A DNA stretch of 64,000 nt, from the NCBI GenBank assembly GCA_017517805.1, contig JAFWYD010000008.1:62001-126000 (forward strand), given 5' to 3'. The notes beneath the pieces are model-generated. The model was given only the letters and a program-made list of their open reading frames with translations, did not search any database and was not told the DNA's origin. How positions within the stretch are numbered: position 1 is the first letter of the stretch; every line of letters starts with the position of its first letter. Both the position numbers and the translations under genes were made by a program. Below are positions 1 through 64,000 of this stretch, piece by piece. The DNA comes from Akkermansia sp. (GTDB lineage Bacteria > Verrucomicrobiota > Verrucomicrobiia > Verrucomicrobiales > Akkermansiaceae).

Positions 1-722
<722 letters not shown>

Positions 723-777
723 TCAATTGAGAATCGTGGCTTTTTGCCTCATCTCGCACTCGCGGGGCAGCCGCTTG

Positions 778-1167
778 TCAGTGCTGGAAACAGCTTTTGG
801 GGAAACGGAGAGGCTCGGAGATGAACGGCGTGCCGAATTCATCGGTGCCGAACAGGCGCAGTTCCATGGCCACGGGGGGAGTGTCGAACTCCTGGGTGCC
901 GCTGCAGGCAAAGACATCGCCAGGGCCGAGTAGTGGGCTTTCGTTGAAGATTCTGGCTGCTTCCACAATCCGGGTGTTGCCGTTGCGCTCGCGGAGAATC
1001 CACTTGCGGCCCATGAGCCGCACCGGGTGCTGGCCTGTGTTGCAGATGCTGATACGGAAGATGGAGCGGTACACCGGTCTGGGGCGGCGCATGGCTTGCA
1101 CGCCCGACATGATGAGCCGCAGTTCCAGCGGCGCATAGACAGGGAGGCTGCGGGTATCAGTGCTCAT
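778..1167 (-). CDS. ApaG-domain (DUF525) protein
   Basis: A 129-residue protein whose residues about 35-120 match the ApaG fold, a fibronectin-III-like domain also found in F-box and PDIP38 proteins. Visible hallmarks are an alternating-strand segment with CNTGQHPVRLMGRKWIL, then the glycine/proline turn ESPLLGPGDVFACSG, then a conserved FDTPPVAMELRLFG strand. ApaG-family proteins bind partner proteins or nucleotides; no enzyme activity is established for most. Its start codon overlaps the end of the upstream secreted-protein gene by 11 bases, so the two are probably translated from one message. The N-terminal 30 residues are shorter and less conserved than in proteobacterial ApaG (about 125 aa in all). 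Confidence 0.75.
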   Translation of the reverse strand: MSTDTRSLPVYAPLELRLIMSGVQAMRRPRPVYRSIFRISICNTGQHPVRLMGRKWILRERNGNTRIVEAARIFNESPLLGPGDVFACSGTQEFDTPPVAMELRLFGTDEFGTPFISEPLRFPKSCFQH

Positions 1168-2086
1168 ATCCTTCGCCGACGGCGATGGTGGAAATGCGTG
1201 AGGTGGTTTCTTTGATCGTGCGGACTTTATCCGGAGTCAGGGGGGTGCCCTCAGCAAGGCTCATCTCTTCAATCAGCTTGCTGAGGAGTCCGCTCATGGC
1301 TTCCACTTTGAGACGCTTGGCTGTGCGCGGGTGCAGACCTTGCAGGATTTCGTTGAAATAGGCCGGAGCATCCGGGTAGAAGATGACACTAGCCTGCGCC
1401 GGGTCAAACTTATTCTCAATGGCTACTGCGGAGGCTTCCAGGGCGCGAATCCAGCCGCCGAGGGCAATCAGGTGAGCCAGGTCCGGGTCGCGCAGGGCGG
1501 TGAGCTCTTCGTTCACGGCACCCTGGGTGGAGGCCAGAATGCGTTTGAATTCCTCCAGCTGCCCCTTTTCGGCATGCTCCAGCAGGCTGGCAGAGTAGGC
1601 GTTCATTTTTTCGCCCACGCCAATGGCCTTGCCGTAGCGGGAGAGGTCAAGGGCGATGGGTTTGATGTCATTCATATGGCCGGAGCGCACGGCAATGAAG
1701 CCATCGGCCAGCAGGTAACCCATCTCCAGCGCCAGTTTACCGGCATCCAGCGGGAGACTCTCCGGGCGGCGGCGCAGTACGTATTCTTCGGGAATGGCGG
1801 GCAGATTATCCAGCTGGGCAAAAATCTTGCTGATGGAGGGAGCCGTGTAGACGTTGATTCCCAGCTCCTGGTTGGAGTGCGAGTCATCCAGCAGGGCATC
1901 ATCGCGGAACATGGCCGGGACCTCGCCGGGGCGGCGGTCTTCGCTTACCTGGGCGGTGAATTCCGGGATTGTATCTCCGGAGGTTTCGATGTTTTCTTCG
2001 CTATATCCTGAGAAGTCCTGACCATGCAGGGCAGGCAGGCTGATGAGTGCTGCGAGGAGGGCGACGATGCGGTGTGGCATTTTCAT
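1157..2086 (-). CDS. secreted/periplasmic protein of unknown function
   Basis: A 309-residue protein with a clear N-terminal signal peptide (MKMPHRIVALLAALISLPALHGQ, cleavage probably after AlaLeuHisGly). The mature part is mostly alpha-helical and acidic. It has a central region about a growing-chain-like helix bundle (residues 110-250) rich in leucine, alanine and glutamate, and no cysteine. I do not recognise the family. It is followed by, and overlaps, the ApaG-domain gene, which suggests translational coupling. A TTGACG-16-TAAACT promoter lies upstream. The sequence shows no catalytic motif, so a structural or chaperone-type envelope role is only one possibility. Confidence 0.7.
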   Translation of the reverse strand: MKMPHRIVALLAALISLPALHGQDFSGYSEENIETSGDTIPEFTAQVSEDRRPGEVPAMFRDDALLDDSHSNQELGINVYTAPSISKIFAQLDNLPAIPEEYVLRRRPESLPLDAGKLALEMGYLLADGFIAVRSGHMNDIKPIALDLSRYGKAIGVGEKMNAYSASLLEHAEKGQLEEFKRILASTQGAVNEELTALRDPDLAHLIALGGWIRALEASAVAIENKFDPAQASVIFYPDAPAYFNEILQGLHPRTAKRLKVEAMSGLLSKLIEEMSLAEGTPLTPDKVRTIKETTSRISTIAVGEGYEH

Positions 2087-2127
2087 CTCGAATGCAGAGT
2101 GGTTAATTTAGACTTGACTCAATACCC

Positions 2128-2155
2128 AGTTTACATTACTATCGCCCCGCGTCAA
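2128..2155 (-). promoter_or_regulatory. sigma70-like promoter for the secreted-protein/apaG pair
   Basis: On the minus strand, TTGACG (2155-2150) and TAAACT (2133-2128) are separated by 16 bases and lie about 40 bases before the ATG at 2086. A GC palindrome (CGCGCGAAGCGCGCG, near 2191-2205) lies behind it, between the divergent genes. Confidence 0.45.
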
Positions 2156-2236
2156 GCCCCTGCTCGCATGCTGACGCAAAAATGACAGCGCGCGAAGCGC
2201 GCGCGTGTAATCAGTATCACCCCTGAAGATTAGTAT

Positions 2237-3769
2237 ATGGAATCGTCTCAGTATTGGTTCAATTTTTTCTGGCTTATTGCCTATTTCCTCGTTCTTGTAG
2301 GGATGTCCGGGTATGGTTGTCACCGCCTGCTCATGGTGTTTCTCTACATCCGGCATCGCAAGCATGTGCCGCAGCCGAAGGCCCAGTGGGATGAGCTGCC
2401 GGTCGTGACGATTCAGCTGCCGATGTTCAATGAGAAATTCGTGGTGGAAGGGCTGTTGAAGAAGGTGACCGCCATTGATTACCCGAAGGATAAGCTTGAG
2501 ATCCAGATTCTGGATGATTCCACCGATGATACCTACGACCTCTGCCTCCAGCAGGTGGAGTATTACAAGGCTCAGGGCTTTGATATTGTGTGCCTGCACC
2601 GCACGGACCGCACCGGGTTCAAGGCGGGTGCCCTGGAGGCGGCGGATGCCGTGGCCAAGGGTGAGTTCCTGCTGATTCTGGATGCTGATTTCCGCCCGGA
2701 GCCGGACATCCTGAAGGTATGTGTGCCTTATTTCACGGATCCGCAGATTGGTGTGGTGCAGACCCGCTGGGCTCATATCAACCGCAACTACAACCTGCTC
2801 ACTCGTTTGCAGAGTATTTTCCTGGATGGTCACTTCGCGCTGGAGCAGACTTGCCGCAACCGCTCGGGCCGCTTCTTCACCTTCAATGGTACCGCCGGTA
2901 TGTGGCGCAAGAGCACCATTATCGATGCAGGTGGCTGGGAGCACGATACCATCACCGAGGATATGGACCTTTCCTACCGCGCCCAGATGAAGGGCTGGCG
3001 TTTTGTGTACCTGAATGATTACGAAACGCCTGCCGAGCTTCCGGTGGATATGGATGGTTTCAAGGCTCAGCAGCACCGCTGGACGAAGGGCTGCATCCAG
3101 GTCTGCCAGAAGATGCTGTGGGATATCTGGCGCTCCAATGCTCCCCTCAAGGCCAAGATGGAGGCCACCACGCACCTGACCTGCAACTACTCATACCTGG
3201 CGTTGATTCTCCTTTGCTTCTTGGTGATGCCGGTGTGCACCGGCTTGGTGGCCCCCACGGGTGAGTGGGCCTGGGACCAGTGGCAGATGATGCTGCTCAC
3301 CTTCACCCTCTTCTTCTTTGCCACGGTATCAGTCTGCCTGTTCTATATTGTGGCAGAGCTGATTGTGCGTCCTCGTCGCTGGTATATGGTGTTCCCGCTG
3401 ATTATTCCGCTGCTGGCGCTGGGTGTCGGCATGGCGGTGAACAATGCCAAGGCGGTGCTTGAGGCTGTCTTTGGCCAGCAAAGTGAGTTTGTGCGCACTC
3501 CGAAGTTTGGTGAATCCAAGCAGGGCTCTCTCTCCATCGAGAAGCGCGCCAAGGGGTATAAGGCTATCAAATCCATCCTGGTGCCGGTGCTTGAGCTTTG
3601 CTTTGCTTTATTCTTCGGAGCGGTGGAGACGATCAACCTCATGCATGGTGATTACCTCACCTTCGTGCTCATGACTCCCTTCCTCGGCTTCTTCTACACG
3701 AGTATTTCCTCTTTTGCCCGCCTGATTGACGGTGCTGTGCAGAAGCGCCGCGCTGCCCGCAATGCCTGA
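2237..3769 (+). CDS. membrane family-2 glycosyltransferase, cellulose-synthase-like
   Basis: A processive-type beta-glycosyltransferase of 510 residues. One membrane segment lies near residues 8-35, a cytoplasmic GT-A domain spans about 55-290, and three or four membrane helices follow after 310. The full catalytic set is visible: DDSTDD (93-98), DAD (149-151), TED (240-242) and QQHRW (278-282), the last being the Q/RxxRW motif of polymerising enzymes. This fits cellulose synthase, mannan synthase or ceramide-glucosyltransferase-like GT2 enzymes that extend a glycan at the inner membrane. No PilZ domain or partner subunit is nearby, so the polymer is unknown. An L,D-transpeptidase gene follows 28 bases downstream and is probably co-transcribed. 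Confidence 0.88.
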   Translation: MESSQYWFNFFWLIAYFLVLVGMSGYGCHRLLMVFLYIRHRKHVPQPKAQWDELPVVTIQLPMFNEKFVVEGLLKKVTAIDYPKDKLEIQILDDSTDDTYDLCLQQVEYYKAQGFDIVCLHRTDRTGFKAGALEAADAVAKGEFLLILDADFRPEPDILKVCVPYFTDPQIGVVQTRWAHINRNYNLLTRLQSIFLDGHFALEQTCRNRSGRFFTFNGTAGMWRKSTIIDAGGWEHDTITEDMDLSYRAQMKGWRFVYLNDYETPAELPVDMDGFKAQQHRWTKGCIQVCQKMLWDIWRSNAPLKAKMEATTHLTCNYSYLALILLCFLVMPVCTGLVAPTGEWAWDQWQMMLLTFTLFFFATVSVCLFYIVAELIVRPRRWYMVFPLIIPLLALGVGMAVNNAKAVLEAVFGQQSEFVRTPKFGESKQGSLSIEKRAKGYKAIKSILVPVLELCFALFFGAVETINLMHGDYLTFVLMTPFLGFFYTSISSFARLIDGAVQKRRAARNA

Positions 3770-3797
3770 GTCTGACTATCTGCCTGTTCGACGGAGT

Positions 3798-4613
3798 ATG
3801 ATGAACCTGAGTCGCCTGACAGTTTTTGGCCTCCTGGCGCTGCTGTGCTCGGCGCTGGTGTCGTGTTCTCACTTCCGCAAGGAAAAGAAGGTGCTGTATG
3901 CGGAGGATATTCCCCCGAGATCCGTGGTGCGCGATGGTGTGGCAGTAACGCTGAGTGACCAGAAGCTCACGGTGTTCCAGGGCGGGAAGAAAGTGAAGGA
4001 TTACAGCATCAGCTCGTCCAAATTTGGTATTGGCAATAAGAATGGCAGTCACCGTACACCGCTGGGAATCCATGCGGTTTCTCAGAAGAATGGCGATGGC
4101 CAGCCCAGCGGTATGGTATTCAAGGGCTGCCGCCCCACTGGCGAGGTGGTCGATGTGGATGCCGCCGGGCGCGACCCGGTGGTGACCCGGGTGATTCAGC
4201 TCGCTGGTCTGGAGAGCGATAACCGCTCTACTCACCACCGCCGTATCTATATTCACGGCACTCCGGAGGAACGCTACATCGGCCAGCCTGCTTCCTACGG
4301 ATGCATCCGCATGAAGAGCAATGATATTGTGGATCTCTTCGGCCGGGTGCACCGCGGTATGCCGGTGGCGATTGAAAGTTGCACGCAGGAAACCTACATC
4401 AAGGCTGAGAAGGATTACACCAAGGGCAGCATCTATATCCCGAAGGAGATGGTTTCCCGGCTCCCGGTAGATGGTCTGCGACCCACGCACCGCTACCGTG
4501 CCCGGGGCGGCCGCTACAAATGGTCGCGCCGCAGCATGGCCAATACGCGATTCAAGAAACGCCGCGTGAGGGGTAAGAAACCGCGTCTGGCCTTGCGCAA
4601 GCGCGCGGCGTAA
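3798..4613 (+). CDS. L,D-transpeptidase (YkuD) lipoprotein
   Basis: Probably cross-links peptidoglycan (3-3 links) or attaches proteins to it in the periplasm. ATG-ATG at 3798/3801 is preferred to an earlier in-frame ATG at 3726, because 3726 lies inside the upstream gene and only the later start gives a signal peptide. That peptide ends in the lipobox LVSC, so the protein should be lipidated. The YkuD domain covers about residues 45-200 and contains the invariant YIHGTPEE histidine segment and SYGCIRM with the catalytic cysteine. The tail from about 225 is very basic (many Arg/Lys, AlaLysArg-rich), which may bind wall or nucleic-acid polyanions. It is one of three intact YkuD proteins in the window. 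Confidence 0.88.
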   Translation: MMNLSRLTVFGLLALLCSALVSCSHFRKEKKVLYAEDIPPRSVVRDGVAVTLSDQKLTVFQGGKKVKDYSISSSKFGIGNKNGSHRTPLGIHAVSQKNGDGQPSGMVFKGCRPTGEVVDVDAAGRDPVVTRVIQLAGLESDNRSTHHRRIYIHGTPEERYIGQPASYGCIRMKSNDIVDLFGRVHRGMPVAIESCTQETYIKAEKDYTKGSIYIPKEMVSRLPVDGLRPTHRYRARGGRYKWSRRSMANTRFKKRRVRGKKPRLALRKRAA

Positions 4614-4716
4614 AGGACGGTGCAACCCATGTATCGGGGGGGCTTCAGTAGTCAATCTATGTGTTGCTAGAGTTCGGGATGCATGTGGCGTGATTGTTCT
4701 TGCGCAGATATTCGCC

Positions 4717-4745
4717 TTGCTCCGCTGGGATTGTTGTGTTAGAAT
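4717..4745 (+). promoter_or_regulatory. purD promoter, predicted leaderless
   Basis: TTGCTC (4717-4722), a 17-base spacer and TAGAAT (4740-4745). Only nine bases separate the -10 box from the purD ATG at 4755, so transcription should begin within about three bases of the start codon. No other structure is seen in the 141-base gap after the transpeptidase gene. Confidence 0.65.
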
Positions 4746-4754
4746 AGCTCCAGC

Positions 4755-5999
4755 ATGAAAATAGCCGTCATTGGAAAAGGTGGGCGCGAGCAGGCTCTTG
4801 TCGAGACCCTGGCCGCTAGCCCGTGCAAACCCGAGCTCTTCACTTTCCCGGGCAGCGATGCTATCTGCCGCACCGCTACGCGTATCGAGGCCGATGGTTT
4901 CGATGCCCTCATCCAATGGATGGTGGATCATAAAATTGACCTCTGCGTAGCTGGTGAAGAAAGTTACCTGGTGAAGGAAGATGGCCTTGCCAACCGTTGC
5001 GCTGCTGCAGGTATCCCCTGCTGGGGGCCGCAGAAAGAAAGCGCCCAGCTGGAGGCCTCCAAGGAATTTGCCAAGAATTTCCTGCTCCGTCACAACATCC
5101 CCACCGGCATGGCAACCGCGGTGGAGAGCTACGAGGACGCTATCGCCGCCATCAATGGCCAGTACCCGACCGTGCTGAAGTTCGACGGCCTGGCCGCTGG
5201 CAAGGGCGTGGCGGTCTGCCCGGATGCCGCCAGCGCGGAGGATTTCCTCAACGAGGTGTTCATCCAGAAACGCTTTGGTGCGGGGCGCCTGCTGGTGGAG
5301 GAGTTCCTGACCGGTCCGGAAATTTCCATCTTCGGTGCTATCTGTGATGACCAGTACCTGATTCTCTGCCCGGCGCGTGACTACAAGCGCCTGGAAGTGG
5401 GCGATGCCGGCCCCAATACCGGCGGTATGGGGGCAGTGGCCTCCCGCCAGCTGGCCTCGCCGGAGCTGCTCCGCACGATTGAGGAGACGATTGTGGCACC
5501 TACGGTGCGCGGTTTGCAGGCAGATGGTCTGCCTTACCGCGGGTTCCTGTATTTCGGGCTGATGCTCACCCCGCAGGGTCCCAAGGTGATTGAGTACAAC
5601 TGCCGCTTTGGTGATCCTGAGTGCGAGGCGGTGATGCCCCTGCTGCAGGGCGACCTGGCCACCTTCTGCCTCAAGGGGGCCAGGGGTGAGTTCGATCCCG
5701 GGTTGATTTCCTTCAACGAGGGGTGGAGCATCTGCTGCATCCTGGCCAGCGCCGGGTACCCTGCATCTTCCCACAGCGGCGACCTCATCTCCGGGCTGGA
5801 GGATTGCGCCGCCCGTGTCTTCCATTGCGGCACGAAGCTGACCCCTGAAGGCTGGGTCACCGCTGGTGGCCGTGTGCTGGCTATCGTGGCCCAGGGTGAT
5901 ACGCTCGAAGAGGCCCGCACCCGAGCTCATGCTGAGGCTGCCAAGGTGGATTTCGACGGTTCCCAGCGTCGCAGCGATATCGGCTATGCCAATATGTGA
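4755..5999 (+). CDS. purD: phosphoribosylamine-glycine ligase
   Basis: ATP-dependent joining of phosphoribosylamine and glycine to form GAR, the second step of purine synthesis. The 414 residues carry the N-terminal VIGKGGREQAL motif, the ATP-grasp core (VLKFDGLAAGKGVAVC near 137-152 and LLVEEFLTGPEISIF near 178-192), the glycine-rich GDAGPNTGGMGAV segment, and the metal-binding YNCRFGDPECEAVMPLL motif near 278-294. Length matches the family (about 420). It is a stand-alone gene with its own promoter, followed by a strong hairpin terminator. The message is predicted to have almost no 5' leader. Confidence 0.97.
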   Translation: MKIAVIGKGGREQALVETLAASPCKPELFTFPGSDAICRTATRIEADGFDALIQWMVDHKIDLCVAGEESYLVKEDGLANRCAAAGIPCWGPQKESAQLEASKEFAKNFLLRHNIPTGMATAVESYEDAIAAINGQYPTVLKFDGLAAGKGVAVCPDAASAEDFLNEVFIQKRFGAGRLLVEEFLTGPEISIFGAICDDQYLILCPARDYKRLEVGDAGPNTGGMGAVASRQLASPELLRTIEETIVAPTVRGLQADGLPYRGFLYFGLMLTPQGPKVIEYNCRFGDPECEAVMPLLQGDLATFCLKGARGEFDPGLISFNEGWSICCILASAGYPASSHSGDLISGLEDCAARVFHCGTKLTPEGWVTAGGRVLAIVAQGDTLEEARTRAHAEAAKVDFDGSQRRSDIGYANM

Positions 6000-6018
6000 G
6001 TGAGCTTATAACCCCTGA

Positions 6019-6047
6019 GCACCGGTGCCTGGCACCGGTGCTTTTTT
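6019..6047 (+). terminator. purD terminator
   Basis: Two copies of the self-complementary decamer GCACCGGTGC, separated by three bases, form a 10-bp hairpin followed by six thymines. This is a textbook rho-independent terminator. Confidence 0.9.
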
Positions 6048-6055
6048 AATCTGAA

Positions 6056-7144
6056 ATGACGATGAACGAACTATCTGCTGAATTCCTGAGCGAATATCTG
6101 GAAACTCCGGCACCCACCGGGCTGGAGATGGATGCCCAGCGCCTCTGGGCTGCCTATATCAAGCCCTACACCGATGAGGTGCAGTGCGATGCCTACGGCT
6201 CCACCTGGGCGCTGCTGCGCGCTGAAGGGGAAAATGCCCCCACCCTCATGCTCGATGCACACGCCGATGAAATCGGCTTTTCCATCCGCTATATTGATGA
6301 CAACGGCTTTGCGCGCGTGGAGCGCGTGGGCGGGAGCGATGTGGCCATTGCCCGCGGCCGCCGTATCCGTTTCATTGGTACGGATGGTGAGGTGATTGGC
6401 ATCACTGGCAATACGGCCATTCATTTGCGCGGTGGAGCGGGGGATGAAAAGGCCCCCAAACTACACGAGCTGTATGTGGATTTCGGCTGCGATTCCCGCG
6501 AGGAGGTCGAGGCTCTGGGCCTCCGCGTCGGTAGCGTAGGTGTGTATTGCGATGGCCCGCTCATGCTCCATGATGGCCGCCGCCTGGTCTGCCGAGCGCT
6601 CGATGACCGCCTCTGCGGCTTCATTCTGGCAGAGGTGGCCCGCACTCTGGCCGAAAAGGGAATCAAACCCGCCTGGAATGTGGTCTTTGCCAATTCGGTG
6701 CAGGAAGAAATCGGCTGTGTGGGCGCGGGCATGCTCGCCTTCCGCCTGCAGCCCGATGCCGCTATCTGCCTGGATGTGACCCATGCCACCGATTCTCCCG
6801 GGCTGGATAAGGGACGCTATGGCGACGTGCGTCTGGGACAGGGGGCCTGCCTCAGCTATGGCCCGGTTTGCCATCCGAACCTGAATGCCCGGTTTGAACT
6901 CCTTTCCTTTGAAAAGCAGATTCCCATGCAGCGTGAGACTACGGGGCGCTCCACCGGCACCAATACCGACCAGGTTTACCGCTCCCGCAGCGGGGTGCCT
7001 GCCACCTGCTTCTCCCTTCCTTTGCGTTACATGCACAGCCCGGTCGAGACGGCCGATATGCGCGATGTGCAGAGCTGCATTGATCTCCTTGTGGCGTTTG
7101 TCGTCTCGCTCGGGTTTCAGGATGATTTCCGACACCGACTGTGA
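6056..7144 (+). CDS. M42-family metallopeptidase (FrvX/TET-like)
   Basis: A cytoplasmic di-metal aminopeptidase of the M42 clan, probably forming tetrahedral (TET) oligomers that trim peptides. All expected ligand motifs are present in order: AHADEIGF (His), RALDDRLCG (bridging Asp), NSVQEEIGCVGA (catalytic Glu plus ligand Glu), CLDVTHATD (Asp) and the C-terminal YMHSPVE histidine. 362 residues is normal for the family. The start could be the ATG at 6056 or the one at 6062 (MNEL). It lies just behind the purD terminator and is followed by a bidirectional terminator. A second M42 gene is at 12522. Confidence 0.9.
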   Translation: MTMNELSAEFLSEYLETPAPTGLEMDAQRLWAAYIKPYTDEVQCDAYGSTWALLRAEGENAPTLMLDAHADEIGFSIRYIDDNGFARVERVGGSDVAIARGRRIRFIGTDGEVIGITGNTAIHLRGGAGDEKAPKLHELYVDFGCDSREEVEALGLRVGSVGVYCDGPLMLHDGRRLVCRALDDRLCGFILAEVARTLAEKGIKPAWNVVFANSVQEEIGCVGAGMLAFRLQPDAAICLDVTHATDSPGLDKGRYGDVRLGQGACLSYGPVCHPNLNARFELLSFEKQIPMQRETTGRSTGTNTDQVYRSRSGVPATCFSLPLRYMHSPVETADMRDVQSCIDLLVAFVVSLGFQDDFRHRL

Positions 7145-7168
7145 CATGGATTCCTCTTACCCTGGAAT

Positions 7169-7202
7169 AAAAAAGCAGAAGCGCTGGCGCTTCTGCTTTT
7201 TT
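7169..7202. terminator. bidirectional terminator between convergent genes
   Basis: GCAGAAGCG (7175-7183) pairs with CGCTTCTGC (7188-7196) around a four-base loop. It is flanked by six adenines on the left and six thymines on the right, so it can stop both the M42 gene and the opposing lipoprotein gene. Confidence 0.9.
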
Positions 7203-7224
7203 ATAGAGAGCTTGCGGAGGTGTA

Positions 7225-7785
7225 TTATTCCTTGGTTACGTACAAAACGTAGTCTACTCGGTCAATCTCGGTTTCAACCTCCTGTGTCACGTTATTGGCT
7301 ATAGCTGTAAAGCTAACTTTGCCCTTCCAGTGAAGCGTGCCTGCCTTCTCATCGTAGATGAAGGTCATGGGGTCTGCAAAGTAGAGCTGAGTGATGGCAT
7401 TGTTGGTAGATACAACGCCGGTGAGAATCTGGTAGAACGCAGCGTTATCGTTGCTCACGAGTGAGGTGGGCGCGGTTGAACCTTTCAGGTAGGTGATACT
7501 GCTTGCTGATTCGTCCTCACTACCAAACTCTACGCGAGAGACATTGATAATCATCTCAGAAATCAGTGAGCCGGACTGGTCTGAGATGGTAGCCTCGTAG
7601 GCTTGATTTTTTTGTTTTTCTACGAACTTGATTTTGTAGGCACTTGCGGGACCGTTTGCTACGATTGTTGTGCCGGAAAGGTTGCCGCCACCATTGCCGC
7701 CGCCGCCACCACCACCGCAGGAGGTGAGAGCCAGACCAGTAATCATACCCGCAAGGGACATTAGTACTACAAGAATTTTTTTCAT
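7225..7785 (-). CDS. poly-glycine lipoprotein, paralogue of the 8135 gene
   Basis: A 186-residue predicted lipoprotein. The signal peptide ends in LTSC, and the lipidated cysteine is followed by seven glycines, an asparagine and three more glycines, a long flexible tether. The mature domain (about residues 40-186) looks like an all-beta fold and is clearly homologous along its length to the divergent gene at 8135. Shared blocks include GPASAYK/R, FYQILTGVVSTNNAITQL and FTAIANNVTQE. The family is not one I recognise. It has no catalytic motif and only the lipobox cysteine. The start is fixed by the signal peptide. A leader element shared with the paralogue lies 31 bases upstream of the start codon. 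Confidence 0.78.
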   Translation of the reverse strand: MKKILVVLMSLAGMITGLALTSCGGGGGGGNGGGNLSGTTIVANGPASAYKIKFVEKQKNQAYEATISDQSGSLISEMIINVSRVEFGSEDESASSITYLKGSTAPTSLVSNDNAAFYQILTGVVSTNNAITQLYFADPMTFIYDEKAGTLHWKGKVSFTAIANNVTQEVETEIDRVDYVLYVTKE

Positions 7786-7816
7786 ATCGTGTTGTTCAGG
7801 TCAAATTTTCAGCTTG

Positions 7817-7833
7817 TCAGCCTTAGTGATGCT
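7817..7833 (-). repeat. shared 17-base leader element, copy 1
   Basis: On the minus strand this reads AGCATCACTAAGGCTGA, 31 bases upstream of the 7785 start codon. It is identical to copy 2 and in the same orientation relative to its gene. A CATG tetramer also precedes both copies, so the homology extends a little further upstream. Confidence 0.85.
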
Positions 7834-8074
7834 GTAGACATGAATGATGAATGTTCTGATGGTAAGGCGTTACGATGCTTGCAGAGTGATTTTGGTAGAA
7901 ATTACGAGTCAAAAAAATGATATCGTTCTGTATTGCCTGAAAGACATCCTTTGCTTCTCATATTGAGAAAATTTTTAATTTTTACACAGTAATACATTGA
8001 CTTTCTGTATTTTATATACAAAAACAAAAATGCATCACTTTTTTCTTGCTTTCTAACGGCCTCATGATAAACTA

Positions 8075-8091
8075 AGCATCACTAAGGCTGA
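8075..8091 (+). repeat. shared 17-base leader element, copy 2
   Basis: AGCATCACTAAGGCTGA on the plus strand, 43 bases upstream of the 8135 start codon and just downstream of a possible -10 box (TAAACT). It is probably in the transcribed leader. It may be an operator or RNA-level control site, or simply a remnant of the gene duplication. Confidence 0.85.
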
Positions 8092-8134
8092 TGACATCGT
8101 GGCTTTCACCTTAAATTAATACTATTTACGAATT

Positions 8135-8692
8135 ATGAAAAAATTCCTCTTTACTGTGGCGGCTGTTCTGGGCTTGGTTACCGGGTTGACTCTCACCTCC
8201 TGCGGTGGTGGTGGCGGTGGCGGCGGCGCTGCTGCTAACCTTTCGGGTATCACTATTTCGGCAAATGGTCCGGCCAGCACGTATCGCGTTCGCCTTGTAG
8301 AGCGCCAGAAAGGTACTGCTTATAGTGCGCTTATCATGGATGGTGCTGGTCGCAATGTTTCTCAGATGACGATTAATGTGACTGATGTGCGCATGGCCTC
8401 CGAGGATAAGGGTGCAGATGTTGTCTATCTTGAAGGCTCTGCCGCTCCTGATTCTCTGGAGCCGTCGGACAATAAAACCTTCTATCAGATCCTGAGTGGT
8501 ATTGTTTCTACCAATAATGCCATTACGCAGCTGTGGTTCCCTGAGCCTATGAGCTTTGTTTTCGACGGCGATAAGCAAACGATTCATTGGAAGGGTAAAA
8601 TCGCCTTTAAGGCTATTGCAAATAACGTAACTCAGGAAAGCGAGGAAGAGATTGATCGTACCGATTCTGTCCTGTTTGTGGAACGTATCTGA
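8135..8692 (+). CDS. poly-glycine lipoprotein, paralogue of the 7225 gene
   Basis: A 185-residue predicted lipoprotein with the lipobox LTSC, followed by eight glycines and three alanines. The remainder aligns end to end with the divergent neighbour. It keeps ISANGPASTYRVRLVE, the FYQILSGIVSTNNAITQLWF block and the IHWKGKIAFKAIANNVTQE block. Divergence is spread evenly, so both copies look functional. The divergent arrangement with duplicated leader elements points to an inverted gene duplication under common control. Function is unknown; a surface-exposed beta-domain is a reasonable inference. A hairpin follows the stop codon. Confidence 0.78.
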   Translation: MKKFLFTVAAVLGLVTGLTLTSCGGGGGGGGAAANLSGITISANGPASTYRVRLVERQKGTAYSALIMDGAGRNVSQMTINVTDVRMASEDKGADVVYLEGSAAPDSLEPSDNKTFYQILSGIVSTNNAITQLWFPEPMSFVFDGDKQTIHWKGKIAFKAIANNVTQESEEEIDRTDSVLFVERI

Positions 8693-8715
8693 TATGTTCT
8701 GAAAAAGAATTTCAC

Positions 8716-8746
8716 AAGCCCCGTTCCGGAACTCGGAACGGGGCTT
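8716..8746. terminator. hairpin between convergent lipoprotein and ychF genes
   Basis: AAGCCCCGTTCCG (8716-8728) pairs perfectly with CGGAACGGGGCTT (8734-8746) around five bases. The T-tract is short on both strands, so termination may be weaker than the stem suggests. Confidence 0.7.
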
Positions 8747-8808
8747 AATCGTGTCCCTGGGAGGGGGATTGCAAAGTCTGCAATTCCTCCAGCGGGTTCC
8801 AAGGCTTG

Positions 8809-9930
8809 TTATTTGGAGACGTTGAAGCGGAATTCGACTACATCGCCATCCTGCACCACATATTCCTTGCCTTCGATGCGGAGTTTGGCTTGCTCCTTGG
8901 CCTTGGCGAGGGAGCCTGCGGCTACCAGGTCTTCGTAGGCAACGACCTGGGCTGCGATGAAGCCACGCTCAAAGTCGGTGTGGATGACACCCGCTGCCCG
9001 GGGGGCCTTATCCCCGGCGTGGATGGTCCAGGCTTTGGTTTCCTTCACCCCGGTGGTGAGGTAGGTGCGGAGGCCGAGCAGGTGGTAGACGGAGCGGATG
9101 AGGTCGCTCACACCGGAATCTTCCACGCCGATATCATTGAGGTACTCGCGGGCTTCAGCGGGATCGAGCTCCGAGAGTTCTTCCTCAATGCGGGCGGAGA
9201 TGACGATGGCTTCCGCATGGTGGTGTTCTGCCACATATTTGCGAACGGCAGAGACGTAGGGGTGGGAGTCCGGGTCCTTGACGGCATCGGCCAGCTCTTC
9301 TTCGCTGACGTTGCAGGCAAAGATGCTCTTCTTATCAGAGAGCAGGAAGAAGGTGTGCAGGAGCTTGCGCTCGTCATCGCTGAGCTCCAGGGTGATAGCC
9401 GGGTTGCCGGCATCCAGATGCGGGAGGAGTTTTTCGATGAGTGCGACTTCGGCCTTGGCTTCCTTATCGCCACCGCGTGCTTTCTTGATGCGGCTTTCCT
9501 TGCGCTTCTCCATGGCGGCAAGGTCGGCGAGGATGAGCTCGGCATTGATGATTTCGATATCACGCACCGGGTCCACGGAGCCGAGTTCGTGGATGATGTC
9601 ATCGTTTTCAAAGCAGCGTACCACCTGGACGATGGCATCAGTCTCGCGGATATTGGAAAGGAACTTGTTACCAAGACCGGCACCTTCGGCTGCACCTTTG
9701 ACCAGCCCTGCAATATCGACAAACTCAATGGCTGCGGGGACAATGCGCTCGCTCTTGCTCATTTCAGCCAGCACGGCCAGGCGTGCATCCGGCACTTCGA
9801 CCATGCCCACATTCGGGTCGATGGTGCAGAAGGGATAGTTGGCTGCCTCAGCCTTGCGGGAGCGGGTGACTGCGTTGAAAAGGGTGGATTTGCCTACGTT
9901 CGGGAGTCCTACAATACCTGCCTGTAACAT
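8809..9930 (-). CDS. ychF: YchF/Obg-like ATPase
   Basis: A TRAFAC P-loop NTPase that prefers ATP and associates with ribosomes and stress responses. The G1 motif GLPNVGKSTLFNAVT is near the N-terminus. After it come the DIAGLV switch-II segment with KGAAEGAGLGNKFL, a coiled-coil insertion around residues 120-200, NVSEEEL, and a C-terminal TGS domain (GDKAPRAAGVIHTDFERGFIAA). The start is set at 9930 (373 residues). The earlier in-frame ATG at 9942 lies inside the predicted -10 box and cannot be on the message. The hydrophobic GIVGLPNVGKS strand then begins a few residues in, as in other YchF proteins. Confidence 0.96.
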   Translation of the reverse strand: MLQAGIVGLPNVGKSTLFNAVTRSRKAEAANYPFCTIDPNVGMVEVPDARLAVLAEMSKSERIVPAAIEFVDIAGLVKGAAEGAGLGNKFLSNIRETDAIVQVVRCFENDDIIHELGSVDPVRDIEIINAELILADLAAMEKRKESRIKKARGGDKEAKAEVALIEKLLPHLDAGNPAITLELSDDERKLLHTFFLLSDKKSIFACNVSEEELADAVKDPDSHPYVSAVRKYVAEHHHAEAIVISARIEEELSELDPAEAREYLNDIGVEDSGVSDLIRSVYHLLGLRTYLTTGVKETKAWTIHAGDKAPRAAGVIHTDFERGFIAAQVVAYEDLVAAGSLAKAKEQAKLRIEGKEYVVQDGDVVEFRFNVSK

Positions 9931-9940
9931 AACGGGGCTC

Positions 9941-9969
9941 ATTCTACACGAATGCCGTCACACGCGCAA
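9941..9969 (-). promoter_or_regulatory. ychF promoter, predicted near-leaderless
   Basis: On the minus strand: TTGCGC (9969-9964), 17 bases, TAGAAT (9946-9941), then ten bases to the ATG at 9930. The TAGAAT box itself contains the first two bases of the upstream ATG at 9942, which rules that start out. Confidence 0.65.
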
Positions 9970-9988
9970 GCTTTTCTTCTTGCCCGCG

Positions 9989-10909
9989 CTAGGAAACCAG
10001 GATGCGCTCCATATCGGCGATGCTGGTGCAGCGGCGCAGGCGGTATTCCTGCTCCGGGCTGAAGTCTCCATAGCAGAAGGCCAGGTATTTCTTCATGCGG
10101 TTGCAGTGGCCTTTTTCGGTGCGCTTGTGCAGCAGGATCCGCCCGGTTTCTTCGATGAGGATGCTGTAGTACTGCTTCATTTCTTCTGCCGTGGGGGCTT
10201 GCCCGCCGCGCAGCTGCCGGAAAAGATAGGGATTGCGCACGGCTCCGCGTCCGATCATGAGCCCGGCGGCACCGGTCAGATGGAGGCATCCGGCAGCCTG
10301 TGCAGGGGAGGCAATGTCTCCATTGGCTAGCACGGGGCACTCCAGGACCCCCACGGCCTGTCGCACATGCCGGAAGTCCGGGGTGCCGCCGTAGAGCTGC
10401 TTCCGGGTGCGCGCGTGAATGCCGACTTCATCGGGGGTGGCTGCGGTCAGGCACTCCAGGATGCGGGGGAATTCGCTTTCAGCATCGTCCCAGCCCAGGC
10501 GGCATTTGACGCTGAATTGCCCGCTGGGGAGCTTTTCACGCAGCCGCAGGAGAATATCGCGGAAACGGGGGAGGTCGCGCAGGAGCCCGGCTCCGGCTCC
10601 GTGCCGGTTCACCAGGGGGGAGGGGCAGCCGGCATTCAGGTTGATACCCGCCACACCGGGAAGCTGAAGCAGCATGGCGGCATCGCGCAGCAGGGCCGGG
10701 GCATCACTGCCGGCCAGCTGCGCCACGATGGGGATGCCCGTTTCGTTTTCCTCGATGCAGCGTAAGTTGTGTTCTGCCAGAGAACAGGTGGTGGGGGTGC
10801 TCCGGAAATAGGCAGTGATGAAGGTATCAGGCAAGGAACCAATGCGCGTGAGGGTGCGCATGAATGCCAGGTCGGTGACATCTTGCATGGGGGCCAGCTG
10901 AAGCTTCAT
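9989..10909 (-). CDS. tRNA-dihydrouridine synthase (Dus family)
   Basis: FMN/NADPH enzyme that reduces uridine to dihydrouridine in tRNA. The TIM barrel begins with LQLAPMQDVTD. It contains LNAGCPSPLVNRHGAGAGLL with the catalytic cysteine, the phosphate-binding segments CPVLANGDI and GAAGLMIGRGAVRNPYLF, and a helical C-terminal domain (KRTEKGHCNRMKKYLAFC). Length is 306 residues from the ATG at 10909. Earlier in-frame ATGs (10960, 10918) are rejected because 10918 overlaps the predicted -10 box and the conserved barrel starts right after 10909. The family member (DusA, B or C) cannot be assigned with confidence. The C-terminal part resembles the DusC-like group. Confidence 0.9.
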   Translation of the reverse strand: MKLQLAPMQDVTDLAFMRTLTRIGSLPDTFITAYFRSTPTTCSLAEHNLRCIEENETGIPIVAQLAGSDAPALLRDAAMLLQLPGVAGINLNAGCPSPLVNRHGAGAGLLRDLPRFRDILLRLREKLPSGQFSVKCRLGWDDAESEFPRILECLTAATPDEVGIHARTRKQLYGGTPDFRHVRQAVGVLECPVLANGDIASPAQAAGCLHLTGAAGLMIGRGAVRNPYLFRQLRGGQAPTAEEMKQYYSILIEETGRILLHKRTEKGHCNRMKKYLAFCYGDFSPEQEYRLRRCTSIADMERILVS

Positions 10910-10916
10910 GCCCACC

Positions 10917-10945
10917 ATGCTAGCATGAGAGCCGCACCCTGGCAA
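10917..10945 (-). promoter_or_regulatory. dus promoter, predicted leaderless
   Basis: On the minus strand: TTGCCA (10945-10940), 17 bases, TAGCAT (10922-10917), then seven bases to the ATG at 10909. The -10 box overlaps the alternative ATG at 10918. Confidence 0.55.
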
Positions 10946-11008
10946 GTCATGATATCCCAACTTGTGTGTGCTCAGATGCCAAAATATTGAACCGAGACCG
11001 GAATGAGC

Positions 11009-11037
11009 TTGACAAATGATGTATAAGCGGGCATAAC
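11009..11037 (+). promoter_or_regulatory. promoter of the tandem L,D-transpeptidase genes
   Basis: A perfect -35 box TTGACA (11009-11014), 17 bases, then CATAAC (11032-11037). About 55 bases of leader precede the ATG at 11101, unlike the leaderless promoters nearby. Confidence 0.55.
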
Positions 11038-11100
11038 TGCGGAGGTTCTGCTGCTACGAGTGATGAACCGGAATGCAATTCCGCATTACTGCATGATATC

Positions 11101-11706
11101 ATGAAACATTTTATTTTTCTACCCATTGTCGCTGCGATGGCGCTGACTTCGTGTGTCCCGTCCTTTCATTCGCCGGATGAATTGGCACAGATGGCTGCCG
11201 GGTATGCTTTTGCCCGCCCGAAAAACAAGATGAATGTGACTGAATCGGTGAGTGTGGGGCAGTGGGATGTTCCTTATGGGCTGGATGGCCCCCGCAGGAT
11301 TGTGATTGATACGAATCTGCAGAAGGCTTATTATTATATCGCAGGTCGTCAGGTGGGATGGAGTACGATATCTTCCGGCAAGGCCGGGAAGGATACCCCC
11401 AAGGGGATATTCACGATTCTGGATAAGGACGAGGACCACATTTCCTCGACTTATGGCAGTGTAGTGGATGCCGATGGCAACACATTGATTGCCAATTATA
11501 CAAAGGGTGAGCCTATGCCGCCCGGGGGAATTTACCAGGGGGCTCCCATGACTTGCGGTATGCAGTTGACCTGGAGTGGAATATGGATGCATGAGGGTAT
11601 TGTGACCTCGGCTCCGGAAAGCCACGGTTGTATCCGCCTGCCCAAGCGGATGGCTAAGATTTTCTTTGATAATACCCCCGTGGGAACTCCCGTGGAAATC
11701 AAGTGA
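11101..11706 (+). CDS. L,D-transpeptidase (YkuD) lipoprotein
   Basis: A 201-residue protein with lipobox LTSC at residues 15-18. The YkuD domain spans roughly residues 60-200: IVIDTNLQKAYYYIAGRQV, then the TPKGIFTILDKDE core, WMHEGIVT with the conserved histidine, and ESHGCIRLPKRMAKIFF with the active-site cysteine. It probably makes 3-3 peptidoglycan cross-links, or tethers a lipoprotein, at the outer leaflet of the inner membrane or the periplasmic face of the outer membrane. The next L,D-transpeptidase starts one base after its stop codon, so the two form a tandem, co-transcribed pair. Confidence 0.9.
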   Translation: MKHFIFLPIVAAMALTSCVPSFHSPDELAQMAAGYAFARPKNKMNVTESVSVGQWDVPYGLDGPRRIVIDTNLQKAYYYIAGRQVGWSTISSGKAGKDTPKGIFTILDKDEDHISSTYGSVVDADGNTLIANYTKGEPMPPGGIYQGAPMTCGMQLTWSGIWMHEGIVTSAPESHGCIRLPKRMAKIFFDNTPVGTPVEIK

Positions 11707-11707
11707 T

Positions 11708-12463
11708 ATGCGCGCGATGAGAAAAGTTTGTTGTGTGCTGCCGGGGGCTTTGCTTGCCATGCTGCTGGTATCGTGTACCCAGCAGCAGTACCAGCCACCT
11801 GCGCGGGTGGCAGCCGTATCGTCCAGTTGGACCCCCTATGAGAAATTTGTGAATGGGTGCAAATCCTACCCCACGGTGATGGAGATGTACATGGATAAAA
11901 ACCTCCTGGCTGAGGCTGATAAGAACAGCATCGTGGTAATCAGCCTCAGGCAGCAGCGAGGCCGCCTGTATGTGAAGGACAAGGTGGCTGCAGACTGGCC
12001 GGTTTCAACCGGTGTGGATAAGCACCCCACCCCTACTGGTCGCTACCGCGTGCGGTTCAAGTCGAAGGAGTATGCTTCCAACCGCTACGGAAAGATGTAT
12101 GATGCCAAGGGGCGCTGCATCAATGCCAATGCCGATGCTTTTACGGAGACGGTGCCGGAAGGCGGCCGCTTCGAGGGTTCTCCGATGCCGAATTGGATGC
12201 GTCTTACCTTTGACGGCATCGGGATGCATACAGGTAAGGTGAAGGCTGGTCAGCGGTTATCGCATGGCTGCATCCGCCTGCCGCATGTTGTTTCCACGAT
12301 GCTGTTTGATATTGTGGAATATGGAACCCGGGTGGTTATTTATCCGGAGCTGGAGCCGGAGTACCCCGTGGCTGAAATGGTGGCACGGCGTGAGATTGAG
12401 GAAGCTGAGTGGAAAGCCCGGCAAAATCTTTCTGCCGCACAGTCTGCTTCTGGTGCAGAATAG
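11708..12463 (+). CDS. L,D-transpeptidase (YkuD) lipoprotein
   Basis: A 251-residue protein from the ATG at 11708; an ATG at 11717 is also possible. An upstream in-frame ATG at 11666 lies inside the preceding gene and would spoil the signal peptide. The lipobox is LVSC. The YkuD domain (about residues 70-205) includes IVVISLRQQRGRLYVKD, the HPTPTGRYRVRFK strand, GIGMHTGKV with the conserved histidine, and SHGCIRLPHVV with the catalytic cysteine. An acidic tail follows. Its sequence differs enough from the upstream copy to suggest a different acceptor or partner rather than a fresh duplication. Confidence 0.9.
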   Translation: MRAMRKVCCVLPGALLAMLLVSCTQQQYQPPARVAAVSSSWTPYEKFVNGCKSYPTVMEMYMDKNLLAEADKNSIVVISLRQQRGRLYVKDKVAADWPVSTGVDKHPTPTGRYRVRFKSKEYASNRYGKMYDAKGRCINANADAFTETVPEGGRFEGSPMPNWMRLTFDGIGMHTGKVKAGQRLSHGCIRLPHVVSTMLFDIVEYGTRVVIYPELEPEYPVAEMVARREIEEAEWKARQNLSAAQSASGAE

Positions 12464-12486
12464 CCCGGAGTTCCGGGTATTTGTGC

Positions 12487-12515
12487 TTGCTCCTGCGAGG
12501 GGTAGTGTGTAGAAT
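12487..12515 (+). promoter_or_regulatory. promoter of the second M42 peptidase gene, predicted leaderless
   Basis: TTGCTC (12487-12492), 17 bases, TAGAAT (12510-12515), then six bases (AGCCTC) to the ATG at 12522. Both boxes are identical to those of the purD promoter. Confidence 0.65.
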
Positions 12516-12521
12516 AGCCTC

Positions 12522-13562
12522 ATGCTGAACAGAGATTTGCTTGAACGTTGCAGCAATGCTGCGGGGGCTTCCGGGTTTGAGGATGAGGTGCGCCAGCTTA
12601 TCGCGCAGGAGCTGGAGGATTGCTGTGATATAACTGAGACAGTTTCGGGTAATCTGGTTTGCCAGTTGAAGGGGGGTGCTGGCGGTCCTGTGGTGGCTCT
12701 CCTGGCGCATATGGATGAGGTTGGGTTCATGGTGCAGGGGATTACGCCAGATGGCTTCTTGCTGATAGTGACGCTGGGTGGCTGGTGGAATCATACATTG
12801 CCCAGCCAGCGGGTGCTGGTGCACACGCGCGATGGTCGCCGCATTCCCGGGCAGATAGGGACGAGACCGCCGCACCTCCTGCCAGAGGGGCAGCGCCGGC
12901 AGGTGATGGAGACGGAATCGCTCTTCATTGATATTGGAGCTTCCAGCGCTGAGGAGGTGGAGGCCTGTGGTATCCGCATCGGCTGCGCGGTGACACCGGA
13001 TGTGACCTTGCAGCCCCTGGAGCTTCCGCACCGTTGGATGGGGAAGGCTTTTGATAACCGCGCCGGAGTCTACTGCATGATTGAGGTGATGCGCCGCCTG
13101 GCGGGTGAGCCGTTGGAATGCACCTTGCAGGCTATTGGTACGGTGCAGGAGGAAGTGGGTACCCGCGGCGCCCGCGCGTTGGAGCAGACCCCGGATCTGG
13201 CGATTGTGCTGGAGGGACCACCTGCGGATGATACTTTCGGGCAGAGTGGAATCTGCCGCCAGGGTGTGCTGGGCAAGGGGGTGCAGGTGCGTTTGTTTGA
13301 CCCGACTAATATCACTCCGCCGGCGCTGGTCGATATGGTGCTGGGGCTTGCCGAGCGGGAAGAGATTGACTGCCAGCCGACGGTGCGCCGAACTGGTGGA
13401 ACGGATGCTGCCGCCAGTTACCCGCATTGGTATGGTTGCCCGGCGATTGTGTTCGGGGTGCCGGTGCGCTACATTCATTCGCACAATGGAATTCTGGATG
13501 ACCGCGACCTGGAGGCCTGCATTGAACTGACCTGCGCGCTGGTGCGCAATGTGAGCAAATGA
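12522..13562 (+). CDS. M42-family metallopeptidase with altered ligand motif
   Basis: A 346-residue M42 peptidase homologue. The motifs LLAHMDEVGF, GKAFDNRAG, GTVQEEVGTRGA and the terminal YIHSHNG supply the expected His, bridging Asp, Glu pair and His. The usual LDV...D metal-ligand segment is replaced here by VLEGPPADDTFGQ, with Glu at the ligand position. The RRTGGTDA segment near the end is typical. The 6056 paralogue keeps the aspartate, so the two may differ in metal or substrate. The gene overlaps the next one by four bases (ATGA), so the peptidase and the membrane protein are translationally coupled. The start follows directly after a -10 box. Confidence 0.88.
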   Translation: MLNRDLLERCSNAAGASGFEDEVRQLIAQELEDCCDITETVSGNLVCQLKGGAGGPVVALLAHMDEVGFMVQGITPDGFLLIVTLGGWWNHTLPSQRVLVHTRDGRRIPGQIGTRPPHLLPEGQRRQVMETESLFIDIGASSAEEVEACGIRIGCAVTPDVTLQPLELPHRWMGKAFDNRAGVYCMIEVMRRLAGEPLECTLQAIGTVQEEVGTRGARALEQTPDLAIVLEGPPADDTFGQSGICRQGVLGKGVQVRLFDPTNITPPALVDMVLGLAEREEIDCQPTVRRTGGTDAAASYPHWYGCPAIVFGVPVRYIHSHNGILDDRDLEACIELTCALVRNVSK

Positions 13563-14536
13563 GTATGGCTGGTTCCAGGGCAGACTGGGTGGATTGTACC
13601 CGCACGCTGGCGATGTTCTTCATCATCTGGCTGCATGCAGATGCTGCACCTTCGTGGGTGGGCAAGGTGGTGGGCGGTGGAATCGCCTTGTTTTTCCTGC
13701 TGGCGGGGTATTTCCTGCCTCGCTCGGCAGGGCAGGTGCTGCGCCGCACCGGTCGGCTGGCCCTGGCCTGGGGACTGTGGTCGCTGCTGAGTTTGCTGTT
13801 CCTGCTGGTGTTCAAACCATATACTGATATCTGCTGGCAACGCGCTGTGGGCTGGGGCGTGGCAGCGTATAATACGCCGCTGTGGTTTTTGAAGACTCTG
13901 GTGGCATACCAGCTGGTGGCGGCTTTGCTGCTGGCTCTGCGCCTGCTGCCCCGGTACGCCTGGGTGCTGGTGGTGTTTCTGGCCTTGTGCAGTTACACGA
14001 CTTCGCCTTCGCAGCACCTGAGTGTGCGCTTTGATTATTTGTGGATTTTTATGCTGGGGTTCAGCGCCAGAGTGGCACCGTTGGAGGCTGTGCAGCGTTA
14101 CTTGTGGAAGAATTGGTGGGTGCTTCTGCTGGTGGTGGTGGGTGTCTTCTTGCAGCCGGAGGGGCTGGAGGAATGGGCCGACTGGGCTGATTTGTCCTGG
14201 CGGCATTGCAATCTGCCGCTCTGGAATCTGTCGTTCATGACCTTGTTCCTGCTCGTAGGGGTGGCGCTGGCCGGGCTGTTGCCGCGCGTGGCGGGTGGGC
14301 TGGCTTCCTGCGGGCGGTGGATGCTGTTCATTTATGCCGGCCATTCGTATCTGCTTTCGCCGCTTTACCAGTGGAAGGATTTACGCTGGGGATGGAATGT
14401 GTGGGTGCCGTTGCTGGTGCTGCCGCTGCTGGTGCTGCTCGCGCGCCTGCTTTCCCGCTATGTGCCGCGCACCATGGCGTTGCTTCAAGGGCAACGTATG
14501 CAGATTTCAGAACGCAGAACGCAGAGGGCTGAATGA
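13559..14536 (+). CDS. acyltransferase-3-like integral membrane protein
   Basis: A 325-residue protein with about nine or ten membrane helices. The start DWVDCTRTLAMFFIIWLH resembles the conserved DxxRxxA..I..VH opening of acyltransferase-3 (OafA/NodX/WecH) proteins, and GGGIALFFLLAGYFLP matches the usual second segment. These enzymes O-acylate surface sugars using cytoplasmic acyl donors. It lacks any SGNH extension. The ATG overlaps the M42 stop codon (ATGA). The last dozen residues (after GlnGlyGlnArg) are encoded by one arm of a 12-base inverted repeat, so the C-terminus may be a late addition. The assignment rests on topology and the N-terminal motif only. Confidence 0.72.
   Translation: MSMAGSRADWVDCTRTLAMFFIIWLHADAAPSWVGKVVGGGIALFFLLAGYFLPRSAGQVLRRTGRLALAWGLWSLLSLLFLLVFKPYTDICWQRAVGWGVAAYNTPLWFLKTLVAYQLVAALLLALRLLPRYAWVLVVFLALCSYTTSPSQHLSVRFDYLWIFMLGFSARVAPLEAVQRYLWKNWWVLLLVVVGVFLQPEGLEEWADWADLSWRHCNLPLWNLSFMTLFLLVGVALAGLLPRVAGGLASCGRWMLFIYAGHSYLLSPLYQWKDLRWGWNVWVPLLVLPLLVLLARLLSRYVPRTMALLQGQRMQISERRTQRAE
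14508..14519. repeat. inverted repeat, left arm
   Basis: CAGAACGCAGAA, perfectly complementary to the right arm 56 bases away. The same stretch is internally repetitive (GAACGCA twice) and codes for the end of the acyltransferase-like protein. Confidence 0.7.
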
Positions 14537-14575
14537 GAAGCGCGGTTGCGCAAGCTGCATATTCTGCATTTTTCA

Positions 14576-14587
14576 TTCTGCGTTCTG
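14576..14587. repeat. inverted repeat, right arm
   Basis: TTCTGCGTTCTG, preceded by ATTCTGCATTTTTCA. It lies in the 102-base gap before nrnA and just upstream of the nrnA -35 box. It could fold with the left arm into a long stem-loop or be part of a dispersed repeat. Confidence 0.7.
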
Positions 14588-14601
14588 GATTCCCATTGGT
14601 G

Positions 14602-14630
14602 TTGACCTGGACGGTAAAACAGGCTATTAT
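14602..14630 (+). promoter_or_regulatory. nrnA-truB-ribF promoter, predicted leaderless
   Basis: TTGACC (14602-14607), 17 bases, TATTAT (14625-14630), then eight bases to the nrnA ATG at 14639. Confidence 0.7.
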
Positions 14631-14638
14631 AGCTCCGC

Positions 14639-15607
14639 ATGTACGAGCAACTTTATTCCCGTATTCAGCAGTGCAGCACGATTGCTGTGACATCGCATTT
14701 CCGGCCCGATGGCGATGCTGTCGGTTCTACGCTGGCGCTGGGGCTGGCACTGCAGGCCATGGGCAAGAAGGTGTATTTGTGGAATGAGGATGGAGTGCCG
14801 GTCCGCTACGCGTTCCTGGAGGGGGCAGAGTTGATTGCGCCCCTGCCGCAGGAGGTGCCAGCGGATCTGGAGATGCTGATTTGTGTGGATACCGGGGACT
14901 GGAAGCGCCTGGGAGACAGGACCCAGGTGCAGTTGGCTGATTTCCCGCTGATTGTGAATATCGACCACCATGGCTCGAATTCGCGCTATGGTCACATGCA
15001 GGTGATTGAACCGGAGACGGCGGCTTGCGCCTTTGTTCTGTTCAAGATGCTGAAGGCCTGGGGGATTTCCCTGAATAAGGCGATGGCTGATGCGCTTTAT
15101 GTGGGTATCAGCACGGATACGGGGTCGTTCCAGTATGGCAGCACGACGCCTGAGGTGATGCATGCGGCCGCTGAGTTGCTGGAGGCCGGGGTGGATGTGG
15201 CCGATGTGAATCGCCGCGTGTACCAGGAGGTGCCTTATACCTCGCTCCTGATGCAGCGGGAGGTGCTGAATCATATGGTGGTGGAGGCAGATGGCATGCT
15301 GGCGCATTATTCGATGCCGGCGGGCCGCAAGGCAGAGCTGGCGGTCAGTCTGGAGGATACGAAGGATCTGGTGGATGTGGTGCGGGTGTTGCAGGGGGTG
15401 CGTGTGGCAGCGATTTTTGAGGATTTGGAGGATGGTCGCATCCGCGTGTCGCTGCGCAGCAAGGACCCTGGCATCAGCGTGGCGGCGATTGCAGAGCAAT
15501 TTGGCGGTGGTGGCCATGCCATGGCTTCCGGTATCCGCATGCGTGGGGGGCTGGAGCATTGCCGCGAGCAGGTGCTGGAGGCTATCAGAAAGGAGTTTGC
15601 CGTATGA
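14639..15607 (+). CDS. nrnA: DHH-family nanoRNase / pAp phosphatase
   Basis: A DHH/DHHA1 phosphoesterase that degrades 2-5-mer RNA and converts 3'-phosphoadenosine-5'-phosphate to AMP. The 322 residues show SHFRPDGDAVGS (motif I), CVDTGD, NIDHHGSN (the DHH motif), YVGISTDTGSFQ and the C-terminal DHHA1 signature FGGGGHAMASGIRM. It is the first gene of a tight operon, nrnA-truB-ribF, with a four-base ATGA overlap to truB. The same order occurs downstream of nusA-infB-rbfA in many bacteria, but here the operon starts at nrnA with its own promoter. Confidence 0.93.
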   Translation: MYEQLYSRIQQCSTIAVTSHFRPDGDAVGSTLALGLALQAMGKKVYLWNEDGVPVRYAFLEGAELIAPLPQEVPADLEMLICVDTGDWKRLGDRTQVQLADFPLIVNIDHHGSNSRYGHMQVIEPETAACAFVLFKMLKAWGISLNKAMADALYVGISTDTGSFQYGSTTPEVMHAAAELLEAGVDVADVNRRVYQEVPYTSLLMQREVLNHMVVEADGMLAHYSMPAGRKAELAVSLEDTKDLVDVVRVLQGVRVAAIFEDLEDGRIRVSLRSKDPGISVAAIAEQFGGGGHAMASGIRMRGGLEHCREQVLEAIRKEFAV

Positions 15608-16329
15608 GTGAGGAGCTGGCTCCGAGCGGGGTGCTGCTGGTGGATAAAGACCCCGGTTTTACATCTCATAATGCAGTGGCACTCTGCCGCCGGATTTTGC
15701 AGACGAAGAAGGTGGGGCATTGCGGCACGCTGGATCCCATGGCGACGGGGATGCTGATTGTGGTGGTGGGAAAGGCTACGAAGATGCAGGACCTTCTGAT
15801 GTGCGAGGATAAGGTATATACTGCCACGATGAAGCTGGGGGTGGAGACCAACAGCCAGGATGCCGATGGTGAGGTGGTGGCTGTGAAATCGACGGAGGGT
15901 ATCACCGAGGAGGCGGTGCGAGCGGCTTTCGAGTATTTCCACGGGGAGTTTGACCAGGTGCCGCCCATGTATTCTGCCGTGAAGATTAACGGGGTGCCTT
16001 GCTATAAGCTGGCCCGCAAGGGCAAGGAGGTGGAGCGCAAGGCTCGCCATGTGCAGGTGCTGGATTATGAGATTACCCGCATTGACCTGGCTGCGGCTGA
16101 GGTGGATTTCCGGGTGCATTGCTCCAAGGGGTTCTATGTGCGGACGTATGCGCACGATATTGGCCAGCGGCTGGGTTGCGGGGCGCATCTGACGGCGCTG
16201 CGCCGCATCCGCAGCGGGGCGTTTGATATTTCGGAGGCGGTGGAGGTGCCTGTACTGAAGGCTGCCACTCGCGAGGAGTTGCTGGCGCGTCTGCTGCCGG
16301 TGGAAAAGGTGCTGGCTGACCGCGCGTGA
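15604..16329 (+). CDS. truB: tRNA pseudouridine-55 synthase
   Basis: Converts U55 of the T loop in most tRNAs to pseudouridine. The 241-residue protein contains GVLLVDKDPGFTSHNAV, the catalytic motif HCGTLDPMATGML with Asp44, the MYSAVKINGVPCYKLARKG segment that flips out the base, and KGFYVRTYAHDIG. It lacks a large C-terminal PUA domain and resembles the shorter bacterial TruB type. The ATG at 15604 overlaps the nrnA stop (ATGA). An in-frame ATG at 15559 is inside nrnA and rejected. The stop is followed one base later by ribF. Confidence 0.95.
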   Translation: MSEELAPSGVLLVDKDPGFTSHNAVALCRRILQTKKVGHCGTLDPMATGMLIVVVGKATKMQDLLMCEDKVYTATMKLGVETNSQDADGEVVAVKSTEGITEEAVRAAFEYFHGEFDQVPPMYSAVKINGVPCYKLARKGKEVERKARHVQVLDYEITRIDLAAAEVDFRVHCSKGFYVRTYAHDIGQRLGCGAHLTALRRIRSGAFDISEAVEVPVLKAATREELLARLLPVEKVLADRA

Positions 16330-16330
16330 G

Positions 16331-17236
16331 ATGATGAAGGTGCTGCATTCCCTGGATGAGCTTGCTGCCCTGAACCTGCCGGTTCACTGGGCAATGGGCT
16401 TTTTTGACGGGGTGCATCGGGGGCATCGGCGGGTGATTGAATCGGCCGATACACCCGGGGCTCTGCGCGGGGTGTTGACGTTTGCGGAGCATCCTCTTGC
16501 ACTGCTGGCTCCGCAGAAACAGCCGAAACTGATTACCCCGGATTTCGGGCAGAAACGCTCTTTATTGGCAGAGCTGGGGGTGCAGGTGCTGCTGGAGTTG
16601 CCCTTTACCCGGGAACTGGCGGCCATGGAGCCGCAGAATTTCCTGGATGCGCTGCGTCAGGCTTGTCCTATGGCGGGTATTTCGGTGGGTCGCAACTGGC
16701 ATTTTGGCAAGGGCGGGGTGGGTGATGCAGCTTTTGTGGAGCGGTATGCGGCAGAGTATGGGGTGCGGGCGTGTGTGCAGGATATGTTGTTGCTGCGGGG
16801 GGAGCGGGTATGCTCCAGCCGCATTCGTGAGGCGCTGGTGACTGGTGATTTACCGCTGGCGGTGGAGATGCTGGGGCATCCTTTTGAAATTGCCGGTGTG
16901 GTGGAGCCGGGGCAGCGGCTGGCTCGCCAGCTTGGTTTCCCGACGGCGAACATGCGGGTGCATCCGCAGACGGTGCTGCCGCCAGCCGGAGTTTATGAGG
17001 TGCAGGTGTCGGTGGAGGGTGCTGCTTGCCGTGGTATTGCGAACCTGGGGCTGCGCCCCACGATTGTGGAGCAGCGGAAGGTGATGCGCCTGGAGACTCA
17101 CTTGCTGGGCTGGCAGGGGAATCTCTACGACCACAGGCTGGTGGTGCAGTTGCGCCGTTTCCTGCGCCCGGAGCGCAAGTTCGCTTCCATCGAGGAATTG
17201 CGTGCGCAGATTGCTGCTGATATTCAAAGACTGTGA
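16331..17236 (+). CDS. ribF: bifunctional riboflavin kinase / FMN adenylyltransferase
   Basis: Makes FMN and FAD from riboflavin. The N-terminal nucleotidyltransferase part shows FFDGVHRGHRRVI (HxGH-like) near residues 21-34 and the SSRIREALVTGD segment near 160-172. The C-terminal kinase domain begins about 182 with FEIAGVVEPGQRLARQLGFPTANM and includes GVYEVQVSV, IANLGLRPTI and the LETHLLGW...LYDHRLVVQLRRFLRPERKF tail. It is the last gene of the nrnA-truB-ribF operon. Its 3' end overlaps the convergent thiD gene by 13 bases, with no terminator between them, so opposing transcripts may interfere. The starting pair ATG-ATG leaves the exact first residue uncertain. Confidence 0.95.
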   Translation: MMKVLHSLDELAALNLPVHWAMGFFDGVHRGHRRVIESADTPGALRGVLTFAEHPLALLAPQKQPKLITPDFGQKRSLLAELGVQVLLELPFTRELAAMEPQNFLDALRQACPMAGISVGRNWHFGKGGVGDAAFVERYAAEYGVRACVQDMLLLRGERVCSSRIREALVTGDLPLAVEMLGHPFEIAGVVEPGQRLARQLGFPTANMRVHPQTVLPPAGVYEVQVSVEGAACRGIANLGLRPTIVEQRKVMRLETHLLGWQGNLYDHRLVVQLRRFLRPERKFASIEELRAQIAADIQRL

Positions 17237-18006
17237 TTCACCGCAAATTGCTGGCCGAGTTTGTGGGAGGTGGCAATGGCGCGGGTGATGTAGTTGAGAC
17301 CGCTTGCGACGGCTTGTTCGAGTGGCTGGCCTTTGGCCAGGAAGGCTGTGATGGCGCTGGAGAGGGTGCAGCCGGTGCCATGCGTGGAGATGCCTTCGGT
17401 GCGCGGGTGGCTCCAGCGCAGGGTGGCTTTGCCGGGTTGCACGAGGAGGTCGGTGCAGGTGCTCCCGCCTACATGCCCGCCTTTGGCCAGAATGGCGCAG
17501 TTGTAGCGCGCGCAGAGCATGTTGGCGGCGCTTTCGAGAGCTTCGACGGTGGAGATGGGCTCGGTGCCGGCCAGCTTGGCGAGTTCATCGCCATTGGGGG
17601 TGAGCAGGGTGGTGCGGGGGATGAGGACTTCTTCGTATACAGCAATGGCTTCCTGCAGGATGAGGGCTTCGCCCGCAGTAGCTATCATGACCGGGTCGAC
17701 GATGATGGGGCCTTGAAAGTTTTTCAGGGCTTTCACCGTGGCGCGCACGATTTCCGGTGAGTAGAGCATGCCGGTCTTGATGGCGCGCACCGGGAAGCTT
17801 CGCAGGCAGATGTCTATCTGTGAGGCGACAAAGTCTGGCTCCATGGCGACGATACCTTCTACCAGCCCGGGGACTTCGCTCACCACGCAGGTGACGGCGG
17901 TGAGGGGGTAGCAGCCCAGGGCAAAGCCTGTTTTGAGGTCGGCTTGCAGCCCGGCTCCGGCCGAACAGTCGGAGCCGGCGATGCTGAGGTAGACGGGCGT
18001 TTCCAT
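17224..18006 (-). CDS. thiD: hydroxymethylpyrimidine / phosphomethylpyrimidine kinase
   Basis: Phosphorylates HMP and HMP-phosphate in thiamine synthesis; a PfkB/ribokinase-fold enzyme. The 260 residues contain YLSIAGSDCSAGAGLQADLKT at the N-terminus, AIKTGMLYSPEIV, VDPVMIATAGEALI, LLTPNGDEL and the ATP-site motif STHGTGCTLSSAITA with the catalytic Asp/Cys region. It is 12 bases downstream of gatA in the same direction and has no promoter of its own, so it is probably the last gene of the gat operon. No other thiamine gene or TPP riboswitch is seen nearby. Confidence 0.94.
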   Translation of the reverse strand: METPVYLSIAGSDCSAGAGLQADLKTGFALGCYPLTAVTCVVSEVPGLVEGIVAMEPDFVASQIDICLRSFPVRAIKTGMLYSPEIVRATVKALKNFQGPIIVDPVMIATAGEALILQEAIAVYEEVLIPRTTLLTPNGDELAKLAGTEPISTVEALESAANMLCARYNCAILAKGGHVGGSTCTDLLVQPGKATLRWSHPRTEGISTHGTGCTLSSAITAFLAKGQPLEQAVASGLNYITRAIATSHKLGQQFAVNHSL

Positions 18007-18018
18007 CGCGAGCGGTGC

Positions 18019-19428
18019 TTAGCTGAATGCTTTTTCCAGGGCGGCGGCGGCTTGCAGCAGGCGGGTTTCGGCAAAGTGCGGAGCCAGCAACTGGATGCCG
18101 ACGGGATGCTGCCCTTCTGCTACGGGGCAGGGGATGGAGATGCCGGGAAGGCCTGCCCGGTTGGCCGGGATGGTGTAGATATCGGCCAGGTAGGTCTGGA
18201 GCGGGGTCATGCTGTCATCGTGCAGGCGCGGGGCGCTGGTGGGGGCCACCGGCCCCAGGATGAGGTCGACCTGCCCGAAGGCTGCTGCAAAGTCGCCTGC
18301 TACGAGGGAACGTACCTTTTGTGCCTTGGCGTAGTAGGCATCGTAGAATCCGCTGGAGAGTACATAGGTGCCGAGGATGATGCGGCGCTTCACTTCCGGG
18401 CCGAAGCCTGTTTCGCGGGTTTTGCTGTAGAGGTCGTCCAGTCCGTTGGTGCCGGCGGCGCGGTAGCCGTAGCGGATGCCATCGAAGCGTGAGAGATTGG
18501 AGGAGGCTTCGGCACAGGCGATGATGTAGTAGGCTGCTACGACTGCTTCGGCATGCGGGAGGGAGATTTCCACAATCTCGGCACCGAGTTCGGTGAGTTT
18601 CTGCACGCTTTGCTGCAGGGCAGTAGCGACGGCGGGGCTGTTGCCGCTGGTGAGGTATTCCTTGGGCAGGCCAATGCGCAGTCCTTTGATGTCTTTGCCC
18701 AGCCCGGCGGTGAAGTCTTCCACCGGCTCGCGGGAGGAGGTGGAGTCTTTGCTGTCGTGTCCGCAGATGGCATTCAGGATGAGGGCTGCATCTTCGACGT
18801 TCTGCGTAATGGGGCCTATCTGGTCGAGCGAGGAGGCGAAGGCCACTAGTCCATAGCGCGAGACTCGGCCATAAGTAGGTTTGATGCCGACGACGCCGCA
18901 ATGTGATGCGGGTTGGCGGATGGAACCGCCGGTGTCGGACCCGAGTGCGGCAATGGCCATGCCTCCTGCTACGGCGGCGGCAGAACCGCTGGAGGAACCA
19001 CCCGGTACATGGCCGGGTGCGGCAGGGTTCTGGGTGTCTCCAAAAGCGGAGTTCTGCCCGTAGGAACCCATGGCGAATTCATCCATATTGGTGCGGCCGA
19101 AGGGGATGGCACCGGCGGCGTTCAGGCGCGCAACAGCGGTGGCATCGTAGGGCGAGATGAAGTTTTCGAGCATGCGCGAGGCGCAGCGGGTCGGCTGGCC
19201 CAGTATGGCGATGTTGTCTTTGACGGCTATGGGGATGCCTCCAAGTGGTTTGCTGAGGTCTGCCTGGGCGGCTGCGGCCAGGGCTGCTTCGGTATCCCAC
19301 GAGAGATAGGCATTGATGTCAGGGTTGCGCTCCTCCATGGAACGGGCAATTTCCTGCACGAGTTCGGTGGGGGTGATGGCTCCGCTCGTGAGCTGCTGGC
19401 GCCAGTAGGTGATGGTTCCGTTGAGCAT
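18019..19428 (-). CDS. gatA: Glu/Asp-tRNA amidotransferase subunit A
   Basis: The amidase subunit of GatCAB, which releases ammonia from glutamine to convert Glu-tRNA(Gln) or Asp-tRNA(Asn) to the cognate amide forms. The 469 residues carry the Lys of GGIPIAVKDNIAI, the amidase signature GGSSSGSAAAVAGG and the GSDTGGSIRQPASHCG segment, together the Ser-Ser-Lys triad. FGRTNMDEFAMGS and the PAVPTSAPRL-like ligand loop are also there. It lies 16 bases after gatC; gatB is not in the window. An alternative general amidase is unlikely given the gatC neighbour. Confidence 0.96.
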   Translation of the reverse strand: MLNGTITYWRQQLTSGAITPTELVQEIARSMEERNPDINAYLSWDTEAALAAAAQADLSKPLGGIPIAVKDNIAILGQPTRCASRMLENFISPYDATAVARLNAAGAIPFGRTNMDEFAMGSYGQNSAFGDTQNPAAPGHVPGGSSSGSAAAVAGGMAIAALGSDTGGSIRQPASHCGVVGIKPTYGRVSRYGLVAFASSLDQIGPITQNVEDAALILNAICGHDSKDSTSSREPVEDFTAGLGKDIKGLRIGLPKEYLTSGNSPAVATALQQSVQKLTELGAEIVEISLPHAEAVVAAYYIIACAEASSNLSRFDGIRYGYRAAGTNGLDDLYSKTRETGFGPEVKRRIILGTYVLSSGFYDAYYAKAQKVRSLVAGDFAAAFGQVDLILGPVAPTSAPRLHDDSMTPLQTYLADIYTIPANRAGLPGISIPCPVAEGQHPVGIQLLAPHFAETRLLQAAAALEKAFS

Positions 19429-19444
19429 GGTTCGGGAAACTGGG

Positions 19445-19744
19445 TTAGTGTGCGGATTCTACTACTTTGGGTACGCGGAACTGACCGTCTTCCTGCGCCG
19501 GGGCGTTGGCGAGGGCTGCTTCGTTGCTCAGGCTGCTGCCGGGGGTGTCCTCACGCAGGGCATCAAACACGGGCAGGGGGTGATACATGGGCTCTACTCC
19601 TGTGGTGTCCCATTGCTCCAGCTGGGTTACATAGGCCAGTACCTGGTTGAGGTCTTCGGAAAAACGGGCTGTTTCTTCTGCGGTGAGTTCGAGTTTAGCC
19701 AGTTTTGCGATGTAGGCTACATCGATGAGAGTGCTTGCTTCCAT
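19445..19744 (-). CDS. gatC: Glu/Asp-tRNA amidotransferase subunit C
   Basis: The small 99-residue scaffold subunit that wraps GatA and GatB. It shows the family pattern IDVAYIAKLAKLELTAEETARFSEDLNQVLAYVTQLEQWDTTGVEPM, then a PLPVFDALREDTPG segment and the terminal FRVPKVVESAH motif. It sits directly upstream of gatA and ten bases downstream of a small membrane-protein gene in the same direction. Confidence 0.95.
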   Translation of the reverse strand: MEASTLIDVAYIAKLAKLELTAEETARFSEDLNQVLAYVTQLEQWDTTGVEPMYHPLPVFDALREDTPGSSLSNEAALANAPAQEDGQFRVPKVVESAH

Positions 19745-19754
19745 GGCGGTGTTA

Positions 19755-20039
19755 TCAGGAGTGGGTGAGAAGATAGATGGTCAGCGCATAGAGCCCCCAG
19801 ATGGAACCTGCCAGCACTGCCAGTAACAGCAGGTTCTCCAGCAGGATGTTGCGCGTCTGCGGGGCTCTCGCCGGGATGGAGACGTGGGTGCGGTGCATCC
19901 CTCGGCGCTGTTCCACTACGTCTTCCTGCGGTCCCAGGGTGTTGGCCGGGTATCGGCGCTGGTGGGTTCTGCTGGGAGGCGGGCTTGCGTGCCCCTGGCG
20001 TTTGCGGCGGCGTAGTTCGAGTTCGTGGAGACGATCCAT
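19755..20039 (-). CDS. small tail-anchored basic protein of unknown function
   Basis: A 94-residue protein. Residues 1-65 are hydrophilic and strongly basic (runs of arginine, Pro-Ser-rich), followed by one membrane helix (about 68-90, LLLLAVLAGSIWGLYALTIYLL). It has no signal peptide, so the basic part should face the cytoplasm. It lies between a coiled-coil membrane protein and gatC, all in one direction with gaps of 10-21 bases. I do not recognise the family. The layout (soluble N-terminus, C-terminal helix ending near a His/Thr) is the same as in the next gene upstream, which suggests a partner. Confidence 0.6.
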   Translation of the reverse strand: MDRLHELELRRRKRQGHASPPPSRTHQRRYPANTLGPQEDVVEQRRGMHRTHVSIPARAPQTRNILLENLLLLAVLAGSIWGLYALTIYLLTHS

Positions 20040-20060
20040 GATGATGGTTCAGTATGGAGT

Positions 20061-20663
20061 TCAGAGATGAGTGAAGATAAGATAGACTCCCCAGGTGAGC
20101 AGTAGCAGCAGAAATAGAGGAAGGTGGAAGAATAGCCCATGAGTCATGTGCATCTTGATGCTGGCCCAGTCTGCTTTGCTCCGGGGGGCGATTCCAGGTT
20201 TGTGCTCGAATATCCTGGTGTGGTGATAGTGGGGGGCTCCGCTATAGGCTTCTTCAAAATCATTTGCGGCTCGCTCCAATTTGGGTATGGCTTCTTGAAG
20301 CCGTTCGTTGAAGCCTTCCATGCTCCAGTGTTCGGGCTGCATGGCAGAAAGTATCTGAAGGTGTCGGTTCAGGCATTCATGCACCTGTGCAACTTCGGCT
20401 GTTTCCCGTTCCATGGATTCAAGATCCCGCTCCAGCCTTTGCACCGCATTGTGCAGCTTCATGCCTACTTCGTTCAGATTGTCGTTAAACAGGGCCTTCT
20501 TTTCGTTGCTTTCTTCCAATTCCCGCCGCTGTGCCTCGTAGTATTCTGCCTGCTGGCGTGCCTGCTCTACCTGCTGTCGTACGCGCGCGGGCGAGTGAAT
20601 CTCCCCGTCGGCAATACGCGGGTTGAGCTCCATCTGGCGGTACTGGCTGCTGGGCCTGGGCAT
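20061..20663 (-). CDS. coiled-coil, tail-anchored protein of unknown function
   Basis: A 200-residue protein with a long charged helical stretch of residues about 25-140 (heptad-like Gln/Glu/Arg/Leu), ending in a single membrane helix (about 176-198, LFFHLPLFLLLLLTWGVYLIF). No signal peptide. It is the first gene of a probable five-gene operon continuing to the small basic protein, gatC, gatA and thiD, with a good TTGACA promoter ahead. The family is not recognised. The coiled coil with C-terminal anchor suggests a membrane-tethered scaffold. An in-frame stop and a tRNA terminator separate it from tRNA-Gly. Confidence 0.65.
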   Translation of the reverse strand: MPRPSSQYRQMELNPRIADGEIHSPARVRQQVEQARQQAEYYEAQRRELEESNEKKALFNDNLNEVGMKLHNAVQRLERDLESMERETAEVAQVHECLNRHLQILSAMQPEHWSMEGFNERLQEAIPKLERAANDFEEAYSGAPHYHHTRIFEHKPGIAPRSKADWASIKMHMTHGLFFHLPLFLLLLLTWGVYLIFTHL

Positions 20664-20687
20664 GGTATCTGATAGAATCTTTCGGAA

Positions 20688-20716
20688 AAGTTAAACAACT
20701 TACGGAGAAATGTCAA
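20688..20716 (-). promoter_or_regulatory. promoter of the coiled-coil/gatCA/thiD operon
   Basis: On the minus strand, TTGACA (20716-20711), 17 bases, TAACTT (20693-20688), about 24 bases before the ATG at 20663. Confidence 0.6.
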
Positions 20717-20742
20717 GCCGATTGTTGTGTTTCGGGTGCAGA

Positions 20743-20774
20743 AAACGGCAGAGGCTTTAGCGTCTCTGCCGTTT
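20743..20774 (-). terminator. terminator of tRNA-Gly(CCC)
   Basis: An 11-bp perfect stem (AAACGGCAGAG with CTCTGCCGTTT) with a ten-base loop just after the tRNA 3' end. On the minus strand it ends in a run of thymines. Confidence 0.8.
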
Positions 20775-20781
20775 CTTGAAG

Positions 20782-20852
20782 TACGGGCGACGGGAATCGA
20801 ACCCGTGTCTCATGCTTGGGAAGCACGCGTCCTACCATTGAACGACGCCCGC
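20782..20852 (-). tRNA. tRNA-Gly, anticodon CCC
   Basis: A 71-base cloverleaf read on the minus strand. The acceptor arm GCGGGCG pairs with CGCCCGT (one G-U). The D arm has AATGGTA. The anticodon stem CGTGC/GCATG holds loop TTCCCAA (anticodon CCC, reading GGG), and the T arm holds GGTTCGATTCC. CCA is not encoded. Its own promoter is at 20870-20898. Confidence 0.95.
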
Positions 20853-20869
20853 ATGTGCTGGTGGCGCAG

Positions 20870-20898
20870 ATTCTAGCGTGGAGCTGTGTTTGTGTCAA
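20870..20898 (-). promoter_or_regulatory. tRNA-Gly(CCC) promoter
   Basis: On the minus strand, consensus TTGACA (20898-20893), 17 bases, TAGAAT (20875-20870), ending 17 bases before the mature tRNA 5' end. Confidence 0.75.
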
Positions 20899-20937
20899 GG
20901 CGAAATTAGATTTTTTTAAGAAAATGACAAATTGTGC

Positions 20938-20966
20938 TTGTCAGGATGGGGCGGCTGTGCTAATAT
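20938..20966 (+). promoter_or_regulatory. tRNA-Gly(TCC) promoter
   Basis: TTGTCA (20938-20943), 17 bases, TAATAT (20961-20966), ending 13 bases before the tRNA. It is divergent from the tRNA-Gly(CCC) promoter, with only 39 bases between the two -35 boxes. Confidence 0.7.
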
Positions 20967-20979
20967 ACGCCCGTACAGC

Positions 20980-21050
20980 GCGGGTATAGCTTAATGGTAA
21001 AGCTCCAGCCTTCCAAGCTGATCATGCGGGTTCGATTCCCGCTACCCGCT
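20980..21050 (+). tRNA. tRNA-Gly, anticodon TCC
   Basis: A 71-base cloverleaf: acceptor GCGGGTA/TACCCGC (perfect), D arm with AATGGTA, anticodon loop CTTCCAA (anticodon TCC, reading GGA/GGG), T arm GCGGG-TTCGATT-CCCGC. CCA is not encoded. A secreted-protein gene starts 22 bases downstream with no terminator between, so a joint transcript is possible. Confidence 0.96.
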
Positions 21051-21072
21051 TCTTGATTAATCGATTACGCGT

Positions 21073-21648
21073 ATGAAAAAGATTCTTTCCCTAATTCTTG
21101 CTGCCGGTATGTTATCCGGTGTGGCTACTGCAGCAGCGCCTGATGTGTCGCAGGTTGCCAAGATGGCACAAAAGGATTCGGATGTGTCGATTGAGGCTCT
21201 TTGCATGGCTGTCTATGAGGCGGTTAAGGCTAATCCTGATGCTGCAGTAGATGTGTTCAAGGCTGTGATGATGCAGCGTGATTCCTGGAGTGCTACCGAT
21301 ACGTATGCGATTCTGCGCTCGGTTCTGCTGGCTGCTCCCGAGTTGGAGGATGGCTTTGTCAGGAATGCTCCTGCATATAACAATAATCCGGGCAGCTATG
21401 AGGCGGTGGCTGTGGATTCGCTTGGGTATCAGCTGCTGGCTGCGCTTTATACGCTGCCCCAGACTCAGCCTGTTGCGGGTACTGTAGCTCAGGCGGTGTT
21501 GGCTGGTACGGTTACTGGTCATTCTGCCGGTAGCGGGGTTTCCTCTGATGCGCTGGAGAGCTTTGTGCCGAATGCGCCCAACACTACACCGGAGCAAGAT
21601 CCCTATCCTGCGATTCCTACGCCTGGTCCTGTATCTCCTAATAACTAA
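21073..21648 (+). CDS. secreted protein of unknown function at the start of the exopolysaccharide locus
   Basis: A 191-residue protein with signal peptide MKKILSLILAAGMLSGVATA (cleavage after Ala-Thr-Ala). The mature part is alpha-helical and alanine-rich with three or four amphipathic helices (residues 25-155). It ends in a proline/asparagine-rich tail (PNAPNTTPEQDPYPAIPTPG). It has one cysteine and no catalytic motif. It lies 22 bases downstream of tRNA-Gly and 21 bases upstream of the outer-membrane barrel gene. It may therefore be an accessory periplasmic factor of polysaccharide export. I do not recognise the family. Confidence 0.72.
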   Translation: MKKILSLILAAGMLSGVATAAAPDVSQVAKMAQKDSDVSIEALCMAVYEAVKANPDAAVDVFKAVMMQRDSWSATDTYAILRSVLLAAPELEDGFVRNAPAYNNNPGSYEAVAVDSLGYQLLAALYTLPQTQPVAGTVAQAVLAGTVTGHSAGSGVSSDALESFVPNAPNTTPEQDPYPAIPTPGPVSPNN

Positions 21649-21669
21649 TTCCTCTGTAAACTGATTAAT

Positions 21670-22884
21670 ATGAGGTCTTTCTTCTATAAACAGCTTGTAT
21701 TGGCTGCTCTCTGCGCGAGTGGTGCGGGTGCTATTTCTCTATACGATACGGCTCCGATGGTCGGGCTGCCTGAGTCTCACGTGGCTCAGTATAGCGTCTA
21801 TGCCAAACTGGGGTATGATTCAAATCCTGGTACTTCCCACAGCAATGAGGAGGCAAGTGGGTTTGTGCAGGGTGGCGTGAATGCTACGTTTGCTGATTAT
21901 GAGTCTGTAGATAAGATATCTTATCAGTTCAACCTTGGGGCTACGCATTATTTCAAGGATATTGAGAGTTATGGTTCCAGTAGCGGTAAGCGTACATATG
22001 CAGACTGCGGTCTCACCGCTTCGATTGTGCATGCTTTTAACTCGAGAAGTTCTTATTCTGCAGCGCTGAATATTTCATATAGCCCTGAGCCTGATTATGC
22101 TTCAGGTATTTCAGCTTCTCGTCGCCAGGGCGAATGCTTCAACTGGTCGTTCAATAATTCCTACAGCCAGTCAATTGATAGCCGCTGGAGCTGGAATATC
22201 AATGCCGGTTATAGTGGCATCCTTTACAGCGAGACGGAGTATCAGTCAGATGACCGTCAGTACGTAACCGCAGGTGCTGGCCTGAACTACCGTGCCTCTG
22301 AGCTGCTGAGTTACAAGATTAATCTTTCGTATAAGAACGATATGCGCGATTACGGATACAATTCCGACAACATCACCTTTATGGTGGGGTTTGATCGTGC
22401 TATCGACCCGATTTCCAGTTGCAGCGTGAGTGTTGGTGTGCAGCAGAAGTTTGTACACGGCAAGGAAATCCTCAGCCCGAATGTGCGAATGGGTTACAAC
22501 CGCAAGGCTGCTGAGGGATTCAGCGTGAATTCGTACCTCGTGCTTTCCAATGAAAATGTGGATACGTATCGCGGTTTAGGTGCGAATTACTTGTCCGATC
22601 TGACGCTGCGTGTGGGCGTGAATTGCGTGTACACCTTGTCTCCCGATGTGTCGTTCGTCTTCGGTATTTCGGTGATGCATGCCGCGTATTCAGAAGGTAC
22701 GTACGGGATGCACAACGAATCGAATACGACTTGGAATCCCTCCATCGGTATGCGTTATCGCTTTACTGAGAACCTGTCAGGCTCCATTGATTACAGATAC
22801 ACCTGGTACCAGGCTGACTCGAATAATCTCAGAGGCGATTATGACCGCCACGTCATAACAACCGGTCTTAGCTACACATTCTAA
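21670..22884 (+). CDS. outer-membrane beta-barrel protein (exopolysaccharide locus)
   Basis: A 404-residue protein with a signal peptide (about 21 residues) and then alternating amphipathic strands of 9-12 residues rich in Tyr, Ser and Asn. It ends with GLSYTF, a terminal phenylalanine typical of BAM-dependent barrels. About 16 strands can be counted by eye. Barrels of this type accompany Wzy-dependent and VpsM/EpsL-like exopolysaccharide systems, where they probably form or assist the outer-membrane exit. Here the BY-kinase and SLBB export genes follow directly, which supports that role. A hairpin with a T-tract follows the gene. Confidence 0.8.
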   Translation: MRSFFYKQLVLAALCASGAGAISLYDTAPMVGLPESHVAQYSVYAKLGYDSNPGTSHSNEEASGFVQGGVNATFADYESVDKISYQFNLGATHYFKDIESYGSSSGKRTYADCGLTASIVHAFNSRSSYSAALNISYSPEPDYASGISASRRQGECFNWSFNNSYSQSIDSRWSWNINAGYSGILYSETEYQSDDRQYVTAGAGLNYRASELLSYKINLSYKNDMRDYGYNSDNITFMVGFDRAIDPISSCSVSVGVQQKFVHGKEILSPNVRMGYNRKAAEGFSVNSYLVLSNENVDTYRGLGANYLSDLTLRVGVNCVYTLSPDVSFVFGISVMHAAYSEGTYGMHNESNTTWNPSIGMRYRFTENLSGSIDYRYTWYQADSNNLRGDYDRHVITTGLSYTF

Positions 22885-22902
22885 TACGTAACAGCGATTA
22901 TC

Positions 22903-22940
22903 CGGAGGGGGCATGTGAAAACAAGGTCCCCTCCGTTTTT
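22903..22940 (+). terminator. hairpin with T-tract between barrel and BY-kinase genes
   Basis: CGGAGGGG (22903-22910) pairs with CCCCTCCG (22928-22935), followed by five thymines, 20 bases before the next ATG. It looks like a terminator or attenuator inside the exopolysaccharide locus. It could lower expression of the downstream kinase relative to the barrel. Confidence 0.65.
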
Positions 22941-22959
22941 ACAATATAGAGGATTGAAT

Positions 22960-25161
22960 ATGGAAAAAAGCTTGAACTCTCAGGTTCAGTCTGAGGCAGT
23001 TTTGCACGCGCAGGACTATATGCAGGTGCTGCGGAGCCGTTGGAAAACAGTGCTGCTGGTGTTTCTGATGGTGTTTGTGAGTAGCGCCATTGTCACCAAA
23101 ATGATGACACCCATGTACACTAGTGGGATGTCATTTGAAATCAAACACCCGCGAGATTTGATTAATGTGGCGGTAGGCGGCGAGGGGAACCCCATTGCTG
23201 CTATGGCCGACTCAAACGCGTATATGCAGACGCAGTTTGAGATTCTGGTTTCACAGCAGAATTTGATAGCTGTTGCCAATAAGTTGGATTTGCCAAACGA
23301 GTGGGGCGTAGACGAAGCTACGGCTGCGGCACGTTTGATGAGGATGGTCAAGGTTCTTCCCCGTAAGAACACGAACTTGGTTGATATCGAGGTGAAGATG
23401 GATGATCCTCGTGTTTCACAGCAGACGTGTCAGGCTGTAGTAGATTGCTACAAGGAAATCCGCGAGGAAAAGGAGAATGCTGTTATTACAGAAGCTATTA
23501 ACAAGCGTTACGAAGTGTTGCGCTCTCGCCAGGACGAACTTGAGCGTAAGGCTGATGTCGTGCGCCAGTATATCCGCTCCGGAAAATATATCCAAGGCAT
23601 GTGGAATGAATATAGCGGTCATGGAGCCCCTGTTTCTTCTGGTGCAGAAGAGCAGACTCTTCAGCAGCTTAATAATTCCAAGCTGCAGATGGAGACTGAG
23701 ATTGCCCAGATGACAGTGCATATCGGGAAGCTGCAGGGGTTGAAGGATGCCGAGCTGCTTAGCTATGTCACCCGTACTGGTTTGTTGACCGCAGAGTCGT
23801 ATTGCTCTGCCAAGGTACGTGAGCTTAATACGCGCTACACCGATGAGGAAAATAATCGAGCACAGATGTTGCTTAGCGGCTATGGCGAGAGACATCCGAA
23901 TGTTCTCCGCCTCGATGAGCAGCATAAGGCAACGCGTGACCAATTGTATGAGGAACTGGTAGGTATGCGCGACTCGATGGTTGACCAGCTTGATGTCAAG
24001 AAGTCTGAATTGCAGGACCTCGAACAGCGATATAACCAGGCTCGTGACCGCCTTCGCGACAAAACTCTCGAAGACCAGAAGGTTAAGAATGCATTGCAGG
24101 AATATGCAGCTGAGAAGGCGCGTTTTGATAAGCTGGAGAACGACTACATAGCCGATAAGATGCGCTTGATGGCACCTAGAACCAGTATTGAGGTGTACAG
24201 TATTCCGGAGTTGGCTAGTGTGCCGAGTAGTCCCAACTATAAGCTCAATCTGATTGTCGGCGCTGTACTTGGTGTTATTCTGGGCATAATCATTGCATTC
24301 ACGGGTAATTACTTTGATACTTCAATCAAGACCCTCGAGGATGCTGAGCGCGCGTTGGGGCTGCCGGTGCTTGGTGTTGTGCCTCAGGATGCAGGGCTCT
24401 TGATTCTGCAAGGGGGCGATAGCCCGGATGCAGAGGCGTACCGTATTCTCCGCACCAATATTGAGTTGAAGCGTGAACAGTACCGTGCGACAACACTTGC
24501 CGTTGTATCGGCTAATGCGGGTGAGGGTAAGACGACCACGCTGAGCAATTTGGCTGTTGTCTTTGCTCAGGCTGGTTACAGTACCCTGATGATAGATGCC
24601 GACCTTCGTCGCCCTCGTCTGGCTCGCTATGCGGAGTTGAGAAATGAAACGGGCTTGTCAACCTACCTGGCAGACATGAGCCTTGAGCTTAAGGATGTCG
24701 TGTACCAGACTGGCCATGCCAATTTGTATATTATGCCGAGTGGTCCTATTCCTGTGGACCCGAGTGGGTTGATTGGTTCTCACCGGATGCAGGAATTGCT
24801 GGGTGAAGTAGCAAAGCGTTTCGATATAGTGTTGATAGACTCTCCGCCTGTTCTGGGTGTCAGCGATGCTTCTCTTCTGGTGAGTCGCGCAGATGCAACC
24901 TTGTTGGTGCTTCAGCCCCGTAAGATGCCAGTTAAGGCATTGTTACGTGCTAAGTCCCTGGTGCAGAGTGCAGGCGGAAATATCATGGGGCTGGTGATGA
25001 ATAACGTCGATATTACAGGTGATACCCAGTATCAGTACTATACGACATACTATTCGTACTACAGCAAAGGTAATGACCGGAAAGAACCCAAGCCGCTTGC
25101 GAAGAAAGAAGCGAGAGATGAAGAGGTCGCTTCTAGTGTCGCTGATGATGATTTGTATTAA
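22960..25161 (+). CDS. polysaccharide co-polymerase with BY-kinase domain (Wzc-like)
   Basis: An inner-membrane protein of 733 residues that controls chain length and export of polysaccharide. The N-terminal Wzz domain has a membrane helix near residues 25-45. A long periplasmic coiled coil follows, then a GNVR-type region and a second helix near 415-440. The cytoplasmic tyrosine kinase carries SANAGEGKTT (Walker A, 517-526), LMIDADLRRP (Walker A') and VLIDSPP (Walker B). Seven tyrosines cluster at about 691-701 and one lies at the very C-terminus, the usual autophosphorylation tail. The ATG at 22960 has an AGAGGA ribosome site; an upstream GTG (22915) would overlap the hairpin and is rejected. 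Confidence 0.95.
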   Translation: MEKSLNSQVQSEAVLHAQDYMQVLRSRWKTVLLVFLMVFVSSAIVTKMMTPMYTSGMSFEIKHPRDLINVAVGGEGNPIAAMADSNAYMQTQFEILVSQQNLIAVANKLDLPNEWGVDEATAAARLMRMVKVLPRKNTNLVDIEVKMDDPRVSQQTCQAVVDCYKEIREEKENAVITEAINKRYEVLRSRQDELERKADVVRQYIRSGKYIQGMWNEYSGHGAPVSSGAEEQTLQQLNNSKLQMETEIAQMTVHIGKLQGLKDAELLSYVTRTGLLTAESYCSAKVRELNTRYTDEENNRAQMLLSGYGERHPNVLRLDEQHKATRDQLYEELVGMRDSMVDQLDVKKSELQDLEQRYNQARDRLRDKTLEDQKVKNALQEYAAEKARFDKLENDYIADKMRLMAPRTSIEVYSIPELASVPSSPNYKLNLIVGAVLGVILGIIIAFTGNYFDTSIKTLEDAERALGLPVLGVVPQDAGLLILQGGDSPDAEAYRILRTNIELKREQYRATTLAVVSANAGEGKTTTLSNLAVVFAQAGYSTLMIDADLRRPRLARYAELRNETGLSTYLADMSLELKDVVYQTGHANLYIMPSGPIPVDPSGLIGSHRMQELLGEVAKRFDIVLIDSPPVLGVSDASLLVSRADATLLVLQPRKMPVKALLRAKSLVQSAGGNIMGLVMNNVDITGDTQYQYYTTYYSYYSKGNDRKEPKPLAKKEARDEEVASSVADDDLY

Positions 25162-25170
25162 TGATCGATT

Positions 25171-25788
25171 ATGAAGAATAAGATATTTCAGTTACTGCTG
25201 TTGCTTGTGATGGGGCTGTTCCTGCAGCCGCTGCTCGCGCAGGATGCTTCGACTGAGCCTCGCGCAACAAAGGGTGGCATCATCATTCTGCAATTCAAGA
25301 ATATTCCCAGCGAAGATGTCAACAATGTAAACGGAGATTATCCGGTAAGTCGCGAGGATGGTACGATTTCTGTGCCTTATCTTTCCGGTCGAGTTCGTGT
25401 GGTTGGAATGACTGCCCGCCAGGTTGAAAATACTCTGCGTTCGCAGTATCTTGCGCAGCAGATATACTCCGACCCGATTATCATGGCCAATGTCGGCCCC
25501 AAGGGAGAGGTTGCTGTTGATACCCGCTTTATCCAGGTGGCTGGCTATGTGCGGGAAAAACGCAACTTGCCTTATCGCGAGGGTGTGACTTTGATTCAGG
25601 CTCTGATTGACTGTGGTGATATTACTGATTTCGGGTCAAGAAAAATTCAGGTGACTCGCGGAAATGTGACCCGCACGTATGATTATTTCAGTGCACGTGA
25701 CCGTGCTATCAAGCTGTTGCCGAATGATTCGGTTTTTGTGCCGAGAAGACCTGCTTTCGAAGGCCGGCCTGATAAGATAGGCCCATAA
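25171..25788 (+). CDS. polysaccharide export protein, Wza-like (Poly_export/SLBB)
   Basis: A 205-residue protein with a signal peptide (MKNKIFQ to LLAQ; no lipobox). The polysaccharide-export domain follows: GDYPVSREDGTISVPYLSGRVRVVGMTARQVENTLR. One SLBB-type domain runs from VDTRFIQVAGYVREKRNLPYREGVTLIQALIDCGDITDFGS. It lacks the additional SLBB repeats and the amphipathic C-terminal outer-membrane helix of E. coli Wza. The separate beta-barrel gene upstream may therefore provide the exit pore. It follows the BY-kinase by nine bases and is followed by a terminator. Confidence 0.88.
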   Translation: MKNKIFQLLLLLVMGLFLQPLLAQDASTEPRATKGGIIILQFKNIPSEDVNNVNGDYPVSREDGTISVPYLSGRVRVVGMTARQVENTLRSQYLAQQIYSDPIIMANVGPKGEVAVDTRFIQVAGYVREKRNLPYREGVTLIQALIDCGDITDFGSRKIQVTRGNVTRTYDYFSARDRAIKLLPNDSVFVPRRPAFEGRPDKIGP

Positions 25789-25809
25789 GGTGGCTCCGTC
25801 AGGGTTTTC

Positions 25810-25839
25810 AGCTCCGGCAGTTATGCCGGAGCTTGTTTA
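25810..25839 (+). terminator. terminator after the export gene
   Basis: GCTCCGGCA (25811-25819) and TGCCGGAGC (25824-25832) with a four-base loop and TTGTTTA after it. It ends the exopolysaccharide operon. Confidence 0.8.
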
Positions 25840-25858
25840 TCTCTAACTGAAAGGGTTC

Positions 25859-26971
25859 ATGATGACTCTTGCTCTTCCCAAGATTCTGATTCTGAGTGTC
25901 GGCTACGGGAAAGGTCACCATTCTGCGGCATACGCTCTTGCAGAGTATTATCAAAAAAAAGGTTGGGAGTCACGTGTGCTGGATGTGTGCGAACTTGCCC
26001 AGCCTCGTCTGTTCCGACTTACGCAGCGGTTTTATGATTTCTGTGTCCGCAGGGCACCGTGGTTGTGGGGGATAACCTATGGCTTGACTGATACTGCTGA
26101 TTGGGCTCGGCTGATTCATAGTCCGTTTCTACGCCCGGTGCTAAGGTGTTTGCAGGATATTCTGGAGCAGGAGCGTCCCGAATTGGTCGTATGCACCTAC
26201 CCGTTGTTTGCTTATATGCTTGATGATTTGCGCCAGCGCCGGCGGTGGAGTGGGCGATATGCCGTGGTGGTGACGGATGCGCGTGAAATAAGTCGTCCCT
26301 GGATGCGATCATCGGCCGATTTGGTAACCGTTCCGGATGAGGGATCCCGTCAGTTGGTGCTGGAACGATACGGCCTTCCAGAATCTATTATTGAGGCGGC
26401 GGGATTTCCTGTGCGCGGGGCTTTTGGGGCTGCATCAGAACTCCCGGTCCCGACTCAGGGGCACCTGAGCATCTTATACGGAGCTTACAGACAGACAGGT
26501 GGCGTCATCCGGGATATTGAAGCCCTGATGTCTTCATTTCCCGGCTTGGAGCTTACTGTGCTGGCCGGGCATAGAACGCGCTTGCTGCAGCGTCACTTTG
26601 CTGCGTATTGCGCAAGCCGGCGGTTGACGGTGATTCGTGAGACTGCCGAGATGCCCGAATTGCTGCGCAAGAGCCATTTCTACATAGGAAAGGCCGGGGC
26701 AGCGACAATGTTTGAGTGCTACTCTTCTTGTGTGCCAATCCTGGTGAACTTTACCTTGCCTGGTCAGGAGCAGGGGAATCTGGAACTGCTGTTGGAGGAT
26801 GGTGCCGGGTATCATGTTGAGTCGACCTTGCATCTGGTTGATACGCTGCACTGTTTGCTGGAGCATGATGCTGAAGGATGGCAATTGTTGCGACGAGCCA
26901 TGGTGGCTGCTGACCGAGCAGGGGGCGCCGCCCGTGTAGCTGCTGCCATAGAGAGGAGGATTGGCAGATGA
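25859..26971 (+). CDS. GT28-like glycosyltransferase (MGDG/diglucosyl-diacylglycerol synthase type)
   Basis: A 370-residue GT-B fold enzyme. The N-terminus ILSVGYGKGHHSAAYALAEYYQKKG matches the MGDG-synthase N-domain (glycine-rich loop with GxGHxxAA), and the C-half contains YIGKAGAATMFECYSSCVPIL with a GxG/E donor-site pattern seen in GT28 enzymes such as MurG and UgtP. It probably transfers a sugar from a nucleotide sugar to a lipid or lipid-linked acceptor on the inner membrane. It has no membrane helix. The ATG is preceded by a GAAAGGG ribosome site. It overlaps coaX by four bases (ATGA). The acceptor cannot be told from sequence. Confidence 0.82.
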   Translation: MMTLALPKILILSVGYGKGHHSAAYALAEYYQKKGWESRVLDVCELAQPRLFRLTQRFYDFCVRRAPWLWGITYGLTDTADWARLIHSPFLRPVLRCLQDILEQERPELVVCTYPLFAYMLDDLRQRRRWSGRYAVVVTDAREISRPWMRSSADLVTVPDEGSRQLVLERYGLPESIIEAAGFPVRGAFGAASELPVPTQGHLSILYGAYRQTGGVIRDIEALMSSFPGLELTVLAGHRTRLLQRHFAAYCASRRLTVIRETAEMPELLRKSHFYIGKAGAATMFECYSSCVPILVNFTLPGQEQGNLELLLEDGAGYHVESTLHLVDTLHCLLEHDAEGWQLLRRAMVAADRAGGAARVAAAIERRIGR

Positions 26972-27711
26972 GTAGTTATTTGCTGGTGGATAATTCCAAT
27001 ACGCGCACCAAGTTTGTACTTGCTTCGCCAGGTGCTGTGCATGATATGCGCATCGTGCCTACTGCTGAGATTGAGGTTTCTGCCGTTCGCGCTCTGACTG
27101 CTGATTGGCAATTTAGGAGAGTTTGTATGGCCTCTGTTGTGCCGCAGGCCGCTGAATTGATTGAGGCTGCCTTCGCTCGGGGGACTGTGCTTCGATTGAA
27201 ACATGCAGGGTTTCTGAAAGTTGATTTTTCACAATATGCCGGTATTTCCACGCTTGGTGAAGACCGCATGGCCAATGTGCTCGGCCTCGCAGAGAGCTCT
27301 CCCATGCCCGCCGTAGCTGTCGATATGGGAACCGCTACGACCTTTGATGTAGCGGTGGCTGGTGCCGCAGCCCCTGTTTTTCGGGGGGGGATTATTTCAC
27401 CCGGGCTTGCTGCGTTTGCTTCATGTCTGCACCAGAAGACGGCACAATTACCTGAATTGAAGTCATGGGAAGGTGGATCTGCAATTGGTTGTTCAACGGT
27501 GGAATCTATGGCCTCAGCGGTGCGCATAGGGTATCCGGCGATGATTGATGCCATGCTTGATGCCATTGAGCAAGAATTAAACACGCCTATGCAGATTGTG
27601 CTGACTGGTGGAGACGCGCCTGCGCTGGCTCCTTTGTTGCGCCATTCGTGCAAGATTGACCCATTGCTCACAATTCGTGGACTTGCTTCAGCCTTGGATT
27701 TCTCGTTATGA
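26968..27711 (+). CDS. coaX: type III pantothenate kinase
   Basis: Phosphorylates pantothenate as the first step of CoA synthesis; an ASKHA-fold enzyme that needs a monovalent cation. The 247 residues show LLVDNSNTRTKFVL (phosphate 1; the usual DIGNT has a Ser here), TLGEDRMANVLG (GxDR motif), AVDMGTATTFDVAV (phosphate 2) and FRGGIISPGLAA. It is coupled to the GT28-like gene by an ATGA overlap and lies upstream of acpP. CoA supply thus neighbours the acyl carrier protein, which needs the CoA-derived phosphopantetheine arm. Confidence 0.93.
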   Translation: MSSYLLVDNSNTRTKFVLASPGAVHDMRIVPTAEIEVSAVRALTADWQFRRVCMASVVPQAAELIEAAFARGTVLRLKHAGFLKVDFSQYAGISTLGEDRMANVLGLAESSPMPAVAVDMGTATTFDVAVAGAAAPVFRGGIISPGLAAFASCLHQKTAQLPELKSWEGGSAIGCSTVESMASAVRIGYPAMIDAMLDAIEQELNTPMQIVLTGGDAPALAPLLRHSCKIDPLLTIRGLASALDFSL

Positions 27712-27743
27712 TGCAAAAATTGAGTATTCTTTAGTTTTTTTTG

Positions 27744-27772
27744 TTGCAAGAAGCCGGAGAACACGCTACAAT
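27744..27772 (+). promoter_or_regulatory. acpP promoter
   Basis: TTGCAA (27744-27749), 17 bases, TACAAT (27767-27772). The leader to the ATG at 27799 is about 20 bases. Confidence 0.7.
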
Positions 27773-27798
27773 GAATGCACTTAAAACCTGTACATCTT

Positions 27799-28038
27799 AT
27801 GTCCGACAATATCGAATCCCAGGTAAAAGAAATCATCGCTGCTCAGCTCAGCGTTGATCCCGAAAAAGTGACCTCCGATGCTAAGTTCATCGAAGATCTT
27901 GGTGCCGACTCCCTTGACACCGTAGAGCTCGTGATGGCTTTCGAGGATAAGTTCTCCGTGGAAGTTCCCGATGAGGACGCCGAGAAGCTCAAGTCCGTGG
28001 CTGACGTGGTGGCCTACATCGAGTCCCACAAGGCCTGA
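27799..28038 (+). CDS. acpP: acyl carrier protein
   Basis: The 79-residue carrier of growing fatty-acyl chains. The phosphopantetheine site is the serine of [22 protein letters not shown]. The four-helix pattern with acidic helix II and the [11 protein letters not shown] loop is standard. The start at 27799 (MSDN) is chosen because the -10 box is at 27767-27772, which excludes the in-frame ATG at 27775 in practice. The gene stands between coaX and a hairpin terminator and probably makes an abundant short message. Confidence 0.97.
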
Positions 28039-28061
28039 TAGGCTGGAGGCTTTTTCAATAC

Positions 28062-28100
28062 GGGCGGTTCCTCCTTTATCAGGCGGAGCCGCCCTTTTTA
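28062..28100 (+). terminator. acpP terminator
   Basis: GGGCGG (28062-28067) and CCGCCC (28089-28094) form the base of an imperfect hairpin followed by five thymines. Confidence 0.8.
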
Positions 28101-28107
28101 TACTTTT

Positions 28108-28632
28108 ATGAACCGGAGTTCCATCGACTACGCCATGCGGCAGACAAAGGTATTGTATGTGCCTGACCGGCGCATAGATACCTTTGGTGATACCCGGTTC
28201 AATTTCAGGCTCATTACTGAACCTGTGGATGAGGTGGGAGTTTGCCGGATTCGTAGTGGATGGGTCGAGGCGAACCGCCCCCGGATTATACGGCCGGCAG
28301 ATATGAACGGCGTGGAGACGGAAGGGTTCGGGGCAGATGCTGCCCGCTTTTTCCAATGGTTGCAGGAGCATGGTGCCCCCATGCAGGCATTGTTGAAATA
28401 TGGTTTCTGTTTCTCCCGCACTAAGGTGCACGAGGAAATGGTGCATGATAATTTACAGGAGCTTGCAGACCGTGTTGTTCAGGAGTCACTCAGCTCAGGT
28501 GACCCCTTCCGGGCGGTCATCGCAGGGGTAGATGATGCCTGGGAGGTTTCTCTGCTTTACTTTATTCTTGAAATGGTGCAAAAATCTCATGAAATCAATT
28601 TATTCGATTTCCGTCGCCGCGGTATTCTCTAG
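28108..28632 (+). CDS. cytoplasmic protein of unknown function
   Basis: A 174-residue soluble protein with no signal peptide. Visible features are an early DRRIDTFGDTRFNFRLITEPVDE segment, the block VEANRPRIIRPADMNGVETEGFG, and a helical C-terminal half. It has two cysteines, both widely spaced, and no recognisable nucleotide- or metal-binding motif. The uniform, non-low-complexity composition and codon use like its neighbours support a real gene. The downstream LysM-protein start (28589) lies inside its 3' end, so they overlap by 44 bases. I do not recognise the family; it may be lineage-restricted. Confidence 0.65.
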   Translation: MNRSSIDYAMRQTKVLYVPDRRIDTFGDTRFNFRLITEPVDEVGVCRIRSGWVEANRPRIIRPADMNGVETEGFGADAARFFQWLQEHGAPMQALLKYGFCFSRTKVHEEMVHDNLQELADRVVQESLSSGDPFRAVIAGVDDAWEVSLLYFILEMVQKSHEINLFDFRRRGIL

Positions 28633-29356
28633 TCTGGTATTAAGTGCCGCAGCTGTGGAGAATTATTCTCTCTGGCCACGCCGCCCGGATGAGCTTGAAC
28701 AGGCCAGACGCCTCATGCAGGAGCAGAAGGGTGGTGAGGCGGTACTGCTCCTCCAGCCATTCCTGACGGATCGGGGTATTGCCGGTCGTGAGGCTCGACA
28801 GATTTGCGGGCGTGTGAATGTCCCCCGCTATCTCTCCCGTATGCATCCCGGAGCTCGTGTTTATACAGTCCGCAAGGGAGATAATATCGCCCGTATAGCC
28901 GCGCGTGAAAAATGTCCCCAGGATGTCTTGATGATGCTTAATGGAATTGTCGAGCCGTCAGCTTTGCGAGTGGGACAGAAACTGGTGCTGGTTCCGATGA
29001 ATCTGCGTGTGGAGATCTACCCGCTGCAGCGCGAGATTTCCGTATGGGATGGAAATACTCTGGTGGCTGACTATCCTATCACAGGAGTGGATGATATTCC
29101 CCGTGCTCGTCAGAAAACCCAGAAGACGAAAGTTTCTGCCCGGGAGGGATACCTGGGCGGGCATGTGGTGCTCTCTCGCGCTCCTCAGTTTCCGTCTTCC
29201 GAGAGATCCATCATTTTGGCAAATGGCATGTCTCTTGTCGGGGGGGCAAACAGTAAGGGAAATATATTGATTTATATGGAGCAGAAAGATCTGAATGAGC
29301 TTGCCATGATGCTTGATTGTGGAAATGAGGTGACTGTTTATTACCCCGGAACCTGA
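28589..29356 (+). CDS. LysM protein with YkuD-like domain lacking the catalytic cysteine
   Basis: A 255-residue secreted protein starting at the ATG at 28589, where a signal peptide begins (MKSIYSISVAAVFSSLVLSAAAVE). An in-frame ATG at 28532 lies deeper inside the upstream gene. A LysM domain spans about residues 90-137 (YTVRKGDNIARIAAREKC...NGIVEPSALRVGQKLVLVP). The following 115 residues look like an L,D-transpeptidase domain: EIYPLQREISVWDGNTLVADYPITG, the GYLGGHVVLSR strand, and a terminal L..ML.CGNEVTVYYPG like the usual GTPVTI end. There is no HxxG...S/GCxR active site. It is therefore probably a peptidoglycan-binding pseudoenzyme or scaffold. Confidence 0.75.
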   Translation: MKSIYSISVAAVFSSLVLSAAAVENYSLWPRRPDELEQARRLMQEQKGGEAVLLLQPFLTDRGIAGREARQICGRVNVPRYLSRMHPGARVYTVRKGDNIARIAAREKCPQDVLMMLNGIVEPSALRVGQKLVLVPMNLRVEIYPLQREISVWDGNTLVADYPITGVDDIPRARQKTQKTKVSAREGYLGGHVVLSRAPQFPSSERSIILANGMSLVGGANSKGNILIYMEQKDLNELAMMLDCGNEVTVYYPGT

Positions 29357-29404
29357 ATTTTTGCAGCAATGCGTCAAACTGACTCATTGCAGGTAAAAAT
29401 ATGC

Positions 29405-29433
29405 TTTCCTTACGCTTCTTTATCTGATAGAAT
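29405..29433 (+). promoter_or_regulatory. possible ilvB promoter
   Basis: TAGAAT (29428-29433) with a weak TTTCCT 17 bases upstream. The leader to 29494 is about 55 bases and contains a GC-rich stretch (GCGCACGAACGCGGGTGCG). No leader peptide rich in Val/Leu/Ile is evident. Confidence 0.35.
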
Positions 29434-29493
29434 CGCGCACGAACGCGGGTGCGGAAATAGTAGCCCTGCCACAACTCCAAATTATCAAAAATC

Positions 29494-31347
29494 ATGAACA
29501 GCGAATCCACATGTAAGTCCAAGTCTGAGAGTAAAATGATGACCGGGGCCGAGGCCCTCGTTCAGAGCCTAGTACGCGAGGGTGTGGATGTCGTATTTGC
29601 CTATCCGGGTGGTGCCAGCATGCCGATTCACCAGGCATTGAGCCACGAGCCTTCCATCCGGACCATTCTTCCTCGCCATGAGCAGGGGGGGGCGTTCGCG
29701 GCAGAAGGATACGGCCGCGTGACTGGCAAGGTCGGTGTGTGTATGTCCACTTCCGGACCGGGGGCCACGAACCTCATCACCGGCATTGCTGATGCCATGC
29801 TGGATTCTATCCCCATGGTGGCTATTACTGCACAGGTGGGTAGTGGGCTGATTGGTACTTCTGCTTTCCAGGAGACCGACGTGTTCGGTATGACGGCGCC
29901 CATCGTGAAGCACAGCTATCTGGTGACCGATCTGAATGATATTCCCCGTATTGTGCGGGAGGCTTTCCATGTTGCCCGTACCGGTCGCCCCGGCCCAGTG
30001 GTGATTGATATTCCCAAGAATTTCCAGGAGGGGAAGTTTGTGCCTGATTTTGATGCGCCGATGGATTTGCCGGGGTATGAGCCCAAGGTGAAGCTTGATA
30101 CTGCCGCGTTGGATGCAATCCTGCCCATTATTCTGGACGCAAAGAGACCGGCGATCTATGCCGGTGGCGGTGTGGTGATTTCTGAGGCTTCTGAGCAGTT
30201 GCGTGAGTTTGCAGAACGTACGCAGATACCGGTAGCCACCACGCTGATGGGCATCGGAGCCATGCCCGAGAATCATCCGCTTTCTGTCCGCTGGCTGGGC
30301 ATGCACGGTGCTGTTTATGCCAATAATACCGTAAATGAGGCTGATGTGGTCATCGCAATAGGTGCCCGTTTTGATGACCGTGTGACCGGTGCTGTGCGTA
30401 CATTCTGTGAGCATGCTCGTATCATCCACATTGATTACGATGCTGCTGAGCTCAACAAGAATAAGAAAGTGGATTTTGCTATCCGCTCCGATGCTGCGGA
30501 GGCGCTTGCCTATCTCAATGCAAAACTGGAAGAAATGGGGATTTCCCCGCGCGAGTATGCTGTGTCCAATCGTCCGGAGTGGTTCGGAATCATCGAGAAG
30601 TGGAAGGAGCAGTATCCCCTGTGCTACGAGAAGAATCCCCGCGAAATTGCTCCGCAGCAGGCTATTGAAGAGCTTTACAACCAGCTGAAGGATCAGGATG
30701 CCATCATTTGCACCGGCGTGGGGCAGCACCAGATGTTTGCAGCACAGTTCTACAAGTTTGAGAATCCGCGCCGCTTGTCTACTTCTGGCGGTCTTGGCTC
30801 CATGGGCTATGGTCTGCCGGCAGCCATGGGTGCTCACATGGCTCACCCGGATAAGCCTGTTGTGAATATCGACGGTGATGGTTCCTTCCTCATGAATGTA
30901 CAGGAACTGGCTACGATTCACGTTGAAAAGATGCCTATCAAGTGCATCATTCTGGATAATCAGCACCTCGGTATGGTGGTGCAGTGGGAGGACCTTAAGT
31001 ACGATTCCAATCGTGCCCAGACCTTCCTGGCTGATCCGGCAGACGAATATGACCGCACTCACAGGACGGAGGAGATTCTCTATCCGAACTTCCCAGTACT
31101 CTGCGCTGGTTTCGGTATCAAGTGCGAGCGCGTGGTTGATCCCGCTGACCTGGCTCCTGCTATTAAGCGCATGTTAGAATCCAAGGAAGCCTATGTGCTC
31201 GATGTCATGGTGCCGTATGATGTGCACGTCCTGCCCATGATTCCCGGTGGCATGGGATACCGCGATGTGCTTCTCGAACGCATTGCCGGCGATGGCAAGG
31301 GACGCAAGGCTTCGGAACTAGGGAAAGAAATTCCCTCGGCACTTTAA
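29494..31347 (+). CDS. ilvB: acetolactate synthase large subunit
   Basis: TPP-dependent enzyme that condenses pyruvate (with pyruvate or 2-ketobutyrate) in branched-chain amino-acid synthesis. The 617 residues show the N-terminal PYR domain with FAYPGGASMPIH (catalytic Glu in RHEQGGAFAAEGYGR), the FAD/DHS-like middle domain, and the C-terminal PP domain. The metal-TPP motif there begins NIDGDGSFLMNVQEL and continues to DNQHLGMVVQWED. The length is slightly above typical IlvB because of an N-terminal extension with several Ser/Lys. No ilvN (regulatory subunit) gene follows; the next gene is an O-antigen ligase-like protein. Confidence 0.96.
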   Translation: MNSESTCKSKSESKMMTGAEALVQSLVREGVDVVFAYPGGASMPIHQALSHEPSIRTILPRHEQGGAFAAEGYGRVTGKVGVCMSTSGPGATNLITGIADAMLDSIPMVAITAQVGSGLIGTSAFQETDVFGMTAPIVKHSYLVTDLNDIPRIVREAFHVARTGRPGPVVIDIPKNFQEGKFVPDFDAPMDLPGYEPKVKLDTAALDAILPIILDAKRPAIYAGGGVVISEASEQLREFAERTQIPVATTLMGIGAMPENHPLSVRWLGMHGAVYANNTVNEADVVIAIGARFDDRVTGAVRTFCEHARIIHIDYDAAELNKNKKVDFAIRSDAAEALAYLNAKLEEMGISPREYAVSNRPEWFGIIEKWKEQYPLCYEKNPREIAPQQAIEELYNQLKDQDAIICTGVGQHQMFAAQFYKFENPRRLSTSGGLGSMGYGLPAAMGAHMAHPDKPVVNIDGDGSFLMNVQELATIHVEKMPIKCIILDNQHLGMVVQWEDLKYDSNRAQTFLADPADEYDRTHRTEEILYPNFPVLCAGFGIKCERVVDPADLAPAIKRMLESKEAYVLDVMVPYDVHVLPMIPGGMGYRDVLLERIAGDGKGRKASELGKEIPSAL

Positions 31348-31414
31348 GACATACTTCAGGGTATATCTGCTGTAAAAGAAATCAGAGCAGAATCAGAATC
31401 TTGAAAGATTTTTT

Positions 31415-32929
31415 ATGCAGAATTCTCTTGTAAAGGGGATAATTGTCTGTATTATACTGGTGATCCTATGCTTCGTGGTAGGATCACTTGTTACAGAAAG
31501 CTTTACGGCTGCATCTTCTGTGATAGTTGTGCTGGTAGGGCTTGTATTTATGCTGTTGATGGGAACTCGTAGCTGGGTGCTTATTTTTCTGCTGCCTCCG
31601 CTGATTGAGTTGCTTCCATTTCCTAGAGCACTAGCCGTTGTACCCAAGGATTTTTATGTAGCTGGTTTAGTCCTGGTTTATTGGCTGCTGATGTGGGGGA
31701 TGAGGTATGCTAAAGTACGATGGCGTTCTTTGGGAGCGATAGATAGTTGCATTTTGTTGCTGACTATCGTTATGGTTGTGTCCTATATTCGCCGTCCCGT
31801 GTCAGTAGACATATTAGGAATGGAAGGAGACGACATTGGCGGAGCCGAGTATGTATATTTCCTTCTTGCTTTGACTTATTACCTGGCATTGAGTTGTATT
31901 CCGATAAATTCTAATCAACTGGGGCGTGTGATTAATGTGTCGGTTGCTTTAAAGTTGGGAGCAACGTTCATTTTATTGGTGATGGCTATTACAGGGCTAC
32001 GCGGTAATGCCGTTGAGGCTATGTCATCGGACGGTCGATTATGGGGCTGGCACGCCTATGGTTCGCCTTTCTGTATAGCGATTTTCTCATATTTTTCCCT
32101 ACGATCAATTTTGGTAAATCCTATATTGTTAATAAGTGCTGTCTCGTCTTATGTTCCAGTTTTATTGGCTGGAAGTCGAAATTATGCCGGCCTTTTAGGG
32201 TTGAACATCATGGTTTTGTTGCTTATTAAACGAGAGGTCCTTCTTTCTGTTATAGCTGGGGTGATGGCATATGCAATGTTGATGGTGTTCTCTTTGGGGG
32301 GAGGGTTGAATGATATGCCGTTAGGGGTGCAGCGTATTTGCGCTATGTTGCCAGGAATTCAGGTGAGTGCTGTAGCTGTTCGGGACGGTCAGGGAACCTG
32401 GGATTGGCGTGAACAATTATGGGAATTAGCCTGGGATAAGCGCACAGGCTATATTAAGAACTACGTATTCGGTGATGGTTATGGTCAATCCAGATCCGCT
32501 ACAGCGCGCAGGCATCGCTCGCTGATTCGTGGAGAGTACGTTTATGGTCAGGACTTGGATGAATTTGCAGTAAATGGATTGTGGCACCATGGCGTTATTA
32601 CAGCAATTCATCGAGTAGGTTATGTGGGGCTTTCTGTATATGTCGTTTTGATTACTTTAGGAGTGTTTTATGTATTCAGAGTATGCCATGCCTGGCGTGG
32701 AACTCCTCTTTTTAAGCCTTTATTATTTTATGTATCTGCCTTTGCCGTCTTTCCTCCCAGATTTGTTTGGGGTGCCGCAGATTTGTTCTTTCATTTTGTT
32801 CACTTGGGTATACTCAAGATGGCATATTGCATGGCTCGAGAGGAAGGTCGTATAGCCCCCCTGTTTCAGAGACGCAGATATCAGCCCCTGATGATTCAGG
32901 AACACGGTGACCGCATACGCCCGGTATGA
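31415..32929 (+). CDS. O-antigen ligase / polymerase-like membrane protein
   Basis: A 504-residue protein with about eleven or twelve membrane helices and a large extra-cytoplasmic loop between helices at residues about 300-385. That loop carries YIKNYVFGDGYGQSRS and a WHHGVITAIHRVGYVG segment, the layout of the O-antigen ligase/Wzy family. Such proteins either polymerise lipid-linked repeats or transfer the glycan to lipid A core. The sequence is clearly richer in A+T than its flanks, with many Leu codons of TTA/TTG type, which suggests acquisition from another source. It may supply the polymerase missing from the exopolysaccharide locus 6 kb upstream. A strong terminator follows. Confidence 0.75.
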   Translation: MQNSLVKGIIVCIILVILCFVVGSLVTESFTAASSVIVVLVGLVFMLLMGTRSWVLIFLLPPLIELLPFPRALAVVPKDFYVAGLVLVYWLLMWGMRYAKVRWRSLGAIDSCILLLTIVMVVSYIRRPVSVDILGMEGDDIGGAEYVYFLLALTYYLALSCIPINSNQLGRVINVSVALKLGATFILLVMAITGLRGNAVEAMSSDGRLWGWHAYGSPFCIAIFSYFSLRSILVNPILLISAVSSYVPVLLAGSRNYAGLLGLNIMVLLLIKREVLLSVIAGVMAYAMLMVFSLGGGLNDMPLGVQRICAMLPGIQVSAVAVRDGQGTWDWREQLWELAWDKRTGYIKNYVFGDGYGQSRSATARRHRSLIRGEYVYGQDLDEFAVNGLWHHGVITAIHRVGYVGLSVYVVLITLGVFYVFRVCHAWRGTPLFKPLLFYVSAFAVFPPRFVWGAADLFFHFVHLGILKMAYCMAREEGRIAPLFQRRRYQPLMIQEHGDRIRPV

Positions 32930-32943
32930 GTCCAGCCTTTTCA

Positions 32944-32998
32944 CTAATCAGAAAACCCGCCGCAGAATCGACCATTCTGCGGCGGGTTTTGTGATTAG
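32944..32998. terminator. strong bidirectional terminator
   Basis: AAAACCCGCCGCAGAAT (32952-32968) pairs perfectly with ATTCTGCGGCGGGTTTT (32974-32990) around five bases. An outer CTAATCA/TGATTAG pair extends the stem. It separates the polymerase gene from convergent rpsO. Confidence 0.92.
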
Positions 32999-33033
32999 CG
33001 TTCGGCTTCGGCGAAGCCTCCCTGCAGCCGTGA

Positions 33034-33285
33034 TTAGTGGCGGAGGGAGAGACGCACGAGCAGATCCTTGTAGAGATCCGGGTTGGTGCGCTTGGCATAG
33101 TCCAGAAGCTTACGGCGGCGGGCCACCATCATGAGCAGACCGCGGCGGGAAGCGTGGTCGTGCTTGTTGGCGATGAGGTGCTGCGTAAGGTGGGCAATAC
33201 GCTTGGTAAGCACTGCAACCTGGAAACCGGTGGAGCCGGTGTCCTTCTCGTTCGTCTTGAAGTCGTTGACGTTGATATCGCTCAT
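33034..33285 (-). CDS. rpsO: 30S ribosomal protein S15
   Basis: An 83-residue primary-binding protein of the 16S rRNA central domain. Conserved segments are DTGSTGFQVAVLTKRIAHLTQHLIANKHDHASRRGLLMMVARRRKLLDYAKR and the C-terminal LYKDLLVRLSLRH. The start is the ATG at 33285 (MSDINVNDFK); a longer in-frame reading from 33405 would run into the promoter. The N-terminus is divergent from E. coli S15 but the RNA-binding helices are intact. The message has a leader of about 60 bases, long enough for the autoregulatory structures known for S15 in several phyla. pnp is not adjacent. Confidence 0.95.
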   Translation of the reverse strand: MSDINVNDFKTNEKDTGSTGFQVAVLTKRIAHLTQHLIANKHDHASRRGLLMMVARRRKLLDYAKRTNPDLYKDLLVRLSLRH

Positions 33286-33353
33286 TTTCGTTATATCTTG
33301 TGTTAGTGGTTGATTTTTCGTGGCTGCGGCAAATCGACCTACAAGGTGAGGGG

Positions 33354-33381
33354 ATAATAGCACTAATTGCAACATTTGCAA
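33354..33381 (-). promoter_or_regulatory. rpsO promoter
   Basis: On the minus strand, TTGCAA (33381-33376), 16 bases, TATTAT (33359-33354). The transcribed leader to the ATG at 33285 would be about 60 bases. Confidence 0.55.
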
Positions 33382-33432
33382 GTCTAAAAGCGAAAAAAAT
33401 GCCATGGATGCCCATTCAGACTCACTTTCTGC

Positions 33433-33460
33433 TTGCTACTGGTAGCGGCTGTGGTAAGCT
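33433..33460 (+). promoter_or_regulatory. NfeD-flotillin promoter, predicted near-leaderless
   Basis: TTGCTA (33433-33438), 16 bases, TAAGCT (33455-33460), then nine bases to the ATG at 33470. Confidence 0.45.
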
Positions 33461-33469
33461 GGTTGTGAA

Positions 33470-34027
33470 ATGGAACTGATGCCCGGCTTTGACTCCCCGC
33501 GTGCAATCTTCTGCACGATAGCCTGGGCTGCCACCCTGCTGGCAGCCTTTGTTTTTGTTATTTCTTTCTTCACTGATTTTGACGGTGGGGGGGATGTAGA
33601 TGCTGCCGGCGATGGTGCCGATACCGGCATGTTCTCCTTCCGCGCTGTAGTAGGTTTTTTTCTGGGCCTTGGCTGGGGTGGCTATCTGAGTCTGCAGGCC
33701 GGTAGTTCTGTAGCGGTGGCGTGCGGTATTGGTCTGGCCGTCGGGCTGGTGATGTTCCTGCTCGTGGCTGCCTTGATCCGCATGATATATGGCTTGCGGT
33801 CAGATGGCAATATCAGCCCCGAGAGCCTGGTTGGCATGAGCGGCACGGTTTATGTGACCATTCCCCCGCAAGGGGAGGTCGGCGGGCAGGTGCAGGTTTC
33901 GCATCCCAACCAGCTTCTTACCATCGCAGCGGTGCAGGAGGGAGCAAGCCCGATTCCTGCGCAGACCCGCATCATCGTCACAGCCGCCGCAGCAGGGCAG
34001 GTGACGGTGCGTCCTGTTTCCCAATAA
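33470..34027 (+). CDS. NfeD-like membrane protein (flotillin partner)
   Basis: A 185-residue protein with two or three membrane helices (residues about 17-35, 55-75 and 80-105). A small C-terminal beta-barrel of OB-fold type follows (about 118-185, SLVGMSGTVYVTIPPQGEVGGQVQVSHP...). This matches the NfeD1b/YuaF family, whose genes sit next to flotillin-like genes. The stop is 18 bases before the flotillin gene, so they are one operon. The predicted role is to bind the flotillin and organise membrane microdomains. A run of Asp/Gly residues (about 39-51) links the first two helices. Confidence 0.78.
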   Translation: MELMPGFDSPRAIFCTIAWAATLLAAFVFVISFFTDFDGGGDVDAAGDGADTGMFSFRAVVGFFLGLGWGGYLSLQAGSSVAVACGIGLAVGLVMFLLVAALIRMIYGLRSDGNISPESLVGMSGTVYVTIPPQGEVGGQVQVSHPNQLLTIAAVQEGASPIPAQTRIIVTAAAAGQVTVRPVSQ

Positions 34028-34045
34028 AACCAACACTCAAACATT

Positions 34046-35539
34046 ATGATCAACACCCTCGCCGATGCTTCTTCCGGCGCAAGCAATATCGTGGCCATCA
34101 TTATCCTGGTGGCATTCCTCCTCGGAACTGTCGTGTGGCTTTTCAGCCGCTACAAAATGTGTCCGTCCGATAAAATCCTTATCGTCTACGGTAACGTAGG
34201 TGCAGGACGCTCGGCCAAGTGCATCCATGGTGGTGCCACCTTCATCATGCCCATCGTGCAGAGCTACGCCTTCCTCGACCTCAATCCCATCAATATCGAC
34301 GTGCCTTTGAAGGGTGCTCTCTCCAGCCAGAATATCCGCGTGGATGTCCCGTCCTCCTTCATTGTGGGTATCAGCACCCAGCCTGAAATCATGCAGAACG
34401 CCGCCAGCCGTCTGCTGGGGCGTACTCGTCAGGATATCCGCGACCTTGCCTCCGAAATCATCATGGGCCAGATGCGTGTGGTTATCGCCTCGCTCACCAT
34501 TGAGGAAATCAATGCCGACCGTGAGAAACTCATCAAGGGAATCACCGGCGGGGTGGATGTTGAGCTACACAAGGTGGGCCTTTACCTCATCAACGCCAAT
34601 ATCACCGATATCCGCGATGCCTCCGGCTACATTGCCGCCCTGGGCCAGGAAGCAGCTGCCCGCGCTATTAACGATGCCATGATCAAGGTGGCAGAGGAAA
34701 CCCGACGCGGTGAAATTGGTAAGGCTGAAGCCCTGCGCGACCAGACTGTGCAGGTTGCCATGGCCAATGCTGCTGCGGTCGAGGGTAACAACGAAGCCCA
34801 GATGAAAGTGGCTGATTCCAATGCCCGCCTCAAGGTGCGCCAGGCAGAGGCTGCGCGAATTGCCCTCGTGGCCGAGAAGGAACAGGCTGCCCAGGCTGAA
34901 GCCGCCGGTTATATCGCCAACCGCGAGGCCGAAATGAAGCGTGCTGAGCTCGAGCGCGCCACGCAGACTGCCAATGAAATCGTGAAGGCAGAAATCCAGA
35001 AGCGTAAGCAGGAAATTGCCGCAGAAGCCGTCGCTTCTGTCATGGTGAAGGAGCAGCAGGGTAAGGCAGATGCCCTGGTGATTGAGAAAGAGGCCGAAGG
35101 CTTGGCTGCTACCAAGCTTGCCAAGGGTGAGGCGGATGCCCTCCTGCTCAAGAAGAAGGCCGAAGGTGAAGGTCTGGAGCTGGTGGGCCGTGGTAATGCC
35201 GCAGCCATCCAGGCCGCGCTGGAGGCCAAGGCCAATGGTTTCCGCGATATCGTGGCCGCAGCGGGTGATGCCCGCGCTGCCTCGGGGCTGCTGGTCACAG
35301 AGCAGCTGCCGAAGATTGTCGAAACCCAGGCCAGCGCCATTCGCAACCTTTCCTTTGATAAGGTCGTGGTCATGGGAGGTGGCGATAGCAGGAGCGGCTC
35401 AGTGGGTGGTTTTGTGCAGAATCTGGTCACAGGTACCCTCCCGCTGCATGAGCTGGCACAGAGCGTTGGGGTGCAGCTGCCCGACTATCTGGGCAAGAGT
35501 GCCCCCGAAGCACCTTCCCAGCCGACCCCGCAGGCCTGA
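34046..35539 (+). CDS. floT: flotillin-like SPFH protein
   Basis: A 497-residue membrane-associated scaffold. One N-terminal hydrophobic segment (about residues 15-33) anchors it. The SPFH domain follows (residues about 35-200, with FIMPIVQSYAFLDLNPINIDVPL and QNIRVDVPSSFIVGIS). A long alanine/glutamate-rich coiled coil (about 205-395) has the repeated EAEG/KAEG pattern of flotillins. The C-terminal domain is glycine-serine-rich. The NfeD partner gene is just upstream, as in B. subtilis yuaF-floT. Flotillins assemble into large oligomers in detergent-resistant membrane patches. It is followed by a strong terminator. Confidence 0.9.
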   Translation: MINTLADASSGASNIVAIIILVAFLLGTVVWLFSRYKMCPSDKILIVYGNVGAGRSAKCIHGGATFIMPIVQSYAFLDLNPINIDVPLKGALSSQNIRVDVPSSFIVGISTQPEIMQNAASRLLGRTRQDIRDLASEIIMGQMRVVIASLTIEEINADREKLIKGITGGVDVELHKVGLYLINANITDIRDASGYIAALGQEAAARAINDAMIKVAEETRRGEIGKAEALRDQTVQVAMANAAAVEGNNEAQMKVADSNARLKVRQAEAARIALVAEKEQAAQAEAAGYIANREAEMKRAELERATQTANEIVKAEIQKRKQEIAAEAVASVMVKEQQGKADALVIEKEAEGLAATKLAKGEADALLLKKKAEGEGLELVGRGNAAAIQAALEAKANGFRDIVAAAGDARAASGLLVTEQLPKIVETQASAIRNLSFDKVVVMGGGDSRSGSVGGFVQNLVTGTLPLHELAQSVGVQLPDYLGKSAPEAPSQPTPQA

Positions 35540-35567
35540 TTGGAGAAACAATCTGAAGAGAAACGAA

Positions 35568-35610
35568 CACCCCCGGAGGCCTCTCAGGCCTCCGGGGGTG
35601 TGTGCTTTTT
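35568..35610. terminator. terminator between convergent flotillin and HAD genes
   Basis: CACCCCCGGAGGCCT (35568-35582) pairs with AGGCCTCCGGGGGTG (35586-35600) around three bases, with a T-run at 35606-35610. The stop codon of the convergent gene lies at its right edge. Confidence 0.88.
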
Positions 35611-36484
35611 AATGCTTGGAGCCCCGGCCTGGCGGCATGGGCTGGATGCGCTGCGAATGCACTATCGAATCGGCCATGTTGCGCACGGTTTCCTCCAGGA
35701 TGTTGCAGAGGTGGCTGCCTTCCCGGAAATCCGCTGCTGCAAAAAAATCCACCCGGTGCTGGCTTGATTTGAGCGCATAGCATTTCCGGAAACTCCGGCG
35801 CGAGGGGTCATCCGGGTTGTATACCGCCACACTCAGTCCACCCTGCTGGCGCATCACGGTAAAACAAGGCACATCAGTCGGCCCGTCTCCTATGTAAATC
35901 ATGTGCTCAAAGGGGATGGGGCGCAGGTCACTGTCCATGTGGTCGTTTACATCTTCCATGTAATTGAGCATGCCCTTGTTGATGCGGAACAAGTATTGAG
36001 TCTTGCTGGTGTGGGAAATCACGCGCTTCGGGAAACTGATGCGGCCATCCTGCTCGCTGAACTCGCAACCGAACACCTCGCGCATATACGGGCGGATGAT
36101 TGAGCCATCCAGGATGCTCTTGATGCCGCTGGAGATGATGTAGAACTCAATGCGCACCCCGGCGTAAATATGTTCGCGGCTCAGGGCTCGCTCGGCAAAC
36201 TTTTCAAAGAACTCCGGGATTCCCTTGTAGTAGGTGAGCTTCTTTCCCAGCTCGCGCAGGTGCTCATTGCTCACTCCATCCAGGCTCAGGGTGTCCAGAA
36301 TCTCCTTCAGGTAGCAGAGCTCGCCATCCCATCCCTCTTCGCGGGATCGGTCGTTGCATTTTTTCCAGAATTGCTCGGCATTGATACCGTATTCCGGGAA
36401 CAGGGTATCCTCCTGCATGTTGTGCGGGCTGAGCGTCTGGTCAAAATCAAAAATGAGAGCAATTGTATTCTGCGGAACGGCCAT
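35609..36484 (-). CDS. HAD-superfamily phosphatase-like protein
   Basis: A 291-residue cytoplasmic protein with the HAD motifs in order: [11 protein letters not shown] (nucleophile Asp and acid Asp), [13 protein letters not shown] (motif II Ser), a Lys in [14 protein letters not shown], and [11 protein letters not shown] (motif III/IV Asp pair). A helical cap lies between motifs I and II (residues about 22-95). Substrate is unknown; the PSP-like DFDQTL form suggests a small phosphorylated metabolite. It stands alone, convergent to the flotillin operon. Its promoter ends six bases before the start codon. Confidence 0.82.
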
Positions 36485-36490
36485 GCTCTA

Positions 36491-36519
36491 TTTATAGCCT
36501 TTCGCCGCCGTTTCTGCAA
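36491..36519 (-). promoter_or_regulatory. HAD gene promoter, predicted leaderless
   Basis: On the minus strand, TTGCAG (36519-36514), 17 bases, TATAAA (36496-36491), then six bases (TAGAGC) to the ATG at 36484. Confidence 0.65.
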
Positions 36520-36552
36520 GCAAAATGCTGCACTTCCTGCCGATAAATAGCA

Positions 36553-36581
36553 TTGACAAATCGCTTGCTTTAGTATTCAAT
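36553..36581 (+). promoter_or_regulatory. promoter of the 36589 lipoprotein gene
   Basis: TTGACA (36553-36558), 17 bases, TTCAAT (36576-36581), then seven bases to the ATG at 36589. The -35 box is perfect and the -10 box weaker. Confidence 0.5.
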
Positions 36582-36588
36582 AGAACAC

Positions 36589-37068
36589 ATGAAAACGCGT
36601 CTGCTCCTTGCCGCCATGTCCGGGTTGTTTGCTGTGTCTTGCTCTCAGCCTCAGACAACCTGCATTACCGATATGGCAGATTTGCCCCTCAAGCAGACCA
36701 GTCTTCCCAGTGATAGCTGGAAGAATGCACCCGTGCGTGCCAATGCCCAGTTCCTGATGTTTGGTGCCAACACGCAGAAAGAGCGTGAGTTGCGCATGGG
36801 GGACTATTACTTCCTCCGCTGGTACGATGCCGAGCCGACCAAGCCCGTGCGCGTGGAGATGCTCTACACCCAGGCCCTCACCGGGGCAGATGTGTTGTCG
36901 CGTGTGGTGGAGTACAACGAACCGCGGGAGAAAGCCGGGAGCCGCCGTGAGGAATTCCACTTCACCGGCGAGGAACGCGCCAAGCGGGGCGATGTGATGA
37001 CCTGGAAGGTCAATATCTATGTGGATGGCCAATTAGCTGACTCCAAGCAATCCTACCTCTGGGAATAA
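36589..37068 (+). CDS. small lipoprotein of unknown function
   Basis: A 159-residue predicted lipoprotein. The signal peptide MKTRLLLAAMSGLFAVSC has a lipobox AVSC, and a second cysteine follows nearby. The mature part looks like an all-beta domain with strands such as QFLMFGA, YYFLRWYDAEPTKPVRVEMLYTQAL and MTWKVNIYVDGQLADSK. This is the pattern of an immunoglobulin-like or DUF-type envelope domain. No enzyme motif. It is a single gene between the divergent HAD gene and lepA. I do not recognise the family. Confidence 0.7.
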   Translation: MKTRLLLAAMSGLFAVSCSQPQTTCITDMADLPLKQTSLPSDSWKNAPVRANAQFLMFGANTQKERELRMGDYYFLRWYDAEPTKPVRVEMLYTQALTGADVLSRVVEYNEPREKAGSRREEFHFTGEERAKRGDVMTWKVNIYVDGQLADSKQSYLWE

Positions 37069-37078
37069 GCGAATTCGC

Positions 37079-37107
37079 TTGACTTATGGCCGTTTGTCGC
37101 GTATCCT
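37079..37107 (+). promoter_or_regulatory. lepA promoter, predicted leaderless
   Basis: TTGACT (37079-37084), 17 bases, TATCCT (37102-37107), then nine bases to the lepA ATG at 37117. The -35 box starts 11 bases after the stop of the preceding gene. Confidence 0.6.
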
Positions 37108-37116
37108 TGCGCGCGC

Positions 37117-38925
37117 ATGGCAACGGACATCAAATTCAAGCGCAATTTCTCCATCATTGCCCATATCGATCACGGTAAGACAACGCTGTCTGACCGCCTG
37201 CTCGAATTCACCAATACCATTGGCGAACGCGATAAGCAGGACCAGCTGCTCGATGCCATGGACCTGGAGCGTGAGAAGGGGATTACCATCAAGTCCCACC
37301 CTGTGACCATGCGCTACAAGGCCAAGGATGGCAACACTTATGAGCTGAATCTGCTCGATACACCGGGGCATGTGGACTTCTCGTACGAGGTGAGCCGCTC
37401 GCTTGCCGCTTGTGATGGTGCGGTGCTGATTGTGGATGCCGCCCAGGGCGTGGAGGCCCAGACTCTGGCCAACATGCACCTGGCTGTGGAGCAGAACCTG
37501 GAAATCGTGCCGGTGGTGAACAAGATTGACCTCCCCAGCACCAATCTTCCCCAGGTGTACCGCCAGCTGGAAGAAATCGTCTGCATCCCGCGCGAGGAAG
37601 CCATTCTCTGCTCTGCCAAGGCTGGCATCGGCATCGAGGATGTGCTCGAGGCTATCGTGACCCGCGTGCCCGCCCCCAAGGTCATGGAAGATGATAACCA
37701 CCTGCGCGCCCTGGTGTTCGACTCCGTGTACGATGCCTACCGTGGCGTGGTATCCTATGTGCGTCTGGTGAGCGGCAGCGTTTCGCGAGGCATGAAGGTG
37801 AAACTTTTCGCTACCGATGAAACCTACGAAGTCAAGGAAGTCGGTATTTTCACCCCCAAGATGCAGGCCACGGATGAACTGCACACCGGTGATGTGGGCT
37901 ACATCATTGCCAATATGAAGAGTGCGGCCGATGTAAAGATTGGCGATACCTATACCAACCTGGCCGACCCCTGCAAGGAACCGCTGCCTGGCTTCAAGGA
38001 AATCCGCCCCATGGTGTTCTCCGGTATCTACCCGGTGGATTCTGCCGACTATGAGGCCCTGAAAGCCGCCATGGCCAAGCTGCAGATTAACGATGCCGCC
38101 TTCACCTACATGGGGGAGAGCTCTGTGGCACTCGGCTTCGGCTTCCGCTGCGGCTTCCTGGGGCTGCTGCACATGGAGATTATTCAGGAGCGCCTGCGCC
38201 GCGAGTTCAACATGGACGTGATTTCCACCTACCCCTCGGTGATTTACGAAGTGCGCAAGACCGATGGTGAGGAAATCAACGTGGATAACCCCAGCATCCT
38301 TCCCGAACCGCAGGAGATTGATGAAATCCGCGAGCCCATCGTCAAGGTGTTCATCATGATTCCCAGTGAATACATCGGGGCCATCATGAGCATCGTCATG
38401 GAGAAACGAGGCGAGGTCACCCACACCGAAACCATTGATGATACCCGTGTGATGCTCACCTGCCGCATCCCTATGGCTGAAATTCTGGTGGATTTCAACG
38501 ATAAGCTCAAGAGCGCCACCCGCGGCTACGGTTCCATGGACTATGAGTACGATGGCTACCAGGCCGCCAAGCTCGTGAAGATGGATATGATGATTGCCGG
38601 TGAGCCTGTGGATGCCTTCTCGATGATTGTTCACCGCGACCGCGCCGAAGCCGTGGGCCGCGAGCTGGCCACCAAGCTGAAGGACGTGATACCACGCCAG
38701 CTCTTCACCGTGGCCATCCAGGCCTGCATCGGCGGCAAGATTATTGCCCGCGAGAGCATTTCCCCCATGCGCAAGAACGTGACCGCCAAGTGCTACGGCG
38801 GCGACGTGACCCGAAAGCGCAAGTTGCTCGAGAAGCAGAAGGAAGGTAAGAAGCGCATGAAGGCCATCGGCAAGGTGAGCATTCCGCAGGAAGCCTTCAT
38901 CAACGTGCTCAAGAGCGGTGATTGA
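37117..38925 (+). CDS. lepA: elongation factor 4 (back-translocating GTPase)
   Basis: A ribosome-associated GTPase of 602 residues. The G domain shows FSIIAHIDHGKTTLSDRLLE (G1), GITIK (G2), DTPGHVDFSYEV (G3), NKIDLP (G4) and SAKAG (G5). Domains II, III and V follow the EF-G order, and the unique C-terminal domain ends with KNVTAKCYGGDVTRKRKLLEKQKEGKKRMKAIG...IPQEAFINVL, diagnostic of LepA as opposed to EF-G or TypA. The start codon is nine bases after the -10 box. A terminator follows. Confidence 0.97.
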   Translation: MATDIKFKRNFSIIAHIDHGKTTLSDRLLEFTNTIGERDKQDQLLDAMDLEREKGITIKSHPVTMRYKAKDGNTYELNLLDTPGHVDFSYEVSRSLAACDGAVLIVDAAQGVEAQTLANMHLAVEQNLEIVPVVNKIDLPSTNLPQVYRQLEEIVCIPREEAILCSAKAGIGIEDVLEAIVTRVPAPKVMEDDNHLRALVFDSVYDAYRGVVSYVRLVSGSVSRGMKVKLFATDETYEVKEVGIFTPKMQATDELHTGDVGYIIANMKSAADVKIGDTYTNLADPCKEPLPGFKEIRPMVFSGIYPVDSADYEALKAAMAKLQINDAAFTYMGESSVALGFGFRCGFLGLLHMEIIQERLRREFNMDVISTYPSVIYEVRKTDGEEINVDNPSILPEPQEIDEIREPIVKVFIMIPSEYIGAIMSIVMEKRGEVTHTETIDDTRVMLTCRIPMAEILVDFNDKLKSATRGYGSMDYEYDGYQAAKLVKMDMMIAGEPVDAFSMIVHRDRAEAVGRELATKLKDVIPRQLFTVAIQACIGGKIIARESISPMRKNVTAKCYGGDVTRKRKLLEKQKEGKKRMKAIGKVSIPQEAFINVLKSGD

Positions 38926-38947
38926 TACCGCAGCCAATGCAACAAGA

Positions 38948-38974
38948 AGGCCGTGGGGAGACCACGGCTTTTTT
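38948..38974 (+). terminator. lepA terminator
   Basis: GCCGTGG (38950-38956) and CCACGGC (38962-38968) with a five-base loop and six thymines. Confidence 0.85.
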
Positions 38975-38985
38975 GTTGAACTGTA

Positions 38986-40347
38986 TCAGCGTTGGGATTT
39001 AAGGTCCTGCATGAGCTGCGCGTTGGAGTGGCAGCGCTTCAGGAAGAAGAGCAGGCGCTCCATGGCCTCGGTGGGCTTGTGGTTTGCCAGGCCGCGGCGG
39101 ATGAGGCGCACCTTTTCCAGCCAGAGCTCGGGGAGGATGAGTTCCTCGCGGCGGGTGCCGCTCTTCAGGATATCCACTGCGGGGTAGATGTACATCTCCG
39201 CGATGCGGCGGTTGAGTACCAGTTCCATGTTCCCCGTCCCCTTGAACTCCTGGAAGATGAGTTCATCCATGCGGCTGTTGGTTTCCACCAGCGCCGTAGC
39301 CAGGATGGTAAGCGAGCCGGCACCGCGGGTGTTGCGGGCTGCGGCAAAGAGGCGGCGGGGTGTTTCCAGAGCCCGGGCATCAATACCACCGCTCATGGTG
39401 CGTCCGCTGCCGCGTTCTGCGTTGTTGTAGGCGCGGGCCAGGCGGGTGATGGAGTCCAGCAGGATGAGCACGTGCCGCCCACATTCCACGAGCCTCTTGG
39501 CGCGTTCTATGGCCATTTCTGCCACGCGGCAATGCTCGCGCACGTTGCTATCGTTGCTGGAGGCAAATATCTCGGCTCCGGGCAGGGCTCGTTTGAACTC
39601 GGTCACTTCTTCCGGACGCTCATCCACCAGCAGCACCATGAGGTGGAGGTCCTCGCCGTAGTTCTCCATGGCACCCTCGGCAATATGCATGAGCAGGGTG
39701 GTTTTGCCGGTGCGGGGCGGGGCCACAATCAGCCCGCGTTGACCGCGTGCCACCGGTGCCATCAGATCCAGCGTGCGGGTAGTGAAGCGCGAGGGAGTCG
39801 TTTCAAACGAGAGTCGGTGCGTGGGGTTCACCGCTTTCAAATCTTCGAAGTGCGGGCAGGCGGCTGCTTCTGCGGGAGGTAATCCGTTCACCTGCTGCAC
39901 CGAGATGAGCTGGTGCCCGCGCTCGTATTTCTGCGCCATGCCGGTAAGCTGCACAAAGGGTCGCAGCTTGAGTTCTGAAATGATGTCTGCCGGCACGTAG
40001 ATAGCTGAATCAGATGGTGCCCAGTCGTTATCTGCCGTGCGGATAAAGCCGAAGCCCTTGGTGGTCACTTCGAGGATGCCAGTAATGCTTTCCGGCTCTC
40101 CGACCGGCACGTAGGCGCGTCCTGTGTTTTCCTGGGGCTGCTTGTTTTTATGGTTGTGGTAGTGTTTCTGGGGCTTGTTGTTTTTGTGGTTGTATGACTC
40201 GCGGCGGATGTGGGGGTTCCCCTGGCGTTCTGACTGTGGGGAATTGTTCTGGTTTTCCCCTTGCGGCCGCGCACGGCGCACGAAGTGGCGGCGCTGGGTG
40301 TTGCGCTGCTGTCGCGGGGTGTCTGGGGCGTTATCCGGTGCAGTCAT
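38986..40347 (-). CDS. rho: transcription termination factor Rho with extended polar N-terminal tail
   Basis: The RNA-dependent hexameric helicase that ends transcription. Residues about 85-160 form the cold-shock-like primary RNA site (GFGFIRTADNDW). The ATPase core has APPRTGKTTLL (Walker A, about 209-219), LLVDERPEEVTEF, the Walker B ILLDSITRLARAYN, the Q-loop/R-loop region and GTGNMELVLNRR. The N-terminal 80 residues are not helical as in E. coli Rho but very polar, with many Asn, Gln, His, Arg and Lys (for example KQPQENTGR). This is a low-complexity tail of the kind linked to phase separation in some gut bacteria. Length 453 residues. Confidence 0.95.
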   Translation of the reverse strand: MTAPDNAPDTPRQQRNTQRRHFVRRARPQGENQNNSPQSERQGNPHIRRESYNHKNNKPQKHYHNHKNKQPQENTGRAYVPVGEPESITGILEVTTKGFGFIRTADNDWAPSDSAIYVPADIISELKLRPFVQLTGMAQKYERGHQLISVQQVNGLPPAEAAACPHFEDLKAVNPTHRLSFETTPSRFTTRTLDLMAPVARGQRGLIVAPPRTGKTTLLMHIAEGAMENYGEDLHLMVLLVDERPEEVTEFKRALPGAEIFASSNDSNVREHCRVAEMAIERAKRLVECGRHVLILLDSITRLARAYNNAERGSGRTMSGGIDARALETPRRLFAAARNTRGAGSLTILATALVETNSRMDELIFQEFKGTGNMELVLNRRIAEMYIYPAVDILKSGTRREELILPELWLEKVRLIRRGLANHKPTEAMERLLFFLKRCHSNAQLMQDLKSQR

Positions 40348-40382
40348 GGCCTCAGAAAATGTCTGGATGAGGTGTGGTAGAG

Positions 40383-40418
40383 AAAAAATGAAGCGGGCGG
40401 GTATCCACCCGCTTCATT
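40383..40418 (-). terminator. terminator downstream of rho side / upstream gap hairpin
   Basis: AATGAAGCGGG (40387-40397) pairs with CCCGCTTCATT (40408-40418). On the minus strand it is followed by six thymines, so it should end the YebC-family transcript before the rho gene. It is 34 bases downstream of the YebC stop codon. Confidence 0.8.
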
Positions 40419-40451
40419 TTCGTTAGCGTAGAGACGAATCGGAAAGCGGAA

Positions 40452-41204
40452 TCAGAGCTGCTCCAGCACAGCTTCGTCAATCTCGAAGTTGGCAAACACG
40501 TTCATCGTGTCGTCGTAGTCATCCAACAGGTCGTAGAGCTTCATGACCTTGCGGGCAACTGCCACATCGGAAATCATCGTGGGATTCTGGGGCACAGAAA
40601 TGAGCTTCATGCCAGTCACATTCTTGCCGGCTGCCCCCAGAGCCTCGGATACGGTACCCAGATCAGTCGGGCCACAGGTGAAAATCCACTCGCCTTCCTC
40701 ATCGCCTCCTTCGAACTCATCGGCGCCGCAGTCCATAGCAAGTTCCATAGCGCTGTCTTCATCGAGCGAAGCATCGATGATGCGCACTTCGCCTTTTCGG
40801 TCGAATTGGTAGGAGACGGAACCAGGGGTACCCATGTTGCCACCGTTCTTGGAGAAAATGGTGCGGATTTCGGAAGAGCAACGGTTGGTGTTGTCGGTAG
40901 CAACCTCCACGATGATGGCGGTACCCTCGGGGCCGTAACCCTCGTAGGTGACCTCCTGAATGGCTTCGCCCTGGAGCTCGCCGGTGCCTTTCTTGACTGC
41001 GCGGTCAATGTTGTCCTTGGGCATGGAGGCGGCCTTGGCACCTTCGATGGCGGTGCGCAGGCGAGGGTTGGTATCTACATCGCCACCGCCGCTTTTGGCT
41101 GCCAGGGTGATTTCCTTGGAGAAACGGGCGAATATCTTGCCTTTCTTCGCGTCGGCTGCAGCCTTCGTGAACTTAATCTTGGACCATTTATTATGACCGG
41201 ACAT
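40452..41204 (-). CDS. YebC/PmpR-family regulatory or translation factor
   Basis: A 250-residue protein of the TACO1/YebC family. The signature MSGHNKWSKIKFTKAAADAKKGKIFARFSKEI opens the protein at the ATG at 41204, and YEGYGPEGTAIIVEVATDN is the second conserved block. A longer reading from 41309 is rejected because the family always begins at MSGHNKWSKIK. Members have been described as DNA-binding regulators and as factors that help ribosomes through difficult sequences. The acidic FEGGDEEGEWIFTC segment is usual. It stands alone with its own terminator. Confidence 0.93.
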   Translation of the reverse strand: MSGHNKWSKIKFTKAAADAKKGKIFARFSKEITLAAKSGGGDVDTNPRLRTAIEGAKAASMPKDNIDRAVKKGTGELQGEAIQEVTYEGYGPEGTAIIVEVATDNTNRCSSEIRTIFSKNGGNMGTPGSVSYQFDRKGEVRIIDASLDEDSAMELAMDCGADEFEGGDEEGEWIFTCGPTDLGTVSEALGAAGKNVTGMKLISVPQNPTMISDVAVARKVMKLYDLLDDYDDTMNVFANFEIDEAVLEQL

Positions 41205-41342
41205 GGATGATTGATTATGGGGTTGTGAAAAAGAAATGCCCACTTCGCGTTGGTGGTGTGGGTATTCATCGCCAGGGTGAAGACCAATCTTCACTGCGCT
41301 CCACTGCATTCAGCGGTTACCGGAGAATCCGGAAAAGAAAAA

Positions 41343-41416
<74 letters not shown>

Positions 41417-41436
41417 CTGTGCTTAAAGCCGGGAGA

Positions 41437-41464
41437 ATTATACATGGAAAATTGACTTTGGCAA
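41437..41464 (-). promoter_or_regulatory. tRNA-Pro promoter
   Basis: On the minus strand, TTGCCA (41464-41459), 16 bases, a perfect TATAAT (41442-41437), 20 bases before the mature tRNA end. Confidence 0.75.
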
Positions 41465-41494
41465 GTATAAAATCGTACATTTATGCAAAATAAT

Positions 41495-41527
41495 GAAAAA
41501 ACACCGCATGGCAGAAGCCATGCGGTG
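41495..41527 (-). terminator. terminator of the 41580 gene
   Basis: CACCGCATGGC (41502-41512) pairs with GCCATGCGGTG (41517-41527) around four bases, followed on the minus strand by a run of six or seven thymines. Confidence 0.9.
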
Positions 41528-41579
41528 CATAGGTAATAAGCCACAGGGGAGAGACAGTAGCCTGTGAAATACGGGAAAA

Positions 41580-43610
41580 TCAGCCCTTATTGCGTTTCTG
41601 GTATGCCTCGCGCATCTGAGCTTCGCGCACGGCGTTATCGTGCGTTTTTTCCAGGGTGCGCTCGGCATCGTACTGGATGTTGTCATCCTTGTCGGCTGCA
41701 TACTTCTTGAGTGTTGCAACGACCCATTCGTGGTCGCTCAGGCTGCCCAGCACGCGGATAATCTGCTGCTTCTGCTTGCGGAGAGCTTCCAGTTTCTTGA
41801 GCTCTTCCTGCAATTTCGGCAGATCCGGGTGTGTGTCGCCGATGTAGAGTGTGGATATGGGATCTGTTTTGTTGATGATATCCTGGATGCCGGAGGTGTC
41901 CCCAAAGGGATCGGTGAAGCACATGTTGAGTAGTTTTTCGGCATCAGCTACACTTCGGGGGCGGTCCTGCTTGATGACCGTACCGAGTACATCGTCAATG
42001 ATTGAAAGCACCTTGGGTTTATCGGCGTTGGCCTCCTTCTGCTCGAGGATAAACTCCAGCACATCGTCGCTGCCCCAGGCTCCCATGAAGATCGGGGCAG
42101 TGCCGCCCCAGCCCTTGCTGGTGATTTCTTCCTTGTAGTGGAGCATGGCCTTGGGGGAGCAGGCGCGTGCCAGGGTTGAGGCCATGGCTGCGTTAGTGCG
42201 CAGCTTCTCGGGCATGTTGATGAAGATTTCATCACCCAGGTCAGCCTTGGCCTTCGGGTCATCCATCATCATGAGTATGTTGTCAAGACAGTTGCAGAGG
42301 TTGGGAGCCAGCGTGTTGTCTGCGATGTCGCTCTTGAGCAGGTCCAGGATTTCCTTAGTATCTGCTGCTGTGACTCGCAGGCCGATGCATTCCCAGATAT
42401 AGGAAAGATACTGGGTTTTCTTTTGCCAGGGCTTGGCTGTCTTCTTATCGGCCACGGCCTGGGCCAGCTTTTTGAGACCGGCGTTCACGCCTTTGGCATC
42501 GGAGATGGCAACGCGCTGCAGCAGCCAGTGGAACAAGGTGGGCTTGATTTTGACGCACTGCTTGCCCATGGTATCGAAAATCATATCGCGGATAGCATCG
42601 TCCTTTTCCGCTGCCAGGCCGAGCAGGAGACAAGCGTTCTGCGCCACGCCTTCGGCGCGGGCACCGTAGCGGGGCTTGCCGTTCTCGCCCAGCACGAAGG
42701 GATCCACGACCACTTCCATCAGCGCTTTGGCATCGGCCATGCTGCAGCTCACATCTACCTGTTTCTTGGCGGCATCTGCCAGGTTTTCCACGCCTTTCAT
42801 GTTGATTTGCTGGGCGCGGCGCAGCAGGTCGTTCGTGTAGTCGATATGGGCCTGGATGCGGGCGTTCTCGGCCTGCTTCTGCACCACGAGCACGGTGCAG
42901 ATGCCGATGGTGACAACCAGAAGTCCGGCACCAATCATGAACGGCGTAGTCTTCCAGATGGGCTTGCGCTCTTCTTCTTCCATGATGGCTCGCATGTAGG
43001 CTTCGCGCTGGGCCAGTTCCTCTTCGTCAATTGCCTGGGCCTCGTCGTCAGTTGTTGCCTTCTTTTTCTTCTTGGCACCAGTTACTGAGAGGTTACTCTT
43101 CGTCTTGGCGCTCTTGGCGGCGCGGAGTTTCTCGGTCGGAGTGGGGACATCGGGCTGTTCCTCGGTCACCAGGGCCTGGGCTGCCTGGGCTGCTTCTGCT
43201 GCTTCGGAGGATGCAGTTTCAGCGCTTGCCTGTTCTTCCGCAGCCTGCAGGGCAGCCATCTGGCGGTTGTACTCCTCCATCTGGCGGTTGTACTCCTCCA
43301 TCTGGCGCTCGTATTCTTCCTGAGCCAGGCGGGCGGCTTCGGCCTCGGCAGCTGCCTGGGCAGCAGCATCGTCTGCCGGGGGAGTGGCGGGAATTTGTTC
43401 TGCTGCGATGGGTTTCTCCTCAGCGGGAGTCTTGGCCGCTTCGGGCTTGGGAGCAGAGGTCTTGGGTGCGGGAGCTGCCTTCTTGGGGGCAATCTTCTTG
43501 CCTGTTGCGCTCTTGAGTGTAGGCTGTTTAGTAGGTGCTGCACCCGAGGGGCGCAGGGTGCGCAGCGGCGCTGCGCCAGCGTTGCCGGTATTCAGTTTCG
43601 GTGTGGCCAT
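41580..43610 (-). CDS. large membrane-anchored scaffold-like protein of unknown function
   Basis: A 676-residue protein. Residues 1-90 are Ala/Pro/Lys-rich and basic. Residues about 85-145 form a coiled coil with a heptapeptide-like repeat (MEEYNRQ) three times over, encoded by a 21-base tandem repeat. A lysine-rich patch and an acidic helix follow. A single membrane helix lies at about 224-245 (PFMIGAGLLVVTIGICTVLVV), and a large all-helical C-terminal domain (about 255-676) may contain HEAT-like helix pairs. With no signal peptide, residues 1-220 should be cytoplasmic and the large domain periplasmic. I do not recognise the family. It has its own promoter and terminator. Confidence 0.75.
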   Translation of the reverse strand: MATPKLNTGNAGAAPLRTLRPSGAAPTKQPTLKSATGKKIAPKKAAPAPKTSAPKPEAAKTPAEEKPIAAEQIPATPPADDAAAQAAAEAEAARLAQEEYERQMEEYNRQMEEYNRQMAALQAAEEQASAETASSEAAEAAQAAQALVTEEQPDVPTPTEKLRAAKSAKTKSNLSVTGAKKKKKATTDDEAQAIDEEELAQREAYMRAIMEEEERKPIWKTTPFMIGAGLLVVTIGICTVLVVQKQAENARIQAHIDYTNDLLRRAQQINMKGVENLADAAKKQVDVSCSMADAKALMEVVVDPFVLGENGKPRYGARAEGVAQNACLLLGLAAEKDDAIRDMIFDTMGKQCVKIKPTLFHWLLQRVAISDAKGVNAGLKKLAQAVADKKTAKPWQKKTQYLSYIWECIGLRVTAADTKEILDLLKSDIADNTLAPNLCNCLDNILMMMDDPKAKADLGDEIFINMPEKLRTNAAMASTLARACSPKAMLHYKEEITSKGWGGTAPIFMGAWGSDDVLEFILEQKEANADKPKVLSIIDDVLGTVIKQDRPRSVADAEKLLNMCFTDPFGDTSGIQDIINKTDPISTLYIGDTHPDLPKLQEELKKLEALRKQKQQIIRVLGSLSDHEWVVATLKKYAADKDDNIQYDAERTLEKTHDNAVREAQMREAYQKRNKG
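43257..43319. repeat. 21-base tandem repeat, three copies, in the 41580 gene
   Basis: CATCTGGCGGTTGTACTCCTC occurs twice exactly (43257-43277, 43278-43298) and once with changes (43299-43319). It encodes repeated RQMEEYN-type heptads in the coiled-coil region. The copy number could vary between strains. Confidence 0.9.
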
Positions 43611-43651
43611 AGTATGCAGAGGAGGTGAGAGATTTTACTACGTACCCTGTA

Positions 43652-43680
43652 CGTTTAACATATTCTGGAGCGAATTGCAA
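43652..43680 (-). promoter_or_regulatory. promoter of the 41580 gene
   Basis: On the minus strand, TTGCAA (43680-43675), 17 bases, TAAACG (43657-43652), about 40 bases before the ATG at 43610. The leader has CCTCCTC rather than a purine-rich ribosome site. Confidence 0.45.
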
Positions 43681-43694
43681 TCATTCATTCCGTC

Positions 43695-44504
43695 TCAAAC
43701 GGCTTTTTTCGACGATTGCGGGAGCAGCGAAGCAACTTTCAGGCACCAGGCGGGTACCAGGAGCAGGAGAGTGCAGGCATAGATGCACCATACTGCCTGC
43801 GTCAGGATGGGCGGGGTCGATTGCGGGAACTGGTTTGAGGCACCGAGCAGAAACAGAAGCTGATTCATCGCGAAGGCGGTGAGCAGGGGGAGAATCGCCC
43901 AGCGGCGGCCTCGCCCGAGCAGCATGACAGCTCCACCGGCTCCCATCAGGCCGATGGGAAGCAGAATGAAGGCGAGGCTGAACCATGCCTGGCCGCAGAT
44001 GAGCAGGCAATACAGGGAGAGGGGCAGGGTAATCCAGGCGGCGGCGGGGTGCCGGCTCAGGGTTAATGCCCGGCAAAGTACCAGCGCAATGATGCTGCCA
44101 TGCAGCAGCCATTCGAACAGCTGGGGAGTATGCCATGCCTGCGGATTGCAGGTGCTTATCCAGGGGAAGATGCAGGTCAGCGCATTGTAGCAACTGGCCA
44201 TGCAGGGGGCTCCGCACCACAGGCCGGCGGAGACAATGCTGCCGAGCTTGCGCGAGATGCTGCGGTCGCCTTTGCGGCAGAGTTGCAGGGCTGCCTGGGC
44301 GCATTGGGCTGCAGCTGCGCTCAGAAATAGCAGGCAGCCAGCTGAGAAGACTCCCATGGGAAGGGAACTGCGCAGTTCCCAGAAACTGTACCCGGCCAGG
44401 GTGCTGCCGCCGCTGAAGGGGGTAGACATGGTGGCGGTGCGCAGTACTGCCTGGATGATGATGAGGGCGGCCAGCAGTACCAGCAGGAACAGGCGGTTCC
44501 GCAT
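43695..44504 (-). CDS. cysteine-rich polytopic membrane protein of unknown function
   Basis: A 269-residue protein with about seven membrane helices (for example residues 5-25, 48-75, 130-150 and 160-210). It is unusually rich in cysteine (roughly 16), with a cluster LWCGAPCMASCYNALTC near residues 95-111. The Trp-Cys-Gly-x-Pro-Cys order there resembles a redox motif but has three residues between the cysteines, so it is not a classical CXXC site. The gene begins 12 bases after map in the same direction and is probably co-transcribed with it. I do not recognise the family. Confidence 0.65.
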   Translation of the reverse strand: MRNRLFLLVLLAALIIIQAVLRTATMSTPFSGGSTLAGYSFWELRSSLPMGVFSAGCLLFLSAAAAQCAQAALQLCRKGDRSISRKLGSIVSAGLWCGAPCMASCYNALTCIFPWISTCNPQAWHTPQLFEWLLHGSIIALVLCRALTLSRHPAAAWITLPLSLYCLLICGQAWFSLAFILLPIGLMGAGGAVMLLGRGRRWAILPLLTAFAMNQLLFLLGASNQFPQSTPPILTQAVWCIYACTLLLLVPAWCLKVASLLPQSSKKAV

Positions 44505-44516
44505 GGGAATAGGGCT

Positions 44517-45311
44517 TTACAGGGTGATGCCGAGCTGCCCGGGCAGGGCGATGCGCGGTCGCTCGGTCAGAATCTCGCCCCCGCGTGAGCCCACGGCTAC
44601 CGTGTGTTCGAAGTGGGCGGCCCAGGAGCCGTCTGTTGTCACGGTTGTCCAGTCATCTTCCAGCACGCGCACGCGATAGGAACCCAGGGTAATCATGGGT
44701 TCGATGGCCAGAATCATGCCGCGTTTCAACCGGGGCAGGGGGTAATTCGGCCGGTAGTTCGGAATCTGCGGCTCCTCGTGCAGGTGTCGTCCAACGCCGT
44801 GCCCCACAAAATCGCGCACTATCCCGAACCCGTAGGGCCGCACAAAATCTTCGATGGCACCGCATACTTCCATGAGCGAATTGCCTTGTTTCGCCTCTGC
44901 GATACCCCGGAAGAGAGCTTCTTCTGTCACGGCCATCAGTCGGCGGGCATCCTCGCTCACGTTGCCCACGCCCACGGTCAGGGCGTTATCGCCATACCAG
45001 CCATCGACTATGGCACCTGCATCCAGACTCACAATATCACCATCCTTCAGCACGCGCGGGCCACCAATGCCATGCACCACTTCCTCATTTACCGAGATGC
45101 AGAGCTGCCCGGGGTAACCGGCGTATCCCAGGAAGGCATTGCCGCATTTCTCTCGTTTGAAAAGCTCTGCGGCGTAATCATCAATGTCTTTCGTCGTGAT
45201 GCCGGGGCGGATGATTTCCTGCAGTTCCATCAGGATGCGGGCCGATACCTCACCGGCCTTGCGGAGCTTGCTGATTTCATTCGGATTGCGTACGGGGATG
45301 CGGTCTGCCAT
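44517..45311 (-). CDS. map: methionine aminopeptidase, type I
   Basis: Removes the N-terminal methionine from nascent proteins. The 264 residues show YAGYPGQLCISVNEEVVHGIGG (His79-type), DGDIVSLDAGAIVDGWYGDNALT (two Asp ligands), FVGHGVGRHLHEEPQIPNY (His ligand), LAIEPMI (Glu) and FEHTVAV (Glu). The start is set at 45311 (MADRIPVRNPNEI): the in-frame ATG at 45332 would lie before the transcription start, because the -10 box occupies 45323-45328. Downstream of it lies the cysteine-rich membrane protein. Confidence 0.96.
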   Translation of the reverse strand: MADRIPVRNPNEISKLRKAGEVSARILMELQEIIRPGITTKDIDDYAAELFKREKCGNAFLGYAGYPGQLCISVNEEVVHGIGGPRVLKDGDIVSLDAGAIVDGWYGDNALTVGVGNVSEDARRLMAVTEEALFRGIAEAKQGNSLMEVCGAIEDFVRPYGFGIVRDFVGHGVGRHLHEEPQIPNYRPNYPLPRLKRGMILAIEPMITLGSYRVRVLEDDWTTVTTDGSWAAHFEHTVAVGSRGGEILTERPRIALPGQLGITL

Positions 45312-45322
45312 GGTGTGCTGCC

Positions 45323-45351
45323 ATTGTAGCACACCACTCCGGGCGGGGCAA
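45323..45351 (-). promoter_or_regulatory. map promoter, predicted near-leaderless
   Basis: On the minus strand, TTGCCC (45351-45346), 17 bases, TACAAT (45328-45323), then 11 bases to the ATG at 45311. An out-of-use ATG overlaps the -10 box. Confidence 0.65.
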
Positions 45352-45406
45352 GCGCGGAACTGTGTCTTTTTTTGCGCTTATGCAGGGCAGAAACTATATT
45401 TTAGGC

Positions 45407-45435
45407 TTGAAGCGGTGCGTGCTGGGGTGTAATAT
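45407..45435 (+). promoter_or_regulatory. lpxA promoter, predicted leaderless
   Basis: TTGAAG (45407-45412), 17 bases, TAATAT (45430-45435), then seven bases to the ATG at 45443. Confidence 0.6.
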
Positions 45436-45442
45436 GCAGAAT

Positions 45443-46231
45443 ATGGCAGATATTCATCCTACAGCTATCGTAGATCCGACCTGTGAACTTGCGGACGATG
45501 TGAAGATTGGGCCTTATTGCGTGGTAGGCCCGCATGTGCAGATGGATTCCGGCTGCGTGTTGCACAGCCACGTGGTGATAGGCGGTCCATCCAGGATTGG
45601 TAAGGGAAATGAATTCTTCCCCTTCTGCGCCATTGGAACCAAGACCCAGGACTTGAAGTATGCTGGTGAACCCACCAGCCTTGAGATTGGTGACTACAAC
45701 GTGTTCCGTGAAAATTGCAATATCAACCGCTCCACAACCCCGGAACTCCGCACGGTGATCGGCTCCTACAACAATTTCCTCATCAACTCGCACTGCGGGC
45801 ACGAATGCATCGTGGGTGACCACAATATCTTCTCCGGTTATGCTGCCTGCGCCGGTCATTGCGAGGTTGGTAACTGGGTTATTGTATCCGGTTGTGCCGG
45901 CGTGCACCAGTTTGTGCGCATTGGTGACCATGCCATGGTGGGCGGCTATGCCCGCATCGTGCAGGATGTTGCTCCCTACACTATCGTGGAAGGCTCTCCT
46001 GCCGCCGTGCGTGCCATCAATACCGTGGGGCTTTCCCGCCGTGGCTTCTCGGAGGAAGATGTGCGCGCGCTCAAGTTTGCCTACCGCAAGCTCTTCCTCT
46101 ACAAGGATACCGGGGCCAAGATGGAAGATAAGTTTGCCGAGGTGCTGGGCGATGAGAAGTTCGGCTCGAATCCGCATATCAAGTACCTCGTGGATTTCCT
46201 GCGTGCTTCTCAACGCGGCTTCATTCACTAA
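45443..46231 (+). CDS. lpxA: UDP-N-acetylglucosamine O-acyltransferase
   Basis: First step of lipid A synthesis: transfers a 3-hydroxyacyl chain from ACP to UDP-GlcNAc. The 262-residue protein has the left-handed beta-helix hexapeptide repeats (ADIHPTAIVDPTCELADDVKIGPYCVVGP and onward), the INSHCGHECIVG segment with the catalytic histidine, and the C-terminal helical bundle. The start at 45443 (MADIHPTA) is chosen because upstream in-frame ATGs (45362, 45434) lie before or within the promoter. Its stop overlaps the HAD gene start by one base (TAATG). The presence of lpxA is the clearest evidence for an LPS-bearing outer membrane. Confidence 0.95.
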   Translation: MADIHPTAIVDPTCELADDVKIGPYCVVGPHVQMDSGCVLHSHVVIGGPSRIGKGNEFFPFCAIGTKTQDLKYAGEPTSLEIGDYNVFRENCNINRSTTPELRTVIGSYNNFLINSHCGHECIVGDHNIFSGYAACAGHCEVGNWVIVSGCAGVHQFVRIGDHAMVGGYARIVQDVAPYTIVEGSPAAVRAINTVGLSRRGFSEEDVRALKFAYRKLFLYKDTGAKMEDKFAEVLGDEKFGSNPHIKYLVDFLRASQRGFIH

Positions 46232-46902
46232 TGAAACACTACCTGGTTTTTGACCTGGATGGCACGCTGGTTGATTCCCTGCCCGGCATCGCGGAGGGAA
46301 TCAACCGCGCTCTATCGGCCTGCGGGTTGCCAACGCATGCGCCGGAGGCCGTGCGCAGCATGATTGGGCGGGGCGCGGCGAACCTCTGTGCCTCGGCTAT
46401 CGGCTATGCCGATGCTGCAGATGCCCCGCCGGAGGCGCTGGAGCGTGTGCATGCAGCCTTCCGGCGCGAATACCCGACCTGCTGGTGCGGTGAGCAGTAT
46501 ACCCGAGCCTACGGGGGAATTGCCTCCATGCTGGAAAAACTGGCGGCTGCCGGGGCAAGGCTGGCGGTGCTTTCCAATAAGCCGCACGAGGTGACAGAGC
46601 CCATGGTGCGACATATTTTTCCAACCGTTCCTTTCGATGTCGTGCTGGGCTATACCCCGGCTTTTCCACGCAAGCCGAATCCGGCTTCCATGCATCACAT
46701 TGCTGAAAAATGGGGCGTTTCACCGGCTGAGATAACGCTGGTGGGCGATTCGCTTTTCGATGCCCGCTGCGCGGAGAATGCCGGCACCGCTCTGGTGCTG
46801 GTGGGTTGGGGATATGCGGCCGACCCCGCCGCTCTGCGTGCATGGCCAGCACCGGTGTGCGAAACGGTGGCCGAACTGGAGCAGAATCTGCTCGGGGTAT
46901 GA
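46231..46902 (+). CDS. HAD-family phosphatase, phosphoglycolate-phosphatase-like
   Basis: A 223-residue protein with VFDLDGTLVDSLPGIAEGINRAL (motif I), LAVLSNKPHE (motif II), PRKPNPASM (motif III Lys) and LVGDSLFDARCAENAG (motif IV). A helical cap domain of the GPH type (residues about 16-85) fits phosphoglycolate or small sugar-phosphate phosphatases. It is translationally coupled to lpxA (TAATG) and to the next gene (ATGA). The operon is therefore lpxA, phosphatase, membrane protein. Substrate assignment is only by similarity. Confidence 0.85.
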   Translation: MKHYLVFDLDGTLVDSLPGIAEGINRALSACGLPTHAPEAVRSMIGRGAANLCASAIGYADAADAPPEALERVHAAFRREYPTCWCGEQYTRAYGGIASMLEKLAAAGARLAVLSNKPHEVTEPMVRHIFPTVPFDVVLGYTPAFPRKPNPASMHHIAEKWGVSPAEITLVGDSLFDARCAENAGTALVLVGWGYAADPAALRAWPAPVCETVAELEQNLLGV

Positions 46903-47858
46903 AAATGTTGATGCTTGTTCTCCGATGTGTGCTGGCGGCGTTTCTGCTGCTGCCGGTTCTGGGCTTGTCGTTTTACTGTGGGTATCAGCATGTCAGGCTC
47001 CTTAAGGAGATTGGCAAGGAACCCTACCTGTGTATCAGCCCGGATGCTGTGGACCCAGCCAATGAGGGACGCAAAGTGCAGCTGGCGGCACCGGCTTATA
47101 CGGATGAATGGCTGGAACTGCCCGATATCGGTGTGCGCTGTCAGGCCCTGCGGTTGACGCTGGTAACGGACCGCAGGCACCGGGGGGATGGTCAGCAAGA
47201 GGAACAGATGCAGTACCGTGGATTTCCGCTGCGGAGCCGCACCCGGCATGCCCGCTGCATCCGCATGGGGGCCTTTTCTCTGAATCTGCGTGAGTACGAT
47301 GCTGGTCGGCTGGGAGATCAGAAGATTCCCATGGAACTCGTTCATTTGCCGGAAGAGTGGAAACCTTATTGCCGAGAGGTGCAGAGCGAGTTATACAAAG
47401 CGCCCTATTACCTGAATCTGGAATTGGAGGACGAGCCGCCTCGCGAGTTGCGCTGCAGCATGGTGGCCAATGGCTCCCCGGCTGTGGTGCGTGGTATACA
47501 GCGGGGAAATGAAATTTCTCCGGTGCATGGAGTGCACGAAGATGAAAGTTTTTTCAACTTGGATGACCTCTGGATTCTGGAACGTGCCCATTGGGATGCC
47601 TGGGTGGCCCAGGGGGTTATCCTGATGGTGCCGGCCCTGCTGCTGGGAGTGTTTCGTCTGCTGGGCTGCAGGAAGGCAGGGAATAGTGGACCGCTGGCTA
47701 TTTGTCTCATGCTGGTGCTGGAGGCTGTGGCTTTCGTCTGCTGCGGTGGGTGGCGTTACGCAGCCTGGGCGGGTTTTGCAGCTGTTGTGGCAGCGGTGTG
47801 TCTGTGGCAGATTGTGCGGATGATACACGGTTTTCGCGTTGACTCAGCGGTGCAATAA
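46899..47858 (+). CDS. membrane protein of unknown function
   Basis: A 319-residue protein starting at the ATG that overlaps the preceding stop (ATGA at 46899-46902); an earlier in-frame ATG at 46806 lies inside the phosphatase gene. It has one N-terminal helix (about residues 4-26). A roughly 190-residue probably periplasmic domain of beta character follows (QLAAPAYTDEWLELPDIGVRCQALRL...). Then come three helices near the C-terminus (residues about 225-305, separated by a Cys/Gly turn). It is co-transcribed with lpxA, which might hint at an envelope role. I do not recognise the family. Confidence 0.68.
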   Translation: MKMLMLVLRCVLAAFLLLPVLGLSFYCGYQHVRLLKEIGKEPYLCISPDAVDPANEGRKVQLAAPAYTDEWLELPDIGVRCQALRLTLVTDRRHRGDGQQEEQMQYRGFPLRSRTRHARCIRMGAFSLNLREYDAGRLGDQKIPMELVHLPEEWKPYCREVQSELYKAPYYLNLELEDEPPRELRCSMVANGSPAVVRGIQRGNEISPVHGVHEDESFFNLDDLWILERAHWDAWVAQGVILMVPALLLGVFRLLGCRKAGNSGPLAICLMLVLEAVAFVCCGGWRYAAWAGFAAVVAAVCLWQIVRMIHGFRVDSAVQ

Positions 47859-47867
47859 GCGTATGAT
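47839..47867 (+). promoter_or_regulatory. PerM-family gene promoter, predicted leaderless
   Basis: TTGACT (47839-47844), 17 bases, TATGAT (47862-47867), then six bases (AGCCGC) to the ATG at 47874. The -35 box overlaps the end of the preceding coding region. Confidence 0.65.
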
Positions 47868-47873
47868 AGCCGC

Positions 47874-49097
47874 ATGAAGATTCAGGATAAGGAGGTTCCT
47901 ACTCTCTTTCAGCGCAAAATCTGCTGGGCGGCTCTCACCGGAGTGGCTCTGGTGGTCGTGGTGGCGTTGGTCTGCGGTTTGTTATTTGGCCTTGGTGGGC
48001 TGTTTGTGGCGCTGGAACCGGTGCTGTTGCCGGTGGTGATGGCGGGTTTCCTGGCGTATTTGCTTTCTCCCTGTGTGGCGCTGGTGCAAAAGCGTATCAC
48101 TAAGCGCCTCTGGGCGGTGGTGTCGGTGATGTTGATTGCCTGTGTTTTACTTGTGGGGCTGGGGTGTACCATTGTTCCCCCGCTGGTGCAGCAGACGGGC
48201 GATTTGATTGCCAAACGCGAGCAGATTCTGGAGAGTGTGGTGGAGGGCGGCAAGGCCCAGCTGGCAGAGAATCGTCTGCTGCAGAGGGGGGTGGACATGC
48301 TTTACAGCAAAATGCTCAAGGATGCCCGTGCCTCCGAATTGCCTCTGGAAGATTATGAAAGTCTCTCTCAGGAAGGTACTTACGAAGGGAAGCTGACTGC
48401 TATTCTGAGTTTTAACTCAGCCTACCTCTCGGAGAAAGCGCTTGCCTGGCTCACCGCTGGTACACGTGCGCTTTCTGGTGTTTCCATGGCTTTCATCGGC
48501 ACAATCATGGTGCCGGTGTTTCTCTTCTATTTTCTGCTCGAAAGCTCCAGTATCGCCAAAAACTGGCATACGGTGCTCCCTATCCGCCGCTCGGCTTTCC
48601 GGGAGGAGGTTGTGGACACTCTGCAAGAGATTAACAATTACATCATTTCTTTCGTGCGCGGGCAGATGCTGGTCAGTCTTATCGATGGTGTTATCCTGGC
48701 TATTGCACTCAAAATCATGGGCTTGCCGTATGCTGTAACGATTGCGGCTGCTGCGGCTCTGCTGGGTATCATTCCCTACCTGGGCATGATTTCCACTTGG
48801 ATTCCGGCGGTGCTGGTTGCCTGGTTCACCTGGCATGATGTGAGCCATGTCGTCATCGTGAGTGCCATTTTCGGTTGCGTGAGTCAGTTCGATGGGTGGG
48901 TGCTTCAGCCGCGCATCGTGGGCAGTCGGGTGAAGATGCATGACCTCACCGTCATGTTCTCCGTGCTCTTCTGGAGCTATGTCATCGGCGGTGTGGTCGG
49001 CGCTCTGCTGGCGGTGCCGCTCACGGCTTCCATCAAGGTTATCTTCACCCGCTATATCTGGTCCACCTATCGTAGTGGGGCAGAGCTTAAAGATTGA
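47874..49097 (+). CDS. AI-2E (PerM)-family membrane protein
   Basis: A 407-residue polytopic protein with about seven or eight helices. An N-terminal pair at residues 15-75 is followed by a third helix near 85-110. A soluble loop covers about 110-215, and helices continue to the end. The C-terminal half carries the PF01594 pattern: EINNYIISFVRGQMLVSLIDGVI, LLGIIPYLGMIS and DGWVLQPRIVGSRVKMHDLTVMFSVL. Family members include the TqsA autoinducer-2 exporter and Na+/H+ antiporter-like proteins, so the substrate here cannot be named. It has its own leaderless-type promoter and precedes secA. Confidence 0.85.
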   Translation: MKIQDKEVPTLFQRKICWAALTGVALVVVVALVCGLLFGLGGLFVALEPVLLPVVMAGFLAYLLSPCVALVQKRITKRLWAVVSVMLIACVLLVGLGCTIVPPLVQQTGDLIAKREQILESVVEGGKAQLAENRLLQRGVDMLYSKMLKDARASELPLEDYESLSQEGTYEGKLTAILSFNSAYLSEKALAWLTAGTRALSGVSMAFIGTIMVPVFLFYFLLESSSIAKNWHTVLPIRRSAFREEVVDTLQEINNYIISFVRGQMLVSLIDGVILAIALKIMGLPYAVTIAAAAALLGIIPYLGMISTWIPAVLVAWFTWHDVSHVVIVSAIFGCVSQFDGWVLQPRIVGSRVKMHDLTVMFSVLFWSYVIGGVVGALLAVPLTASIKVIFTRYIWSTYRSGAELKD

Positions 49098-49127
49098 GTC
49101 ATATTTGCCTGACAGGCAGACGCGGGC

Positions 49128-49156
49128 TTGCAAATGACAGGGGGACGTGTTACAAT
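49128..49156 (+). promoter_or_regulatory. secA promoter
   Basis: TTGCAA (49128-49133), 17 bases, TACAAT (49151-49156). It leaves a leader of about 67 bases before the ATG at 49231, unlike the leaderless genes. Confidence 0.7.
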
Positions 49157-49160
49157 CGCG

Positions 49161-49188
49161 CACCGCACGCGCCGTGCGCGGGCGTGCC
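49161..49188 (+). promoter_or_regulatory. GC-rich secA leader structure
   Basis: CGCAC/GTGCG (49164-49168 with 49174-49178) and GCACGC/GCGTGC (49165-49170 with 49182-49187) are alternative stems sharing the same bases. Two mutually exclusive folds are therefore possible at the 5' end of the message. Whether this regulates translation is not shown. Confidence 0.3.
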
Positions 49189-49230
49189 AAGGTGTCATCT
49201 GGTAGATTTATATTCTGAAAATTTTCTGAT

Positions 49231-52200
49231 ATGATTAAGTGGATTCTGAACAAAATCGTAGGTTCCAAGAACCAACGTGAAGTGCGTAAACTGAAGCCGG
49301 TCGTACGCCGTATTCTGGATTTGGAAAAATCCTGGGAAGGTAAAGACCGCGATTTCCTGGTGGGTAAGACCCGCGAGTGGCAGGCTCATCTGCACCGCTT
49401 CACTCCCATGGATTTGCCGACCCGCGGCGTGGTGCTGGCGGCGGCTCCTGAGCAGCTGGAAAGCTATGCCGCCCAGCTGAATACGCGTTTCGAATCCCTG
49501 GCTCCCGAGTTTCCGAAGCTTCCCAGGGTGGAGGCTACGGTGGAATCCATCGAGGCGGGCAAGAAAGCCCTGGCTGAGATTGAGCCGAAGTTTGCCAAGC
49601 TGCGTGCCAAGTATCTGGAAACGATCCTGCCAGAGGCTTTTGCTGCGGTGAAATGCGGTGCGCGCCTGCTGTGTGGCCAGATGGTGGATGTGTGCGGTAC
49701 GCCTATCAAGTGGGATATGGTGCACTTTGATGTGCAGTTGATTGGTGGTATTGCGCTGCATCGTGGATTTATCGCGGAAATGGCCACAGGTGAGGGTAAG
49801 ACCCTGGTGGCAACCCTGCCGGTGTACCTGAACGCCCTCACGGGCATGGGGGTGCATGTGGTGACGGTGAATGATTACCTGGCCCGCCGAGACTCGATGT
49901 GGATGGGGGCTCTCTTCTCCTTCCTGGGGCTCACGATTGGCTGCATCCAGAGCATGATGCCCAGCGACCTGCGCCGCCAGCAGTATGCCCAGGATATCAC
50001 CTACGGTACCAATTCCGAGTTCGGTTTCGACTACTTGCGCGACAACGGCATGGCCTCGAGCAAGGAGGCTCAGGTGCAGCGCGGGCATTACTTCGCCATT
50101 ATCGACGAGGTAGACTCCATCCTGATCGATGAAGCCCGCACGCCGCTCATCATTTCCGGCCCCGCAGTGATTGAGCACGAGCAGCAGTATGATACGCTCA
50201 AGCCGCTCATCGAAAAGGTGGTGCGTAAGCAGGTGGAGCTCTGCAACGGCCTCATGGAGAAAGCTGTGGAATACGCCAAGGCCGGGGATACGGAGCGCGC
50301 AGGCCGCTGCTTGTTCAAGGTGAAGCTGGGGCAGCCGCGCAACCGCGCCTACATGCGCTCCCAGCAGGACCCGGATTACCGCCGCATGGTGGAGAAATAC
50401 GAACTCTTCCTCTACCAGGATCCCCGCAAGATTGAGCTCTTTAAGCTCAAGGAGGAGCTTTACTACACCATCGATGAGAAAACCCACGATGCCGACCTCA
50501 TGGAAATGGGACGCGAGGTTATCAGCCCCGGGCATCCTGAGAATTTCGTGCTGCCCGATATCGGTACCGAATTCGTGAATATCGATGAGGATGATAAACT
50601 GAGTGAGCGTGAGAAGGAAGCCCGCAAGACGGCCCTCATGAAGCGCCTGGATGAGACGGGCGTGCGTCTGCACACCACCAGCCAGCTGCTGAAGGCCTAC
50701 ACCATCTACGAGCGAGATGTGGAGTATGTGGTAAAGGATAATAAGATTGTCATCATCGACCAGAACACGGGCCGCGAGATGCCCGGCCGCCGCTGGAGCG
50801 AAGGCCTGCACCAGGCGGTGGAGGCCAAGGAAGGCGTGGAGGTGGAGGCTGAGAACATGACCTACGCCACCATCACCATCCAGAACTACTTCCGCCTGTA
50901 CAGCCGCCTGGCCGGCATGACGGGCACGGCAGAGACGGAGGCTGCGGAGTTCCATGATATCTACAAGCTGGACGTGCTGCCCATCCCGACGAACCGCCCC
51001 TGCATCCGCGAGGACCAGAATGACTTGATTTTCCGCAGCCGCCGCGAGAAGTTCAACGCCGTGGTGGGCAAGATAGTGGAGTTGCACAAGAAGGGCCAGC
51101 CGGTGCTGGTGGGTACTGCCAGTGTGGAGGCTTCCGAGACGCTTTCCCGCATGCTGAGCTTTGCTAAGGTGCCGCATGAGGTGCTGAATGCCAAGAACCA
51201 CCAGCGCGAAGCCGAGATTGTGGCCCGTGCCGGTCAGCGTGGAGCTGTGACGGTATCGACCAACATGGCCGGCCGTGGTACTGATATCAAGCTGGGTGAG
51301 GGTGTGGCAGAGCTGGGCGGTCTCTTCGTGCTGGGGACTGAGCGCTACGAATCACGCCGTATTGACCGCCAGCTGCGCGGTCGTTGCTCCCGCCAGGGCG
51401 ACCCCGGCGGTTCGCAGTTCTTCCTTTCATTCGAGGATGACCTGATGCGCAATTTCGGCGGCAGCGAGCGCATGACCAAGATGATGGACCGCTTCGGTAT
51501 GCAGGAGGGTGAGGCCGTGGAGAACACGCTCATGAACCGCATCATCGAAGGCGCCCAGAAACGCGTGGAGCAGCGCAATTACATGTGGCGCAAGCACGTG
51601 CTGGACTACGATGATGTGATGAACCAGCAGCGCATGATTGTGTACGCCATGCGCAACGATGCCCTGCTGTGCGAGGAACCCCGCGAGATGCTTTATGAGT
51701 GCCTGGTGAATGGCACACACAACAAGTGCGAGCTCTACCTGAACGAGGATGAGACGGGAGCTTTCCGCTACACCGACCTGCTGCAGTGGATAAACTCCAC
51801 CTTCCCCATGGGCTGGAGTGAGAAGGAATCTGACCTGAAGGGCAAGACCCCCGAGGAGGTGGCAGAGCTCATCATCAACCGCGTCAAGGAGATGTATGAG
51901 AAGAAGGTGGCCGGTGAGCGCCCCGACCGCATCGACCAGATGGAGCGTTCCATCATGCTCCAGGCCATTGACAAACTGTGGCAGAAGCACCTCACTGATA
52001 TGGATGCCCTGCGCGAGGGTGTGCGTCTGCGCGCCCAGGGGCAGCGCGACCCGCTTGTGGAATACAAGCGCGAGGCATACTCTATCTTTGAAAGCCTGAT
52101 GCAGAATATCGATTACGAGATTCTCAACGGCATGTTCCGCAGCACGACGAACCTTTCTGCCTTTGAGGACTTCCTGGCCAGCCTGCCTGCCAGCAATGCG

Positions 52201-52632
52201 GAGGAGGAGGATTCCGATGTGACCGATATCCTGGGCAATGGCGATCTGCTGTCGGCCCTGCGCGAGCAGCTGCAGCTTATTCACGAACGCCAGCGCGCCG
52301 CCGGTCTGGAGCCAGCCCCGCTGCCCACGCTCGATGATGAGCCCGCCCTGACGGAGCCGGAAATGCTGCCGGAGGATGCCACCGCCGGCATGTATGGAGA
52401 ATCGGTGAGCGGAGCCATGGCTCAGGCGGTGCCTTTCAGCGAGAAGAAGATTACCCTGCCGAAGAAGAAGGTGAGCTTCAAGCTCAAACCCTCAGCCAAT
52501 CTGGATGCCTACGTGGTGAAGAATACGGGCGATATGCCCCTGGCTGATGAGGGCGAGGGTATGACTATCGGCGCGGTGGATTCCGGCTATGTGCCGGAGC
52601 TCTTCGCCGGCAAGGATGAAGAGAAAGCCTGA
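49231..52632 (+). CDS. secA: protein translocase ATPase SecA, long form
   Basis: The motor that drives unfolded proteins through SecYEG. The 1133-residue protein shows the Walker A ATGEGKT (187-191), DEVDSILIDEARTPLIISGP (Walker B/DEAD motif), GRRWSEGLHQAVEAKEGV, the SNMAGRGTDIKLGEG helicase motif and RQLRGRCSRQGDPGGSQFFLS. It exceeds E. coli SecA (901) mainly because of about 100 extra residues between ISGPAVIEHEQQ and the YTIYERDVEYVVKD block. The C-terminal tail is long and lacks the cysteine-rich zinc motif (SEC-C), so SecB interaction by that route is unlikely. The long insertion resembles that of Bacteroidota SecA. Confidence 0.96.
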   Translation: MIKWILNKIVGSKNQREVRKLKPVVRRILDLEKSWEGKDRDFLVGKTREWQAHLHRFTPMDLPTRGVVLAAAPEQLESYAAQLNTRFESLAPEFPKLPRVEATVESIEAGKKALAEIEPKFAKLRAKYLETILPEAFAAVKCGARLLCGQMVDVCGTPIKWDMVHFDVQLIGGIALHRGFIAEMATGEGKTLVATLPVYLNALTGMGVHVVTVNDYLARRDSMWMGALFSFLGLTIGCIQSMMPSDLRRQQYAQDITYGTNSEFGFDYLRDNGMASSKEAQVQRGHYFAIIDEVDSILIDEARTPLIISGPAVIEHEQQYDTLKPLIEKVVRKQVELCNGLMEKAVEYAKAGDTERAGRCLFKVKLGQPRNRAYMRSQQDPDYRRMVEKYELFLYQDPRKIELFKLKEELYYTIDEKTHDADLMEMGREVISPGHPENFVLPDIGTEFVNIDEDDKLSEREKEARKTALMKRLDETGVRLHTTSQLLKAYTIYERDVEYVVKDNKIVIIDQNTGREMPGRRWSEGLHQAVEAKEGVEVEAENMTYATITIQNYFRLYSRLAGMTGTAETEAAEFHDIYKLDVLPIPTNRPCIREDQNDLIFRSRREKFNAVVGKIVELHKKGQPVLVGTASVEASETLSRMLSFAKVPHEVLNAKNHQREAEIVARAGQRGAVTVSTNMAGRGTDIKLGEGVAELGGLFVLGTERYESRRIDRQLRGRCSRQGDPGGSQFFLSFEDDLMRNFGGSERMTKMMDRFGMQEGEAVENTLMNRIIEGAQKRVEQRNYMWRKHVLDYDDVMNQQRMIVYAMRNDALLCEEPREMLYECLVNGTHNKCELYLNEDETGAFRYTDLLQWINSTFPMGWSEKESDLKGKTPEEVAELIINRVKEMYEKKVAGERPDRIDQMERSIMLQAIDKLWQKHLTDMDALREGVRLRAQGQRDPLVEYKREAYSIFESLMQNIDYEILNGMFRSTTNLSAFEDFLASLPASNAEEEDSDVTDILGNGDLLSALREQLQLIHERQRAAGLEPAPLPTLDDEPALTEPEMLPEDATAGMYGESVSGAMAQAVPFSEKKITLPKKKVSFKLKPSANLDAYVVKNTGDMPLADEGEGMTIGAVDSGYVPELFAGKDEEKA

Positions 52633-52679
52633 TTCAATATGCCATAAGGCACATACGCCGTATACGTGAGAGAACTGTT

Positions 52680-53747
52680 ATGAATGTTCGTTCTGCGCTG
52701 GAGTATGTGCCTTATTTCTGCGGCCGCCTGTTTGTGGTGCATGTGGCTGCCCGCCTGCTGGAGGCGGGTGAGCTGGTGGATGCCCTGCTCGATGCTGACG
52801 CTCTGCATGAGGTGGGCGTGCGCCTGGTGCTGGTGGCTGAGGGAGCAGAGGCTGCCCAGCTTGCCTTGCGCGCTGGTGAGTGCGAAATGCACACCGCTGT
52901 GGCAGAGTACCCGTTGACGGAGGGTGCGTGTGCGGTTGCCCGCGTCAAGGAGATTGTGGAGCGCCGCCAGGTTGCAATCGTGGCGGCCGGGGCAGAGGGG
53001 CGTTTCCACGAAGCCGCTGTGAATATGGCTCTGGAGCTGGGCGCTTCCAAATACATCTGCCTGCAGGTGGGAGAAGTGCCTACTCGCGGTGGCCAGCCTA
53101 TTTTTGCTGTGCGTGAGAGCGAGGTGGAGCAGCAGCTTGCTGACTGCACCCACCCGGAGCTGCTTTGCGGGGCTGCCATTGTCTGCCGCAAGGGGATTCC
53201 GCGCGTGCATCTGCTCGATGGCCTGCGCCGTGGGGTTCTGCTCGATGAGTTGTTCTCGGAAGAAGGGGTGGGCTCCATGGTGCATGCCGACTCGTATTCA
53301 GAGATTCGCCCGCTGCGCGAAGAGGATATCCCGGAGCTTCTTTCCATGATTGCCCGCAGCATCGTGGATGCCAAACTAGTGCATCGCTCCTATGAGAGCA
53401 TCCGCGAGAATCTGCAGAGTTACTACGTCTATACGCTCGATGATACCATCGTGGGTTGCGTGGCTCTGTATCCCTATGCAGAGGAAGCCTGTGCCGAGTT
53501 GGGCTGCCTGTTTATCAAGAAGAATTACGAAGGCTGCGGGTATGGCAAGGCGATGTGCCGCTTTGTGGAGGACAAGGCCAGGGCGCTGGGTTTCAACCGA
53601 ATATTTGCGGTTTCTCAGAGTGCCGTCGACTATTTCCGCGACCGCATGCATTATGACCCGCTGCCGCGTAGTGTGCTGCCTGCTGCGCGACTGGCTGCGC
53701 TGGAATCCAGCGGTCGGGCCTCGGAGGTATTTGGCCGCGAGCTCTGA
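52680..53747 (+). CDS. N-acetylglutamate synthase-like protein with degenerate kinase domain
   Basis: Acetyl-CoA:glutamate N-acetyltransferase of the ArgA type, the likely first step of arginine synthesis. The C-terminal GNAT domain (about residues 207-325) is clear: YSEIRPLREEDIPELLSMI, VGCVALYPYAEEACAELGCLFI, and YEGCGYGKAMCRFVEDKA (acetyl-CoA pyrophosphate loop). The link RVHLLDGLRRGVLLDELFSEEGVGSM is diagnostic of ArgA. The N-terminal amino-acid-kinase domain (about 1-205) is shorter than usual: total length is 355 against about 440. It also lacks the glycine-rich phosphate loops and the GARPQI-like motif, so allosteric arginine binding may be altered. The gene has a weak ribosome site and follows secA by 47 bases. 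Confidence 0.8.
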   Translation: MNVRSALEYVPYFCGRLFVVHVAARLLEAGELVDALLDADALHEVGVRLVLVAEGAEAAQLALRAGECEMHTAVAEYPLTEGACAVARVKEIVERRQVAIVAAGAEGRFHEAAVNMALELGASKYICLQVGEVPTRGGQPIFAVRESEVEQQLADCTHPELLCGAAIVCRKGIPRVHLLDGLRRGVLLDELFSEEGVGSMVHADSYSEIRPLREEDIPELLSMIARSIVDAKLVHRSYESIRENLQSYYVYTLDDTIVGCVALYPYAEEACAELGCLFIKKNYEGCGYGKAMCRFVEDKARALGFNRIFAVSQSAVDYFRDRMHYDPLPRSVLPAARLAALESSGRASEVFGREL

Positions 53748-53755
53748 AAATACCG

Positions 53756-53786
53756 GAACCGCCAACCCGGGCAGGATTGGCGGTTC
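53756..53786. terminator. hairpin between convergent genes
   Basis: GAACCGCCAA (53756-53765) pairs with TTGGCGGTTC (53777-53786) with an 11-base loop. The T-tracts are poor, so termination is uncertain. Confidence 0.5.
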
Positions 53787-53812
53787 TGAGGGATGGCTGC
53801 GAGCTGCTTGTA

Positions 53813-56476
53813 TCAGCTCAGCTCAGCCAGGAAGCCGCTTTCATCCAGGTAGATGTGCGAGGGAAGGGTGTATTCCGAACGCAGCGAGGGTGCGCTGATG
53901 ATGGCGTTGGAGCCTTCTTCGGGGGCTTCAACCCGATACCCCGGCAGGAGCAGACCCCGCGTGCGCGGTCTCACGCCAAGCTGGATGGTGCCATCGCTCA
54001 TCTTGAAGACGCTGTGGCACATGCTCATGGAGATGACATTGCCCATGGGGGTACACAGGCAGGGGCGCCAGCGCATATTGGGCGTGGATATGGCCGGGGA
54101 ACCGCTGAAATCGTAGAATGGAATCTGCCGCGGCGGTACCGTGGTGAGCAGGATGCGGCGCATGTGGGCTCCACCCACTATCTGTGAGATGGTGGAGTCG
54201 AGCGTCTCCTGCGGGTTCTCAATCAGATGCACCGGGGTGCGGGTGATGAGCGGCCAGAGCACGGCCAGCACGAGTTCCTGCGGCTCTCCGTGGCCCACGG
54301 TGGTGAGCAGGTGGTGGCGGCCTTCCTTCAGCGCGTTTACACGGCGCACCTGGCAGGTGTTGAGCCATGAGCGGTGGAAGGCCAGGCGGTCTTCCGTGCC
54401 ATCGATGAGGAGCTGCAGCCACTTGCGGGCCAGCGGGGGGAATTGCTCATCGGCCTGGCGGCTGATGAGGGCTGCTGCAATCTGAATGGCGGTCAGATGG
54501 CCGCCGGGGAAGAAGACGGTCGCTTTCTTGCCGCGCTCTTCCAGCATGCGGATGAGCCCTTCGCGGCTGATATCATCGGAGGTTTCAAGGCAGGTTGCCG
54601 ATAGCTCGCGGAAGGCGCGCAGCACGGACCGGCTGCTGAAGGTATCGGGGTTGAGCGGGGCTCCGAAGGCGACGGTGAAGTTGTAGTTGAGCGTCTTCGG
54701 GAGCTTCGTGAAGAAGCGGTTGCGCGAGAAGGAGAAGATGCTGCCCCACAGGCCGTCCATGTAGACCGGGATGATGGGTGCCTTTGCCCGGCGGGCTATC
54801 ATTTCCATGCCGCGGCGGATGGGGGTCAGGCAGCCGGTGCGGGTGAGCTGACCTTCCGGGAAGATGCAGATGATATCGCCATTTTCGATGGCGCGCGCGG
54901 CTTTGATGATGGTTTCGCGCGGGTTGCGCGAGGAAATGGGCAGCGAGTTGAACAACTCCAGCACCCAGCCCAGCAGGCGCATGGCCATGAATTCCTCTGC
55001 CACGATGAAACGCACCGGCCGCGGACAGACCATGGTGATGAAGAGCGCATCGGCATAGGTGACGTGGTTCACCACCAGAAGGGCTCCCCCGCGCATGGGC
55101 AGGCGGTCCAGGTTGATGGTGCGGGGCCGGTATACCAGCTGCAGGAACCAGATGCCGATCATGCGGATGAAATCCTGAGGGATGAGGCGCAGTGAGCAGA
55201 TGAGGATGAAGAAGCTCAGCAGGAAGAGCACGAAGAATTGCTGCTGCGGGCTTGCGCCGAAAATTTCGTACATCGCCCACATCAGCACCACGGCCAGCAG
55301 GCCCATGAGGTTGTCGATAAGGTTGCCAGCGGCGATGATGTTGCCGCGGTTGCCGGGGTCGCAGTTATCTTGCAGGAAGGCATTGAGCGGCACCAGGTAC
55401 GCCGCACCGAAGGCTCCGGTCAGGGCCAGCAGGATGTTGCTGGTGTAGGTGTTTACCTCGAAAATGGTAAGCAGCAGCGTGCAGATGGTGATGCCGATGG
55501 CTCCGAAGGGTATGAGCCCCAGCTCGTTCTTTCCCTTGCAGAGCTGAGAGGCTACGCCGCCGCCCAGCACTACGCCGCCGGTCATCCACGCCATCAGGAT
55601 ACCGCATTGCAGCGAGAAGTCCACATTCGGGTCGGCGGCCTGCATCCCCTTGGCTATCTGGATGAGAATGAGGAATAGTGAACCTGCCAGACACCAGAAA
55701 TAGGCGATGCCCAGCTCGCTGAGGCGCAGCAGACGGTTCTGCCACAGGTACTTGATTTGCCCGAAGTGCTCGTAGAACAGGCTCCAGCGGAAGGGGGCCG
55801 CCTGCTTGGCGGCATAGCGCGGCACCAGGAACGATGCGGCACACACCAGGCAGGCCAGCGAGACGAAGACCCAGGTGGGCAGGATGACGGAATCCCACCC
55901 GGCAAGTTCTTCGGCGTTGTAGCTGGGCGAGTTCTGCGCTTCGTATGCCCCCAGTAGGTACGAGAACCAGAAGAAGACCCCGATCTGCGCTACCAGTAGC
56001 ACAAAGACCAGGCTCATCTCGATGATGCCCGAACCGAAACCGATGTAGCGCGACCCCAGCAGGTCTTTCACAATGCCCTTCTTCGCCGGTGATAGAATCG
56101 TAGCCTGGGTCGCAAATACTGCAAACCACAGAATGGCGGCGTACATGTCGTGCTGGTAGAAGCAGAACAGCATGCACGACATCACGAATATCTGCACCAC
56201 GCTCATGACCTGGATAATGCGTGTCTTGCAGAAACAGTCTGCCAGCCAGCCGACCAGCGGGGAGAACAGAATGTACGGCAATACGAAAATGGCACCCAGA
56301 ATGTATTCCAGCGTGCTGCCATCTGCCCCCCAGAGCCATACGCCCAACGGGATCAACAAAAACTGCACAGCCTTTTCGTTAAAGGCATTCTGAGCCTGCA
56401 CGGCCACGAGCGTCCAGAACCCGGCCCATTCCTTGCGGGTTGGCTCTTTGTAAAAATCCTCTTCTTCGTCAGCCAT
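53813..56476 (-). CDS. Aas-like fusion: MFS lysophospholipid transporter plus PlsC acyltransferase, with degenerate third domain
   Basis: An 887-residue protein in three parts. Residues about 20-430 are a twelve-helix MFS unit of the LplT type (NAFNEKAVQFLL..., GWLADCF). Residues about 450-640 are a PlsC acyltransferase with NHVTYAD (N470-D476, the HxxxxD motif) and FPEGQLTRTG (539-548). The remainder (about 650-887) matches the position of the acyl-ACP/CoA synthetase domain of E. coli Aas. Only weak traces of an AMP-binding fold are present (GVRPRTRGLLLPGYRV), with no complete ATP-site loop, and it is far shorter than the usual 500 residues. It likely flips and re-acylates lysophospholipids but needs acyl donors from elsewhere. 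Confidence 0.82.
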   Translation of the reverse strand: MADEEEDFYKEPTRKEWAGFWTLVAVQAQNAFNEKAVQFLLIPLGVWLWGADGSTLEYILGAIFVLPYILFSPLVGWLADCFCKTRIIQVMSVVQIFVMSCMLFCFYQHDMYAAILWFAVFATQATILSPAKKGIVKDLLGSRYIGFGSGIIEMSLVFVLLVAQIGVFFWFSYLLGAYEAQNSPSYNAEELAGWDSVILPTWVFVSLACLVCAASFLVPRYAAKQAAPFRWSLFYEHFGQIKYLWQNRLLRLSELGIAYFWCLAGSLFLILIQIAKGMQAADPNVDFSLQCGILMAWMTGGVVLGGGVASQLCKGKNELGLIPFGAIGITICTLLLTIFEVNTYTSNILLALTGAFGAAYLVPLNAFLQDNCDPGNRGNIIAAGNLIDNLMGLLAVVLMWAMYEIFGASPQQQFFVLFLLSFFILICSLRLIPQDFIRMIGIWFLQLVYRPRTINLDRLPMRGGALLVVNHVTYADALFITMVCPRPVRFIVAEEFMAMRLLGWVLELFNSLPISSRNPRETIIKAARAIENGDIICIFPEGQLTRTGCLTPIRRGMEMIARRAKAPIIPVYMDGLWGSIFSFSRNRFFTKLPKTLNYNFTVAFGAPLNPDTFSSRSVLRAFRELSATCLETSDDISREGLIRMLEERGKKATVFFPGGHLTAIQIAAALISRQADEQFPPLARKWLQLLIDGTEDRLAFHRSWLNTCQVRRVNALKEGRHHLLTTVGHGEPQELVLAVLWPLITRTPVHLIENPQETLDSTISQIVGGAHMRRILLTTVPPRQIPFYDFSGSPAISTPNMRWRPCLCTPMGNVISMSMCHSVFKMSDGTIQLGVRPRTRGLLLPGYRVEAPEEGSNAIISAPSLRSEYTLPSHIYLDESGFLAELS

Positions 56477-56537
56477 AAGATGAGAGTTCCAGCTCTATTA
56501 TCTCACAAAACAGGCATTTAGCAAGCATAAAGCCTGC

Positions 56538-56570
56538 AAAAAAGCAGGAAACGCGATTGGCGTTTCCTGC
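56538..56570 (-). terminator. terminator of the 56593 gene
   Basis: GCAGGAAACGC (56544-56554) pairs with GCGTTTCCTGC (56560-56570) around five bases, followed by six thymines on the minus strand. Confidence 0.88.
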
Positions 56571-56592
56571 TGGAGAAAGCTTGTGAGGAAAA

Positions 56593-56925
56593 TCAGTAGC
56601 GGATGCGGAGGTCTCTGGGCTTGCGGGGAGCCTCAGGGGTACGCTCGCAGGGGGGCAGCATGGTGTTCAACTGGCGGTGCTGAATGGTCTTCTTCATGCC
56701 CTCATCGTTCTTGCGGGTGATTTTCTTGGCTTCCTTGATGGCCTTGGCGCGATCCTTTTCGGCGCGGGCTACGGCTTTGTTGTAGCGGTCGATACTGGCT
56801 TTCTGGCGCTCGGTGGCAATGTTCTTGAGGGCATCTTCAGAAAGGTCCTGCGCATTGATGGCCGGGGCTGCCTGCACGCCGACTGCGGTCAGAACAAGGA
56901 GAGTGAGGAGGGGAAGAGTTTTCAT
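56593..56925 (-). CDS. small secreted basic protein of unknown function
   Basis: A 110-residue protein from the ATG at 56925, where a signal peptide starts (MKTLPLLTLLVLTAVGVQA, cleavage after Gln-Ala). A longer reading to 57141 overlaps mutS in another frame and is rejected. The mature part is a highly charged helix with many Lys/Arg/Asp (KNIATERQKASIDRYNKAV, KDRAKAIKEAKKITRKNDEG), followed by a proline/arginine-rich tail ending RKPRDLRIRY. One cysteine is present near the tail. It has its own promoter and terminator. A periplasmic nucleic-acid- or wall-binding protein is possible, but I do not recognise the family. Confidence 0.68.
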   Translation of the reverse strand: MKTLPLLTLLVLTAVGVQAAPAINAQDLSEDALKNIATERQKASIDRYNKAVARAEKDRAKAIKEAKKITRKNDEGMKKTIQHRQLNTMLPPCERTPEAPRKPRDLRIRY

Positions 56926-56947
56926 ACGTTGGTTCGATAACAATTCA

Positions 56948-56975
56948 AGTATATGCCAGCCTACCTGTAAGTCAA
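56948..56975 (-). promoter_or_regulatory. promoter of the 56593 gene
   Basis: On the minus strand, TTGACT (56975-56970), 16 bases, TATACT (56953-56948), about 22 bases before the ATG at 56925. Confidence 0.6.
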
Positions 56976-57022
56976 GCTCATTTTTGATTTTCTGGTCACA
57001 TTTTTTTGTGCTGGTGGCGGGT

Positions 57023-59533
57023 TCAGATGCCGTCATCGAGCATGCTGAACATGTCCATCTGTGCCACATCGGCTTCTTCTGCGCAGGGCATGCCATGCTC
57101 CTGGGCGCGTTTGCGGCGGGCAGATTTGGGTTCGCGGGCACCGGCGCTCATTTCCAGGTGGGTGAGGATTTGCTTGGCGCGGCTGATGATGGGGGCTGGC
57201 AGGCCGGCGAGGCGGGCTACCTGGATGCCGTATGATTTATCTGCCGGGCCGGGGAGCACCTTGCGCAGGAAGACGATTTCGTCTTTCCACTCGCGCACTT
57301 CGACATGCCAGTTGCTCACGGCGGGGTGGGTGTGCTCCAGGTCGACCATCTCGTGGTAATGGGTGGCGAAGAGGGTGCGGGCACCGAGGATATCGTGCAG
57401 GTGCTCGGCCACGGCCCAGGCGATGGAAAGACCGTCGAAGGTGGCGGTGCCGCGGCCAATTTCATCGAGAATGACCAGGGAACGCTCGGTTGCGTTGTTG
57501 AGGATGAGGGCTGTCTCGCTCATTTCCACCATGAAGGTGGATTGGCCGCGGGCGATATCATCGCTGGCTCCTACGCGGCAGAAAATGCGGTCCACGAGGC
57601 CGATGCGGGCTGAATCTGCCGGCACGTAGGAGCCAATCTGCGCCATGAGGGTGATGAGGGCCACCTGGCGGATGTAGGTGCTCTTGCCGGCCATGTTCGG
57701 GCCGGTGAGGATGAGGACACGCTGGGTATCAGCCACGATTTCGGTATCGTTGGGTACGAAGGCAGAATCGGTCTGCACTTGTTCGATGACCGGGTGCCGG
57801 CCATTGACGATGTGCAGGTCGCGGCTCATATCCAGGCAGGGGCGGCAGTACTGGTAGCGCTGGGCGGTTTCAGCCAGCGAGAGCAGCACATCGACCTCTG
57901 CCAGCGCTTCGGAGGTGCTCTGGATGCGGTCGATATACTGGCCGACCTGTTCGCGCAGGTGGCAGAAGAGCTCGTATTCGAGCTGGCGGGCGCGTTCATC
58001 TGCCCCCAGGATGGTGCCTTCCATCTTTTTGAGCTCATCGGTCACGAAGCGCTCGGCATTGGCCAGGGTCTGCTTGCGCACGTAGCGGTCAGTCGGAACT
58101 TTGGAGAAATTGGCCTTGGTGACTTCGATGTAGTAGCCGAAGACGTTGTTGTAGCGGATTTTGAGGGAATCGATACCGGTGGCGGCGCGTTCGCGGGCCT
58201 CGAGGTCGGCCAGCCAGTCCTTGCCTTCGCGCGAAGCGGCGCGCAGTTCATCGAGGCGGGCATCGTAGCCATCGCGTATCATGCCGCCTTCCTTGATGGT
58301 GACCGGTGGTTCCTCGACCACGGCGCTGGTGAGCAGGGCGGTGAGTTCTTCGAAATTGCCCAGGCGGGCGAGCAGGGGGGTGAATTGTTTTTCATGCTGC
58401 TGCAGGGCTTCCAGATCGGCCACAATGGCGGGCAGGTGCTCCAGCGAGGTGCCCAGGGCCAGCAGGTCGCGGGCGTTGCCTGCTCCCTGCGAGAGACGCG
58501 AAACGAGGCGTTCGGTATCGCGCACGCCCTTGAATGAGTTGCGCAGCTCCGACATGAGGAAGGGCTCTTTCAGGAACCCGGCAATGAGGTTCTGGCGGCG
58601 CAGCAGCTCCTGCATGCAGCAGGTGGGGTGCAGAATCCAGTCGCGCAGCTTGCGGGCTCCCATGGGGGTGCTGGTGCGGTCGAGGGTACCCAGCAGGGTG
58701 TTCTTGTGACCACCTCGGGCTTCTACCAGGTCCAGGTTCCGGCGGCTGGCGGTATCAATCATCACCGCGTTTTCGGTGGAGCGCAGCGAGAGGGTGCGCA
58801 GGTGGTCGGTCTGGCGGCGCAGCTGGTGTTTCAGGTAGTGGAGGATGGCGGTGGCGGCCCCGAGCGAGGGCCCCAGGTGCGCGCAGCCGAAGCCTTCCAG
58901 CGAGTGGACGCGGAAATGCGATTTGAGGAAGGTATCGGCCAGGCCGGGTAGGAAGGTGTAGCCATCGTACAGCAGGCTCACCGGCAGCCCCGGAAAATCC
59001 TCTGCCTGTTCCTGGCTGATGAGCAGCTCGCGCGGGTGGATGCGGGCCACTTCCTCGGCCACGGCTTCGAGGCTGGGATAATCTGCCACGGTGAATTCGC
59101 CGGTGGTGTGGTCAGCGCAGGCAAGCCCCCAGGTGGTTTTCTCGTGGTAGCAGGCGGCGATGTAGTTGTGCTCGCCGGCATCCAGCAGGCTCATATCGGC
59201 CAGTGTGCCGGCTGAGATGATGCGGGTGATTTCGCGCGGTACCAGCTTGCCCGGCACCGGGGTGGCCATCTGCTCTGCAATGGCGATGCGCTTGCCCAGC
59301 TTTACCGCCTGGCCGATGTAGCCTTCGGCTGCGTGGTAGGGTACGCCGCACATGGGAATCGTCTGCCGCTTGGTGAGGGTGAGACCCAGCGCGGCAGAGC
59401 ATTCCACTGCGTCTTCGAAGAACATTTCGTAGAAATCCCCCAGGCGGAAAAAGAGCCACACGTCCCCCGGCAGTGACTGCTTCATGCGCAGGTACTGATC
59501 CATCATGGGGCTGAGTGCGGGCTTTTCTGCCAT
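57023..59533 (-). CDS. mutS: DNA mismatch repair protein MutS
   Basis: Recognises base mismatches and small loops. The N-terminal domain has MMDQYLRMKQSLPGDVWLFFRLGDFYEMFFEDA with the mismatch-wedging Phe-x-Glu (FYE). The connector, lever and clamp domains follow. The ATPase has LILTGPNMAGKSTYIRQ (Walker A), VILDEIGRGTATFDGLSIAWA (Walker B region) and LFATHYHEMVDLE. The C-terminus carries a short helix-turn-helix dimerisation region but lacks a large tetramerisation tail. The start is placed at 59533 (MAEKPALS): a -10 box ends two bases before the upstream ATG at 59548, leaving no room for it on the message. Confidence 0.97.
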   Translation of the reverse strand: MAEKPALSPMMDQYLRMKQSLPGDVWLFFRLGDFYEMFFEDAVECSAALGLTLTKRQTIPMCGVPYHAAEGYIGQAVKLGKRIAIAEQMATPVPGKLVPREITRIISAGTLADMSLLDAGEHNYIAACYHEKTTWGLACADHTTGEFTVADYPSLEAVAEEVARIHPRELLISQEQAEDFPGLPVSLLYDGYTFLPGLADTFLKSHFRVHSLEGFGCAHLGPSLGAATAILHYLKHQLRRQTDHLRTLSLRSTENAVMIDTASRRNLDLVEARGGHKNTLLGTLDRTSTPMGARKLRDWILHPTCCMQELLRRQNLIAGFLKEPFLMSELRNSFKGVRDTERLVSRLSQGAGNARDLLALGTSLEHLPAIVADLEALQQHEKQFTPLLARLGNFEELTALLTSAVVEEPPVTIKEGGMIRDGYDARLDELRAASREGKDWLADLEARERAATGIDSLKIRYNNVFGYYIEVTKANFSKVPTDRYVRKQTLANAERFVTDELKKMEGTILGADERARQLEYELFCHLREQVGQYIDRIQSTSEALAEVDVLLSLAETAQRYQYCRPCLDMSRDLHIVNGRHPVIEQVQTDSAFVPNDTEIVADTQRVLILTGPNMAGKSTYIRQVALITLMAQIGSYVPADSARIGLVDRIFCRVGASDDIARGQSTFMVEMSETALILNNATERSLVILDEIGRGTATFDGLSIAWAVAEHLHDILGARTLFATHYHEMVDLEHTHPAVSNWHVEVREWKDEIVFLRKVLPGPADKSYGIQVARLAGLPAPIISRAKQILTHLEMSAGAREPKSARRKRAQEHGMPCAEEADVAQMDMFSMLDDGI

Positions 59534-59550
59534 AGTTTTCTGCGGCATTC

Positions 59551-59580
59551 ATTCTAACCCACTCCGGGGGGCGATAGCAA
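59551..59580 (-). promoter_or_regulatory. mutS promoter
   Basis: On the minus strand, TTGCTA (59580-59575), 18 bases, TAGAAT (59556-59551). The nearest ATG (59548) begins two bases after it, so the next ATG at 59533 is the probable start, with about ten bases of leader. Confidence 0.6.
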
Positions 59581-59629
59581 GTCTTTTGAATGTCGTATCC
59601 GGTGCAAAATGATACGTGGGGGGATATGA

Positions 59630-59656
59630 AGATACCCGGGGTAGTCCCGGGTATCT
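59630..59656 (-). terminator. possible terminator after the glycan operon
   Basis: AGATACCCGGG (59630-59640) pairs perfectly with CCCGGGTATCT (59646-59656) around a five-base loop. It has only a short T-run on the minus strand. Confidence 0.5.
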
Positions 59657-59682
59657 TTGGAAAATCATGCGTGGTGGTTGGT

Positions 59683-60540
59683 TCAGCCCAGGAGGCACCA
59701 GGCGGTGCAGGCTGCGGCGATGAGCACGAGAGCCGCCAGAATCCAGCCGTAGGGCGGGCGCGATGGGGGAGGCGGTGGTTGCTTGATGTCGGTCTTGCCG
59801 CGCAGCCAGTCTTCACCGCCGTAATAGATTTTCTGGCGCGTGCCGGCGATGACTTTGTGGCGGTTGTACCACTTGTAGTCCTGCTGCAGCCACACATAGG
59901 TCGGCGGCAGGACCTTGATATGCCGGTTGAGCAGGTAGGCATTGAGGTGTGATTCGTCGTGCCAGAGAGCGATGATGTCGTTTTTCAAATCCTCATCCGT
60001 GGCCTGCATGATGGATTCGCACATGGCCTTGAAGGCTGCTACAGTACCGCCATTGAAGCCACCAGCGTAGTAATGGGAACCCTGGCCGTAGGGGATATAG
60101 GCCTTCGAAGCCGGGTTGCGGTCGTAGGTGTAGCGGTCCGGCTTGCGGCGCACAGACTGCCGGTGCTCAGCCGCGACGAGGTATTCATGCTCAGCCCCTG
60201 GCAGGATGGAGGAGTCGATGGTTTTGTAGAAGATGTAGGTGGAGTTGATAAAGAAGATGTAATCGCAGTCTTTCCACTCCTCATAGTGTTTCATGAAGAG
60301 GTGGTAGCGCATCAGGGTCATAAAGGGCCAGGGCTGGTGCTCAATCTCGTGGTAGCTCAGCTCGATACCCTCCGGCAGTCCCTGCCGGAAAAACGCCTCG
60401 CCTGCATCGGAGAAAAGATAAATCTTCCGCTGCGTGCCTGGCAGGAATTTTTCTGCAAAACTCTCGATGAACTCAGGCCAGAATACGGTGTACCGGCCTG
60501 TTACAATGTAGAAGATGCCAATTTTCAGGGGGGCGCTCAT
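59683..60540 (-). CDS. GT6-family glycosyltransferase with C-terminal membrane anchor
   Basis: A 285-residue enzyme of family GT6, which includes the ABO blood-group and alpha-1,3-galactosyl transferases. Matching blocks are FYIVTGRYTVFWPEFIESF, YDRNPASKAYIPYGQG...YYAGGFNGG and WHDESHLNAYLL (193-200). The metal/substrate motif is NST (99-101), where mammalian enzymes have DxD and known bacterial ones NxN. Pro-rich residues 255-263 lead into a hydrophobic C-terminal segment (264-284), so the enzyme is probably tail-anchored. The start is 60540 (MSAPLKIG); a longer reading from 60597 overlaps the upstream gene. The likely product is an alpha-1,3-linked Gal or GalNAc on surface glycan; the acceptor is unknown. 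Confidence 0.86.
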   Translation of the reverse strand: MSAPLKIGIFYIVTGRYTVFWPEFIESFAEKFLPGTQRKIYLFSDAGEAFFRQGLPEGIELSYHEIEHQPWPFMTLMRYHLFMKHYEEWKDCDYIFFINSTYIFYKTIDSSILPGAEHEYLVAAEHRQSVRRKPDRYTYDRNPASKAYIPYGQGSHYYAGGFNGGTVAAFKAMCESIMQATDEDLKNDIIALWHDESHLNAYLLNRHIKVLPPTYVWLQQDYKWYNRHKVIAGTRQKIYYGGEDWLRGKTDIKQPPPPPSRPPYGWILAALVLIAAACTAWCLLG

Positions 60541-60562
60541 ACGTATCAATTTTTGTGATGGG

Positions 60563-61417
60563 TTAACGGGGCGTGCGCATCTTGTGCTTGACGACAAAGA
60601 GCGGAATACCCAGAAGCTTGATGGTTTTTCTGGTGCCTGCCACTTTGACGGTGAGGAGGGGAATCAGATTGAACAATCGCCAGGAATAGGTGTGCTCGCA
60701 TTCGGAGAGATAGGCCTGGCTGAGCTCCGGGTACTTGGTCTGAGCCCAGCAGACCATGCGCTGGTGCGCATTGCTCATCTTGGTTGATTGCTGCTTGCTG
60801 GTGTTGGTTTCGTGCAGGCGGTACCTGAAGAGCACCTCCGGCAGGTTGTGAAACTGCGTGTGCTCCATGAGTTTCAGCCACAGGCGGTAATCCTCTGCCG
60901 GGGAGTATTCTTCTTCGTAATGGATGCCGTGCTCCACCAGTACCGATTTGCGCAGCATTGAGGCCGGGTGCATGATGACGCATTCGTGGGTCATGGCCTT
61001 TTTGATGGCGTAGTCATTCTCCGGGAAGATGATGAGCCGCTTTTCGGGGAATACCTCGGCCCAGCTGCTGCATACTCCGGTTTCCGGGTGCGCATCCAGA
61101 TACTGCACTTGTTTTTCCAGTCGCTCCGGCAGGGAAATATCATCGTGGTCAAAAACGGCCAGATACTCACCCCGGGCCAGTTCCAGCATCTTGTTGCGGC
61201 TCGGGGTAATCCCCATGTTCTGCTCGTTGCGCTCGTAGCGGATGCGGGGGTCGGAATATGAGGCAATGATTTCATCCAGATGCGTGTTGTCCGGAGAATC
61301 ATTCAGAATGAGCAATTCGAAGTCCCGGAATGTCTGGTTGAGAATGCTCTCGATGGCTTCGCGCAGGTGGGGTTCCTGCGTGTTCCAGATGGGCATGAGA
61401 ACGGATACTTTGGGCAT
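60563..61417 (-). CDS. family-2 glycosyltransferase (GT-A)
   Basis: A 284-residue cytoplasmic or membrane-associated glycosyltransferase. The nucleotide-sugar site begins VSVLMPIWNTQEPHLREAIESILNQTF and continues with ELLILNDSPDN, and the metal motif is DHDD in YLAVFDHDDISLPERL. An ED pair appears in SPAEDYRLWLKL. No membrane helix. The C-terminus carries a basic, hydrophobic tail, IKLLGIPLFVVKHK, nearly the same as the end of the neighbouring protein at 61459. It sits between the rhamnan-synthesis-F-like gene and the GT6 gene, all read in one direction with gaps of 22-41 bases. Sugar specificity cannot be told. Confidence 0.87.
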   Translation of the reverse strand: MPKVSVLMPIWNTQEPHLREAIESILNQTFRDFELLILNDSPDNTHLDEIIASYSDPRIRYERNEQNMGITPSRNKMLELARGEYLAVFDHDDISLPERLEKQVQYLDAHPETGVCSSWAEVFPEKRLIIFPENDYAIKKAMTHECVIMHPASMLRKSVLVEHGIHYEEEYSPAEDYRLWLKLMEHTQFHNLPEVLFRYRLHETNTSKQQSTKMSNAHQRMVCWAQTKYPELSQAYLSECEHTYSWRLFNLIPLLTVKVAGTRKTIKLLGIPLFVVKHKMRTPR

Positions 61418-61458
61418 AGGAAATATGTGGTGGTGGGTGGGTGCGCCTCTGTCGGCGG

Positions 61459-62316
61459 TCAGTTTTTTCTGCCTTTCTTGTAATAAACAGGAATTTTCAG
61501 CAGTTTGATGATGCAGCCTCCGTTCTTGTTTTCTTTCCGGAGGTAGATAAAGCGCCAGATGCGGTGGCAGATGTAGTAGAAAAGGTTCTGGAGATGGAGG
61601 GCGCGGCGCTCGGATTCCGGGGTGTAGACATCCCGGATATCATAGCCCTGGGCGGTGATGACCATGCCAAGAAAGCGCTCTACGGCGTGCGAAATGCTGA
61701 ATTTGAGTTCCCGGTCGGGGATTTCGAATTCTTCATCAGCCAGCAGATTCCGGACTGGAAGCATGAGCTCTGCCCGGCACATGAACATCGTGCCGCAGAT
61801 GTAGCGGCTGTTCTTTTCCTGCAGTCCGCAGCTGGCCAGCATCTGCCTGCTCCATTCCCACGCTTCGGGGGTAGCTGGCTCTGCATCATGTATCAGCACA
61901 TGGTGCCCCACCATACCAAGCGTCGGTGTGGTTTCAAATGCCGCGATGCATTTGGGCAGATTCTGCGGCTCGGCGTAGGAAAACAGGTAGTTGCGCCACC
62001 TGGCACCCGAGACCAGCACCTTCTTCACAAAGGTCTGCTGCATGATGTTGCGCTTGGTGTGCAGCTTTGCAATGTAGCTGTACTGGCTCAAGTCGACGGC
62101 GTTGAGCACCCGGACAAATGGCCCTACATCAAATCCACGGTTCGGTACCGGCAGCACATGCTCGAAATCCTCCAGCGCCCGGGGCATTTCATCATTCCCC
62201 TCTACGTAGGTCACCCAGATTTCGTGCGGGTATTCCCGGAATGAGGCCAGAATGCGCCGTATCTCGGGAAGCATCTCAATGTAAAATGCGTGCACGTGGA
62301 TGAGAATGGGCTTCAT
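61459..62316 (-). CDS. rhamnan-synthesis-F (RgpF)-type glycan protein
   Basis: A 285-residue protein whose core (residues about 35-230) matches the RgpF/PF05045 family: VLPVPNRGFDVGPFVRVLNAVDLSQYSYIAKLHTKRN, RWRNYLF and SRYICGTMFMCRAELM. This family takes part in building rhamnose-containing polysaccharides and other O-antigens. The C-terminal tail IIKLLKIPVYYKKGRKN is basic and amphipathic, like that of the adjacent GT2. It is the first gene of a three-gene operon ending with the GT6 enzyme, behind a TTGACA-type promoter. Whether the sugar is rhamnose here is not shown, and no dTDP-rhamnose genes are in the window. Confidence 0.8.
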   Translation of the reverse strand: MKPILIHVHAFYIEMLPEIRRILASFREYPHEIWVTYVEGNDEMPRALEDFEHVLPVPNRGFDVGPFVRVLNAVDLSQYSYIAKLHTKRNIMQQTFVKKVLVSGARWRNYLFSYAEPQNLPKCIAAFETTPTLGMVGHHVLIHDAEPATPEAWEWSRQMLASCGLQEKNSRYICGTMFMCRAELMLPVRNLLADEEFEIPDRELKFSISHAVERFLGMVITAQGYDIRDVYTPESERRALHLQNLFYYICHRIWRFIYLRKENKNGGCIIKLLKIPVYYKKGRKN

Positions 62317-62350
62317 CTTGGTCTGTCAGGTTGGTTGTTGTGCTTTATTT

Positions 62351-62380
62351 CTTATACCACCATTGATTCTGCGATGTCAA
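62351..62380 (-). promoter_or_regulatory. promoter of the RgpF-GT2-GT6 operon
   Basis: On the minus strand, TTGACA (62380-62375), 18 bases, TATAAG (62356-62351), about 34 bases before the ATG at 62316. The surrounding 124-base gap is AT-rich and holds no gene. Confidence 0.6.
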
Positions 62381-62440
62381 TTTAATTTTCGGGGCGTTGC
62401 CTGTGCGGAGGAATGCCACGGTGTACATCCGCTCGCGGGT

Positions 62441-64000
62441 TTACTTTCCCTGAATCTGCTGTTTTACCTGTTGAATGAGGACCTCGCCAATCATAGCGGA
62501 GCCAGCAGGCGTGATGTGGTTGTTGTCTCTGAACAATATGACACCATTCTCAATTGCTCTGGCTTCCCCGTTCTTGAAGAAGAGGGGGGAGGGGTTGATG
62601 AGTTTGCACAACCCCTCGGCCTCCAATGTTCGCAAAATGCCGAGAGCCTTTTCGTAACGCTCCAGATATTCTGGCTCTGTGCACACGAATGCGGGGGTAT
62701 CATTGACCGCCTGGGTGCGTTTCAGATAGCGCGCGTAGGTCAGGATATTATCGTTCTGGAATGCTGGCAATGGCTCTATCAGGAAGACTGTCTTTCCAGC
62801 GGCCTTCACCAGCTGAAGGAATTCCCTGAGCTGGGGAATGTGGGACTCCATGCCCTTGTTTTCTACTGCCTGGTGATTCCAGTCGGTCGGCATGCGATCC
62901 CCACGGGCCCAATGATGGCCGACTATGACAACTTTGAGCTCGGGGTGGGCTTCCAGCCAGCGAAGGAAGGCTTCACCTTTTTCCCGGTTGAAGAAGTAGC
63001 TGGGGTCATTGGGGAAGCTCACGTGGCGGTTCCAGTAGGGAATCATGATGGTAGTGAGCTGAACACCCGAGATGCCGGATTTCCAGGCGTGCAGGTCCAG
63101 ACCAGACATCAGGTGCTGCCCATGCGAGTCTCCGATGACGACAAACTGCGGGCTGAGTTCCTGGTTGCCCAGGGCCATGAGTTCAATGGAGTTGTTGAGG
63201 GCGGCCTGGTTGTAGGCAAAGCGCTGCCATCCTGCATTGGTCTTGATGGCTGCTTTATCAAATGCTCTCCAGATATCTGAATCAGGGCGGCAGCTCTTCA
63301 GGTCGCCGTTGTATGAGGGCAGGGCTACGGCGTTTGCCTCAGCATTCCAGTATGCGCGCAATCCCTTTGTTTTGTGGATGGCCTGGCTCATGCCCCATGC
63401 ACTTACGCAGAGCACGATGCATACCCAGGGTTTCAGTTTTCTGGTTTCCACGCCATACCAGAAGACCCAGGCCACCAGGAAGCTGACTCCCAGTATCAGG
63501 AGTGATGCTTCCCATCCCGGTGCCTGGAAGGTGGCTCCCTTGTAGGCTACCAGCAGTGGCATGTGCACCAGGTACAAGGAAAATGATATGGCCCCGATAC
63601 CCCTCATGAGCGGGTTGTCCAGCAACTTGACCGCAGGGCTGCCTGGCAGGTAGCGGATAATCAGGATAGTGCCCAGCACCACGACCGGGGTCAGATGGGC
63701 AGCGCGTTCATCGTGCAGAATGGAGGGTATCAGCACCATGAGGAGCCCCGCAATACCCAGGATGCATTCGCGCCAGCGTTTGCTGCCTGGTGCGGGAAGC
63801 AGGAGGATAAGGCCACCTGCCAGCAGGGTCCAGAGCCGGGGGAAGGTTGAGTAGTAGGAGACATCCGGGCTCTCTAGTGAGCAGCCGCAGGCATTGAGCA
63901 ACAGGCAGATGCCGGGTGCCGTGCTGGTGAAAAACGAGGCCAGCCCCACCCCCCACAGCAGCACATGGGCCAGTTTCCTGGAGACGCGGCTGCAGCACAG
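62441..64000 (-). CDS. OafA-type membrane O-acyltransferase with SGNH domain (cut by window edge)
   Basis: Open to the right window edge, so the N-terminus is missing; at least 519 residues are visible. The first 190 visible residues are membrane helices of the acyltransferase-3 type, ending with SFSLYLVHMPLLVAYKG and an ETRKLKPW boundary. The C-terminal part (about 250 residues) is an SGNH-hydrolase-like domain with VVIGDSHGQHLMSGL (block I Ser) and NNHITPAGS (block V Asp/His). Such proteins acetylate LPS O-antigen or other surface sugars. It lies just upstream of, and in the same direction as, the GT operon, so they may modify one glycan. Confidence 0.88.
   Translation of the reverse strand: MCCSRVSRKLAHVLLWGVGLASFFTSTAPGICLLLNACGCSLESPDVSYYSTFPRLWTLLAGGLILLLPAPGSKRWRECILGIAGLLMVLIPSILHDERAAHLTPVVVLGTILIIRYLPGSPAVKLLDNPLMRGIGAISFSLYLVHMPLLVAYKGATFQAPGWEASLLILGVSFLVAWVFWYGVETRKLKPWVCIVLCVSAWGMSQAIHKTKGLRAYWNAEANAVALPSYNGDLKSCRPDSDIWRAFDKAAIKTNAGWQRFAYNQAALNNSIELMALGNQELSPQFVVIGDSHGQHLMSGLDLHAWKSGISGVQLTTIMIPYWNRHVSFPNDPSYFFNREKGEAFLRWLEAHPELKVVIVGHHWARGDRMPTDWNHQAVENKGMESHIPQLREFLQLVKAAGKTVFLIEPLPAFQNDNILTYARYLKRTQAVNDTPAFVCTEPEYLERYEKALGILRTLEAEGLCKLINPSPLFFKNGEARAIENGVILFRDNNHITPAGSAMIGEVLIQQVKQQIQGK

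Follow-up and report, generated by a model that had tools for sequence, protein, structure and literature searches.

A putative hypervariable lipoprotein site in Akkermansia, with two divergent genes and one recognizable promoter

The described systems that come closest to the locus considered here are found in mycoplasmas, in ureaplasmas, and in Akkermansia itself. In the Vpma system of Mycoplasma agalactiae, as set out in the available portion of its description (PMC2268961), there is one promoter for several lipoprotein genes, the others being without a promoter; putative recombination sites lie in the 5′ UTR (−1 to −72), a T-tract sits at the promoter, a recombinase gene, xer1, lies within the locus, and switching is proven. 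In Ureaplasma, according to excerpts of PMC3047005, the opposed membrane-protein genes UU172 and mba carry inverted repeats in the 5′ coding region and spacer, and their alternate expression through DNA inversion has been demonstrated. For Akkermansia muciniphila, the accessible parts of two papers describe invertons, namely the cps1 capsule switch (PMC13343947) and group 138, near autotransporter genes (PMC11892184), with CGGATT..AATCCG as the inverton motif and one published example with 17-bp arms (PMC13343947, PMC11892184).

Here, we take up a single question within a window of 64,000 nucleotides, by which we mean the whole stretch of DNA that was analyzed (on contig C53 of G000, a genome in 91 contigs): what does it mean that two lipoprotein genes reading away from each other stand behind the same 17 bases? 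The original prediction saw those bases as a leader element. What it overlooked is that the copies of the 17-mer are inverted relative to each other, and that the repeat adjoins the −10 box of a single promoter, one that only one of the two genes has. The observation belongs to a larger hypervariable site, whose two genes have in common one promoter and a 5′ block that bears the marks of recombination. The best explanation that we can offer is a recombination-driven promoter switch between the two genes, and we would put its chances just short of even.

A divergent pair and its shared 5′ block

The two lipoprotein ORFs, LPa (7225–7785, minus strand, 186 aa) and LPb (8135–8692, plus strand, 185 aa), are 58% identical across 185 aa (E 8e-75). 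They stand between a gene of the M42 glutamyl aminopeptidase family (6056–7144, plus strand; PF05343, E 1e-73) and the gene for the YchF GTPase (8809–9942, minus strand; PF06071, E 3e-36), both of which are neighbors in relatives as well. The window also has three YkuD L,D-transpeptidase genes inside 9 kb (3726–4613, 11101–11706, and 11666–12463). That LPa and LPb are divergent paralogs, each with an exact copy of the leader 17-mer, was correctly predicted: AGCATCACTAAGGCTGA stands at 7817–7833 on the minus strand and at 8075–8091 on the plus strand, and counting on the sequence puts it 31 bases from the ATG of LPa and 43 bases from that of LPb, just as claimed. The predicted cysteine with its seven or eight glycines is there too, as LTSC followed by 7 Gly in LPa and by 8 Gly in LPb.

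Because LPa and LPb are divergent, the two copies of the 17-mer form an inverted repeat. It is the longest exact one in the 349-bp intergenic region, where 150 dinucleotide shuffles gave a maximum of 12 bp and none attained 17 bp, and its arms enclose a spacer of 241 bp (7834–8074; GC 0.32, AT-rich), the putative invertible segment; exact arms around a short segment are one of the marks of an inverton. The longest exact inverted match between LPa and LPb is not the leader at all; it is a 28-nt stretch of lipobox and poly-Gly codons (7703–7730, minus strand, and 8190–8217, plus strand). The genome-wide search that had been proposed for the 17-mer found AGCATCACTAAGGCTGA at 10 places in G000 at ≤3 mismatches. 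It is exact only at the two leaders, with 2 mismatches in the best other match, and the idea of a genome-wide 17-mer regulon was dropped for that reason. The 17-mer also matches exactly, once each, in 4 viral contigs, which we judged to be chance given the size of the collection. The element in perfect-palindrome form upstream of ATGAARAA occurs in 0 of 76 genomes, which means that perfect dyad symmetry is not general.

What of the sequence on either side of the lipobox? Three genomes have two full-length lipoprotein genes (G000, G038, and G011), and their silent third positions can be compared. In the signal-peptide block, these positions agree at 11/15 in G000, 21/24 in G038, and 15/19 in G011; in the mature part, they agree at 31/89, 12/38, and 11/46, respectively, which gives 47/58 vs. 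54/173 when the three genomes are pooled (Fisher 3e-11). The G038 pair has inverted arms that agree at 95% over 148 nt covering leader and signal peptide, 5′ UTRs that differ by one indel, first 81 coding bases that differ by 4, and mature domains that are 22% identical. Silent agreement of signal peptides between genomes is 599/1051 across 63 pairs. The G038 pair lies above all of these. Of the 63, 2 do as well as the G011 pair or better, and 7 do so for the G000 pair; the silent-site evidence is therefore modest for the window's own pair. The original prediction offered selection (an operator or RNA-level control) or recent conversion as reasons for the conserved leader. The pooled silent sites favor a recombination-type cause, and RNA-level control is not supported, since the folds of three leaders are not superior to those of dinucleotide-shuffled sequences (z 0.83, 0.47, and 1.89). 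We come to the operator below.

The proteins themselves have a signal peptide and a lipobox cysteine (the lipobox being recognized by eye), and S-C-G-G-G is invariant in 11 aligned members, among which the poly-Gly run directly after the cysteine, a possible surface-sorting feature or spacer in the original prediction, varies from 3 to 8 Gly. For LPb, AlphaFold2 predicts a beta-rich mature domain (pLDDT 80, pTM 0.73), whereas the greater part of the signal peptide and of the glycine run falls below pLDDT 50. Foldseek against the PDB gave no match at E up to 0.001; the top matches in VIA were a MoaF-type protein (4q51, Z 9.9) and phenolic acid decarboxylases (Z 9.8), with 109 residues at rmsd 3.4. 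The modeled mature domain would fit a calycin-like barrel, a likeness that may be just a common arrangement. Poly-glycine-tethered surface lipoproteins are familiar from TbpB and fHbp, in which the lipobox precedes a glycine-rich stretch and the barrel domains are variable from strain to strain; no sequence relation of LPa or LPb to these was found.

Searches for a family name came to little. No Pfam family was found at E 0.05 in any of the 11 members, and three families that each matched 1 of the 11 at E ~0.08 were taken as noise. The NCBIfam models fusolisin and invert_tail cover the signal peptide and poly-Gly, below their curated cut-offs; a sequence search of the PDB brought up weak matches to antibodies (best E 0.037), and a 28-residue match in Bosea lupini was set aside as low-complexity. 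No sign of phage origin appeared, either by tblastn in 50,697 phage records or by profile in viral contigs.

One promoter-like site for two genes

The arm upstream of LPb begins 2 bases past a −10 box. This box belongs to a promoter-like site (8046–8073, plus strand) made up of TTGCTT (8046–8051), 16 bases, and TAAACT (8068–8073), with a T-tract in front, and the arrangement of T-tract and TTGCTT-16-TAAACT also precedes the lipoprotein gene at the locus in seven other species. A promoter matrix built from 7 other species, with the window's own site left out, placed the LPb site first among 127,928 window positions at 35.5 bits; by the same matrix, the best site upstream of LPa scored −17.6, a value reached or exceeded at 483 window positions. 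In other words, LPa has the arm and is, by this measure, without a recognizable promoter in its present orientation. A scan for the sigma-70 consensus was uninformative as promoter evidence (2 found vs. 2.1 expected) and was discarded.

Across 11 close genomes, the promoter pattern was matched 15 times, in 10 of them. Seven of these matches lie elsewhere; the other 8 belong to the lipoprotein locus, with one each in 8 of the 9 close genomes where a lipoprotein is present. In G011, the pattern was sought at both lipoprotein genes and none was found; upstream of one of the two, 443 bp remain before the contig ends. When 12 leaders are aligned, the promoter is absent from four (LPa of G000, G038_1, G011_1, and G011_2), and these resemble the rest only from about the end of the −10 box onward. 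An outward promoter within the segment, another mark of an inverton, is predicted here by sequence comparison, and inverting the spacer in silico creates a complete promoter upstream of LPa, at the identical position relative to the 17-mer.

The mature part of LPa differs from that of LPb at pS 0.88 and pN 0.31. With silent sites saturated and both proteins nonetheless kept, LPa cannot be taken for a dead copy. By this pattern of substitution, the LPa protein is evidently under purifying selection, although it lacks a recognizable promoter.

The M42–YchF site in related genomes

The close genomes compared were G000, G005, G010, G011, G012, G018, G021, G027, G036, G038, and G101. Their flanking genes are 91–98% identical, and their mature lipoproteins are often unalignable. 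The M42 gene of the relatives is 91–94% identical to the window's, that of G021 being incomplete at a contig end. A lipoprotein is found at the site in 9 of the 11; in G021 the site lies at a contig end, and in G010 no lipoprotein is found at the site, 78 bp leading from M42 to YchF. Four genomes (G005, G012, G036, and G101) have one lipoprotein gene each, in the same direction as M42. G018 has one, with a promoter, reading toward M42, and another ORF before YchF. Divergent pairs are found in G000, G027, and G038, and G011 has one gene toward M42 and another between dus and YchF; here the site has undergone rearrangement of a larger kind. Mature domains of G038, G101, and G011, which share 92–93% of M42 nucleotides, align between genomes at Z −1.6 to 4.2; among LPa, LPb, and the G027 gene, Z is 34 to 41. 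As the genomes compare, the predicted role of the stretch between the M42 peptidase and YchF is that of a hypervariable lipoprotein expression site.

Of 76 genomes in the genus, 31 contain relatives according to a family profile. A member adjoins M42 or YchF in nine genomes beyond the close ones (G003, G007, G009, G019, G023, G035, G107, G109, and G110), and the family therefore appears to have long resided at this site; we read the divergent pair as a probable derived state. Of 18 loci scanned for lipoprotein starts, 7 gave one, and these 7 were the ones read.

Some details of individual genomes are worth recording in their own right. The ORF of G018 between lipoprotein gene and YchF (L027:322–1881) encodes 519 aa that may resemble AlbA-type ATP-binding regulators. 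In G011, L055:14990–15330 looks by eye like the 3′ part of a third family gene, on the minus strand, downstream of YchF and near the contig end. In G027, the second lipoprotein copy (L024:4880–5471) is a pseudogene, frameshifted and without an ATG, followed by an inverted copy of YchF's last codons fused to the end of M42; simple inverted duplication therefore happens at this site. The spacer of the G038 pair contains a 27-nt hairpin repeat, with similar sequence ~5 kb off (L025:7638–7708 and 12415–13041), which we judged from near-identical translated stretches to be a probable dispersed repeat. The contig breaks off within the site or next to it in 5 of the 11 close genomes (G011, G012, G018, G021, and G027), for which repeats or population variation may be responsible. 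A well-conserved 153-aa CGGG lipoprotein with a weak match to the family profile occurs away from M42 and YchF in G056, G099, G046, and G097 (L105, L106, L108, and L112). Finally, the YchF match has one internal stop in 14 genomes (G004, G015, G017, G037, G046, G048, G052, G053, G056, G097, G098, G099, G100, and G113).

A promoter switch, its rivals, and its described counterparts

How might a switch work? The inverted arms would recombine and flip the spacer between them, so that the single promoter would drive LPa in one orientation and LPb in the other. Recombination between the arms, or gene conversion, would keep the 5′ blocks alike while the mature domains were left free to diverge. The cell would thereby switch from one lipid-anchored, beta-barrel-like domain on a glycine tether to an alternative one.

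The rival that survives best, unlikely as we think it, is a static inverted duplication, in which occasional gene conversion keeps the 5′ ends alike, the promoter is fixed, and LPa either has some other promoter or is hardly expressed. The promoter points to the YchF-side gene in all three pairs where a promoter is visible (G000, G027, and G038, at one genome per species), none of them flipped, and it likewise reads toward the YchF side in four single-gene species. The arms in G000 are short (just 17 bp and a diverged stretch), and LPa might have its own promoter, to judge from a TTGACT that follows a T-tract 99–136 bases upstream and is without a good −10. It is because no flipped pair was seen, no PF00589 match lies on the contig, the recent inverted duplication in G027 carried the YchF tail and then decayed, and LPa has its TTGACT that we leave the static pair the standing it has. 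Against it, LPa is not decaying: it is 55% identical to the G027 gene (LPb is 52%), with the saturated silent sites and kept protein already described. Moreover, the homology of promoterless leaders begins at one common point in G000, G038, and G011.

The one part of the selective account that keeps a claim is an operator, or an element at the start site, under selection in LPa and LPb because it co-regulates them, and we consider it improbable. The 17-mer does span the predicted start region of LPb, just downstream of 8073, and lies at a similar distance upstream of both genes, and a related AGC.TTAGTAAGGC-like stretch holds its place in the leaders of G038 and G011. The genome has no further near copy, however; four single-gene relatives have the right half alone (AGTAAGGC), the left half being missing, and the G018 leader retains even less. 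An operator would also leave the 28-nt coding match and the 148-nt arms of G038 unexplained, and no RNA fold is evident in the three leaders that were folded. We regard an operator or RNA reading of the leader as less likely than the recombination-driven promoter switch. The 91 contigs of G000 and the contig ends at the site might suggest an artefact, with a metagenome-type assembly having produced a chimera or collapsed a variant, but this is scarcely credible, with divergent copies on a single contig in two other genomes and with LPa and LPb differing at 42% of residues, which means that they are not one gene assembled twice.

If the promoter does flip, the bacterium switches a lipid-anchored protein of the surface type, a switch that would be useful in niche variation or against phages or immunity, and close species have unrelated mature domains at a fixed site marked by the family. 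There would then be a simple, PCR-testable handle on Akkermansia-like envelope variation against phages or host immunity, reaching past the capsule switch already described. Searches of the literature on Akkermansia invertible promoters, phase and antigenic variation, and lipoproteins, with few subscription journals covered, brought up no account that we recognized as being of this locus.

So far as the partial accounts of the known systems allow, each resembles the present locus in some ways and departs from it in others. Like the Akkermansia invertons, it has a promoter segment that is enclosed by short inverted repeats and adjoins surface-type genes; unlike them, it has other arms, its segment lies between two paralogous genes, and CGGATT..AATCCG (exact, with a 5-base gap) is absent from G000, one of the 11 genomes having a copy. 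Like UU172 and mba, LPa and LPb are opposed, with inverted repeats in 5′ coding region and spacer; the repeats and proteins are unrelated, and the inversion demonstrated there is inferred here. With Vpma, the M42–YchF locus shares a single promoter, a T-tract, a 5′ UTR repeat, and a promoterless partner; in loci of the Vpma/vsp type, as here, one promoter and a common 5′ region go with more than one lipoprotein gene. It differs in having two genes per locus, in its unrelated organism, in a switch that is putative here, and in the lack of a nearby recombinase gene of the tyrosine type (10 PF00589 matches in G000, none on C53). A two-state flip that alternates two hypervariable poly-Gly lipoproteins, with leader and signal peptide as its arm and no relation to the published Akkermansia inverton motif, would be a mycoplasma-style variable-lipoprotein system in the Verrucomicrobiota, and from one close species to another its mature-domain cassettes would be exchanged as well, always at one chromosomal position; we put this forward tentatively, with rather more doubt than confidence.

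Follow-up and report, generated by a model that had tools for sequence, protein, structure and literature searches.

How would a blood-group-type glycosyltransferase be held in a bacterial cell when its only hydrophobic segment lies at the very C-terminus, and what glycan would it serve? We met this question in a 64,000-nucleotide stretch of an Akkermansia genome (the window), in which a GT6 enzyme with NST in its active-site motif and a C-terminal tail anchor had been predicted. Mammalian GT6 enzymes are N-terminally anchored type II Golgi proteins. Enzymes of this family make A, B, alpha-Gal and Forssman epitopes, and people carry natural antibodies to these. Bacteria are among the suspected causes of this natural immunisation.

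Results

The window encodes an intact GT6 protein

The gene occupies positions 59683..60540 of the minus strand, with its ATG at 60540 and its stop codon ending at 59683, and encodes 285 amino acids in an intact frame. The predicted coordinates were therefore correct, and the translation fixes the strand as minus. The ATG lies 22 nt past the stop codon of an upstream GT2 gene. The family assignment was borne out far beyond chance by Pfam PF03414 (E=1.3e-34) and by PDB entry 4ayj (E=3.5e-41). With 119.9 bits against a cut-off of 25, the PF03414 match assigns the protein to CAZy family GT6, while NCBIfam NF041524 scored 227.3 bits, under its own cut-off of 250. The minus-strand translation and the Pfam and PDB matches rule out a chance open reading frame or a wrong strand. 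GT6 is present as one copy in the window's genome, and the nearest named relatives among the best 80 of 232 loci are metagenome-assembled genomes of Akkermansia and Akkermansiaceae. Genomes that carry these loci share a genus-level group with the window's genome, which marks the organism as an uncultured Akkermansia.

The closest solved structure, 4ayj, is BoGT6a of Bacteroides ovatus, a metal-independent enzyme of the blood-group-A type. We modelled the window protein with AlphaFold2 from a 54-sequence alignment (A2) of this protein and public genomic loci, with no membrane and no partners, and obtained a mean pLDDT of 95.5 and a pTM of 0.89. A Foldseek search with the model ranked BoGT6a first (4cj8, E=3.4e-24, 33% identity), followed by human GTA and GTB. 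The top PDB matches, 4cj8 and 3v0p among them, identify a GT-A fold. The human ABO transferase GTA (PDB 1lz0 and others) shares both fold and family with the window protein (E ~1e-27, 30% identity by structure). However, GTA is Mn-dependent, carries DxD, is anchored by an N-terminal helix and works in the Golgi lumen, whereas the window protein has no DxD, has its putative anchor at the C-terminus and presumably exposes its catalytic domain to the cytoplasm.

Catalytic and donor-binding residues

All three predicted GT6 blocks are present: AYIP (residues 147-150), YYAGGFNGG (residues 157-165; 60046..60072, minus strand) and WHDESHLN (residues 193-200; 59941..59964, minus strand). In the alignment with BoGT6a, the window protein keeps Y17, W71, T75, N99, H126, T138, A159-G160-G161, W193-H194-D195-E196 and R247, and thereby the equivalents of BoGT6a Trp66, His122 and Arg243. 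The triplet A159-G160-G161 stands at the donor-selectivity position and is AGG in both enzymes; the human triplets there are LGG in GTA and MGA in GTB. By analogy with BoGT6a, the AGG triplet would favour GalNAc over Gal as the donor. Glu196 corresponds to the catalytic Glu192 of BoGT6a, whose role is described in PMC3961637. The conservation of Glu196 and of the donor loop would fit a retaining alpha-1,3 transfer of Gal or GalNAc.

The two residues that hold the diphosphate in BoGT6a, Lys231 and Arg243, have their equivalents in K237 (codon at 59830..59832, minus strand) and R247. Lys237 was assigned by a gapless reading back from the YGG motif in relatives. Automatic alignments put R235 there, off by two residues because BoGT6a is two residues longer in this region. 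Two donor contacts from the BoGT6a list (PMC3961637) are changed in the window protein, Asn69 to Met74 and His239 to Glu243, and Gln236 stands ahead of the catalytic Lys where Asp is usual.

The third position of the NST motif

The NST codons (residues 99-101; 60238..60246, minus strand) lie at the DxD/NxN position, as predicted, and align with Asn95-Ala-Asn97 of BoGT6a, so that Asn99 equals Asn95 and Thr101 equals Asn97. In BoGT6a, Asn95 at the start of NXN touches the ribose, the phosphate and the N-acetyl group of the donor; Asn97, the second Asn, makes no substrate contact (PMC3961637). Asn99 is invariant in alignment A2. The first Asn was also found in 80 of 80 loci from genome_contigs; at the third position, 74 of them have N, 3 have D and 3 have T. 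Because these are the best 80 of 232 and were found with patterns partly containing the motif, the counts are biased towards the query. Within the window's own clade, the five Akkermansia members carry NST, NSD, NGD, NAD and NAN. For a 71-row tree constructed with the three motif columns removed, parsimony gave five changes to or from NxT. Outside the clade, NxT occurs in Akkermansia fusion proteins of about 790 aa (NGT), two Alphaproteobacteria and one Melainabacterium. NST itself was confined to the window protein among the sequences compared.

The original prediction had taken NST to be a new motif variant. As a claim of a catalytic novelty this is not supported, given a position free of contacts in BoGT6a and a column that drifts between N, D and T within the Akkermansia clade. 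Its expectation that NST would not be common in bacterial enzymes was right, but residues vary at the third position and NxT turns up repeatedly, which rules out NST as a unique kind of motif. With Asn in the first and Thr in the third place, the protein lacks the Asn at both DxD positions that marks the metal-independent NXN subgroup. Judged from the alignment, NST is a drifted NxN, and drift of this kind is ordinary where a residue does not touch the substrate. Metal independence would be expected, since neither Asp of DxD is present.

The viral GT6 proteins are of the other type: 80 of 84 have DxD. The alignment used as query retrieved 80 viral GT6 loci, almost all DxD, while a scan of viral_contigs with the single window protein as query gave no match.

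Several GT6-like proteins of unusual architecture were seen along the way. The Akkermansia proteins of about 790 aa (L004-L008, L010 and L012) carry the GT6 domain (NGT) at the C-terminus, and their roughly 500 N-terminal residues have no Pfam match and contain a DDDD stretch. Proteins of other genera of the family (L016 and L017-L020) end in a GT6-like domain; the N-terminal part of L016 matches GT8 and this protein keeps DAD, while L017-L020 have lost the motif. Four viral contigs (L130, L132, L150 and L152) hold two GT6 genes close together, the second with a divergent donor triplet (QGS or QGC).

A hydrophobic C-terminal tail in most of the clade

The predicted run of five prolines and closing hydrophobic helix are both present. 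PPPPP (residues 255-259; 59764..59778, minus strand) forms the spacer between the catalytic domain and a helix in the AlphaFold2 model at residues 264-284 of 285 (59689..59751, minus strand), which we regard as a putative transmembrane tail anchor. The tail reads YGWILAALVLIAAACTAWCLLG, and its 20-residue hydrophobic segment, WILAALVLIAAACTAWCLLG, has zero charged residues. The maximum Kyte-Doolittle (KD) value over 19 residues was 2.42 in the tail compared with 1.03 in residues 1-255. This tail value was reached anywhere in the protein by 32 of 20,000 shuffles, so a hydrophobic tail by chance is unlikely. The segment is the only one of its kind, lies within about 30 residues of the C-terminus, and no N-terminal signal or transmembrane segment precedes it, as in the bacterial C-tail-anchored proteins described in the literature. 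None of those named there is a glycosyltransferase.

The tail is common to most of the clade. Four of the five intact members (the window protein, L024, L036 and L023) end in a linker and a transmembrane-like segment. Their last 31-33 residues consist of a linker, K/R-rich in the three relatives and proline-rich in the window protein, and a hydrophobic segment of 17-21 residues with a KD value over 17 residues (KD17) of 2.2-2.7. The relatives' tails are YCILTALAIVLAAGILHWARWL (L024), YIAIAVAAAVLFSCLYIIFFS (L036) and CLIIAACVLAALGAAWYAWS (L023). These three proteins are 47-51% identical to the window protein and differ from it in their motifs (NAD, NGD and NSD); they belong to uncultured organisms from horse, goat and other sources, and two of the three adjoin GT11 fucosyltransferase genes. 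The same length and place of the tail in relatives rules out a sequencing artefact or frameshift. The fifth intact member, L025 (= L002), has no tail, which makes the tail dispensable for the fold. A sixth, decayed member (L013:1486-1900) has an unrecognisable N-terminal part and one in-frame stop, and such a tail is still readable in it.

A tail with KD17 >= 1.9 was absent from the 77 other genomic loci (best 80 of 232 scored) and from the 84 viral proteins; the highest value among these 77 loci was 1.76, in Chitinophaga alhagiae. Among the GT6 proteins sampled, this putatively membrane-spanning type of tail was thus seen only in the window protein and the majority of its close relatives. Many other bacterial GT6 proteins have short basic or amphipathic C-terminal extensions. 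The notion that the bacterial relatives are soluble needs qualifying, as full-length BoGT6a carries a 17-residue lipid-binding-like C-terminus that was cut off for crystallography to lessen aggregation (PMC3961637). Compared with it, the helix of the window protein is strongly hydrophobic. By this analogy, the Akkermansia clade may represent a transition in which a peripheral association with the membrane became an integral one.

From the helix, its hydrophobicity and its presence in most of the clade we infer membrane insertion, in agreement with the predicted anchor. Rough sums on an apparent-insertion-energy scale, without position weights, favour insertion for the window protein (-2.7) and L036 (-3.1) and are borderline for L023 (-0.6) and L024 (+0.4). 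The weaker tails of L023 and L024 are still plausible anchors because the segments of E. coli tail-anchored proteins need less hydrophobicity than those of other membrane proteins (PMC6794478). The positive-inside rule and the cytosolic donor would place the catalytic domain in the cytoplasm.

The gene cluster ending at GT6

GT6 is the last gene of a minus-strand run that begins with RmlA, RmlC, DUF1796, RmlD, RmlB, UDP-glucose dehydrogenase (Ugd), an epimerase and a TOD1-like transferase. It continues with a hexapeptide acetyltransferase, a TupA-like ATP-grasp protein, an AT3-SGNH acyltransferase, RgpF, GT2 and GT6. In the window, the upstream neighbours are the GT2-type glycosyltransferase (60563..61417; PF00535, 1.5e-29), the RgpF-like rhamnan synthesis protein (61459..62316; PF05045, 4.4e-17) and the AT3-SGNH sugar O-acyltransferase (62441..64000, extending past the window end), all on the minus strand. 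The part beyond the window was read on L194, where the window position equals the L194 position + 56000. Judged by its dTDP-rhamnose and UDP-uronate genes, the locus is a surface-polysaccharide cluster with rhamnose and uronic acid.

A 12-bp hairpin (59629..59657, minus strand) with an RNA fold z of -3.40 follows closely on the GT6 stop codon; 0 of 200 shuffles were as stable. It has no long T run and was for this reason not picked up by the pattern scan. The hairpin is the probable transcription end of the cluster, and mutS comes after it. Several cluster proteins (window 60563-62316, L194:8954-12633) share a hydrophobic-basic stretch of the type LGIPLFVVKHK, C-terminal in GT2 and RgpF and N-terminal in the TupA-like and TOD1-like proteins.

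Fucosyltransferase neighbours of GT6

Bacterial GT6 genes often stand beside fucosyltransferase genes. A GT11-like gene was found in 51 of 80 bacterial GT6 loci (L023-L102, the best 80 of 232), and in 21 of them it lies within 100 bp. Of the 50 loci among the 80 with 4.5 kb or more of sequence on either side, 32 have such a gene. We built the GT11 profile ourselves and refined it by iteration; of 8 single-domain matches re-tested, Pfam confirmed 7, and the one that failed, L014, is outside the 80 loci. Pfam also confirmed two fusions, GT6 then GT11 in a Planctomycetota protein (L067) and GT11 then GT6 in one from Gastranaerophilales (L098). This neighbourhood speaks for an H-type acceptor of bacterial GT6 enzymes in general.

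Within the clade of the window protein, five genomes carry GT6, and in three of them (G045, G051 and G056) GT11 lies within about 2-3 kb of it, twice as part of a GT10-GT11 fusion; gmd is present in all three. GT10-GT11 double fucosyltransferase fusions adjoin GT6 in two Akkermansia (L023:4490-6421 and L025:8778-11081, both minus strand). In the window and the next 20 kb, no GT11 was found. Elsewhere in the window's genome, on contigs other than the window's, there are a single GT11 (contig of 3.5 kb) and a single GT10. In this assembly, which is 90% complete, gmd was not found above the cut-off (best 66 of 415 bits), nor was FKP found. The short contig (L203; G000 contig C14, 1-3512) carries the GT11, a further open reading frame beside it and a protein with Gb3-synthase-like and Galactosyl_T domains, and is another possible host-like glycan locus of this genome. 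The literature searched gave nothing on surface glycans of Akkermansia that carry Lewis antigens; one matching paper, on an Akkermansia genome, mentions GT61 and not GT6.

Discussion

We consider it likely that the gene encodes a membrane-tethered, metal-independent GT6 enzyme of the BoGT6a type that finishes a surface glycan of an uncultured Akkermansia. The enzyme would be a retaining alpha-1,3-glycosyltransferase, probably using UDP-GalNAc (or the Gal donor), and would add a late or terminal residue. Its catalytic domain would lie in the cytoplasm, tethered to the inner membrane, the site at which lipid-linked glycans are assembled. One transmembrane helix at the C-terminus would serve as the tether, a C-tail anchor with N-in/C-out topology that is a trait of its own Akkermansia clade. 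In the active site, the first Asn of NST would do the work through its contacts with ribose, phosphate and N-acetyl, and the third position would be tolerant. The gene context, with rml, ugd, RgpF, GT2 and O-acyltransferase genes ending at GT6, supports the proposed surface location of the glycan.

The acceptor is where the most serious competing reading arises. The same anchored enzyme could act on the H antigen (Fuc-alpha1,2-Gal) and give the cell genuine epitopes of the blood-group-A-like (or B-like) type, in mimicry of the host, a reading to which we give a real chance, though somewhat below even. BoGT6a, with the same AGG triplet, makes A-type products, and GT11 genes accompany GT6 in many bacteria, including three genomes of the clade; the window's own genome also has its GT11 and GT10. 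Against this, GT11 is absent from the window and the next 20 kb, the neighbouring genes make dTDP-rhamnose and UDP-uronate, and the 90%-complete genome yielded neither gmd nor FKP, in contrast to the three relatives with gmd. On gene content, an A-type epitope is possible and seems less well supported for the window protein than for its relatives. The cluster's own sugars, rhamnose and uronic acid, are not informative on the acceptor, and the host-antigen mimicry of the original prediction stays at the level of the possible.

That the C-terminal helix is no membrane anchor, and serves instead in dimerisation or partner binding or as a peripheral lipid-binding tail, we find unlikely. The BoGT6a tail, the short basic or amphipathic extensions elsewhere in the family and the borderline sums of L023 and L024 are compatible with it; the uncharged segment of the window protein and the clearly favourable sums for it and L036 speak against it, as do the relatives' basic linkers, which lie on the cytosolic side in line with the positive-inside rule. 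It is still less probable that we are looking at a drifting GT6 that has lost its activity, in which NST, Gln236 and Glu243 would reflect relaxed constraint. Several clade-conserved residues are indeed altered only in the window protein, a sister genome holds the decayed GT6 gene, and the distribution of GT6 across the genus is patchy (15 of 76 genomes). Yet the frame is intact, the catalytic-loop and invariant residues are all kept, intact relatives also have NxT, and the cluster that GT6 closes is itself intact. The tethered, active BoGT6a-type enzyme thus remains our preferred reading.

Rather speculatively, every member of the clade may serve a surface-glycan locus of its own, in some cases one with GT10 or GT11 fucosyltransferases, so that a mucus symbiont could display host-like ABH/Lewis structures. 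In the phylum of the Dysgonamonadaceae locus, we found GT6 in only 3 of 395 genomes.

For the family, these results warn against giving much weight to the last residue of NxN. A C-tail anchor would be the reverse of the architecture of the animal enzymes and would offer a simple test case of a soluble transferase becoming membrane-bound. For the organism, its GT6 clade places Akkermansia, a gut genus that lives in mucus, among the candidate sources of natural immunisation.
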